Shown: piece by piece, positions 1 to 64,000 of the stretch
Layout of the letters: the number at the start of each line of letters is the position of its first letter
How positions within the stretch are numbered: the first letter of the stretch is position 1
NCBI GenBank assembly: GCA_037893245.1
Contig: JBAIAA010000893.1
Location: forward strand, 248,001-312,000
Reading direction: 5' to 3'
Length of the DNA stretch: 64,000 bases
From: Crossaster papposus
Lineage: Eukaryota > Echinodermata > Asteroidea > Velatida > Solasteridae
Notes under the pieces: generated by a model
Databases searched by the model: none
Told to the model about the DNA's origin: nothing
What the model saw: the letters and a program-made list of their open reading frames with translations, nothing else
Made by a program: the position numbers and the translations under genes

Positions 1-1209
1 TTGGATGGTATTTTAAACTCATAACTATGCGTTTTAAAAAAAGGAAGTTTGGAATAGTTAATCCCCAAATTTTCAGAAAAAAATTTAAATATTTTTTTCA
101 GTCTGAGATTAATGTCTTTGCAATGACTGACCTTCATTGAGATAATATACCATGAAAAAAATGGCGTCAGGGGTGCAACATATTTTTTTTTCCGAAATAG
201 AAAATTATTGAAAATATATAATTATTTCCATTTAATTGTTTGTGCCTTTATATAATGTTGTCATTTCTCTTCCATTTGCGCCTTTTTTAACTGTTACTAT
301 AAATACAGTATTTCTTTTGAAAAAAATGTTCATTTTTAGTATGGTAATGAAGAATGTTTGTTCAAGTACAGCATAACTATATCTGTACGTTTCAATTACA
401 CAGAAAATAAATGGTCTGTTGTTCTATTGATTTCTTGCCAGACTAGAATATGATCCCGTTGCAAATAATGTTGGCGTTGTATTTGTATACATGTTGTTGT
501 TTTTTGTTCTGAAAACTTCTCGATAAAAAGACCACAAATCAATAGAAAAACTATGCAGGAATCCAGTCATACTCTTTATTTTACAAATGAAATATTGTAT
601 GGATAAAAATTAAGCAATTCAAATTTAAGAAAAGTTGCACTTTAAGAAAGTGGGACCCAACGCATTTGAACATCTTTTTATTGAATTTGCGCAATATAAG
701 TTAATAATAATAATAATAATTCGAATTATTTAACATTCAATTTGAATATTCTATTTTTGTGTTCACTGAACTTTAAATAACATTAAAATTATTATTTTAT
801 TTCAATGCTCAGAATAGGAAAGTTTCATTTGCATAAAAACAAAAATACCCATGAAAACAAAACTTAAAATAAGGTTAAATAGGACAAAGGTGCATTTTCA
901 ATGATTGCAATAAAAAAAATATAAAAAAAATACATTGCACTAGACCTTTAAATAAACAAAACATTTTAAATAAAAAGGACTTTAGCTAATTAATTTAAAA
1001 AGAAAATTGAAATGTCTGATGTTGAATTTTACAATATTATTTGTACCAGAAAATGGAGGAGTTTGTTTTAACGAAAATTTTACAATTCTTGCTATATTAA
1101 TTGGAACAGAAAGGAATCGTTTTAAAAATCTGCTTTTTGTAGTGTTAACTCTTGTCCAAGATTAGAGGAAATTTATAAATAAATTTGGGACAAAAAAATC
1201 AATTCCCAC
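1..1209. other. AT-rich spacer, no gene seen
   Basis: Strongly AT-rich sequence with many A and T runs and a short TAA triplet run near 704-719. No open frame with recognisable similarity and no splice-like coding blocks were seen. It may be the 3' flank of a gene outside the window, but nothing in the sequence shows that. Confidence 0.5.
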
Positions 1210-1299
1210 TCCTTCGAGCCGGATTCGAACCAGCGACCTATGGATGTCATTGGGTTGAAATACTACAGTCCACCGCTCTACCAACTGAGCTATCGAAGG
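1210..1299 (-). tRNA. tRNA-Tyr (anticodon GTA) with a short intron
   Basis: On the minus strand the 7-bp acceptor stem starts CCTTCGA and pairs with TCGAAGG. The A box (TAGCTCAGTTGG) and B box (GGTTCGAATCC) are intact. The anticodon stem GTGGA pairs with TCCAT and encloses CTGTAG plus about 17 extra bases after position 37, which is the standard place for the tRNA-Tyr intron. The discriminator base is A, as expected for Tyr. A run of seven T lies about 10 bases downstream on the minus strand (complement of 1193-1199) and would serve as the Pol III terminator. All signs point to a functional gene rather than a SINE copy. Confidence 0.93.
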
Positions 1300-1734
1300 G
1301 TTATTGGCGGTAAGGAATTCTATCGGGCTGTGATTGACTTCCTGCATTTTTTGATCAAACGTTGAGTCATACTAGAGTGCACGTGTTAATAGTCTTAGTT
1401 CAAGGCGCTGTTGTACAATACTCTAATCGACCGCCATGATCGCGAGAGGGCGTTATCGTGACGAAAATTGGCGCCATTCATCAGAAATAATTATTTTTAA
1501 ATTGCCTTAGAATGCAGACCCATGGCAGACTGAAGCATTTTAGATTTTAAAATGTTCCGGGGGATGCCCTAGATGGACCATGGAGAAATAAGACATCTCC
1601 ATGGATGGACGGACACCCCGCCATGAGGGCGTGCCTTCTGCAGCCCCCCCCCCCTTTTTTTGTTTATTGCTCAAATTTCAGCCGTATTTCTGTTGTAGCG
1701 CCCTCGTTTGACCGAAGGAGCACACACGTGCAAA
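1300..1734. other. spacer and probable RUVBL2 promoter region
   Basis: No coding exon was seen between the tRNA and the proposed RUVBL2 start. A short C-run/T-run lies near 1643-1660, and the last 60 bases before the ATG are relatively GC-rich with an ACACGTGC motif. The region presumably holds the RUVBL2 promoter and 5' UTR, but no TATA box or initiator can be assigned by eye. Confidence 0.35.
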
Positions 1735-12533
<10,799 letters not shown>

Positions 12534-12922
12534 AGTCGATACCTGAACAGTTTTCTTCGACAAACTTCCAGATTTAAAGCTGGACATGATTCAGGGTGTT
12601 TTTCTCCCAATTTACTAACTCACACCCAAACCTTTGGCCGAGATGTACTTGTCTTCATACTAAAAAACAAATCACACCGATCCGTGCTTCACTTCAAAAC
12701 TGTTTTGCCCTGGTCGCTGTTTGTAAATAACCCCTTTATTATGTCACTGCTTTGTGGTCTGTTCTTCATTTTTGTATAAAAGGTCAGCATTCCACATTTT
12801 TTATACCAAAAAGATTGTATTCTTTGCCCGTTTCCCGTACTTGTTTTTGTGTTTTTGTGTATTGTGTAGGATACATTTTGTGTGCATTAACTTGGCAGGA
12901 GTAATCTATAGCATGTAAAAGT
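12534..12922 (+). other. probable RUVBL2 3' UTR and flank
   Basis: Sequence after the RUVBL2 stop codon up to the next repeat. No canonical AATAAA was found here, so the cleavage site cannot be placed. Nothing else is visible. Confidence 0.4.
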
Positions 12923-13180
12923 TTAACCAGTTCACGTCGCAGGACGTGTATACACGCAAAGATTTACTTGAATTTTTTTAACGGATGACGAATAAACACG
13001 TAAACGAGTGAGGCCAGAAATATCTGTCAGCGATCGGGTCGCAGCGAGCGAGGCCGGAAATATCAGGGTGTGCTTCCCATGAATGCTGGCTTGAACTCGT
13101 CTCGCATCGAGGTTCGTGAAAAACAATCCCGCGCCAGAGTCCGGTCAAATCTCAAAATAATCCCGGCTCGAACTGGTTAA
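12923..13180. repeat. piggyBac-like MITE (family A)
   Basis: TTAACCAGTTCACGTCGC at the left and GGCTCGAACTGGTTAA at the right. The interior carries two GGCCGGAAATATC-type motifs. Its right TTAA is also the left end of the family E element that follows. Confidence 0.8.
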
Positions 13181-13580
13181 AGAGATCGTATACGTTTGGT
13201 AATTGGAACCCACTGTTTATTTCAATCCTATATAGTTATAGATATATACCATAAAACTAACCTGTCATTTAAAAAAAATTCATTTCAAAAGGTGGTAGCG
13301 ATTTTGAAATATTGCCGAAAATCTGGAGTGGTTATGTCCACGCAGGAAAAATAATCTGCATTGGAATACACAGTCTGAGAAACGTCACTGCAGTAACGCT
13401 TCTCAGATTCAAATTTGTGGGGATCAAAAGTGATATCTTTTTTCATAACCGCAGTACTTCGAAGTCAAAAGTTTCTAAAAATGCATTTTACTATCCAAAG
13501 CTGCTGTACTTCTTACCAAGTAAGTTTTTATTGCCATTAATTTTTGGAGTAATTACCAAACGTATACGATCTCTTTATTA
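13177..13580. repeat. MITE family E, full copy
   Basis: About 26-bp terminal inverted repeats: left TTAAAGAGATCGTATACGTT, right its complement ending GTATACGATCTCTTTA. The interior has ATCCTATATAGTTATAGATA and an internal inverted pair around CTGAGAAACGTCACTGCAGT. Other copies: 16165-16510 (ends lost) and 52517-52909. Confidence 0.85.
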
Positions 13581-13794
13581 CGACTTGGAAAAATAAACAA
13601 GCACTTGCAATAACATCTTTTAATGATATCTGTTATCTCGGGTTCCAATATATCCTGTGCACAGCTAGTTCTTAAAAAAAAGGGTGATTGTTATCATAAT
13701 TGTAAAGTTGAATAAAGAAAGTGACTGGAGTGGGGTTTGAACCTACAACCTCTCGATTCTGGGCCTTGGGTGTTCCCCTCATTTGTTTCTGCCC
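13581..13794. repeat. spacer with tRNA-like fragment
   Basis: About 13720-13765 on the minus strand reads like the T-arm half of a tRNA (GGTTCAAACCCC region), probably a SINE remnant. Nothing else is visible. Confidence 0.35.
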
Positions 13795-13925
13795 TTTTTC
13801 AGAGGGAGGGGGAACAGACCGTGGATGTGTTCAAGTCCACGATATGTAACCTCTTTGTGCATCCTGTGGACATCAATTGTTTGCAGGTCCACAGTTCATA
13901 TGAAATGTTTGTGCACAGACCTTGA
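13795..13925 (+). repeat. dispersed repeat, inverted copy of 7828-7950
   Basis: GCATCCTGTGGACATCAATT and TTTGCAGGTCCAC match the 7.8-7.95 kb repeat on the other strand. No coding capacity is supported. Confidence 0.6.
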
Positions 13926-15610
13926 AGAGGTAGAATTTGTGGACATATTTTGTTCACAATGAGTATGAAAGGTTTGTACACAAATATCGAACCCTAAAGT
14001 TATTAAATGACCTTTATGCATATTCATTACACTTGAATTGCATTTTTTATATTCAAAATGTGACTTTAGAGGGCTCTCCCCCCCCCAAAAAAAAAAAACA
14101 ACAACAAAACCACCAAAAAACGTAATTTTATGTTGTAATTTTATCATTTTAGTTTTGATTACTTTTGTTTTTAAGTTTGTGAAGTTGTCCTAATTGTACC
14201 GAGTTTTAAGAATTTGCATAATGTGATACTGATAGGATTCATAAAATTGGAGAATAATATTTTGTTGTTTAAATACAAAATTACAGAGTACACCATTAAA
14301 TTTGTATTTTTCATTGAAGGAAATATGTCACTAGCTGCAAGTTATTTTAAGAAACCAAAATCACATTGCTCCGAGCCAAATTAAAAGTCGTATACCACAG
14401 CTCCGCTATGTTTAGTGTTAAAATCATTCCTCGCATGGATTCTTTGCATACCTTCAAAACAGCCGGTTCGGTGCCATTCCGTAGGCCGTTTCCCAAACCC
14501 CAGCTTCGTCACGGTATTTGACTTCATTCATGCAGTTTGGCAATGGTGATGGAGACGAGTCCACGAAAACGGTCCACGAATTTTACAGTCGGGTGCATTA
14601 TTGAATTTGGACTCTGGCCAAAACTACATTTTGATGTAGTGCGCATGCTGTGTAGTATAGTAGTAGACAGATTGTAAACTATTAAGTTACATGCGAGTTT
14701 GCAGTCTATAATAAGGTATATGCATAGATAGGACCAGATGTCGCAGGAGTCCTGATTTTATATGACACCCCTTGCGGGACGTCAGACATGTCGTTAGGGA
14801 CCAGCGCGATGTTCTCGGACCAGGGGTGGTGGAAATAGGACAAAAATGTTGTGAGGTCAAGATGTTCGCCCAAGGCCTTGCGGATTTGGAAGCGACCATT
14901 ATTTTGGTTTGGGTTGGGATTTTTCGTGGGCTGTTTTTAATGTGCCTATCAATTGCTTCCCTCCCCCTGAGCAGAGATGCCCCAGGTTTATGTCGGCCGG
15001 GTTTAAACATGTTTTTCAATCCCTGCAGACCATGGAAGATGCCCAGACTAAGTGGGGTTGTTGTCGTTAAATAGTCATTGTTACCATTGGCAGTACTAAA
15101 TTTACATGTACATGGAAAAGACATTAATACTATGGTCCGAGGTCGGAGATTGCCACAACAATTTTGCTCGAGGGGTGGGGATTTTGTTACTTCAAAGGTG
15201 ACGACCACCACGTCTTGGATGTAGCAACATGGGGTGGGGTGGTAAGGGGAGGGGAATCTGGAAAACAATTGATAAGCGCAAAAGTGCACTGTCGCCTATT
15301 CACATGATAGTCCATCTCCGATCTCTTTTCTCGAAATTATTCACCTTTGATTTTTCCTCTATTTCTTTGTCGTCATAAGTTCTTTCAGAAGCTCTGTAAA
15401 ATACAGTCGTGGTTCAAAATGTCGGCTGATTAGTATTAGGGTGCAATATTTGAACAATTTTGTTCGCCAACGAATGATACAAAAACGTTCGCTTTTCTAA
15501 AAAAAAAATGACATCCCCCCATCGTAGTTTATTATGTTTGCAAATTAATGTATCCATGGAAATCACCGTTCACACACAGCACTACTACATGTATATTTTC
15601 AATTTTCAAT
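13926..15610. other. intergenic stretch without a supported gene
   Basis: AT-rich to 14440. A CCCAAACCCCAGCTTCGTC motif at about 14490-14510 belongs to repeat family J (other copies 16636-16740, 56864-57002, 57556-57665, 62642-62895). A 200-aa minus-strand open frame at 14687-15289 has no recognisable domain, and a 100-aa frame overlaps it on the other strand; neither is supported as a gene. Confidence 0.4.
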
Positions 15611-15617
15611 TGCAGGC

Positions 15618-15875
15618 CCACGGCTCTGGAACTCTCTTCCACAATCTCTCCGATACGAAACTGAACTGCAACTTTTCAAGAAACATCTAAAGACCCATTT
15701 GTTTAAATTGGCTTTCCAGTGACGGTTATCAACCAACTGACACACAGCTATTTTTTGTTTTGTTCACCATTTTATTTTGCATTAATATTGACTGTTAAGC
15801 GCATTGAGAGATCCGGTGGATCTGAAATGCGCTATATAAGAACCTGCTATTATTATTATTATTATTATATCGGCG
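15618..15875 (+). mobile_element. 5'-truncated non-LTR retrotransposon (LINE) 3' end
   Basis: An open frame from 15618 to the TGA at 15720-15722 translates to PRLWNSLP, then an FKKHLKTHLF motif, then stop. This is the typical C-terminal tail of LINE ORF2 proteins of the CR1/L2 type. A 3' UTR follows with ATGCGCTATATAAGAACC and an ATT repeat tail at about 15849-15869. Everything upstream (reverse transcriptase, endonuclease) is missing, so it is a dead copy. Confidence 0.8.
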
Positions 15876-16164
15876 ACTGTTGTCTATTTCTTCCGCGACT
15901 GAACAACATCCTTTTGGAAATGCCCTTTTTAGGGCATTGATTGAAAACCCGTCATATGCAAATGCCGTTTTTGTAATTAAGTAGTTGCGGTAGAATAACT
16001 TACAGCTGTGGTATTCCGCGGTATGCTGATGCAAGGACATATAAGACGGTCTGGACATAATCGTCGCCGGGGGTTCCACCCTGGGGGGTTCCACCCTATG
16101 GGGTCTACCGGGTTCCGCATTTGAAATCTTGAAGCGCATACAAGCATATTCCTCCATAGTACAA

Positions 16165-16510
16165 GCAATGTTTCAATCCTATATAGTTATAGATATATAC
16201 CATAAAACTAACCTGTAAAAATTTCATTTCAAAGAGTGGTAGAGATTTTGAGATATTGCCGAAAATCTGGAGCACTTATGTCCACGCAGAAAAATAATCT
16301 GCATTGGACTACACTATTTGAGAAACGTCACTGCAGTACGTAAAGCTTCTCAGATTCAAAATTTTGGGATAAAAAGTGATATCTTTTTTCATAACCGCAG
16401 TACTTCGAAGTGAAAAGTTTACATGCATTTTACTATCCAAAGCTGCTGTACTTCTTACCAATTAAGTAAGTTGTTATTGTCATTAATTTTGGGAGTAATT
16501 ACCAAGTGGC
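16165..16510. repeat. MITE family E copy lacking its termini
   Basis: Matches the interior of 13177-13580 from ATCCTATATAGTTATAGATA to GGGAGTAATTACCAA, but the GATCGTATACG ends are missing on both sides. Confidence 0.75.
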
Positions 16511-16635
16511 AAATGAGGCGGCAAATGTTCGAAACATATAGTTCGATTATTGTATTGTTTTGTACGCAAGAGGAAACCCATAATCCTCTATGAATGTTTA
16601 TTGAAGTTAAACCATGGAGGAATAAACATACTTGA

Positions 16636-16740
16636 GCCGTTTTCCAAACCCCAGCGTTGTCTTCGTCTCAGGCTTCATTCGTGCAGTTTAGCAATGTAAT
16701 GGATCTGAAGCCAAGGGTTTGGAAAATGGTCTTGATCTAG
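16636..16740. repeat. repeat family J copy
   Basis: CCGTTTTCCAAACCCCAGCG at the left and AAGGGTTTGGAAAATGGTC at the right form an inverted pair around a TTCGTGCAGTTTAGCAA centre. The same layout recurs at 57556-57665. Confidence 0.6.
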
Positions 16741-17259
16741 TTTATGATCTGGGTTATCAGATAGGCGGGTAAGATGCGCTGCGTAACATAAGAGTGCGTG
16801 ACTTTGACCGTGCACGATATCCGAATCAGCTGTCTGGGTATATGCTAGAGCTAATTTTACGAAAATACGCGGGGGCGCGCTGACAATAGACGTATCCTAG
16901 ACTGGAAGTGGAAGCCTGTTTCGGACACGGCCAATTATCAATCTTGGTCCGAAGTCTGTTCCTACCTCCATGGTTCAACCATGGTTCAACCCTCTACATT
17001 ATAGTATTTGTATTACTCCATGATTATAACCCCACCATCACCGCAATAATCCCATGATATATTGTTATTAATGACCTAGGTCAAGTACGGTAGATAGAGA
17101 GTAGAGACATCAAACATTATTTTGTCACTCAGCGCATTTATGTAATTCATCAACTCAATTTTTTTACTCTTCCAACGGGAGTGTAACCACGTCATGTAAG
17201 AGCAGAATAGTTGGCACTTGAGCCGGCCAATCAAAGGCTAGTCCACGCGTCACGTGACT

Positions 17260-17356
17260 TGAGAGACATCACTGTCCTCGATTTAGGTGGTGTGGAATTG
17301 GAAACATCGCCGACAACGTTGGACGGGAATTTACACGCCATTTCATATCATTCCAG
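17260..17356 (+). other. probable non-coding first exon of the troponin I gene
   Basis: A GC-richer stretch ends at ATTCCAG followed by a strong donor GTAAGATTT at 17357. Upstream lies a CACGTG E-box (about 17251-17256). The next compatible acceptor before a coding exon is at 22865-22866, directly before the 5' leader of the ATG exon. The exon start is a guess, and the link to troponin I is inference from order, strand and splice sites. Confidence 0.4.
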
Positions 17357-18121
17357 GTAAGATTTCCCTTTAAAATTCCGCTTATACGAACATTTAACGC
17401 TGGAATTTCAAACACGAAAAATTGTAAGTTTTGTCGTCACTGCATTAGGTAGAATTGGAGTGTAAATGTTTGTGCTCAAACTTCATTCTTCAACGAGTAC
17501 TTATTACAAAAGTCAAACGGGGTTTTGTACTGTCTGTAGGCATCGCAAAAGTGTGTTAACTTTATTCTCTCTGTCTTTGATCAATTATTTCCCGTCGTTG
17601 CAAGCCCAGTTTTAGGATTAAAATAGAATGGTTCCCTGGAACACATGTATTCAAAGGGGAAAAGCGTGTCTACTTGTCTAAACCATTTAGCCTAATTTTC
17701 ATAAAACGAGGGACGATTGACAAGCTCGACTCGCGCTCGTCGACCTGTCCATACCTTAGACATGTTGGACGCTTCAATTATTTTATAGGGGCAAGGAAGT
17801 TGAGATGGGCAATATTTATTTAGCAGGTTTTTTTTAAATAGCAAAATAGCATTTCCAATTGATTGTTTTTAATTGAGAAATATATTTGTATGACTATGAT
17901 TAACCTTGTTTTGTCCTGTCTCGTTTTTCACTCTCACTGTTTCTGATAAATTGTTTGCCTGGAAGTGGTAGTGGACAACATATAGATCACCGCGGACATA
18001 CGTCACAGGTCAGCGCGCCGATGAAAACAATGCGCGCCGACACTGCACTGAAGTACACAAGACTGCACGTGCGATTATCGTTTTTATCGGCGCAGTGTAC
18101 GTATTATGACGCGTTATTGTG

Positions 18122-18194
18122 AAGGTTCCCGGATGTCTGCCCCGACCTATAGCTATAGGGCCCTAATTCTCGCGGTCGGACATCCGGGAACCTC
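18122..18194. repeat. short inverted repeat
   Basis: AAGGTTCCCGGATGTCTG at the left is complementary to CGGACATCCGGGAACCT at the right, with about 35 bp between. Probably a small MITE remnant. Confidence 0.65.
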
Positions 18195-18431
18195 GTTAAT
18201 CTTTCCATTGTTTATGCACTTTAGCGCGAAGGGGAAACTGAGGTTTAACGCAGGTTGCAATGCTGACCGCGAGAATAAAATTCGGCACTTTGGAGGATTT
18301 TTTTTTTGGGTGCTTTTTTAGATCATCTTTGTAGGAGAACTGTTACTACGTATTTCTACGCAATCGAGCACATGTTGCGCCATGTGGAAAACGTTCCAAA
18401 TGCGCGCTTGTTTATCTAAACGTTTTCTAAA

Positions 18432-18591
18432 TGTGACCCAGCACGAGTAAATGAGACACTTTGAGGCAAAATAAAATTTGAGATTTTGATTTCATCATTT
18501 AAAGCTTGTTTAGCTTTAAATGATGAAATCAAAATCTCAAATTTTATTTTTGCCTCAAAGTGTCTCATTTTAATACTCGTGCTGGGTCACA
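18432..18591. repeat. near-perfect 160-bp palindrome (family C, copy 1)
   Basis: Starts TGTGACCCAGCACGAGTAAA and ends with the complement GTGCTGGGTCACA. The arms (about 75 bp each) pair almost fully around a centre near GCTTGTTTAGC. A second copy is at 61253-61409. No coding capacity; it would form a long hairpin when single-stranded or transcribed. Confidence 0.9.
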
Positions 18592-18986
18592 AATGTTAAA
18601 AAACATGGCGCCCTCACCCACACTGCATGCCAACATCTTAATACTTGCCTGTGCTAATAATGGTACAGTCTATTACCTCAATGGCACATGTAAATGTGAG
18701 GGTTTTGGGCCAGCCAAAAAAGGTCACACAAACTGTACACAATGTATCATGCTTGTACATTGTAGTTGTACATAATAAGTACATTGTACATGTACGTGTA
18801 CACAAAAATTGTACATGTAAAATTAATGAAAACAAAACTTGGTTGTTGAACAAGGAAAAGAGATTTGTGCAAGATTATGCACATATTGATAATGCACTTG
18901 AGAATTTAGCAAAAACCAATCTCAATTAGGTGAATGCCATAAAAGATGAAGTTACATTTACAAACTAGTTGAACAGGCTAGTGTTT

Positions 18987-19081
18987 TTTTTATTCCTCCA
19001 TGGTTTATTTAAATACAACCCCTCAAAATCCATCCATTCCTGATAATTCAAGCAATTACCAATGTGTATCCTACCTTTTAA
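18987..19081. repeat. MITE family F fragment
   Basis: TTCCTGATAATTCAAGCAAT then ACCAATGTGTATCCTACCTT matches the right end of the family F elements at 20567-20956 and 40183-40496. The left part is missing. Confidence 0.7.
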
Positions 19082-19992
19082 ATGCAAAGCCTAGCTGCAT
19101 TCTATGTTGCATATACATTTCAGCTTCATTTGAAATTTTTGAAAACTTTTTTTGTCAAGAGGATTGAGTTCGGTGAGGTATGAGTAAAATAAAAAAATGT
19201 CAAGGGCAGGTTTGCAGAAAATTGCTTTTATAGGCAAAATATAGGTTCTCCCCACTCCCCTTTAAAATTGACCTTGACTTCATTTCTTTCTTATTTTAGT
19301 GGGGAGGGGGACACAGAAGGATTAGAACAGGATTTTTATCAAAGTGAATAGAATCATTCATTAGGAAAATGTCTGGCTTAGTGCTGAATAGAGCATTTGA
19401 GTTTGGCTTTTTGTGATTGTATTGAGCAATAGTCGTTGTACTAAATCCAGTTTTATTTATTGTTATTGTTCGGGTCACTAGTTTTCAGGCCTATGTATGT
19501 ACATGTAGTGTGTGTATTCAGAACCTTTGAAGTCGGTGATAGTCATATAGGATCGGATTAGTTCTTTGTCATTATGTAAAAACTCGTGTGAAGCTATTGT
19601 TAGCTAGTTTTAAACCAGAATGTTAGACTTTGTGCACACAATCCCTTATGGGAACAACCTCTCCTTTTTCAATTTTTTGCCTATTGTTAAACTGTCTCCA
19701 AAAGATAGCAAATTTTTTAACTCGGCCGGCAGTATTTCAATTTGTTCTACTTTTTCCCAATTGTTTTTTTGAAATCCCTACTATTTCCTACTTTTTTGTA
19801 CCAAAATTTGCAGGAAATACATGTAGTCAGATTTTGCACCTCATAATACATGTAATACATAACCCTAACCCCTTGAGTACTTTTACAACCTGCCAAAGTC
19901 CACCAATATGTTTATGCACACAACAAATTTGTGTTAGTGACTGCATGGTGGAGGTATCGTAAATCCATCAAAATCCCGCAGTACCGATTTAA

Positions 19993-20353
19993 TAAGGCAT
20001 AAAAAAAAAAAATGTTATGTTGGCGTAACGGGCCCAAAAAAATAGGGTAGGTAGGTCGGGATTCTTTTTTTTTTTTTTTTTTTTTTTTTTCTCCCAGCAA
20101 TGAAAATGATATGTTTTCTAATTGTTTAAACCGGTAGTGATACACGATAGCGTGTCCAGGTTCAATATTTTCACAATCCACACACACAACAATGAGAAAC
20201 GGTCAGAAATGGTTTTAAACGTATTTATAACTAGATTTATATAGATTTTAATCATTAAATTTCGTCCCTTGAAAAAAAAACTATCCAGGGTCGGCCGTAT
20301 TTTTAGGGTCGGTCGGGTTACGCCAACATAACATTTTTTTTTTTTATGCCTAA
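19993..20353. repeat. MITE-like element with poly-A/T subterminal runs
   Basis: The left end (TAAGGCATA, A-run, TGTTATGTTGGCGTAAC) is complementary to the right end (GTTACGCCAACATAACA, T-run, TATGCCTAA). About 360 bp, with an internal T-run near 20066-20090. No other copy was noticed in the window. Confidence 0.75.
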
Positions 20354-20566
20354 GCTTAAAATCCTCAATCCATCAGAATCCACCAGTATTCAACGGTAGT
20401 ATTCAAATATAAGGGTATCCCGAATCTGCCAAGCTCCTCCAAAACAGGAAATGGATTTTGATGGATTCAGGGTGGTTAGGGCTTTTAAAAAAAAACTCGG
20501 CTTCATAGATGTTTTTGCTCCCAATTTTATCCCTGTGTATTATTCTACACACTACAGTATGCATAC

Positions 20567-20956
20567 TTAAAGGTAGTATACACCATTTGCAGATATCGAA
20601 ACATTTTACTACCGAATTATTATGAAATATCTTACTCATATGAAAGTAAATAATGATTCTAGGCATCCAGCAAAATGATTGCGCTAGTTATCCTGTAATT
20701 ATTCTGAAAAATTGATTGTTATAAAGAAAAATCGCGATCGCCGTCCGGCGATCGCGAAAAAACACAAATAACATAAGAATAACTGCTCGACGCCGGTTGA
20801 AAACAAACGCTGTTTTTCGTGCTTTTTCCTCGGCATCCATGATTGTGAAACTTCGTACAGGTCAATTAAATGATATTTACTATAAAATACAACCCCCCAA
20901 ATCTACTCATTCATGATAATTCAAGCAGATACCAATGGTGTATATACTACCTTTAA
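20567..20956. repeat. MITE family F, full copy
   Basis: TTAAAGGTAGTATACACCAT at the left and the complement ending GTATATACTACCTTTAA at the right. The interior contains the self-complementary CGCGATCGCCGTCCGGCGAT region. The right TTAA is shared with the family A element that follows. Confidence 0.85.
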
Positions 20957-21194
20957 CCAGTTCGCGCCGGATGACGTATATAAACGCAAAAATTTCCCCA
21001 AATTCAAAACGGATGACGCATAAACACGCCAAGTTCAAGTTCGGAACTGTCTGTCAGCAGCGCGCAAGACCGGAAATGCGTGGGTGTGCTACCCAGCACT
21101 ATCGGCCTGAACACGCTTCGGATCGAGTTTCGTTAAAAATAATCCCGCCCGTCGGCTCGGCGATGTTAAAATAATCCCGGCGCGAACTGGTTAA
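20953..21194. repeat. piggyBac-like MITE (family A), clean copy
   Basis: TTAACCAGTTCGCGCCGG at the left and CCGGCGCGAACTGGTTAA at the right: perfect 18-bp terminal inverted repeats including TTAA. A good reference copy for the family. It lies in the long first intron of the troponin I gene. Confidence 0.9.
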
Positions 21195-22866
21195 GTACAT
21201 GTACATCATTGTACATGTACTTTCTTTTGTACATGTACATACATTGTACATGTTCCTGTGTGTTGTTTTTTATTGAACATTCCTTTGCACACTGATCATT
21301 ATTGTACAGATATTATCCAAACACTGGATTGTCCACTTAGCATTCCTGCACTGGCTTTATGAATGGAGGTTGATCCTTACTGTATATAGCCAACACTGTC
21401 TGCAGACCAGTGCCTGGGTTACTAAGCACTTTCCAGTACAAGTTACAGCTGTCTTGTTTATTGTACAGTGTACATGTATAACAAGCATAGTAAAATTTAG
21501 TGTTTGTAAATTATACAGTACATTGTACATGTATGTCACTAAATGTACCAATAGAGAGTCACTTTTATAGGGTAAATAATTTGGTAATAGTATGTAGGGA
21601 GACTTTTCCAAATAGGGAGACTTTAGGGTGTGTCCCTGTTTGTTTAGCTACTACAAGTAGATGGAGACAAAAATTTTCAATGAAAATAACAGGATAAAAG
21701 ATAGGATACATCTGCATCAAAACGGTCACAGCACAAAATTGGCCTGTGCAACTTGTTTCAGGTTTTGTTGGAGCATGGTAATTTCCTCAAATTTTTTAAC
21801 TTGCATGTATACATGAATGAGATGAAATGATAAAATATGTTGAGGTAAAAAAAGGGAAAAGCGAGCTGGTGGGAATGAGATACTACTTTTTTTTTTACTT
21901 TGCCTTTAACCCTCATGTCACCCAAACTACTTGAGTAAACTGCAGTATTCAGTACTACACTGGATTACGAGAATTAAAGTAGTATTCTGTATCACTGTGT
22001 ACTGTACCCCAAATGAATATCTAGAACGTTAGAGTTAAATGAGGATATGTCTGTGATGAGCATGCATGGCACTTGGGTCAGACTTGACACACCATGACAA
22101 ATTGTCCTCTAGGCAGCTTGTATCTCGAGCTCATCCCTTCCTGGGTCTCCACTGACTTTATATGCAGACTCGGTATGCTAGGTATTCCCCCTGCCCCCCA
22201 CACAAAAACCCTGGAGGATACTTGGGGACAGTCTCATCAAACCACCTAAATATATACTACATGTACATCTCAGAAATCTCACTACCTTGTTTGAATTTAA
22301 GGGCCAACAATCAACATTGTATGTGCTTCTGAAAAATTGCTGTTTTTTTTAATGTTGCCGTGTGAAAAGGCCAGTCAGGTCAGTGTACAACACAGAGTAG
22401 GCCTACACAGAGTTATGGGGACACATCTGACAAAACAAATCTGACCGAATTGTGGGGACATTTATGTGTTCCCATAACATTTTGGGTCTCCAGTAGAGGG
22501 TGATGTGGAAAATGTTATGCCGAATGAAATTTCAGAGTTTGAGTTTAGAGAGAGCTAACTTGAAATTATGATTTTTTTTCCATAGCGTCATGTACTAAAA
22601 GAATAGTGTGCAAGTGTTAACATTTCTGTGTACACAAGTGATAATTGTTTCTACATTTGCATCATGTATGTAAATATTATACTAAAGTGTGCATTCGTTC
22701 ACTTTTTAAGGAGTTATTTTGCTTATACTGTATAACATGTGCACCTAGAATTTGGTAAAATTGTAATTGAAATTGAACGGGTCGTATTTATTCCTAAATT
22801 CATTGTAGGATTATAATCAAGGACTTTATTCTACCACGCCTTTAAATTTGATGCTTTTCTGTTTAG
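21195..22866. other. long intron sequence, no exon seen
   Basis: Many GTACATGTAC-type palindromic hexamer runs (about 21196-21255, 21470-21535). About 21905-22040 is an inverted, diverged copy of MITE family G (ends AACCCTCATGTC and AACGTTAGAGTTAA). No coding exon between the proposed first exon and the ATG exon of troponin I was recognised. Confidence 0.4.
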
Positions 22867-22897
22867 GTGAAGGCCTACCGGTAGCACACTATTAGAC

Positions 22898-25800
22898 ATG
22901 GAGACGGAAGAAATGGACGAGAGGGCTCGGCGCAGAGAGGAAAGAAGGAAGAAGAGGGAGGCAGAACGGTAAATGGAACAGCTATGTTAATACAGTCATG
23001 GCAAAAACGTAATGTCAGTCATTCCTCCATGGTCATGGCAAAAACTGTCATATCCAAAACAAAATTGGCAAAGCTTGAAACGGGTGTGGTGGAAGTTAAC
23101 TGGGATGAGGATTTATTGACATTTCTGTTATTTCTTCCCCCAACATTTTGCATAATTTGAAATCATGCAAATTATACTTCAAAATAGTGTGGCAAATGTA
23201 TCAAAGATGGTCAAAATGAAATAATTAAAGCTTGTAGAGTAAGCAATTTTGCTTTTTACCAGTTCGAGTCGGAGGATGTATACCGTCGGAGTCCTGATAA
23301 TAAGAACGGTTAATACACCATCTTGCTAACAAGGAAGAAATTAGTTCCGAGTCGGTTTTTCTTTGTTTTCTAGTATTGATAATACACGGTATCTCTTAAT
23401 TTTTTAAGTCTCAAGGACTTTGTTATAAAGGAGTTTGACTGTATGACACCCAAAGTATTTTCAAAATTTCAAACCGATGAGGGATAAACGGGTCACAAGC
23501 AAGGCCAGAAATGTCTGTCAGCGACCAACTCGCAGGGAGTAAGGCCAGAAATATTAGGGTGTGCTACCCACAGATGCCGGCCTGAACCAGTCTTGGATCG
23601 AGGTTTGTGAAAAAAAAAATCTTGTGCCTGGGTCCGGTCAATGTCGAAATAATCAGTTTAGTTTTCTACGAATAAAACGACTGGTAGAAAAGAAAAAAAA
23701 CAACAGTTTTTAACTAATTAGGAACTTGTGATAAGAAACTTAATAATCTGTCTGTGGTTTGAACATTAACAAATATGTGTCTGCAAACTAATTATTTTCT
23801 GGATTTTTGCAGTGGATTTTTCCGACCTAATAATAACCAACCCACACACTTTGCCTGCAGTATTTGCGTTTGTCTTTTGTTTGCTGTTTTATCCGTCAAA
23901 TCTGACTGTTCTCTTGGTATTTGTTTTCCATGCAGTTTTAAATAAAGTTGGCTTTGCAAACTGGGGCCAATTTCATAAAACGTGTCAGCAAACAAAATTG
24001 CTTAGCACAGAAACGTCTTGCCCAGTAAAAGCAGGTTACCAGCCAAATATTCATGTGCTTTAAATGCTAAGCAAAAATCACCTGAATACCAGTCATAAAC
24101 AATGAACATCACGTGAACAATTGGTTTGTAAACCTGTTTTTGCCAAGGTTGTGCTAAAAAATGTTTGTGCTTACATGTTTTATGAAATTGGGCCCAGTAA
24201 ACTGCCCAATCGATACACATGTACATTTTGTACCTGGGTGGCTGAGGGGCTTCAGGTCAAAGATCAACATGGGAGACATACAAAAGGGACCAGCTCAAAT
24301 TTAAGATGAGAAGTCCGGTTGGTTCAACATTACAAAAATATGTACATGTAGCAAAAACATGATACATTTTTTTATGAATGTGGTTGTCATTTGCCTTTAG
24401 ATCAAAAATGGTTGTTCCCAATTCTCAAGCGAGAACAAAAAACAGTTGAGAATTCCACCTATTGCAGTGACGTTAACATTAACAGTGTGCACGCATGCTT
24501 GTTCTGTTTGGTTGCCCTCCCCACCCCCTCCCCCACCCCCTCCCCCACCCCCCAAATCCTCCGTCAACCCGTCCAGACTTGCTCTAGAGAATGGTGATGC
24601 TGAGGAGGTGGACCGACAGCTTGAGGATCTACGCAAACGACGGGAGGAAAGGAGGCGAAAGAGGGAATTGTGCGTGCATGTATTAAGTATTGATAATTTG
24701 AATATAATCCTAACGTCCTAGGCATTCAATTGGGGTACAGTACACAGTACTAGAAAATACTACTCAAATCTCATGGGAAAGTGTAGCAAGAGTTGTTGCA
24801 TACTGCAGTTTACTAAGTAGTATTTTGTAGTATTAGGGTTAAATTGTTTTAATTTACATGTATATTTTAGGCTCCCAAACCAATAAATCTCCACAAAATG
24901 TATAATTGTTTTACCAAATCTAATTGTTTTACCAAATCTATCCCCCCCCAAAAAAAATATATATATATAAGTATATAAAATTTAAAAAAAATTGAAAATT
25001 CCACAAGATTTTTCTATTTTGTAATCATGTACATTTTTGTAATCTCAATTCTCACGCCTACTCGGAATCATTATTGATATCCAGCACGAGCGCATGTAAG
25101 TTACGTTGAGCAAGGGTAATACTCCCAGGTTGTCCTCATCCTGAAAAACTCAGTGTTTTATAAAAGTTTAACTTTCCTGAGTAAATTTGTGACTCCGTTG
25201 GTAATGGTGTTTTATTACTCCGCATCAATTTTTTATTAGCAAACCCATGCATGGAATTTGAATTTAAAATCGTGCAGTGGATTGTAACTTGATATTTTTG
25301 TTTGGTGCCAAAAGGTACCGTAGTGCATTTGCAAATAATCCACAGTTTTCCTCCCATTGTTTTCTGGGGCCAATTTCATAGAGCTGCTAAGCACAAAAAA
25401 TTGCTTAGCACAAACAAGTCTTTCTCATTAAAAACAGTTTACCAGCCAAAATTCTCTGGTTTTTCAAGCGAAGCCAAAAAACAGCTGATTATCGATCAAA
25501 AACAATAAAGATCACGTGAAAATTTGGTCTGTGACCTTGTTTTTGCCAAAGACAAATTTTTATGCTAAGCATATTTTTGTGCTTAGCAGCTATATGAAAT
25601 TGGCCCCTGGTCTAAATTTCACTTTTGTTTCACGTGATGTAGTTTTGGTACAAGTATATGTTTCTCTTTTTGATTGTGCATGAATAGTCATTACTTGTGT
25701 AAACAGTTGAATTTCGTTCAAACTTTATGTAAGTTGAGATGCAGAACTTGTTTCATCTATCGGTAGAAATGCGCACAGTTATTTTGATTTCCTGGTACAC

Positions 25801-28800
25801 AGTACACATACCATTCCTTTAGTTGAGTCATTTTCATTTTTCTTTCCAAGCCTTTGGCTAAATATGGGGGGAAACGAAAGAAAAAGTCATTGACATTGGA
25901 AGCAGCCATCTCTGTTCAATTTAATATGAAAGGAATATTGTTCAGAATCTGCACAATAGTTCTACCGTAGCATCGGTACTTTGAAAAAAGTAAACGGAAA
26001 TTAACAAAATTTATTTCATTTCAAATAAACCACGTTAAATTTTCAAAAGAAATTGAAATTGATTTAACACAAAGTTTGCATATTGCAAGCCTTCTCTAGT
26101 GTAAATATTTTTAAACAGCATTTTAAAAAGTAATATTGGGATTCTTGTTTTTCAAATCCGGATACATGTTAAGATTACTTGAAGTCTGTGTAGTCGCTTC
26201 GTTTTTCTTCTTTGCATCGAAAAGAAAAAGAAGGAAAGTGTGTTTTACCATCAGTTTTATAACATGGAAGCCTGATTTTAAATTGTTTGGGAAAAACAGA
26301 CAAGCTGATGAGCCAGAGGCGATTGAGACAAACGGTCCCACCGAGGAAACAGATGCAGAGAAGAGGCGACGGGAGAGACGAGAGAGGCGGCAGCAGGATA
26401 CAGCCATGGTCAACGACGAGGTAAGGAACAAGGGAAGACTCGGGTTGACTTAGATTGACTTAGATGGTTTCCAGGTCCTAGCGTGGGTTCTCAGATGCAG
26501 AGAGGAGGTGAGAGAGAAGTCGGCAAGAGGTAGCTAGGGTCAACAATGAGGGTAGGGAACAAAGGAAGACTCGGGTTGACTTAGATTGACTTAGATGGAT
26601 CCCAGGTCCTAGCGTGGGCTCTCATCAGATGCAGAGATGAGGTGAGAGAGAAGTCAGCAAGAGGTAGCTAGGGTCAACATTAACAATGAGGGTAGGGAAT
26701 AAAGGAAGACTCGGGTTGACTTAGATTGACTTAGATGGATCCCAGGTCCTAGCGTGGGCTCTCAGATGCAGAGAGGAGGTGAGAGAGAAGTCAGCAGGAG
26801 GTAGCTAGGGTCAACAATGAGGGTAAGGAACAAAGGAAGACTCGGGTTGACTTGGAGTGACTTAGATGGATCCCAGGTCCTAGCGTGGGCTCTCAGATGC
26901 AGAGAGGAGGTGAGAGAGAGAAGTCAGCAGGAGGTAGCTAGGGTCAACAATGAGGGTAAGGAACAAAGGAAGACTCGGGTTGACTTAAATTGACTTAGAT
27001 GGATCCCATGTCCTAGCGTGGGCTCTCAGATGCAGAGAGGAGGTGAGAGAGAAGTCAGCAGGAGGTAGCTAGGGTCAACAATGAGGGTAAGGAATAAAGG
27101 AAGTTGATTAGCAACTGGTTGACTTGGGTTATCTTAGACGAATGCAGAGAGAAGATGAAAAGAGAGGCAAGAGAGAAACCAGCGTGGACCCAGACTCTCA
27201 GGTGGAGAAAAGAAATGAGATTTTGGTTGCCTATTGATTGCTTAAACACTTGGCATCCTTTGGAATGCAAAAATTACATCCAGGGAATTCCTTATAACGG
27301 TTTTTTTTCTTCCGAACAGACGGACAGTGCACCACCTGAAAGGCAAGCGGAAGAAAATAACAACGAAGACGAAATAAGGCGCAAGGTGAGACAGTGTATG
27401 AAAGTAGACTTGGATCCAGGCTAAGTTTAGTTTTCTTATGTATGCATGTAACAGAAAACCCTATGACTCGGCACTACTCAAGGATGGTGGGAGACTATAA
27501 ATATAATGGTTTCTTGTTTTGTTTTTTAGGAAGAGGAGGAAGCGGCGGCCAGAGCGCAACAAGAAGAGGAAGAACGTAGGAGGAAAGAGGAAGAAGAACA
27601 GGAGCACCAACGACAAGAGGTCAGTCTGGAATCACGATCATAAGTCAACATAAGTCAATCACAGACTATTACAAGTCATTGCAGACTATTACAAGTCTAA
27701 AGGCCATTGACTCGGCCACGCTGTAGCCGCGCCCTTGGCAATTCAGCTTCTCAGCTGCCAGTAAGGATGATTAGCCCACCACTATTACTACTATTATTAC
27801 ATTGAGTGTTTCAACTGAATCTTTCAGGAGGAGCGAAGGCGACAAGAAGAAGAAGACGGCGAAGCAGAGCAACGACTTCGCCAGGAGGCTGAGGAAGAAG
27901 AGAGGAGGCGCCAAGAGGAGGAGGAGGCGGCGGAGAATAGACGCAAGCAGCAGCAGCAGCAGGAGGAAGAAGAAGCAGAGAGGCAGAGAAATGCAGAAGA
28001 GAAGAAACGCAAACAGGATGAGGTGAGGTTGGGATGAGAGGGTTGTCGCCGTCATGCGAACAAAACCTGGAATTTAACCCTAATCTTGCTAGCCCCAGCA
28101 CAGTGAAGTCCAAGTCTATTGAGAACTAGTCCCCCATTAAACAATACCAGAGATGGATCCTGCTGCGTTGGGTGACCACAGAATCTGGGGCAGTTTTGGC
28201 ACTGAGATTTTTAGATCTGATGAATCTTGCTGCATCTGGCAGGGTTTTCTAGCCAAAATACCCTGGAAGATTAGGGTTAAAGCTGTTGCGAAAAGTTGTG
28301 ATGGAAATTTGTTAAACTAGTGAAGTGCAAGTTCAGAATGTTTCTGTTCGGAACGGGCAAATTTCATTTAGGAAATAACAGATTGCATCTTGTATACCTA
28401 AACCCATTTTGCGCTCGTTATGCAGGAGAAAAAAAGACAGGGAGCTGAAGCCGAACGCAAGAAGCAAGAAGAGGCGGAGGTGAGAACATCCAGGGAGCAG
28501 TGATAGGTCGTATCCGAACAACTTAAGAATGGCTGGAAATAGCCCCCGAGTCTATGGGACGTGGCTACATCCTCTCCTATAGGCGCGTGCGTAATGTCCA
28601 GCCATAGCCAAGTTATTCGGACACGACCTTCAGAGATGGAAGCCCTTTTCCGATTTTAATCGGAAATCGCAGATTTTTCCGACGATCTTTCCCCCACAAA
28701 ATCTGACTATTAAAATCAATTTCAACAAATTTGATTTAGATGCAAGGATATAATTTATGTGGTTTTTTTTTACTTTGCAGCGTAAGAAGAAAGAAGCTGG

Positions 28801-31411
28801 AGCAAAAAAAGTAGCAGAGAAACCAGCGGAGAAACCAGCGGAGAAACCAGCAAAGAAACCAGCGGAGAATGGCGAAGCCCCGCCAGCCGAGAAGAAATCT
28901 CTTCTGGCCTCCAAGATGAAGTCTGGTCGCAGGATGAACATTAAGGTGATGATCCTGTTTAGGGAGTGGCTTTTTTGTTTTGTTCAAGTGATCATCAACA
29001 AATTGGTACAGCTGTTAATAACTCTCGCCCAGACCTAGCAAAAGTGTTTGTTATATAACTTTGAATTAAGCGGAGTGACGGTCCAAATTCATTGCGCACA
29101 TAAATGCAGAGTCGGGTCCCGGGGCTTTGTTTGTTTGCTATAACCAGAATTTGCATTAACCAGTTCGCGCCGGATGACGAATATAAACACAAAGTTTTCC
29201 CCAGATTTAAAACGGATGACGCATAAACACGCCACAAGCAAGGCCGGAAATGTCTGTCGGCAGCAAGCAAGGCCGGAAATGCGTGGGTGTGCTTCCCGGT
29301 ACTGGCGGCCTGAACCTGCTTTTGATCGAATTTCATTAAAAATAATCCTGCGCGTCGGCTCGGTGATGTTAAAATAATCACGGCGCGAACTAATTAACAG
29401 TGTTTGAATTAAACGAGAGTCAACTGTACTGTTATATTTTTTACTTCCCCAAATAAAGCAAGATATAAGGCAGAGAAAGCCCCCCTCCCCCTTTTTCCGG
29501 AATCTCGGGAGTCATTTTGTTATCTAGGACTAAGGAGGGGATGTGTTAGGTGCAATAGTCTGTAGTGTGTCCACTTGCCTTAAATCGTGTTGGGTATACA
29601 CTACCCAGCTGCCAATAAGCACACTTTCCTGTGCCAAATTTCATGATTTTGTTTCATTTGATTGAACAAGTTTGATTACCAATCTGCCTGACTATCTGTG
29701 AATACCCAGAGCATGCTGATGAAGAAAGCCGGGAAAGACTTAAAGAAAGAGGCTGACGATACGGCGGTGGAGAAGAGCCAGTTCATCAACGACAACATCA
29801 AGGCGGAGAACGTGGACGGCATGAGCCAGCGGGATCTCAAGACCCTGTGTGAGCGACTGCACGATCAGCTGAAGCAGGCCGAGAGCGACAAGTACGACTT
29901 GGAAGTGGAGATCCGCGATCGAGATGTCGATGTAAGTCTAAGACAACCTGGATCTAAGACAACCTGGATCTAAGACAACCCGGATCTAAGACAACCCGGA
30001 TCTAAGACAACCCGGATCTAAGACAACCCGGATCTAAGACAACCCGGATCTAAGACAACCCGGATCTAAGACAACCCGGATCTAAGACAACCCGGATCTA
30101 AGACAACCCGGATCTAAGACAACCCGGATCTAAGACAACCCGGATCTAAGACAACCTAAGTCTGATCAACTTTCTTTGTTCCTGTACTCATCGTTAAAAC
30201 CTAGCTACCTCTCGCTGCCTTCTCTCTTGCCTCTCGTTTCATCTCCTCTTCTTCTTGTATCCACAAAATGTTGACAAATTGGGGAACCCCCAGCCCCGAC
30301 ATCTAAGGCAGGATGGTTCAGTTGGTGAAGGCTCTGGAACGGCTATCCGTAGGTAGCAGGTTCAAACCTCACTCCGCTCCAGTCAGATTTCTTAGTCCAA
30401 CTTTAAAATTGATTTCAATCTTTATAAAATGATTCGAGGCGAATTGGACTTCATAAAACATTAGCTGCGAAAAGTGCAGGATCTGAAATGTTTTAACTTT
30501 TGCGAATTAGGAGTGTGATGACTTGCCCTAACGTCACGTCACAAATTCGCATTCGCGTTTGTGCCGAGTATATACCGGCCTTTGCCAGACGAATTGTTGG
30601 ATTTAGAAATAGACATAAATATATTCCTCTTCTTTTTCTTTTTTTTAACGATTTTCTCTGTGTCCAGATTGAAGAATTGAATAGAAGGGCAATGGAAATC
30701 AAGGGTAAATTGTAAGTATCTGAAACAAAGTGCATTTTGTTAAATCATTAATGCTCTATTTTATTTTATTTTATTTTATTCTTATTTATTTATTAGATAA
30801 TTTTGCAGATTTACATACAAATTTATTAAAGAAACAAATTTTTAATATTAATAATTATGGGATATAAGGACAAAGACCATAGACAAAAACAAATGTGATA
30901 TTCCAAGTCGAAAATAAATAAATTCCAAACACGATAATGTATTCTTGTGGATTTCAGAAGGTTTCTTGTGGGGAAATTTGGGCTCCGAATTTGACTGTTT
31001 TCCTTTTTCTTTTTCTGCAGCGTCAAGCCGACATTGAAGAAAGTCGAAAAGAAGATTAAAACCGACCAGGTTTGTAACAACAATTCTAATTCTCATTATT
31101 AAAAAAAAGCGTTTGCCCCAGATGTGACATTTGACTAATATCGCATCACTAGTCACATAAACGTTACCGAAGGGAAAAAAAGAACAAATTATCAAAAATA
31201 AAGGTTTTTCAAAGTAGGAAGTCTTTGCTTGATTTGTGTTTGGGTTAAATACAAGTCGCGTAATCTCAAAATATCCGTTTAATCTTGACATTTTACATTT
31301 TCTCTTTTTCATTCCAAACCATGACGAATCTGGACATTTGTTTTTTTCTGATAACAGCACCAGCATCAAGATTTCTCCGACAGCCTGAAGAAGCATGAAG
31401 TTAGCAACTAG
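22898..31411 (+). CDS. troponin I-like protein with long Arg/Glu-rich N-terminus
   Basis: Coding exons: 22898-22968, 24577-24669, 26300-26420, 27320-27385, 27530-27619, 27828-28022, 28426-28479, 28781-28945, 29710-29931, 30668-30711, 31021-31069, 31358-31411; about 407 aa, phases consistent. Residues 1-240 are charged, coiled-coil-like (ERRRQEEE type), followed by a KPAE repeat (about 243-262). The TnI core begins near 268 (SLLASKMKSGRR), with an IT-arm helix at about 323-373 (SQRDLKTLCERLHDQL, YDLEVEI) and an inhibitory-region match GKFVKPTLKKVEKK at about 372-385. TnI inhibits actomyosin at low calcium and binds TnC and TnT on the thin filament (family knowledge). After the inhibitory segment only about 22 residues remain, so the switch peptide and mobile C-terminal domain of typical TnI are missing. 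The weakest calls are the highly charged exons 3-8. A distant TnT-like identity is less likely because of the GKF-PTL-V motif. Confidence 0.83.
23254..23655. repeat. diverged family A MITE with internal insertion
   Basis: The left end ACCAGTTCGAGTCGGAGGAT and interior CAAGCAAGGCCAGAAATGTC match family A, but about 170 bp of unrelated sequence (about 23282-23455) interrupts it and the right end is decayed. Intron 2 of the TnI coding region side. Confidence 0.6.
23963..24195. repeat. MITE family B copy
   Basis: GGGGCCAATTTCATAAAACG at the left; TGTTTTATGAAATTGGGCCC at the right. It diverges from the other copies in the GCTAAGCA subterminal motif. Confidence 0.75.
24704..24841. repeat. MITE family G, short full copy
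   Basis: ATCCTAACGTCCTAGGCATT and GGGGTACAGTACACAGTACT at the left; TAGTATTTTGTAGTATTAGG then GTTAA at the right. It follows the donor of the second TnI coding exon (24669) by about 35 bp. Confidence 0.7.
25366..25607. repeat. MITE family B, clean copy
   Basis: GGGGCCAATTTCATAGAGCT at the left, complement ending AGCTATATGAAATTGGCCCC at the right, with GCTAAGCAC/GTGCTTAGC subterminal pairs. Reference copy for the family. Confidence 0.88.
26355..27180 (+). repeat. tandem array of an exon plus its donor and intron
   Basis: About 132-bp units begin GATGCAGAGAGGAGGTGAGA and recur near 26497, 26631, 26768, 26899, 27032 and, more diverged, 27143. The first unit is the real coding exon end (GATGCAGAGAAGAGGCGACG at about 26353) with its donor at 26421. 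Later units keep GGTCAACAATGAG where the exon has GGTCAACGACGAG, but read TGA in the exon frame and have an altered donor (GGTAGG or GGTAAG). They are pseudo-exons derived from the exon 26300-26420. Confidence 0.85.
27690..27800 (+). repeat. SINE 3' fragment
   Basis: CGCTGTAGCCGCGCCCTTGG and AAGGATGATTAGCCCACCAC then ATT/ACT repeats match the 3' half of the SINE at 10175-10490. It ends about 25 bp before the acceptor of the exon at 27828. Confidence 0.65.
28075..28281. repeat. MITE family H copy
   Basis: Left AACCCTAATCTTGCTAGCCC; right AAATACCCTGGAAGATTAGG then GTTAA. The interior matches 12175-12300. TnI intron. Confidence 0.65.
28505..28629. repeat. palindromic MITE, ~125 bp
   Basis: Left arm AGGTCGTATCCGAACAACTT then AATGGCTGG; right arm is the complement, CCAGCCATAGCCAAGTTATT then CGGACACGACCT. 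Arms about 55 bp with a few mismatches. In the TnI intron after exon 28426-28479. Confidence 0.75.
29156..29397. repeat. piggyBac-like MITE (family A)
   Basis: TTAACCAGTTCGCGCCGG at the left; ACGGCGCGAACTAATTAA at the right. Two internal CAAGCAAGGCCGGAAATG motifs, the unit that is amplified at 6505-6915. Intron before TnI exon 29710. Confidence 0.85.
29937..30158 (+). repeat. 16-bp minisatellite starting at a splice donor
   Basis: About 13-14 copies of GGATCTAAGACAACCC (early and last copies have CCT). The array begins five bases into the intron, directly after the GTAAG of the TnI donor at 29932, and the donor-side TCTAAGACAACC is itself the first partial unit. Confidence 0.9.
30303..30385 (+). 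repeat. tRNA-like sequence (SINE head or pseudo-tRNA)
   Basis: GGATGGTTCAGTTGGTGAAG resembles a D-arm/A box and GCAGGTTCAAACCTC is a B box. No convincing acceptor stem or anticodon loop, so it is not called as a gene. TnI intron. Confidence 0.5.
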
Positions 31412-31730
31412 AAACGAGTGTGTTAAGACCGTTTGCAGCACAAACAGGTAAAAAAATGCCTTGCCAAAAAAAAAATTAAACGAATCCCGCTTCTGACACC
31501 GCTAAATAATCCAGGCGCGAACTGGTTATCGCCTAGTATTCTATAACCAACCGCCCATCTCTGATCTTCCACATCATCCATGTAACGTCTTCCATTCTTG
31601 CCCTCTCTTTTCAATTTCTTTTTTAGGAGTGTGCTTTTCTTTCAATCTTTTCTAACCTTACCCCGGCCTGTTGCTACACGTACTTTAGTGTCACTTCAGT
31701 AGCAGAGAGAAGAGAAATAAAATGATTTGG
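31412..31730 (+). other. troponin I 3' UTR with possible UTR intron
   Basis: After the stop at 31409-31411 a donor-like ACAAACAG then GTAAAAAA lies at 31447-31454, and an acceptor-like TTTTTTAG at about 31626. Between them is a family A MITE end (about 31480-31530, GGCGCGAACTGGTTAT). This suggests a spliced 3' UTR but is not proven. Confidence 0.45.
31716..31721 (+). terminator. polyadenylation signal AATAAA
   Basis: Canonical AATAAA about 305 bp after the TnI stop codon, the first good one downstream, in GAGAAATAAAATGATTTGG. Confidence 0.55.
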
Positions 31731-32149
31731 TTTTAACTTAAAAGCTTGCTGTAGGTCTAGAACCCTTTAGTGCCCTGTGTTGATATTCTAAGTATGTTTA
31801 ATAGTCCTTTTTTTTTATTCAGTGTTTTTTGGTTGTGTTTTTTTTAAACAATTTTGAGAGAAATCAGGGAAATAGTCAACAATGAATGTCACAAACTGGG
31901 CCATTGAGTGTTTATGATAAAGGTTTTTTTGGCAGATTGGAGTGCTGGTTCAAACTTTGGAATTCTTTCACTTGGCAAAAACTTTGAAGTGGCCGATTCA
32001 TTCAGGAGTGTTATACTGGACGCGCTGTTAGTCATTGGTTAGACTTAGGGGGTTCGGGAATGAGATTTTGGCACTGGAGTTTGAAGCGGAATTTTGACAT
32101 CAGGTTTTTGATGTCCGGTTTGGTGTTAAATTTGGCATTGGATTTCGCT

Positions 32150-32405
32150 GTGTGACATTTGACATGGGGTTTTTGCCATGTGTTTTTTTTTACATTGGTT
32201 TTTGCCATGTTTTTTTTTTCACATTAGATTTTGCAATGGGGTTTTGCTATTGGTTTTTGCCATGTGGTTTTAGCCATGTGGTTTTAGCCATGGTTTTTTC
32301 TATGGGTTTTTTTCTATGGGGTTTTTGGCCATTGGGTTTTTGGCCATTGGGTTTTTGGCCATTGGGTTTTGGCCATGGGGTTTTGGCCATGCGGTTTTGC
32401 TATAA
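32150..32405 (+). repeat. degenerate short tandem repeat (GGGTTTTTGGCCATT type)
   Basis: Repeats built on GCCATG/GGTTTT, clearest as three copies of TTTTTGGCCATTGGG at about 32320-32368. A 101-aa frame over it is low-complexity (Phe/Gly/Met) and not supported as a gene. Confidence 0.7.
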
Positions 32406-34559
32406 GATATTTTACATCAGACTTTCATTATTGACATTACACTTGGATTTTTATTGAAGTATCTTTCTATGGGAGTTCATGGTATTTTCCCTTGGGGTTT
32501 GGCCACATGATGTCATTATCGAATTAGCATGATATTGTGTAAATTGGGGCTTTCCTTTTCTCCCAATAAACATATTTTGTTTAAACGTTACAGAGAGTTT
32601 GGTTTCTTATCATAAACGAATGGGGTCGCATCTTTGCCCTAGTTATGGACACGCTCTGCTTCTTAGAAAGTAAACTATTTATATCTATGTATTTAATATT
32701 CATGAGACTCCTTGGCAGTGGCTAGTTCTTTTGATGGTTTGTTATTAGATGTGTACAGTTAGTAGCCATAATTAGCATACATTAGCATAAATTTAAATAT
32801 TTGTGACGTATTGCTTCATTCTAACCAATGGGTATTCCTGCTCATGAATATTTATCAATGTCGTATTATAGAATATTCAATTTCGTGTATTAACTAGTGA
32901 CTTAAAAAGCCGATTTTAAACAGCTCATTGTAACAAAAAAATATGTGTGCATATACTTTTCCTCTCGTATAAATGTTACTTTTTAATTTATTAGCATTTT
33001 AAAAATTATTTTATTTACATGTATGTATTTGTAGGATATTACAGTATTTTTAAGATGTGTATAGAAACGTCATATGTACAAACAGTGATTAGTAGGTAGG
33101 CTATTTGTAATAAGGTGTTAATTTCATCGTTTTGTTCCAGTCCTGATAATTGCTTTAAAGGAATTTACTTGGTTTTGCCACAAAAATGTTAGCTGCAAAA
33201 TGAGCATTTGAACTCCTCCCAGACTTCCCTAGTATGTAGTTGCATGCAAAGAATTTAGTCAGTCACCTCTACCAACGCTTCTTTCATTCTGAGAAAAAAA
33301 CATATTTTTATTTTTCGTCTGTTTTTGGTTTTTTGTTTGTTGTGTGGCTGCCTTTTAGTCGTGACAATTTATCTTTTATGTACCTCCTTTTGCACAGTTA
33401 TAATGTATTGTAATGTAGTTTTCTAATTCTTACTTTCTAAATTTTGTTGACCGTCGAAACAAAACATAGGTTTTAAGTTTAGATGTACCACGTGTAAAAG
33501 CAATAATATTCGTAGTTCAAAAATAAAAAAGTAAAAAGAAAACAGTACTCCTTTTTTATTGTACTTCGTTGTCCATTTGATCAGATTGTACCGAAGTTAC
33601 TTTTTATCTTGCGTATGTGTAGAATTTCCTCTTGTAATTGTGATAAGAAATGTTCAACTCATTGAGTCGGTGAACTTTTTATGTTAATTAGCTTTGCTAC
33701 TGTTTATGCATGAAGCTTTGCTCGCTCTGATTGGTGGAAAGTTTAACCACGCCCACAATTAACTCATTTACATTGTGAGAAACTGGTGCTTTTGCTTACA
33801 TAATGATCATGTGACATGAAAGAATTGATATCAAGATTATTATTAATATTATTTCAATGTTTGTACATTTGACTTACTATTATACTAAAGATGTTATTTG
33901 ACCATTTTGATTAGCTCGCACGGCTAAACGCGAGGTGGGACACTTTTTTAAGTTGTCCTTAAACACGACTCCGAATATCATGCAGGTTACCATTCTCATT
34001 GCGAGCACCAGGGAAAAGTTAAGTTGCAATATAATCATTAAAACGTAACTTGTCAGTAAAAACCGAAGGCAATAATATTGAAACTGTAGGATTGAATTTA
34101 TATTGCATCGGAATTTACTCGTTATAAGCGTCACAACAACCATGTATTCACATTTGTGTATTTTATTTTAAACTTATAATTTATACAATTATTTTCAAGA
34201 TGACACATTGTATATGCATGGAATACTAAGCTTTTAAAAAGAAAAAAATGTTTTCAATATGTTTGGACAAGGATTGCAAAGGATTGTTTTAAGAGTGGTT
34301 GAAGAATGAATTTAAGTTATTTAGAATTGTGTAGAATCGTGTGAATAAACAAAAACAAAAAAGTGATTATTGAATAGCGTACTGTTGAGAACAGCAGAAG
34401 AAAATAAATTAAGCCTAACAAATGATGTGGCTTTGTTTTTGTTTGTTTTTTACTTGTTTTTATTTATTAATCAAAATTGGCCCAAATTTGATTGTTCTTG
34501 GAAACTACATATTATTTGTAAAGATAATTAAAACTGGCAAAAATGTCACTTTTTCCAAA
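32406..34559. other. intergenic AT-rich region, no gene seen
   Basis: Contains several AATAAA motifs (for example about 32563) that could end a longer TnI 3' UTR. No coding exon, tRNA or clear repeat family was recognised. Confidence 0.4.
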
Positions 34560-36360
34560 AATTAAAAAAGGGTTTAGCCTTGCATTTTTACTAAACTTGG
34601 CCATAATTTGACTTAATTGGAAAATTAAAATCTGTAAGTGGTCAACCTTGCATTTTTACCAAAAATTGCCAATAGTTGACGTTTTGGAAAAAATTATTGA
34701 AAATTATTAATTGTAAGAGGTTAGCCTTGCATTTTAATTAAAATTGGCCAACATTTGATTTTTCTTGAAAATTCGAAATAGTTAGGGGTTAGTCTTGCAT
34801 TTTTATTTGAATTGGCCCATATTTGAATTTTCTTGAAAATTATTAATTTTTAGCCTTGCATTTTAATTTAAATTGGCCAACATTTGATTTTTCTTGAAAA
34901 TTCGAAATAGTTAGGGGTTAGTCTTGCATTTTCATTAAAATGGGCTAAATATTAAAATTTCTTGAAAACTCAAAATTGTAAGGGGTTAGCCTTGCATTTT
35001 TAATAAAATTTACCAACATTTGATTTTTCTTTGAAATTCAAAATTGTAAGGGGTTAGCCTTGCATTATTACCAAATTTAGCCCAAATATTACTTTTTGGA
35101 GAAATAAAATTGTAAGGGGTTAGTTAGCTTTGTATTTTAACCAAAATCAGCCAAACTTTGAATTTTCTTGAAAATTTACAAGTGTAAGGGGTTAGCCTTG
35201 CATTTTCAATCAAATTGGCCCAAATTAGATTTTTCTTGAAAATTCGAAATAGTTAGGGGTTAGTTAGCCTTGCATTTTTAATGCAAATTACCAACATTTG
35301 ATTTTTCTTGGAAATTCATAATGTAAGGGGTTAGCCTTGCATTTTGATTTAAATTGGCCCATATTTGAATCTTCTTGGAAATAATTAATTGTAAGAGGTT
35401 AGCCTTGCATTTTAATTAAAATTGGCCAACATTTGATTTTTCTTGAAAATTCGAAATAGTTAGGGGTTAGTCTTGCATTTTTATTTGAATTGGCCCATAT
35501 TTGAATTTTCTTGAAAATTATTAATTGTAAGGGGTTAGCCTTGCATTTTAATTTAAATTGGCCAACATTTGATTTTTCTTGAAAATTCGAAATAGTTAGG
35601 GGTTAGTCTTGCATTTTCTTTAAAATGGGCTAAATATTAAAATTTCTTAAAAAAATTGAAATTGTAAGGGGTTAGCCTTGCATTTTTAATAAAATTTACC
35701 AACATTTGATTTTTCTTTGAAATTCATAATTGTAAGGGGTTAGCCTTGCATTTTAATTTAAATTGACCCATATTTGATTTTTCTTGGAAATTATTAATTG
35801 TAAGGGGTTAGCTTTGCATTTTATTTAAAATTGGCCAACATTTGATTTTTCTTAAAAATTCGAAATAGTTGGGGTTAGCCTTGCATTTTCATTAAAATGG
35901 GCTAAATATTAAAATTTCTTGGAAATTTGAAATTGTAAGGGGTTAGCCTTGCATTTTTAATAAAATTTACCAACATTTGATTTTTCTTTGAAATTCATAA
36001 TTGTAAGGGGTTAGCCTTGCCTTTTGATTAAAATGAGGCAAAAATATGATTTTGTTCCAAAAATGTCTTAAATCAGACCATAATATTGTACAAGGGGTTA
36101 GCCTTGCCTTTTGATTAAAATGAGGCAAAAATATGATTTTGTTCCAAAAATGTCTTAAATCAGACCATAATATTGTACAAGGGGTGAGCCTTGCATTTTT
36201 ATTAAAATTAGGCAAAAATATGATTTTGTCCGAAAAATGTCTTGAATCAGACCATAATATTGTATAAGGGGTTAGCCTTGCATTTTAATTTTAATTGGCC
36301 CATATTTAAATTTTCTTGGGAATTATTAATTGTAAGGGGTTAGCCTTGCATTTTGGCCCA
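34560..36360 (+). repeat. ~70-bp satellite array, about 26 units
   Basis: The anchor phrase GGGGTTAGCCTTGCATTTT recurs about every 65-75 bp, 26 times, with linkers such as CCAACATTTGATTTTTCTTG. Near 36010-36270 a longer variant unit (about 85 bp, TATGATTTTGTTCCAAAAAT) is itself repeated three times. AT-rich and non-coding. Confidence 0.9.
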
Positions 36361-36444
36361 AATTGAAAAGCCTCGCTTATTAACGACAATTGCGGCAGTC
36401 AAATTACTCTGGCGGCGCAACCGACAATAAATTGTGCCATCAAT

Positions 36445-36824
36445 CCACCTATCAATATAAACCAAACTGGGTTAAATAATTATATCTTTGAGTGACAATG
36501 AACCTTCTATAATTCTTCTTCTTCTGATATGTTTGCAAGATTATGTATTTGCAAGGTCGGTTCCAGTCAGAGCCATTTGCGATGTCACAATTGGTCATCG
36601 ATTTCGGCTTTCGAACGTCGGCTTTTCTAATTCTAACCACCTATCATTATAAAGCAAACTGGGTTATATAATTATATCTTTGAGTGACAATGAACTTTCT
36701 ATAATTATTATTCTTCTGATATGTTTGCAAGATTATATATTTGCAAGGTCGGTTCCAGTCAGCGATGTCACAATTGGTCATCGATTTCGGCTTTCGAAAG
36801 TCTGCTTTTCTATTTTCTAACGTC
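36445..36824 (+). repeat. ~190-bp tandem duplication
   Basis: Two copies, about 36445-36636 and 36637-36824, share ATTATATCTTTGAGTGACAA, CTGATATGTTTGCAAGATTA and CACAATTGGTCATCGATTTC at roughly 90 percent identity by eye. Confidence 0.8.
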
Positions 36825-36899
36825 GCGCCTTTAAAAAAAAAAACGCCTATAAAATATACAGTATAATGGAGTAATTCGTTGCCGGAGCTTAATTTAAAT

Positions 36900-39430
36900 T
36901 TCACAGTAAAGTTAATTTTCATAAAGCCTTTCACTTCCCGTTCGTAATTGTTCTTTCTATTTACCCGTTAAGAAGTAACGACCGTGGTTTACTTTGGTAC
37001 AGTATTTTCCTTTGAAGTACACAATTTCATGAAACTAGGGTAGATATGTGTTCATCCGATTGTTTTGGGGAAGAAATAATCAACATCCTTGGCTTTAGAT
37101 AGGTTGTAACTACTTTTATTGATAGATTCAACCAATTCGTACTTATTTGGTTTACAATAATGACCAAAGAAATTGACACTGAGTTTTGACCCACAAATTT
37201 GTCAATGAATGAAGGTAACCAATTCGTCGCACCCGATGAAAATGGTATTATACAAATACAGCATGGTTTGAGGGTACACAGTGCAGTGGGAATTAGTCGT
37301 CCGAAGAGCCAGCTTGGCTCCTGACGCGAAGCTACACCGAGCGACCAGCTGTAATTCCCACTATTTCCCAGAAATAAACCCTTGCTGTATTTTGTTTTAC
37401 TACACCTCATAAATATCCACCGCCTGGTCGATATAAACAGCCTTCGTAGAATGTGCATATCTAAGTTCAGCACATATTGTTCTTCGTTCAACGTAAATGA
37501 CGGAAATCTACGTTAATGAGACTGGTCCCGTAAAGGTTACTTGCCACAGAATACATGTTAACCAGGCGGGTTCCAAAGGAAATTGTTGGTGCTAGATGTA
37601 GTACCAGCTAGAAAGAATACCGCACGGCAGCGAGCTGGATACTAGCTCACTTGGATGACGTCACATGACGGCGTATCATTTTTACCTTCCGGACGCGCGA
37701 CGGAATCGGCCAATGAGGCGCTTTAATTTGCTCATGAATATTTATGAGGTAAAGTAATACAAGCTGACTAACCGATGGACTAACCGAAATACTGGTTGGA
37801 AACAAAAACAAAAGTAATGCGACTAACCTGGCTATTTCGTTTACCAACTTGGTTTTAAAGTGTAAAACCAAGCAATACTATAACTAAAACACTTTGCACA
37901 TGATAACACGTTTCATAGTACATTTCATAGTACATTTCATAGTACATGTACATAGTACATAGTACATGTACATGTACATGTACATGTACATGTACATGTA
38001 CATGTAGAAACTGGAACAGAAAAATAGACGAATAAGCGACAATTAGACCATGAGATGATCGCTATGAAAATGTTTAAATTTGTGGTGTTTAGTCCCCAGA
38101 ACCGTCGGGTGCAAGTCGGGTACATTGGCAATAAGAGGTACAGCATTCTCAAACCAAGCTGCACTACCGATGCCTTTGACATGTCGACGCGAATATAGAC
38201 ACCAGACTGGGTTAGGGTCCCAGTTAAACATGAATATTACATTTTCGCGCCTTTGATTATATTCATGACGCATACGTCATAATAATTAGGTTGTATTATT
38301 TATGAGCGTACCCGACTGTAGCCCAGATAGCTCCACCCCCACTGTACGGGCGGGCACCGATTTTTTTCTTTTTTCCAAACGACATCCGAGTTAAGGGTAC
38401 GCTATGAGATTTTTGACTTTAAAAAAAAGTACTAAATAAAAAAAGGATTTTAAATCTAATTAAATTTCGGACTTGATTTCCTCTAAAGCCACAAATCAAA
38501 TTTAAAAAAAATCTGATTTTGTTTGGGGGGGTTCATTTAGCGATCACCTCAAAATTCAGGAATAGAAACTTTTTTTTGCGATCATCCAATCCAATGGTCT
38601 AAATGATTGTTATTGTAATAAATGCTATACGTTCACCTAAAAAAAAACTGTGTACTAATTATCGAAGTATTATTCAAAGTGTTATTAGAAATATAATTTA
38701 ATCACAATTTTATTCACAGTTTATAGTATATAACACAATGTAAAATAATTAATAAAACGCCAATTTACGGGAAATTATCCGTAACGAATTCCTGTAAATG
38801 TACCTCCAAATAGGCACTTGGAGACAATCCCACAGAGATGTACACAAACTTAAAACAGTCCTAACTTGTTTACCCTAACCATTTTCTCTATGATCTTCGA
38901 GATTTATGCTATTTAGACCAAATTGTGTCATTCTAGGACAAAAATAACTCCCAAATATCTATTTTTAGGGTAGCTAGTGAGACACTTAGGGAGACACTGA
39001 AATGTCTCCTTAAGTGCCACTGCATGTCTCCTTATTACCTAAAAACTTACGCTAATTTGTCGCCCCAAGTGCCTATTTGGAAGAATTACCGTCACCGTAA
39101 ACTGGGGGTAATAATAATGATAATAATAACAATTTCAAATTTATAATGCGCCTTTACAAACAAAATTATCACAAGTGATTAAAATTAACTACATATACTT
39201 TAAAAAGAAAAGCCCAATGATTCAAGATTTGTATACAAAGTCCTACTGTTTTCTAGTGCAGACGTCTATTGTCTAACCATCACCGAGCTAGCCAGGGTCG
39301 GCCGGCTGGTTCGAATCGTATAGCAGCGGGTACTCTATGCAACCCCGTTTCATAAGATGGTTTCATAAGATGGTATTTGCTTTAGGGTGATGTAAATTCA
39401 ATATTGGGATTGTATCAATAATTGTGATTC
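36900..39430. other. intergenic, simple repeats and one inverted-repeat element
   Basis: About 37920-38007 is a TACATG/TACATAG tandem repeat. About 38808-39085 has ends ACCTCCAAATAGGCACTTGG and CCAAGTGCCTATTTGGAAG that are complementary and may bound a MITE. A 154-aa minus-strand frame at 37027-37491 lacks recognisable features. No supported gene. Confidence 0.4.
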
Positions 39431-39441
39431 CTGTCCATTTC

Positions 39442-41359
39442 TTAATAGCATGGGCTATATATCTGCCAGTCAAGCTGGCTGGTTGCTGAGTAGACAGAGA
39501 CGTGACTGACATTCCAATTGACGCGCGTGCCTTCGTCAGAAAACAGCGAAGTGCCATTACAGCGAAGCTCGAACTCACCATTGGCGAACTTGAACCACAG
39601 ACGGGCAGGAAATTCCACGCCTTTTCCGGTCTCGCGAAGAGTATGATATGTTCCCTCGGTTGTAATATCTGGATCGTAGAATTTAGAGTACCTCGAAGTA
39701 ACCACTGTTTCAAAAGATAAATTTTACATTGTATCTGTTAAGCTAATGAAATGAATGGCAAGTTGATGGGAAGGGGGAATGGTTGAAAATGCCAACGACC
39801 TATTTTACGTACGAGTTAGCTGAAGAGGGAGATTATATTTTGTCATCTATTCATAATAAATCTTCGTATCAGAGAGGACACTCACTGTATCCGAAGCAGA
39901 TATAATTACTGGCATTGCAGAATCCTAAACTGGTGTTTCCAAGAGTCTCCACAGTGTATTCGATGTTTTCCATGGACGTGTTTGCACGTGCCGGATAGAG
40001 GCTCAACCACCCATCTGGTGATGCGAATGTGGCACACGGTAGCCCACGCACCTTTTCGGATGTTCCTGTTTATAGGGAAATTTCAAAAAATTTGATTTCG
40101 TTAAAAGCCAAACAAAGATGCAATAATAATAATACGGGCTAACTGAGCCAATGAAACAAATATACTCCTTTGCTGTTTATATTTAAAGGTAGGATACAAC
40201 ATTTGCAGATATCGAAAATATTTATTATCAAATTATTAAGAAATATCTTACTCATTTGAAAGTAAATAATGATTCTAGGCATCCAGCAAAATTATTGCGC
40301 TAGATATCTTGTAATTATTCCGAAAAATTGAATTTTATAAAAAAAAATCGAAAAAAACAAAAATAACATAAGAATAACTGCTCGACGCCGGTTGAAAACA
40401 AACGCTGTTTTTCGTGTTTTTCTCGGCATCCATGATTGTAAAACTTCGTACAGGTCAATAATTCAAGCAATTACCAATGGTGTATTCTACCTTTAATAAG
40501 AATAAGTTTGCTGTATAATAAGGAATATTGGGTTAGTTAGTTGTATATACGTACCATCCGGTTCGCCGCCGGGTCTTAGGTTCAACACCTCGCGGTCACC
40601 GCCGATCGTAATCTGATTGGTGGTGCGAAGCGGTCGCGTGTTCAAGTTCAAGTTCAAGCCCCCGAGTCGATATTCCGTGCACTCGGCCGGGTCTGCCGTG
40701 GCCATCAGAGACCACAGCAAACCCGTAGAATCAGGTCCGGGCCCCTGGCCTGGGTAGCACACACGGCCGTTAACTGCAGAAGAAGAAAAAAGGCACAATT
40801 TTCATCATTTTCGTTTATACCCAAACAGACAATTATGGAATTGTGCACACGAAGTGAGATATAAGGCATATGGAACCCCCCCCCCCCCCCCTTTGTTGTT
40901 GTTGTTGTTGTTGTTGTTCACCGTGTTATCAAAATTTCAAGAATACGAAAATTACATCTATAGGGGGATTTAGGTAACAATAGTCTGTAGTGTGTATAGT
41001 GTACGGGGACAAAAGGGGTAAACCTATAGACATACTTAATGTACGACAGCCGCCTATTCAAGTTTACACATTTCTTTCTTTAATTGATTAATTACAACGT
41101 CAAATCAAGATGTCCAGTCTATTGCGAAGTTATGTGATCACGATATAGGCTAATGTTACGATAATTCTGATTTATTATCAATTTTAATAGTAAATTCACT
41201 GCCTTAAAACTATAGTAATTCTGGTACACCAAGAAATTCTACAACAATATGGATTTTTGTTTACATAGGCCGATAAAGCTAATCAAAATATATCTCACCT
41301 TGGAAACGAAGAATTGCAGCAAGAATTGCAGCAAAGATGGGCTGTAATAACAAGTTCAT
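39442..41359 (-). CDS. unrecognised secreted protein, 4 exons, ~240 aa
   Basis: Minus-strand exons 41299-41359, 40555-40773, 39886-40065, 39442-39704, all with GT-AG sites and matching phases, giving about 240 aa. Residues 1-19 (MNLLLQPIFAAILAAILRF) form a clear signal peptide. The mature part is rich in Gly/Asn/Thr with several N-glycosylation sequons (NTS, NTSL, NASN, NGTS, NVS) and about six cysteines (after CYP, AECTEY, LPCATF, FCN, ICF, RCN, PCY), so it is probably extracellular and disulphide-bonded. It ends WQIYSPCY. No family was recognised. It lies alone between the satellite region and the next gene, head-to-head with the acidic-protein gene at 42304. The ATG is the first one and sits just before the hydrophobic segment. 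Confidence 0.75.
40183..40496. repeat. MITE family F copy
   Basis: TTAAAGGTAGGATACAACAT at the left; TGGTGTATTCTACCTTTAA at the right. It lies in intron 2 of the secreted-protein gene. Confidence 0.85.
40867..40919 (+). repeat. poly-C tract and TTG microsatellite
   Basis: A run of about 16 C, then TTTG and eight TTG units. In intron 1 of the secreted-protein gene. Confidence 0.9.
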
Positions 41360-41530
41360 GTTGTATAGCGAACAGGCGAATGTAAACAAAACAATCGCAG
41401 ACACTCTCTCCAGCTAGCTATCTGCTCTCGGAGTTTCACTCTTACGGAGTGCCGTCTGGTTTGTAGGGCTGCAATTTGGTGTGCTAGTATTAACTCTTAA
41501 CAATTTTAACCGCGTCGGAGCGAGGCACGT

Positions 41531-41643
41531 AATTGCTGGCTTTGTCTCTGATTTCGGCCGTTACTATGCTGTTGCTAATGGCAGACGATTACCGCCCATA
41601 GCAACAGCATAGCAACGCCGAAGTCATAGCCAAAGCTAGCAAT
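41531..41643. repeat. imperfect hairpin between divergent genes
   Basis: Left arm ATTGCTGGCTTTGTCTCTGA, TTTCGGCCG, ACTATGCTGTTGCTAATGG; the right arm is about 85 percent complementary (CCATAGCAACAGCATAGCAA, CGCCGAAGTC, CTAGCAAT). About 113 bp between two divergent start codons. Confidence 0.7.
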
Positions 41644-42303
41644 TCGGACACGGTCATAGGCTAAGCCTATCATAGTTTCTCTATATTGTTCATATACCAA
41701 GCACGAACGAAGCGGGCGTGTTTCAAGTAGTGTGGCCTTGGCATTTATATAATACAAATTTTGCCATTTAAAAGTGATGTGTTAATTTGGTCAGTGATAA
41801 CTAAAACGTAGTTGATTGGTTGCCCGGTTCATTTAGTTATCCATTATTTTGTACAAGTATATATACCGTTTGAATTTATTCGTATATGACGCATTTGCCG
41901 TCCATAGTATTTCGTTACGCAAACGAGAAACTTTTACGCAATCTGATTGGTTCCTCGAAAATCGGCGTCTGCGTGGTGACCTTTGGTCGGCTGTGTGGTG
42001 ACCTTTGCAAAATATCGCGGGAACGAAAAGAACCACTTTTTGTGCATGCAACCGGGCCGACGTACATGTACGTGTTTGATTCCAGTCTCAGAAAATTTGA
42101 TTCGGATATAGGCCCCAACGTTAGTTCTTTTTTTCTGAAAACCTTTATATCTTCAGTCGGTTTTTCACTCTCCATTAGCTAGCACCAATTTGTCAGTGTC
42201 CGTCTCGAACGAAGCGAAGACTCGCGAAGAAGCTGATCAGTCAGCCGCCGTTGACGTTGTTGTACTGGTAACTGGTTGTCGTTTGATAAATTGTGTTCTC
42301 GTT

Positions 42304-43886
42304 ATGGCGAAGAAGAATCGTTTGTCGTCCAGGTGAGCTGATTAGGCCAATAGCAAAAAATGACTAGGCCTACATTGGGAAACTATTTGGGTTAAGTTAA
42401 CGTAGCCTACATTGCATAAACCATTGCACATTTGATTTTCATAAACCGTCTGCATAGCCTAGGCCATACATGCCATAGCACCGCGCTAGCCATGCTAGCG
42501 GCGTTGCATGCCCCATCTGCCCATGGCCATGATGTGCCTACCTAATGTTAAGCTAAGCCCTAGGTAATGTACTGATGTAGGTTAGGCTTACACTATTTTT
42601 AGCATGACATGTTATGTTCACTAGAATACAATTTTCTGCTAGTTAAATAAGTTTTCGTATCATCTGATCATGCTTGTACTTGTAGGCCAGTGACGTGTTA
42701 AGGGGCCTAAGCTGTTGTTACTTTTCAGGTTAATAAGCCTGCCCTAGTTGGAAAACATTGCATTCAATCAAATTTTTGCTTGCCAGATCCCAAGCTGTTG
42801 AGGCCCCTCAAGATTCTGCCCAATTGGCTGAACCAGCAGTTGGCGACTTACCAGACGCAGCGAGCGAGGGAGCTTCAGAACCCAGCATGCCCGAGGCAGC
42901 GAGGGAGGTACCGGGAACGTCGTCGTCATCAGATAGGCCCACAGCAACTCAAGAGGAAGTGGCCACGACAGAAGAAAGACCCTGCTGCACGGAAGACAGT
43001 CCAGAAGAGGCAGATGACCAGGATTTTGAAGATACACTCAAACTCCTTGGTAGGCTATGCACTGTTTGTCTACTGCGCCTTGATTGAAGCAGGAAGGCAT
43101 TATTTGTACCCACACCACTCATAGTACTGTCAGAACACAATGACAATATGGAGCCATTTGTGAAATAAAAATTGTTTTTCTTTCACATAAAAAAAAAGTT
43201 TTGTTAGTATATTTTTCTATTTTTTTTTTAAATTAAAATTGTTAAAAAAATTCTTAAGCTCAATTTTTTTTGCTGATTTACTGTGCATAAGTAGGCCTAG
43301 CTAGGGCAATGTTCGCACTGTGCGACAGCTCCACGATTGCTTTGCAAACCGCATGCATAGACCGTCGCACGGGTAAGGTCTACTATGCGTTCATGCATGT
43401 AGGCTGTGTTTGAAGACTCGCGTACCCGATTGGTAAAATGATGGCTGGCACATGATGGTGAATGGACCATGCAGTGAGAATTCCGCTCTAGATCATACAT
43501 ATGTGGTATAGTAAACATTCAATATTGTGCCCTTCACTGACCTAATTTAAGCCAACACTACAGACAGTGTTAATAATGAAATTATGTTGACAAATTATTT
43601 TGGTTTTGTTCCAGAAGATGAGGCATCTTCCGATGATCAACCCCAGGAAGATTCCCAAGAGTCCATTCCGGAGGGGGCGGAGATATACCCTGACCATGAC
43701 ACCCAAGAGTTAGACGAAGTGGGGTGCTCGACGGAAGCCACGCCCAGAGTGGAGGAGCTCCAGGAACAAGAACGCAAACGCCCCAGGGAAAAGGTTGAGA
43801 ATGACGACGAGGTCATCCCGGCCAAAAAGGTCATGTCGGAGGTCGACGCAGAAACGCCAAGCAAGACCGTCGGATGTGAAGAGTAA
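42304..43886 (+). CDS. unrecognised acidic protein, 3 exons, ~187 aa
   Basis: Exons 42304-42332, 42787-43049, 43615-43886; donors GTGAGC and GTAGGC, acceptors TTGCCAG and TTCCAG, phases match (2, 1). The product starts MAKKNRLSSR and is rich in Glu, Asp, Ser and Pro (AASEGASEP, EEVATTEERP, DDQDFEDTLKLL). A basic cluster near residues 150-155 (ERKRPREK) and PAKKV could act as a nuclear localisation signal. Low-complexity and probably disordered, with PEST-like stretches. No family was recognised. Reading through the second donor gives a stop at 43085-43087 and an AATAAA at about 43166, so a shorter intronic-polyadenylation form is possible. The ATG is in a good context (GTTATGGCG) with a plausible GC-rich leader upstream. 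Confidence 0.7.
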
Positions 43887-44323
43887 TGTCCGCCAAAAAT
43901 GTTTGATGGATGATTTCAGAGTTGTTAAGTCTATCTGAATTAAATCCAAATTAAGGTCTACTTGGAACAAGTATGATCTGCATTTGAAATTTGACTTGTG
44001 ATTTGCTTTGCGACAATCCGCGGCAAATTTTCTTCATTCACAAATTTAGGGTTCGAGTTTTAAAACTGGAAGCAAACATTGTAATTCAAAAAATTGTGTT
44101 CAGTAAATCCACTTATGGAAATTAAGATTATTGAAGTTATTTTTTGTTTTTTTACTACGATATTCTTACCACCTGAAAATGTGGCTTTTGTAAGTTTGTT
44201 GCTGTTTTAACTGTTGTAGCTAAGATTTTTCCCTCCTATTTCAAAGTTCTTTTCCTGAATATTAAATTGATTCCATAAATTTTATTCCTCCTAATTGAAA
44301 TGGCAATTCTACAGCAGTGCCGG

Positions 44324-44329
44324 AATAAA
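44324..44329 (+). terminator. polyadenylation signal AATAAA (acidic-protein gene)
   Basis: AATAAA about 438 bp after the stop at 43886. An earlier intronic AATAAA lies near 43166. Confidence 0.4.
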
Positions 44330-45775
44330 AATCTTATATCCTGTACAAGTTACAAGAGATAATACAGTAGTTTAGAAATTTTAGCAATTGCAGAATATTT
44401 ATATCTGGTTAATATATTATTCACTATGTTTTATGTTGCAAAGTATAAATGAAAATACTTCCAATGGAACACAGTTTACTGAAGAGTTCAAAAGACAAGA
44501 CTTATATAAATGAGCAAATTTTATTACTGTTTTTGCATGAGTTTTACAAATTGTGCTTATAAAAACTGTGCCTTGTTAAAAAGATACCTGTATAATAAAA
44601 AAACAAAAAATTCAAAATATTGTAACAAAATGTATGAATAGTAAAAAAACTATAAAACATAACTTATAAAACTATGGAATGCGTACATTTAATAGAATGT
44701 TTTACTCCTTTGAGTTGCATGTTCGGCACTTTGTAGAGCTGATTAAGATTTTAAATGCATTATAATTATGTTAGGTGTTAACAAATAAATTCCCATTCTG
44801 TGATTTTAAACTGCCCGTTGGTTGCTTATTCCAGTTTAAAGTCCTACAATAGTATTCTGCCATTGGACCAAAGCTTAAAAAACATGGAATCGTTTGATGT
44901 TTTGAACATGTGTTGCAAAAATATCAAAACATTTGAATTTGGAAAAATTGATTCAAATGTATCTATAAACAATTTGCGCGCACATCGCATGATGTGGAAT
45001 GCTGCTACACTTGCTACACTACATATTTCAATCACGATTTTTCATAAAAATACATTCACTAAAATAAAAATGTTGGAGTCTAATATTTTGGGCTAAAAAT
45101 TACCACCTCTGAATATTGAAGTATGGAATGATATTAAATATTTTTCTACAAAAAAGTCAATTTTGCATTGTAAATTTTGGAAAAGTGACAAGAATTATTT
45201 TGTATTTTGTAAAATGCAAATTGATTCACAGATACATTATTGTTTAGTTCTAGAAAATTTGAGCCAGTAGATAGCACCTTTTTCGGGAACAAAAAAACCA
45301 CCAGGGTTTTCTAAAAAAATAATTAAAAAAAACATTGAAAATAACAAATATGCACGTAGAACTACTAGTAATATACGGTAAGATAGACATGAATATGGCA
45401 AAACAATTTCTCTAACTCTAGACGCAACAGCCTATTAGGCATAAAACACATTATAAAGACAAAATACTTGACAGCACATACATGCATAATGCCATGAATA
45501 AGCTACATTCAGAAATGATGCTACAATCCTACAATGAACTTGCATAATCTACAAAATAAAAAGAAGTTGGTCCACTTTCTCAGCCGATAATCAAGTTAAA
45601 TTCAACAAAAAAAAGGAAACGCTACAACTATACCAATAACATACTGTAGAAACAGAGGAAAAAGTTATATTTGTTGTTCGCGTATTCTTAATAGTACTGG
45701 TAATCTAAATAAACAGGTGGAGATATACTTATTAAGCGGATACATTTGTGCTGTTATATTGAAGAAAAGAAGATA
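44330..45775. other. AT-rich spacer between convergent genes
   Basis: Region between the acidic-protein gene (plus) and the troponin T-LIM gene (minus). Many AATAAA/TTTATT motifs on both strands. A 98-aa frame at 44800-45096 has no recognisable feature. No gene supported. Confidence 0.45.
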
Positions 45776-45781
45776 TTTATT
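45776..45781 (-). terminator. polyadenylation signal (minus strand)
   Basis: TTTATT on the plus strand, that is AATAAA for the minus-strand gene, about 213 bp past the stop of the troponin T-LIM gene. Confidence 0.5.
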
Positions 45782-45993
45782 TAAGTGTGTTACCTCCTAT
45801 GACACCTAGGCCCTATTTCTGCTTTCTGCTTACCAGCACATTTTTGTGTGCTAACAGTGCGTCAATTTCACAGGGACTTCAGGTACAGCGCCGGAGGAAA
45901 AAAGTCCTTTGGGAGAAAAAAAATATAATTCCCAGATTGCGTAACGGGAGAAATGTATCTGTTCAGAGCTGCGACGCTAGTGTAATTGTTTAC

Positions 45994-48900
45994 CTAATGC
46001 CTGGTCCCGATGCCTTGCTGAAGGCTTTCGCGTTCCACTTTGCGCTGGTGCGGTTTACAGTAGATCTTGCCGTCAAACAAAGCGTAGTTGGACAAACTGG
46101 ACCCAAGACAAAAACAAAAAACAAAAAATCAAGAAGCTGTAAGATTACCGAGTCAAAATCTTCCTAATCACTGCGAAATTTCCCCCCAAAAGAAATTGAT
46201 TGCAGTTTGCGCCGTTATATCAGAATTGAACCAACAGGATGGCCCGGAAGCGAGTTGAGTGGATTACGCTCGAGTTCAGACAGGCGTTCCACAGTCGCTG
46301 CAAACCAAATGAGTGAATTAAGTCCGACGTCTGAAACGAATAAGGGCGACAAGGCACGCCAGACGGCAAACGATCGACTGCTTGAGTTGTTAGAGTGACT
46401 CAGGAGCGACTTGATTTCAAATTGGTTCGGCGCGACTGTGGAACGCCTGTCTGAACCGAGCGTAAGACATCTGCACCAATAAGCAAGATGTCCTAGGTTC
46501 AAGTCCCACAGAGTCAAGTGTCAAGTAGGTAAGAGTATTAAGGTAGGTCGAGTCTATTTATAAACGAATATAAATATTCCCGGTCGTTTCACGCTAGAGA
46601 AACTGGGAGGTAAATACCGGCCCGATGAGCCATATTTGCTCGGGACAGATGTTGCTTGCTTACCTGGTGATCTTCTTGCAGTATTCACATTTGAAGCACA
46701 GCTTGTGGAAGAGTTGCTTGTCCACCTCCAGACGTTCCTGGGTGTAGACATTCTTGTCGCAGATGCTGCACTTGTCGTACGTCGGTGCCTTCCAGGGGGA
46801 ACGGCCAGACTAAAAAATTAAGAAAAGAAGATCAAAAAGACTGTCAAGACTGTGTTTTTTTCTTCAAAACCTTTGCTTCGTTTACGGCTTCGCCTCTCGA
46901 AACACTTAAAAGCAAATCACAGTTCAATTGCATAAAAGATCTAGATAGCTTTCTCAATGATAATACTTTTCATTTTTTCAAAGTTCTTGTTACCTTTTTG
47001 ATATCAGGCTGGTCTTCTCCATGATCTTTTTTATTCTGGAACATGGTCAGTCTGCCTTGCACCCCACCGCTGGCCGCGATGCCCTCATTGCGCTCCTGCA
47101 GAAACGACTTCTTCACAGGCTGTCGCAAGTAAAATGAAACAGAAAATAAATATCGAACAAAATCTGTAGATCCCGTGATGTTCTCTATAGCAGCGTTCCT
47201 CTGTACTACAAAATACCAGAGTTGTATTCGAATCCCTGCAAGTCCTTGCACAAGTCCTTGCACAAGTCCTTGCACAAGTCCTTGCACAAGTCCTTGCACA
47301 AGTCCTTGCACAAGTCCTTGCACAAGTCCTTGCACAAGTCCTTGCACAAGTCCTTGCACAAGTCCTTGCACAAGTCCTTGCACAAGTCCTTGCACAAGTC
47401 CTTGCACAAGTCCTTGCACAAGTCCTTGCACAAGTCCTTGCACAAGTCCTTGCACAAGTCCTTGCACAAGTCCTTGCACAAGTCCTTGCACAAGTCCTTG
47501 CACAAGTCCAGTCACAAGTCCAGTCACAAGTCCAGTCACAAGTCCAGTCACAAGTAACTGGTTGAACAATGACAAAGGAATGCTTTTGTCTAAACTCATT
47601 TGAATAGCTTGTGATTTGAATTGGAACTGGAGGACTTGTGATGGACTTGCAGGGACTTGCAGGGACTTGTGATGGACTTAACTACATCCCTGGAAAAATA
47701 CCACTCAATTCTCATAGGCCATCATCCTCATCCTCAAAAACTTATTTGGCCTTATTCTTTATTTTTTTAAATAAACATTGGTGTGATCAAGATGGAGGTC
47801 TTTCAAAAATTGTTCTTACCTTATCTTCAACAAAGAAACCCTTCTCCTTGATCTTGTTGACAAGTCTAAGGATGAAAATAGTAAGAACTAAAAGACAGAT
47901 CCAGTAATTTTTAAGACGTTAGAACAGTCTTACTCAAAACCTAGGTGAATAAGATTAAAACTGCTGCAAACTGCTTACTGGCTGGAATGACCTGAAATAT
48001 ACAAATCAAATAAGTTAAGAGGGCCTAATATTTCGATCTTAACAAGATCTTCTTCAGAGACATATAATGGCTGTGTACAAGAAACAAACATATAGGGCAA
48101 CATACAGCATGATGTACATCATAGCTGGCGGGAGAAACACAAAAGAAAAAGCACAGAGTCCAGTGAAACAATCAACAAAAGGAGGATTAGGCTGAGGGAT
48201 CAAAACCTAGGTGTTACGAGTATCTAACTGAGATGGTGTCGGACAAAGTTGAGATTTCACATGGAATGACCCACCGTTAATCGTATTAATTTTCAACACT
48301 TACCCTGTGTCAATGGTGGCCACGAATGGTTTCTTTGGAGTGCTGAAAAAATATATAAATAATAAGCGAAAGTTTGAACCATATGCAACGGAACAAAATT
48401 ATTTGTTCTATCTTATTGATTTTTTTTTTTTTTTTATTATTATTTATAGGTAACAGAAAATGACCCAATAATGTTTGACTGTGTTTTTTCAGATTACACA
48501 TGTAATTTAACATTAATTTTTAACTTTGACAAAATTAATTTAAAAAAAAATCACATTTTGTCACCGGTATTTTTCATCCAAAAAATACCTCAATACAAAT
48601 TATACATTTTCACTTTAAAATATTATTGTTTGTAGGATACAAACGTACATAAAAACGTTTATACAAAAAAAATATAATAATAATATTACCTCACTTTGGA
48701 CAAGTCTCCAATCCTGGAATTCAGTTCAGTCAACTAAAATGAACGGGCAAAAAAGAGAGAAAAAAATACTGACAAATGCTGTAAAGTATCCAACTTGAAC
48801 CAGTTCACGCCGGGATTGTTATGACAATGACTGGGCCCATGCGCGGAACTTTCGTTAACAAGACGGGTTCAGGCTGATGTTTGTGGATAGCACACCCTGA

Positions 48901-51900
48901 TATTTCCGGCCTCGCTTGCTGCGAGCTTGGGCCAATTTCATAGAGCTGCTTAAGCAGAAAAATTTGCTTAAGCACAAAACTCTTGCTTATTAAAATAAGG
49001 TTACAAGCAAAAATTCCACGTGATTGTTATGCTAAGCTAAAAACAAATGATGTACATCACATGGAGTTGTGGCTGTTAAGCTCATTTTACTAAGCAATAA
49101 AGTTTTGTGCTTAAGCAATTTTTGTGCTTAAGTAGCTCTATGAAATTGGCCCCTGGTCGCCGACAGATATTTCATGCCTTGGTCGTGACGTATTTATATA
49201 CACGTCATCTGGTTTTATTTAATTCTGGACAAACTTTGCGTTTATACACGTCATCCAACACGAACTGGTTAATACAAATTCCGCGACTTGCGTGTCGCCA
49301 AGCCACAAGTCAAATACACAACCGCACAGAAAATATAATCATTTGCACACAACAACATTGTGGTAATCATTCAATAAGTACACGACTCATAGATTGTAAT
49401 CGTGATAGATTGCGTCGAATCCTGCGGCGTTCAATTTACCGTGTACACGGTAAAACCCGTAAACATTTCCTAATGGTTCAATCAGAATTCCCATACAACT
49501 CCCTGGAGGTCAAAGGTTATGGGTTAAACTTACATCATACTCCTGGCGTTGTTTACGCTTCTTGAGGTCAAATGTAGCCCCGTACAACTCCACGAGCTTG
49601 GCCTACGAGACAACAACAAAAAAGCAATACCAAAACCTACAAAATTAGGCCACCAATAAACTACCCGTTGAGGCCTATTACCAATCCATCTTTTAAAGAA
49701 GAACATCTTAACCTATGGTACCACCCCCACCTTAGTTTTTGAAAACATTGTTCTTCCATATTTTGTGAAAATTTGATTTCATTTTGTGTAAGTTGTTTGG
49801 CAGTGTTGTTTTGGACAAGCCACTTCATTCCATTTGCCTCTCTCAAACCAGGAGTACACAGGGGTACCTCCGTTAGTCGAGGAGTGGTAGTAGTAGTAGT
49901 AGTAGTAGTCCGTCAAAACGACGAAGACATTCTCCCAAATCTCCAGGTCGAGGAGTAACCTGCGATGGACTGGCATCCCATCCAGGGGGAAATAGAAATA
50001 TTCTTGCGACAGACTTAACTTACTGCTACAGTACAAGCAAAACCAAACAAAAATTTTCAAGAAGCTAGGATTAAGGAAGATTTGTGATTAAGAACTCGCC
50101 TGAAGAGCAAGAGCCAGTTCCTTGAGATTCTCTACGCTGGTGTTGGTCAAGCTGTCCAAGGGAGGAATGCGCTCTTCCAGGACACTAGCTTTCTGCTCTG
50201 CTAGCTCATCGAGTGACATCGACTTCTCCTTTTCAGCCTCGAGAACACTCTCCTAAAATATCAAATTACCAGAGAAAGAGAGAGAGAGATTTAGAGAGAT
50301 GTCCAAGGGAGGGCGCACTCTGCCAGGACCCTATGTCTCACTGCAACTATGCGCAGCCCTACAACCAGATTTCAACAAGGACCAAGTTTAAGGATCTCTA
50401 AAGCAGAGACGTTTTCGAGTATTTAAATTCATCCGATGAGAACGTCTTACCGAGATGCTGTAATTTGGCCCGATGTAGCTCAGCGAGTTCTGGATGTTGC
50501 GACGGCGCTCCTCTGCCTCCTGGCGACGCTTTTGGATCTCCTCCCGCAACTTCTTGGCTTCCTCCTGCAAAAACAAACACACACACAAACAAACAATATG
50601 TCACAATCCAGCATTTGCTGCAAACTCTGGTCTTTTTTGTGTGTGTGCCATAAATACCACTAGGTCATTCTGTGTCAAATCGAAATAAATTGTTCACCCG
50701 ACCCTCGCAGATTGAAATGACATTTGGTGTTATGATTGGCCTTTATATAAAAACAAAAACGCAACAAAATGACCTTTGACTTTGATTTATAAAAATAAGT
50801 ATGATATATTTTGTTATTTTTGTGTGTGGATGAATCTCAAATCTGTATCTTATCCTAAGACTTACTGCTTCCCGGACCTGCCTCTCTTCCTCTTCTTGCT
50901 GAAGACGACGTTCCTCGGCCTCCTGCTTTAGCCGTCGTCGCTCCTGAAAGATCAAGACGGCAGGACCAGCGCCAAGTCAACGAGAGCCAAATCTAATTGA
51001 TCCAAAGTTCATTCTGACCATGGCTCAATTTCTTGGTTCTGCTAATACTATCAGTAAAAAATCCCTGCTTACTGCTAGCAGAAAATTCCGTGCTTATGGT
51101 AATTTTGGGTTTGTGGCACGCATACATCCTGTATCTATTAAGATTCTGTGCGTACAAGGTTAGTGCAGAATATTTCTGCTAATGCTGTTAGCGCAAAATG
51201 GTAATCGTAAGCGCGAAAACTGTGGTTAGCACAAAATGATTAACATTGTAAGCAATCTTTTCCATCATAAAGATTTCAAGGCCTTATCATACCTTGCGTT
51301 CTTCCAGCTCCCGTCGTTGCGCTTCACTCTGCTCCTTCGCCAGGCGGCGTTCCTCCATAAACTCCTTGTGGCGCTCCTCATTTTCCTGCTCCCGTTTCAG
51401 TCGGATCGCCTGGTGGAGAAACCAAGACAAATTTACTGTCAATTTAAAAATAGCAGTCACAAAACTCAATCGCAAGTCAAATCATTAGTGTATCACAAGA
51501 TCAGTCATAAGCAATCACAAGTCCATCACAAGGAAAATCAAAGATCAGTCATAAGCCATCCCAAGTCCATCACAAGGAAAATCAAAGATCAGTCATAAGC
51601 CATCCCAAGTCCATCACAAGGAAAATCAAAGATCAGTCATAAGCCATCCCAAGGCCACCCCAAGGCCACCCCAAGGCCACCCCAAGGCCACCCCAAGGCC
51701 ACCCCAAGTCCACCCCAAGTCCACCCCAAGTCCACCCCAAGTCCACCCCAAGTCCACCCCAAGTCCACCCCAAGTCCACCCCAAGTCCACCCCAAGTCCA
51801 CCCCAAGTCCATCCCAAGTCCATCCCAAGTCCATCCCAAGTCCATCCCAAGTCCATCCCAAGTCCATCCCAAGTCCATCCCAAGTCCATCCCAAGTCCAT

Positions 51901-54900
51901 CCCAAGTCCATCCCAAGTCCATCCCAAGTCCATCACAAGTCCATCACAAGTCCATCACAAGTCCATCACAAGTCCACCACAAGTCCATCCCAAGTGAATT
52001 TCTATAAAAAAGGAATGTCCTGACTACATCGCGACATGGCTTGAGACATAAGGATTGCGACAGACTTGTGATGACTTGCGAACATTGGCTTAACTACAAC
52101 TGTACCTCAGCTTTGAGTTCGGCTTCATTGAGTTCCACCTTGTCTTCAGATTGTTCCGTTGACATCCTGTCGATTGTGATGAAAAAACAAATCCCACAAA
52201 AATCTAAACGAGCGAATTAAACACCGTCTCGCAAACAGTAATTTAATGATGTGCTGTGTTGTTGCGGAAACTATACGGACCTTCAAAAGTGGCGCAAAAA
52301 ACAGTGTTAATACACGTAGTAAAATAGTTCTACGTGTAATTTTGTTGTGAAAGTAAAAGGGCCTGCGATGTTTACGTGAGAAGTTTTACATCCTGTTGAA
52401 ATCTAAATATCTTGTTTCGACCAAAATAAAAGTGAAACTCACCTAGTAGGAGTCTTTTTCTGCAGAGAAAGAAATGAAATAAACAGTTTTAACATTCCTG
52501 TTCATTAAATGTTCGTTTAAAGGGATCGTATACGTTTGGTAATTACTCCAAAGAAATTATGGCAATAAAAACTTACTTGGTAAGAAGTACAGCAGCTTTA
52601 GATAGTATAATGCATTTTTAGAAACTGTTCACTTCGAAGTACTGCAGTTATGGAAAAAGATGGCACTTTTTATCGCCAAAAATTTGAATCTGAGAAGCGT
52701 TACTGCAGTGACGTTTCTCAGATTGTGTATTCCAATGCAGATTATTCTTCCTGCGTGGACATAACCGCTGCAGATTTTAGGCAATATCTCAAAATTGCTA
52801 CCACCTTTTGAAATGAAATTTTTACAGGTTAGTTTTATGGTATACTATAACTATATAGGTCTGAAACAAACAGTGGGTTCCAATTACCAAACGTATACGA
52901 TCACTTTAAATGTTCGTTTAACCCTAACGTCTTAGGCATTTAATTGGGGTACAGTACACAGTACTACAAAAATACTACACTATTCCCATAGGCCAGTGTA
53001 GTAAGAGTACTGCATACTGCATTTTACTCTAGTAGTATTTTGTAGTATTGGGTGATGTTAGGGTAAAACAAATGATCATGCGATTTCAGCCTGCAAAAAG
53101 TACACATTGTACATGCATGTTGGCGACTTGTTTCGACACAAATGTGGATAACAATGATTTTACAGAGAAAATGGGTTAATTATGTGCATTAAAAGGTAGG
53201 ATACACCATTGGTAATTGCTTGAATTATCATGAATGGGTGGATTTGTTTTTTTTAATTTTTGTAGTAAATATCTTTTAACTGACCTGTCCGAAGTTTTAC
53301 AATCTTATGTTGTTATTGGGTATTTTCGCGATCGCCGTCTGGCGATCGTGAATATTTTTTAAGAAGATTCATTTTTTCGGAACAATTACAGGATATCTAG
53401 CGCAATCATTATTTACTTTCAAATAAGTAAGATATTTCGTAATAATTTGGTAGTAAATTTTTCAGAGATCTGCAAATGGTGTATCCTACCTATGTACAAA
53501 ATCACACTGTGGTACAAAACACATCAAGCTTGACGATAGGGTGCTGAAGTGTTGAAAAGGAGAAGGGGGGGGGGGGGGGGGGAGGAGAGGTGCACAACAA
53601 TCTCGTAATTAGTATGTAAGCTCGACAAAGAACGTCAGAACTAACGTCGCGCTAAATTAAATTGTATTATTAAACACGGCATAAGTGCGACGTTTAATTT
53701 GAAACAGGCTTTAGTTTTACAAAATGTCAGAATGTCAGTTAACACACTGTCAGATGTGAAATCAAGCAAAAAATTTGTTAAAGTGTGAAACTACCAATAT
53801 GGGAACAGCGTGAACTTTGACCTACAAGTAGTTTATTGATAGATTCCTCCTCCTCACTTGATTGGTCGTTGCTCTGCTAGGGAATAGTAATGGTTCAAAC
53901 CAAATCAAAATATATATATTCATGATTATAACTTATTTTTTGCAGAAATGTCAATGATTTCATTAGCATGCTAATTTAACAGCTTCTTTTATTTTCAAAC
54001 GAAAATTTACCACTTTTGTTTTGTGTCAAAAGTAAAGATCTTGTTAATATTATTGATTTTAATTGTTCCTGCCCCCCCCCCCCAAAAAAAAAATCCCACA
54101 AAAGCCTAGTCTGGTTCCCTGAACCGATTGCTCCTTTCATCTTAAGTAGGATCAAGGAGCCAGACTACAACTACAAGAACATTTTTTTTCAGCATCTATA
54201 TAAAAAACAACAATATACTTTTCAACAGATAATTGTAACAATATTTTTCTACAAAATATCAGGGGGGGCGGAAGGGGTCCCAAAAAAGTGTGCCACCAAC
54301 GTTGAAATGTATCTCATTCATTCTTCCACGCTCACGAGTCGAACATCTCATACAGTAAACACGTATAGATCGCTACCTCGAAGCGCACCATTGAAACACG
54401 TACAAATTTGCTCCGTGCATCTCTCCCGAATTCAGTGATTTATGCTACGTCCGCAAAGCCAGATTCGTACAGTACAGGCAGGCGTAAACTTTCGCGATTG
54501 AGAATTGGCAGAAATCATTTTCAAAAACAAATTCAAAAAAAAAAGGTCAAATATCCAGAGGATGTACCGAGGAATTTTTATTTAACTTTCAGGAATGAAA
54601 GATCTACATGTATTCCTAATTATTACGTTAGTGGAAAAAAATCAGAGGATGAACGATAATTTTTTTCACATTATGTCGATATTTGTAGCCATTTTAGGGG
54701 AGACGTTTTGTAACGAAATTCCCACCTGGACCCATTCATACACGTTAGCTGCTGCAATAAACGGAAAATTGTCGGTAATATTTGTACGCATTTTATTTAA
54801 AACTAAGCACCTCAACAATTGAAAATACTCTTTCAATATAAACTATTATGTTTTCAGTGCTGTTAAAGAGAAAATGTTAACAGTATACATGGATTATTTA

Positions 54901-56462
54901 TTTATGTTTAATGGTCATTACCTTTTTTTTAAATGGAGTGTACCCAAACTGCGATTGCAAATTATTGCGCAACACCCCTTCCGCCCCCCCTGCAAAATAC
55001 TCAACTCCAAATCCAACCATTTCTGAAAATTACGTCAAAATAAAATATGTCGAAGATTACCTTCAACGTGTTTAAGCTGCGAACCATTATTTTGCCGTTT
55101 TATTTTAATTGTAATTTAAGGGGCAAAATAAAATGCAAACAATAATTTGCAAAACACAATTTTGAAAATTTTCAAAATTTTCAAAACTTACCAATTTTAC
55201 TTCGATTTCTGGACCCGATTTGTGAGAGCTACGGAATGAGGTCACTCGGACTTCAGCACTGTGTACAGAATAAAGAGAAGATTTGTTTTTCTGTTGTTAT
55301 TTTTTGTTTTGAAGATAAGAATGTAGCCTTAGGCTACATAAAAAAAATGAATTGTTTCTCATCAGAACCTTTTTGAAAAAATGGTCCGTCAGGGCATTTT
55401 ATATTTTATATTTTATAGAATAAAAATGTCGCCGAATCTTTGAAACCGCGGTATCTGACTAAACAACTACAGGCGCGCTGGTTTCGTTCGTGCCTACCGC
55501 ATATACATACATGTGTACATGTACATGTTGATGAACCGGGCGTTGGTGGTAAGCGCTGATGTGCATTTAGCTCTGATTGGATAATTTTTGTTGCGACCTG
55601 CGAACGTAGGTTACTACTTCCGTGGCTCAGCTGCGCGGCAGAGCATGTACGCTACCCAGAATGCCGCGCGTTTTTCTACACAGAAATCTATGAAGCTCGT
55701 CAGGTGTTTTCCAGCGCCCAGTTATAGTATGGGCGCCACCGCGTGCGGGGGTGAAAGCGCTAGTTGACAAAAACTTCGTTGGGACATTGCATTCTTTATC
55801 TAAATTACAAATTGTTTTCGTTGATTTACTTTCCAAAACTGACCAATGCACACATTTCATATATAATAAAAGCTCAAATAATGTTGGTAGAAACACACAA
55901 ATATAGTTCAGTCGATTTATTTTCCCATATAATTTTGAGCACCCCAGGTTTTTTTAATGAAAGAGGCCCACAGACACCGTTCTCACTACTATTATACTCG
56001 GCTTCTCCGATCTCCTGTCCGCCGTCGATTTAGATTTTTCCGGCTTGCTTCTGCTGGAACATGTATGGCCACTAAAAACATTCACTTGGACCGCGTGAGT
56101 TTTAACTGTTATTGCTTTCAACAGCGTGTTTTTACAGCATATACAAAATTAAAAAAATTAAAATCTCAGAATTTTCGGGCGTCCGGTACATTTATATTTT
56201 GTTTATAAAATATAAAAAAATATCCACCCGGCACGAAAAATTGGCCCGGCCGCTGATGAGAAACAATCAATTTTTTGTATGTAGCCTTATAGGAACACCC
56301 AATCAACACCAACTACACGTAGGCCTACCAATTTTAAAAAAAGTAAAATACAACTTACATTTCACGTTCTTCTTGCTCTTTCTCTTCAGCGCGTCTGCGG
56401 CGACGCTCTTCCCGACGTCTGGTGCGCTCGTCTGCTGAATTATCGTAGCCCGCGTCACCCAT
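45994..56462 (-). CDS. troponin T-like protein fused to a C-terminal LIM domain
   Basis: Minus-strand exons: 56359-56462, 55192-55258, 52443-52459, 52106-52166, 51293-51409, 50866-50943, 50451-50564, 50100-50252, 49534-49602, 48690-48733, 48304-48342, 47820-47865, 46994-47119, 46664-46809, 45994-46096. All phases agree; about 427 aa. Residues 84-186 are a charged coiled coil (tropomyosin-binding type) ending [17 protein letters not shown]. Residues 187-275 match the TnT IT-arm region ([34 protein letters not shown]). TnT anchors troponin to tropomyosin (family knowledge). A linker (about 276-345) leads into a complete LIM domain with zinc ligands C359, C362, H380, C383, C386, C389, C407 and H410. 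LIM domains bind protein partners, often at Z-discs or actin. One intron (after 50100) has a GC donor. The second and third exons are the weakest calls; ATG at 52165 could be an alternative start. Confidence 0.82.
46265..46463. repeat. ~200-bp MITE-like element (family I, copy 2)
   Basis: ACGCTCGAGTTCAGACAGGC at the left; CGCCTGTCTGAACCGAGCGT at the right. Homologous to 2542-2731. It lies in the intron that splits the LIM domain. Confidence 0.75.
47213..47690. repeat. foldback element with minisatellite arms (copy 2)
   Basis: The left arm (about 47230-47553) is about 23 copies of the 12-bp AAGTCCTTGCAC plus four AAGTCCAGTCAC units. The core with AACTGGTTGAACAATGAC matches copy 1. The right arm is short (about 47632-47680, GGACTTGCA twice). 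Expansion is on the left here and on the right in the copy at 3304-3840. Intron of the TnT-LIM gene. Confidence 0.88.
48797..49272. repeat. family A MITE interrupted by a nested family B MITE
   Basis: Outer ends AACCAGTTCACGCCGGG and CACGAACTGGTTAA are family A. At 48928-49155 a complete family B element (GGGCCAATTTCATAGAGCTG, complement ending CTATGAAATTGGCCC) sits inside. Intron of the TnT-LIM gene. Confidence 0.85.
51480..51995. repeat. 11-bp minisatellite with graded unit variants
   Basis: About 28 units of an 11-bp repeat in ordered blocks: AAGGCCACCCC (about 51653-51705), AAGTCCACCCC (about 51706-51807), AAGTCCATCCC (about 51808-51928), then AAGTCCATCAC (to about 51965). It is preceded by longer repeats of the TCAGTCATAAGCCATCCC type. 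Related in motif to the AAGTCC arms at 3.3 and 47.2 kb. It lies in the TnT-LIM intron between exons 52106-52166 and 51293-51409. Confidence 0.88.
52517..52909. repeat. MITE family E, full copy
   Basis: TTAAAGGGATCGTATACGTT at the left; CGTATACGATCACTTTAA at the right. Same family as 13177-13580, in opposite internal order. A 16-bp direct repeat TTAAATGTTCGTTTAA is at 52505-52520 and 52906-52921. Confidence 0.85.
52918..53066. repeat. MITE family G copy
   Basis: TTAACCCTAACGTCTTAGGC, then GGGGTACAGTACACAGTACT; right end TAGTATTTTGTAGTATTGGG then GTTAGGGTAA. It starts in the flank of the family E copy. Confidence 0.75.
53189..53494. repeat. MITE family F copy, inverted
   Basis: TTAAAAGGTAGGATACACCA at the left; AAATGGTGTATCCTACCT at the right. 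The interior matches 20567-20956 in reverse, including the CGCGATCGCCGTCTGGCGAT hairpin. Confidence 0.8.
53495..55191. other. long intron of the troponin T-LIM gene
   Basis: Contains a G-run (about 53563-53582), a C-run/A-run (about 54071-54092) and AT-rich sequence. A 140-aa frame at 54016-54438 shows no recognisable features. No further exon was identified by phase and similarity. Confidence 0.4.
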
Positions 56463-56469
56463 TCTGATC

Positions 56470-56620
56470 TTAAAGGTGGAATATATACCTTTTGCAGATA
56501 TCCCCAAAACCAAACAAAATACTGTTAAAAAAGCTTACTTGTTGTTGTAAAGAATATTATTAATGATTCTAAACTCCCTGTGAAATTATTCCGTTTGGCA
56601 TGCTGTCATTTTGAAGGAAA
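56470..56620. repeat. family F MITE remnant directly upstream of the TnT-LIM start
   Basis: TTAAAGGTGGAATATATACC then TTTGCAGATATCCCC and AATGATTCTAAACTCCCTG match the left half of family F with divergence. On the gene's strand its terminus reads CACCTTTAAG, ending one codon-length before ATCAGAATGG, so it may supply a 3' splice site for a non-coding exon upstream. Confidence 0.6.
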
Positions 56621-56863
56621 TAATAAAAGGAATACCATTTCCAAATGTGCGTCTCGGAGACACATATTTGGAAATTTACGCAATTAGTGTTTAAACGACA
56701 CCCGGCGCACATGTACATGGCGCTACTGTTTGTTTGTTTAGTGATTGACAATGACATGGGTAGCTGCAATAATATTATATTATTATTAATTTAACAGCAG
56801 TTTAGACTACAGTTTCTGAGGCTGTATCCCCTTCCTTTGTGGGCGGAATTTCGATGTTTCCTT

Positions 56864-57002
56864 CGACTTGCTCCGCCCCGCAAAAAGAAACAAATTCCAA
56901 ACCCAAGCTTCGTCTCCCCCTTTGGCTTCGTTCATGCAGTTTGGCAAGTGATGGAGCCGTACAGAGCCTCATCTGGGCCTGGGGTTTTGGAAACGGCCCT
57001 TG
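56864..57002. repeat. repeat family J copy
   Basis: TTCCAAACCCAAGCTTCGTC, CGTTCATGCAGTTTGGCAAG and the complementary end GGGGTTTTGGAAACGGCCC. Similar to 57556-57665. Confidence 0.6.
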
Positions 57003-57555
57003 TCAGTTGTCACACAAAAATAATCTTTGCACACAACTGACTGGCGATGGCATGGTTTTGTACAGATTTTATGAGGTTGCGGACTACAAAGTACAAACCA
57101 TTAACAAATGAACAATGCCATTATCGTATTGTTCACTGATCGAGAGCAATCAAAATCTGTCCATGAACACCAACCTTTTACAAGAAAATAAAACGACGTC
57201 GAAAATTCCCCAAGTTAAAACATGGAGGAATAAGAGCAGAATCACCGGGTACATGTACTATATGTCACTGGTGCCCGCATCTGCCTTTCGTGTTTGTTTT
57301 GTATAGGAATGTAGGTGCGGAAACCACTGAAAGAGTTTAAAGAAACTTTACATTCCAAAGTTTTTGGGGACAGTCTCAAAAGTTTGTAAACTACAAGATG
57401 TCAACAAATAAGTTATATGGGCGTATTTTCGTCAATTTTGGCCATTTTATATATCCCAGCTTATAATATTAGGCTTTGTTCCGGCTCCATCACGATTACC
57501 TAACAACACGAAAAAAAGCCAAAGACATCGAGTCAAATTAGCTGGGGTTTGTTTA

Positions 57556-57665
57556 GGGCAGTTTTCTAAACCCCTGCTTCGTCTCCGTATTGGCTTCGTT
57601 CATGCAGTTTGGCAATCGTGGTAGAGCCCAGTCCTTAGCTAGCAGTGGGGTTTGGAAAAGTGCCT
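57556..57665. repeat. repeat family J copy
   Basis: GTTTTCTAAACCCCTGCTTC and TTCGTTCATGCAGTTTGGCA at the left; TGGGGTTTGGAAAAGTGCC at the right, complementary to the start. Confidence 0.65.
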
Positions 57666-58964
57666 TGCGCTCATCACCATTCAAGATAGGAGCGGTCCGA
57701 ACATTGTGTTGTCGGCAGAGGGCGGTATATAACTTTAACTGAGGCTGCATCTGTGAGGCGAAAACAACAGGGGGGGGGGGGGGGGGAACCGTGGATTTTT
57801 AGGAATGTGGAAAATGCGTGGAAGATGGTAAAGAGAGGCAGCGAATGAGTATAGGTGTGTTGCTGGCTATCTGACTGTCTTATGAAGTTGAGTTAGCGTA
57901 CAAGAGAATATCGACAAGGGAACATCAATCGAGGTAAACTATAACCCTTTTGTTTTAGTTTTGTGTGTAATTATTCTCAAAAACTAATGGTGATCTTATT
58001 TTTTTCTGGGAAATACAAAAGTGCCGAACGCTTTATTATTTTCATACTGCAGTACGATTCCAAAAATTATTTTAAGTTATAACATAAATCTGCACTCTAC
58101 GTTTTAGTTGTGAAATGCCATTCCGAATCTAGGAGCTTTATTCGCGGTTTTTAATGTTCTTGTTATCCTATAATTATGATAATCGCGCACGATTGAGTTT
58201 TCAAGTCAACTTCAGAATGTACAAGTTATTAAAGATAATGAATTTCAAAAATTTCCGTTTTTCTTTACTTGAATGCAAACTTGGCCCTTGCAGATATTCA
58301 GTATACTTACGTTAACTAGATTATTTGGTTTTTAATTATAGTTATTGCGCGTGCATGCATAATATTTTTGGGTTGTATTTTTTATGGTAAAAAACTGTCA
58401 CATTTATTAAGAGAAAAAAAAGACAAACACAACTTTTTTAAGCATTTTTTTTTTGAATCTGATTACCTGAGATTAAATACAAGGTTAAGTGCATTTTTGT
58501 TTCTTACAATTATTTATTTACAAAATAATTAATAATATCAATAAAACTAGTTACTATTTGTGTGTGAATCCCTCTGGTAATTCAACAGCACGTACAGCGC
58601 GTACACTGCTGCCCAAATATGGAGCGCTGCTGTTCGTGAACGGCGCTCACAGTCGCATCGCATATCTCAATTGGCGGCTTGATCACACGTCTAAAGACCT
58701 TGAGTTTATTAAAGCTGTATACCTTGTGTTTGATTTTTAACGATCGAAAAACTACTTTATTCCAATTTAAGTTCGGCTTCTGAAACCTAATGAAAAAAGG
58801 GCTTTCATTATTTAATGAGAGCCGATTGTCTGAAAGCCAATAATTATTTCTAATTATTTTTAAATATATTAATTAAACGTTGGCAAAATTTTTGGAAGTA
58901 TTTTTTCTGTTTACCTTATACAGCTTATTATTGTCAATCGTTGTAACAGCAGAAGCAATTCAAC
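57666..58964. other. spacer between divergent troponin T genes
   Basis: Holds a G-run (about 57771-57786) and AT-rich sequence; presumably the promoter and 5' UTR of the second troponin T gene lie here. About 60 bp before its ATG the sequence becomes less AT-rich. No element could be assigned. Confidence 0.35.
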
Positions 58965-61900
58965 ATGGCGGCTCAAGAAGGGTAAGATATCATTATTTTT
59001 GTCGTGTCTTTTTCCCTTTTTTTCCGTAAAAGTTACAGTCGCCAGATCAGAGGGCGGTGTAGGATTTGACATTCGTCTGTCGCGCGCCGCCCTTATCAAA
59101 CTTAAAATAGTTATGTTATACTATCCTCCTTTAAACTTGAGACGTGGAGCCTGAAATGTACGGAGCTCTGGAAGTGCCCTAACTTCCCTAAAAATCACAC
59201 ATTTGTGCCTATAATACACTCATGAACAACATAACATTATCTGGTTTTTAGGTTTGAGGACAAAATTCTCTTACAATTTTTTTGATTTTGATAAGGGGTG
59301 GATTAGGTCAAATAAAACAAATTAAAAGTTGTTCGTCCTCGCGCGCATCCCTTTTTTGCTGACACATTATTAGGTTCTAGGAATTTTGTTTATTACAAAA
59401 TAAAACATTTCAGTGTGAACAAAGAAATCGACAAGGCGGGACTTGAACCTGCGACCTCCGGAATACCGGACCGGCGCTCTACCAACTGAGCTATCTTGCA
59501 CTACCTATGTTGGCGGTCTCCAACTAATTGTCAGTATCTTTGTCCGAGGGCGCTAGTCAGAAGTCACAAACACCAGAATTATGTGTGGACAGGGATCACG
59601 CCCAATTTTACAATACAATCTTGGGAGCGAAATTGCCAATATTTTTGTTCAATTTGAAATTTATGCAAATTTACCTAGTCAGTTTCCATTGTGGTTTATT
59701 TGTAGGCCTATATTATATTTTTATTTTTTTATTTTTTTATTTCAGTGAAGAACCGGACGCCTTGGCTATCATCAAGGTAATCAGACCAACTACAAAGAAT
59801 AACCTTCTAAAGTTGTTTTGGAAGACAACATTGACAGTATTATTACAGTGTTATAACTTTGGCCAAAAAACTCATGTGTCCGATTTCAATATGCGTATTG
59901 CGTTAATTACCAGTGTGTATAATAATACGTGAATGTAATCTGAAAATCCACGTCACACTATACGGACGTAAAAGCTTAGGCCTAAATTGAGAGTACGAAG
60001 CAGTTTTACGAGCATGGAAAACAAATCATATCGAGTCTCAATCGGATTTGGATTAGTATGGCAAAGTACACATTTTACGAATTAAACAATGACCACTCCC
60101 ATTTATGTGCCCTTCCTCCGGAAAATTAAGATCCCGCAATTGCAACAGTTATGCAAATGTGTGCCTAGTTATGCCGCTGATGAGACAAATACATTTATTA
60201 TAGAAAGTAGTCATCGCTCAAGATGGTTCAATGTTATCTTCTTAGTTGTAATGAATATGCAACGAAAGTAGAGCCACGCCCATTGTTACTGTCTTGACAG
60301 GGCAACATAGTCTTGGTGCAAGACGTCCCTGTTTCCACAAATTTCCGCTAATAGAGGGCGCTATCACTCCACCAACCGCTATGTGATCGCGGTTCGTGGG
60401 TGATAGCGGTTGGTGGAGTGATAGCGCCCTCTATTAGCAGAAATTTGTGGAAATACAAAACAGGGACGTCTTGCACCAAGACTAAGGGCAACACAGCAGG
60501 CGATACGAAAACATTACTCCGCGGAACACTTTAGTTAATGCATAGTTGGTCAATGCATGCACAATTATTCTGTCAGCCTGTATGTAAAAATGGCATAAAA
60601 AGGGTTGTTGCTATACTCCTTTCTATTTCTAACCAAATGGTCCAATCAGAGGCTAGTTAAGATGACAAAGGTTAAATGACCTCACGCAACTGAGCTATAG
60701 TGATTGGCCAAATTGCTCATTGGACAAGTCTCTTCCATTTTGGTCCAATCAGGAACAAGCAGAGAAGAGGCGCGAGGAAGTGAACACAGAGCTTCGCGCA
60801 GCGCGGGAAGAATATCGCCGAATGAATGAAGAGAAGGATAAAGAATTGCAGGCCCTTCGCGCCAGAAGAGTAAGTTTCTAGCTACACATCAGTCACATCA
60901 TAATGCCGTACGACTATTTACTAACAGACAAGTGTATTTCATAATAATTCAGCAATTTTGCTTTTCGATGTTTTTAAGATGGCGTATACCACCTTTAATC
61001 TTTCAGGACGAGCGACGCAAACAGCAGGTCGAGGAGCGCGCGATGCTGGAGAAGTTCGCCGTGGAGAGACGGGCCAAGGAGAAGGAGGAGGCACGGAAGA
61101 GGAAGGAACTCGCTGAGGAGAAGAAGAAGGAACGAGCGGCTCGAGTCAGGGCCATGCACGACCCCAATGCATTTAAAGCTGTCATCGTCGAGGTATACGA
61201 CCGTTTCGGTGTTTTTTCCCCAATCCAATCGCCTTCTTATTTATACCACAATTGTGACCCAGCACGAGTAAATGAGACACTTTGAGGCAAAAATGAAAAT
61301 TGAGATTTTGATTTCATCATTTAAAGCTTGTTGAGCTTTAAACGATGAAATCAAAATTTCAATTTAAATTTTTGCCTCAAAGTGTCTCATTTACTCGTGC
61401 TGGGTCACAATTTACAAAAAAATTGTATGTTTTGTGTGTATAGCCTACAATTTAAGATGTGCACGCGGAACTTTCTTCTTGAAAAAAGACTAAACATGCA
61501 AATGCGGTGTGCTCTCTAAATGTTAAAGAGTGAAAAGTAAAGGATTTAAATCGTGAAAGAATCTCTTATAAAACCACTCAAAAAGAGTGAAATGAAGTTT
61601 TTGTTTAGAGTAAAAAAAACAAACTATTACTCTAATGGCTCCTCGAGAGATTTTACTCTTTTGATTTTCACTCGTTTTGGAGTTTTGGTTTTTATAAGAG
61701 ATTCATTTTTTCTTTAAGTGAGCCTATCACTATTTTACATTTAGAGTACTGCTGGTAAATATTACCAATAATATTTGCTGATATTTTGAGGCAACAGGTT
61801 CGTCGACTTTTTTTGTATTTTACGCAGACCTTTATTTTGAACAAATTTAGAATAAGGGTTCTGGGTCATTCTGACCTACAAGTTTTTTTTTAGAGTGTGG

Positions 61901-63985
61901 ATGGTTCAGAATATTTCTTCTACTTTCTTGGCACGATAACATTGTCCTATCTTCAGAAGGAGAAGCCGGCGCAAATCAAGAAGAAATCTTCAGAGGAGTT
62001 GGCCAGCGAGAAGGAGGAAGCAATGAAAAAATGCATTCAGCCTCTGAACGTCGGTAAGAAGTATATTCGGTGGAGTGTCGTGGCCGAGCGGTTAAGAGCT
62101 AATTAAAAAAGAGCCAAGCGACGGGTACCAATTTCATGGAGCTGCTAAGCACAGGAGCATAACAATTCTTCCTTGGCAAAATATTAAGCTGGAGTTTTGG
62201 CTGGTAACCTGTTTTTAATGAGCAAGACTTTGTTTGTGCTAAGCAAATTTACGTGCTTACATGTTTTATGAAATTGACCGTTGATTTTAAGGGTTTCTTA
62301 AACATTTGGGGGTGATTTTTACTCTTAAGGGGCCAGCATGGGCGAGGATAAGATTCGAGAGATTGCTCGCAACCTCCTGCAGCGTCTGCAAACCATCTAC
62401 GCAGACGTCTTTGACATGAAAGTGCGCCGCAAACGCCAGGAGTACGACGTAAGTAGAAGTACACAAACCGTGCATGACAAACAATCATACGGTAAAAAGC
62501 ATTTTGGATGTAGTGTATTCCGCCGAACAAAATTAGAAACCGTTTTTTGCGGTAATAAAACATGTTAAAAGAGAGCCATAATTATTACAGAACAGCCCCG
62601 TATGTAAAGCTTTAGCTCCGCCCATCTTTGGTTTGTGGACATAGGGCCTTTTCGAATCCCTGGCTTCATCTTCGTCTTTGGCTTAAGGCGATTTTTGACT
62701 CCCAACTGCAAGATCTCCAGCCACATTCTGACACCTGTTGTGCTTCAGAAACATTCACTCGAGTGATGTGAACCCAAAAGTTAGACTATTTCAATTTTCT
62801 TCCATTTCTATTTGCTTCTCAGTAATTCGGAATTCGGAGGCGGAGGCGAAGCCAAAGCCAAAGACGAAGCAACGGTTTCGAAAAGGCCCATAGTATCTCG
62901 TGGTGCATGTGACCTTTGGCTACTATGGTAACCTGAGAGTCGTGATGTAATTGGTCAAAGTAAAGTGTTTGATTGACAGGCAGAAAACCTTTAGCGAGCG
63001 CAGGCTATAATAAGTTACAACAAATAAAACGGTTTCTGATCGTATTATCTGCTGATTATAAGCAATTTGTATTAATATATTCCGGTCGTCCCTTATTTGC
63101 ATACTATCAATATTCATTATCCCCTCCCCAGCACAAGGAGCTAATCCAGCGCATTATGGATCTGACGAAGGTCAAGGAGTGAGTATAAATTCAACCAGAA
63201 ATATAATTACACACACAAAACTAATTACAAAACCAAACGAGATAATCTGACTTCAGAACACTTTCTTGAATACAAAAATGCATCCTCATTAAGGAAGGGG
63301 TTTAAACGACTGATGGAAAAATAGAAGAGAAACTAAATAGAGGTTAGAGGTCATTGGTTGCTAAGCTATACTCATGTATTATGCATAAGATGCTGTAACC
63401 AATAGAAACCAGCGAAGTTTCACTGATTGTATTTTTCATCCGGGCTTTTAAGCCTAGGCTACTTTTTTGACTTGGCAAATAAAGGTAACCAGCGAATTAC
63501 CACACCCCACTGTTGTAAAAAAGTATCTGGTTCCCATTAAACTTGCATTTGCACGATTATAAGCAAACTAATGTGCAATGTGATTTAGTGAAAGTGTTGA
63601 CGCCTTACCGAAACGAATGACGTCACCGGGCCTCAGAAATGCAAATTAAAACAAACTTCTGAAGGGTACATTACATTTTCTTTGTGAACAGCAACGTATA
63701 TACTATGGTGGCTCTGAAGAGACATCACAAATCGCGACTATTTAAGGTCAATATTTGCGAATGAGGCCCAAGACATTAATTTTGTTAACGCCAATACTAA
63801 CGTCAATATATTCGCAATTCGACACGTCCCTTCAGCCGAGCCATCATTCAGGTCCGTACACTGTTCTTATTTCTGATTCTTATTTTGTTCTCCATTTTTC
63901 TTTCGCCAACAGGCCTCATTCCGCTGAGTCAGCTGGCACGTACGTATATCACACAGCGACAATGACAAGGGTGACAAGGACGTGA
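58965..63985 (+). CDS. troponin T-like protein, second gene, probably 3'-partial
   Basis: Exons: 58965-58981, 59746-59776, 60753-60869, 61007-61192, 61957-62053, 62330-62448, 63132-63178, and a candidate from 63913 running to a TGA at 63983-63985. Phases agree. The start MAAQEGEEPDALAIIK is acidic. Residues 17-117 are a basic/acidic coiled coil (LQALRARRDERRKQQVEER, EKKKERAARVRAMHD) like the TnT tropomyosin-binding region. IQPLNV and the IT-arm helix MGEDKIREIARNLLQRL, then DMKVRRKRQEYD and LIQRIMDLTKVKE, follow (about 143-205). It is paralogous to the minus-strand TnT-LIM gene, with which it shares RQEYD at an exon end and a phase-2 intron a few residues after DLTKV. Reading through the donor at 63179 gives an immediate TGA, an alternative short end. 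The last exon is uncertain (GTACGT in it could be a donor), so whether a LIM domain follows outside the window is unknown. Confidence 0.8.
59428..59500 (-). pseudogene. tRNA-like sequence (pseudo-tRNA or SINE head)
   Basis: The A box TAGCTCAGTTGG and B box GGTTCAAGTCC are present and the overall 73-nt spacing fits, but the acceptor stem has several mismatches (TGCAAGA against CTTGTCG), the base before the anticodon is C instead of T, and no T-run follows. It lies in the first intron of the second troponin T gene. Confidence 0.65.
60308..60484. repeat. 177-bp palindromic MITE with 9-bp target duplication
   Basis: Starts TAGTCTTGGTGCAAGACGTC and ends with the exact complement GACGTCTTGCACCAAGACTA. 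Arms of 74-82 bp, loop about 20 bp (60383-60402). Flanked by direct repeats AGGGCAACA at 60299-60307 and 60485-60493. The only clear asymmetry is about 8 extra bases near 60452. It fits a hAT-type non-autonomous element (8-9 bp duplication; inference). Confidence 0.9.
61253..61409. repeat. near-perfect palindrome (family C, copy 2)
   Basis: TGTGACCCAGCACGAGTAAA at the left, exact complement GTGCTGGGTCACA at the right; same family as 18432-18591. It begins 61 bp after the donor of the exon 61007-61192. Confidence 0.9.
62079..62115 (+). repeat. truncated tRNA-like SINE head
   Basis: GTGTCGTGGCCGAGCGGTTA then AGAGC matches the head of the SINE at 2767-3060 and stops abruptly at TAATTAAAAA. Confidence 0.6.
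62125..62281. repeat. MITE family B, internally deleted copy
   Basis: ACCAATTTCATGGAGCTGCT at the left; TGTTTTATGAAATTGACC at the right; about 157 bp instead of about 240. It ends about 48 bp before the acceptor of exon 62330. Confidence 0.75.
62642..62895. repeat. repeat family J relative with inverted termini
   Basis: AGGGCCTTTTCGAATCCCTG and CTTCGTCTTTGGCTT at the left; AAGCCAAAGACGAAGCAACG then TTTCGAAAAGGCCCAT at the right, complementary. Confidence 0.65.
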
Positions 63986-64000
63986 CTTGTCAACGACGAT

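Follow-up and report, generated by a model that had tools for sequence, protein, structure and literature searches.

A sea-star troponin T-like protein that continues through a conserved linker into a single LIM domain

Introduction

Can a troponin T carry a LIM domain of its own, or do two neighbouring genes only appear as one? And if the gene is single, does its product still belong to the troponin complex? These questions are raised by a locus in the sea star Crossaster papposus, which lies in a stretch of 64,000 nucleotides analysed here as the window (contig JBAIAA010000893.1, assembly GCA_037893245.1). Troponin I (TnI) and troponin T (TnT), but no troponin C, are reported from Ambulacraria (PMC5341096 for the sea urchin; PMC5888912; PMC10951248), which raises the question of how troponin works in this group. 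A TnT that includes a LIM module of its own bears on muscle regulation in sea stars, a group reported to lack troponin C, and offers a definite protein for purification and assay. Our literature search found no description of such a fusion.

Results

Do the TnT-like exons and the LIM exons belong to one transcription unit? The gene comprises 16 exons on the minus strand (56462-45994), whose in-phase splicing yields a protein of 443 amino acids with, in order, a basic N-terminus, a long coiled coil, a troponin T IT arm, a linker of 72 residues and a single complete LIM domain. Phases agree from each of the 16 exons to the next. Every one of the 15 acceptors is AG and 14 of the 15 donors are GT, the remaining one, after exon 9 (50100), being GC. 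As the initial annotation had proposed, the IT-arm exons continue in phase through five further exons into the LIM domain, and the four junctions that it named (48690/48342, 48304/47865, 47820/47119 and 46994/46809) are exact in the spliced model. Its length of 427 amino acids has to be corrected: this is the product of a model without exon 3 (53873-53826, 48 nt), which we counted in because Patiria and Acanthaster carry matching residues. The features are listed below with the evidence for each.

56359-56462, minus strand: exon 1, start codon and basic N-terminus (aa 1-34.7); N-terminus similar in three sea stars and Saccoglossus P0006
55192-55258, minus strand: exon 2; spliced model and sea-star alignment
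53826-53873, minus strand: exon 3, acidic, 48 nt; in Patiria and Acanthaster, missing from Asterias
52443-52459, minus strand: exon 4, 17-nt micro-exon encoding KKTPTR; spliced model and sea-star alignment
52106-52166, minus strand: exon 5; spliced model and sea-star alignment
51293-51409, minus strand: exon 6, TnT1-type coiled coil; sea-star alignment, helix in the Patiria AlphaFold model
50866-50943, minus strand: exon 7, coiled coil; sea-star alignment, helix in the Patiria AlphaFold model
50451-50564, minus strand: exon 8, in which the long helix terminates; spliced model and sea-star alignment
50100-50252, minus strand: exon 9, initial part of the IT arm, donor site GC; spliced model, Pfam, PDB search
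49534-49602, minus strand: exon 10, IT-arm helix, RQEYD at its end, phase 0; spliced model, Pfam, PDB search
48690-48733, minus strand: exon 11, in which the IT arm finishes, phase 2 at its end; spliced model, Pfam
48304-48342, minus strand: exon 12, linker; spliced model, sea-star alignment, linker identity
47820-47865, minus strand: exon 13, linker; spliced model, sea-star alignment, linker identity
46994-47119, minus strand: exon 14, linker, with a stretch weakly resembling the TnI C-terminus; motif comparisons for, PDB profile search against
46664-46809, minus strand: exon 15, encoding WKAP and the initial part of the LIM domain (six of eight ligands); spliced model, Pfam, ligand positions
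45994-46096, minus strand: exon 16, end of the LIM domain (last two of eight ligands), C-terminal tail, TAG stop; spliced model, Pfam, ligand positions
45776-45781, minus strand: AATAAA, possible poly(A) signal 212 nt beyond the stop; position derived from the offset

An open reading frame from ENA (P0017) has a stretch that resembles the protein and diverges exactly at the end of exon 8.

The same order of domains, which the annotation suggested looking for in relatives, is found in Patiria, Acanthaster and Asterias, each with a single predicted protein that runs from a TnT part into a LIM domain. The three proteins align to the Crossaster model across all five exons that follow the IT arm, and the alignment of linker and LIM domain is gap-free apart from two one-residue insertions in Asterias. 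Identity to the Crossaster linker is 65/72 in Patiria, 60/72 in Asterias and 46/72 in Acanthaster (64-90%); for the IT arm the values are 80/100, 60/100 and 66/100, respectively. From the coil to the C-terminus the protein is conserved in four sea stars. Protein searches returned no relative from sea urchins, brittle stars, sea cucumbers or crinoids, in part scoring only candidates that share most words, a result that is not proof of absence.

Is the first half of the protein of TnT type? In the Crossaster protein both domains exceed their Pfam cut-offs, LIM (PF00412) with 34.7 bits against 22.9 and Troponin (PF00992) barely, with 26.9 bits against 26.2. Both are also exceeded in Acanthaster (Troponin 27.6), while Asterias (23.2) and Patiria (18.7) fall short for Troponin, so that two of the four sea stars pass. 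Further comparisons bear out the assignment of the IT arm to TnT rather than TnI. In a PDB search with a 119-residue piece covering the IT arm and the start of the linker, cardiac TnT was the best match (E 1e-4), against 0.024 for the top TnI chain. In hhalign the four sea-star proteins matched seven TnT or TnT-like proteins with 98.7% probability (E 2.6e-16, 173 columns) and one TnI with 65% (E 6e-5, 52 columns), an uneven comparison of a profile of seven TnTs with a single TnI. A search of NCBIfam gave nothing informative.

The sea-star proteins resemble troponin T in having a long, charged coiled coil and, after it, an IT arm that shows the RQxYDL..L..R pattern, here retained as RQxYDL..L..RI.DL.K. 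The TnT1 region can be aligned and a long helix is predicted for it (Patiria AlphaFold), but the core stretch of vertebrate TnT1 is missing. The linker and LIM domain are a further difference: four aligned vertebrate TnTs end soon past the IT arm, and three TnT-like proteins have other tails. One TnT-like protein of the hemichordate Saccoglossus (P0006, LOC100371934) shares the basic N-terminus and IT arm, with 29% identity to the Patiria protein over a BLAST alignment of 257 columns. In contrast to the sea-star proteins, it has 388 residues and no LIM domain was found in it by Pfam search (P0006 is one member of a cluster with 42 others), and the linker profile found no match in its tail (hhalign probability 0.05%; shuffle p 0.105).

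The charged coil also scores weakly as Caldesmon (PF02029). Membership of that family was rejected at 11.9 bits for Crossaster, 11.8 for Patiria, 21.8 for Asterias (E 9.1e-5) and 17.3 for Acanthaster, against a cut-off of 50. A comparison of the linker with two caldesmon C-termini also spoke against membership, since neither match exceeded those of shuffled sequences (p 0.20 and 0.95).

The LIM domain is complete, as first annotated: eight zinc ligands lie within residues 375-426, spaced C-X2-C-X17-H-X2-C-X2-C-X2-C-X17-C-X2-H. Among LIM domains of known structure it is nearest to EPLIN, both by sequence (E 5.1e-16) and by fold search (8.7e-4). Single-domain scores are 61.9 bits for EPLIN, 53.2 for LIMD2, and 29.5 and 28.0 for CRP1; judged by these best-match scores, which are not a LIM tree, the domain belongs nearest the EPLIN/LIMD2 class. 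EPLIN and LIMD2 are the top matches by sequence as well as fold, and one Xirp2 is among the profile matches; unlike the sea-star protein, none of the three was seen to have a TnT part. The Xirp2 LIM domain (P0008) continues into FKQLFKSKGNYDEGFG, which is missing from the sea-star protein. A literature search on LIM domains, strained actin and EPLIN found no paper.

What is the linker? Neither Pfam nor a PDB profile search recognised a domain in it, and the latter found no TnI chain. A linker motif of 17-20 residues resembles one TnI in two overlapping pieces (shuffle p 0.002 and 0.027; hhalign probability 5.6%), which, with nine target stretches compared after the motif had been sighted and p values of 0.105-0.951 for the other seven, makes a weak lead. 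AlphaFold places helices in the Patiria protein at residues 36-65, 127-228, 235-246, 250-264 and 276-322, followed by a low-confidence segment (330-408) and then the LIM domain; confidence in the model is low (mean pLDDT 62, pTM 0.24). The linker is probably unstructured. A whole-chain Foldseek search gave 100 matches (E up to 10), and the 50 listed were mainly LIM and other zinc-binding structures, none of them named troponin.

Upstream of the troponin T-LIM gene, at a distance of 2.5 kb and head-to-head with it, starts a second, diverged TnT-like gene, of which the initial annotation of the fusion makes no mention. Below 45.5 kb the analysis covered the window at the level of ORF lists.

58965-63178, plus strand: second TnT-like gene, 3' end incomplete; exons 58965-58981, 59746-59776, 60753-60869, 61007-61192, 61957-62053, 62330-62448, 63132-63178
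63913-63985, plus strand: doubtful last exon of this gene; open frame only, without homology support

Its Troponin score is 21.1 bits, under the cut-off of 26.2. In a tree of 14 rows, with four of 11 inner branches well supported, it sits on a long branch (1.68) and its place is not fixed.

Discussion

We favour, with moderate confidence, the view that one sea-star gene encodes a thin-filament protein derived from troponin T, whose C-terminus was extended in evolution by a conserved linker and one EPLIN/LIMD2-type LIM domain, and which would work without troponin C. A core subunit of the muscle switch can, on this reading, acquire a domain of the actin-scaffold type, and the arrangement is kept in all four sea stars compared. 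From homology we infer each binding step. By analogy with TnT, the charged coiled coil would lie along tropomyosin-actin, and the IT-arm helices, judging by their sequence, may pair with sea-star TnI. The LIM domain, being of an actin-associated class, might attach the complex to actin itself or to a partner that anchors actin, such as a dense body. The complex would then operate without troponin C, which is reported missing in Ambulacraria. The Z-disc, named as a possible partner in the initial annotation, is doubtful because sea-star muscle is mostly not cross-striated. Against a troponin subunit derived from TnT speak the adjoining TnT-like gene, which might be the working TnT, the sub-threshold Troponin scores in half of the sea stars, the low AlphaFold confidence and the lack of a troponin among the fold matches listed.

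Could the protein descend from TnT and yet have left the troponin complex? It might be an actin-bundling or anchoring protein like caldesmon or EPLIN, with the head-to-head gene filling the troponin role. The presence of that gene, the two sub-threshold Troponin scores, the caldesmon score of the coil, highest in Asterias, and EPLIN as the nearest LIM domain are all consistent with this. However, the IT arm remains closer to TnT than to TnI and retains its sequence pattern, and the second gene is itself below the Pfam cut-off and on a long branch. We regard such a change of role as possible, if rather unlikely.

Alternatively, intron retention or early polyadenylation could let one gene make both a conventional, shorter TnT that ends in intron 11 and the long LIM form. 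Read-through past exon 11 adds KVR and then meets a stop, and intron 11 (347 nt) contains one AATAAA at offset 251, although this lies within an A-rich stretch and may be there by chance. All three relatives bear isoform labels in some source (Patiria X2, Acanthaster X2, Asterias X1), and further annotated isoforms are therefore likely; on the other hand, protein searches gave no separate short sea-star protein, which clustering at 90% identity could hide. Taken together we hold a short form of this kind to be unlikely.

A more speculative and improbable scheme would merge the functions of TnT and TnI in one subunit: the coil and IT arm would act as in TnT, the linker with its TnI-like end motif (G-V/M-Q-x-R-L-x-M-F) would act on actin-tropomyosin, and the LIM domain would be a latch. 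Such a switch might have no calcium sensor of its own or be run by calmodulin, and would draw on two TnT genes that stand head-to-head and share one muscle control region.

That two adjoining genes, for a TnT and a small LIM protein, were misread as one is very unlikely because the linker is so well conserved among sea stars, and we set this aside on the conserved order and conserved linker: the linker has no recognised domain and an in-frame methionine (M345) that could be a start, and the LIM domain is confined to the last two exons, but the exons are in phase and the same chain recurs in three other sea stars, likewise as predicted proteins.

The 2502-bp region separating the two start codons contains one CArG box, which we take to be an SRF-type site, where mononucleotide shuffles would lead one to expect 0.14 per strand.

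58613-58622, no strand assigned: CArG box CCAAATATGG

One gene encoding a TnT-like coil and a LIM domain

Do the troponin T (TnT)-like exons and the LIM exons belong to one gene, or to two? The LIM-TnT gene could be modelled as 16 exons with matching phases throughout, in which all splice donors are GT, with the sole exception of a GC after exon 9. The four junctions proposed in the initial annotation are reproduced exactly, and its length of 427 aa is that of the model minus exon 3; the full model encodes 443 aa. Residues of exon 3 are present in Patiria and Acanthaster and absent in Asterias. HMM searches with the spliced window protein recovered both expected families, scoring 34.7 bits for Pfam LIM (cut-off 22.9) and 26.9 bits for Pfam Troponin (cut-off 26.2), and the predicted ligand spacing C-X2-C-X17-H-X2-C-X2-C-X2-C-X17-C-X2-H fits residues 375–426.

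56462–45994, minus strand: LIM-TnT gene
58965–63985, plus strand: second TnT-like gene including a doubtful eighth exon, head-to-head with the LIM-TnT gene

When residues 195–443 were compared with ~5.8 billion proteins, 3 matches were obtained among 4575 candidates, all from sea stars, with Patiria the closest of the three to the window species. The TnT-LIM order is found in single predicted proteins of Patiria, Asterias and Acanthaster, and these predicted proteins themselves served for comparison.

Identity of the LIM-TnT protein to its sea-star relatives
Species; match to residues 195–443; IT arm; linker (residues 291–362)
Patiria miniata; 85%; 80/100; 65/72
Asterias amurensis; 72%; 60/100; 60/72
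Acanthaster planci; 67%; 66/100; 46/72

In two of the three relatives the linker is more strongly conserved than the IT arm, and in the third about equally so; it aligns without gaps save for two one-residue insertions, both in Asterias. As predicted from these sequences, LIM-TnT is one gene, not two. A short LIM-less product is possible: reading beyond exon 11 meets an immediate stop, and intron 11 contains one AATAAA.

The relatives carry the public names "troponin T, cardiac muscle-like isoform X2", "uncharacterized protein" and "vicilin-like seed storage protein"; the sequences are therefore public but inconsistently named. Two profile searches, in which the candidates sharing most words were scored, listed 16 proteins and, with a trimmed profile and E up to 1, 12 proteins. 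Among these top candidates only the three sea-star proteins join TnT and LIM, as judged from listed Pfam domains, names and our own Pfam scans of six retrieved proteins (P0001–P0003, P0006, P0009 and P0018). The remainder of the first search comprised LIM proteins, caldesmons, one further TnT and P0006, a hemichordate TnT in which a scan for LIM found none; that of the second comprised P0006, troponins, and P0017 and P0019, two proteins without a listed domain.

The IT arm resembles TnT rather than TnI

In the PDB, a 119-aa piece spanning the IT arm and the start of the linker matched cardiac TnT chains at E 1e-4, against 0.024 for the best TnI chain. Profile comparison gave 98.7% over 173 columns with seven TnT or TnT-like proteins (four vertebrate and three other, the latter including P0019 without a listed Pfam domain), and 65% over 52 columns with one TnI. 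Two observations count against TnT: Pfam Troponin scores lie below the cut-off in Patiria (18.7) and Asterias (23.2), and the LIM-TnT protein lacks the TnT1 core stretch of vertebrates. By alignment, the IT arm is assigned to TnT rather than TnI.

A TnI-like motif in the linker is a lead only. A 17-residue stretch pairs in hhalign with the TnI end of the elephant shark Callorhinchus, VEAMSGMEGRKKMFDAA, at E 0.0069 for this single comparison and a probability of 5.6%; shuffles of the TnI piece against the linker gave p 0.002 and 0.027, for a target picked after an alignment had been seen. This TnI end is the conserved "mobile domain". A linker profile search of the PDB did not find TnI.

AlphaFold, run on the Patiria protein with a 4-sequence alignment, predicts helices at 36–65, 127–228, 235–246, 250–264 and 276–322, a stretch with pLDDT <50 at 330–408, and the LIM domain thereafter. 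Mean pLDDT is 62 and pTM 0.24, so that the relative placement of domains is meaningless. The top Foldseek match, and the sole one below 0.001, is the LIM domain of EPLIN (E 8.7e-4); troponin is not named among the matches listed (50 rows).

A probable troponin system without TnC

Larval muscle expresses sea urchin TnI, which is described as lacking the TnC-binding switch region; TnC is missing from the urchin genome, and the annotated urchin TnT gene is SPU_006532 (Yaguchi et al. 2017, PMC5341096). All ambulacrarians analysed lack TnC, according to PMC5888912 (2018). In Patiria, FGFR block lowers muscle-related genes including "troponin", subunit unspecified (PMC10170166), and a troponin I-like protein is tabulated in a starfish coelomic-epithelium study (PMC9630195). 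The passages retrieved from these four papers do not mention LIM on TnT, and those from PMC11925454, PMC5167519 and PMC4582948 contain nothing on a TnT-LIM fusion. No such fusion was found among the titles listed in literature searches, which covered a minority of subscription journals and no bioRxiv preprints.

Most likely, the LIM-TnT protein is a thin-filament subunit that derives from TnT, brings a LIM domain of its own for docking and works in a troponin system without TnC. Its conservation and homology are observed, whereas its binding, localisation and regulation are inferred.

A second, divergent TnT-like gene

The divergent plus-strand gene starts at 58965 and has seven exons to 63178, encoding ~205 aa; at the 3' side it may extend past the edge of the window. 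It shows 36% over 167 columns with the LIM-TnT family and 29% over 72 columns with other TnTs. Its best PDB match is TnT (3.1e-4; best TnI 0.013), and it scores 21.1 for Pfam Troponin, under the cut-off. In both genes the intron that directly follows RQEYD is of phase 0 and the one where the IT arm ends is of phase 2; the exon between these introns measures 44 nt in the LIM-TnT gene and 47 nt in the second gene, one codon apart. A tree left the place of the second gene unsettled.

The two start codons are separated by 2502 bp. This interval contains a single CArG box, CCAAATATGG, at 58613, where mononucleotide shuffles lead one to expect 0.14 per strand. MEF2-like matches number 3 per strand versus 0.9 expected; being AT-only or nearly so, they are weak evidence. 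E-boxes are near chance (10 per strand versus 8.4 expected).

Repeats and a tRNA-like sequence in the window

59428–59501, minus strand: tRNA-Thr-like sequence in intron 1 of the second gene, a gene or a tRNA-derived element
61250–61412 and 60332–60453: two near-perfect, MITE-like fold-back inverted repeats, within the second gene's introns 4 and 2 (arms 79 nt, 95% complementary; 51 nt, 98%)
47239–47545, 51644–51995 and 3572–3825: tandem arrays of look-alike 10–12 bp units, the first two inside LIM-TnT introns 13 and 5
34697–36290: long tandem arrays of 68- and 87-bp units

Two of the three arrays with 10–12 bp units have the core CAAGTCC/GGACTTG. The long arrays lie in a low-G+C stretch, with a G+C of 0.274 at 34001–36000.
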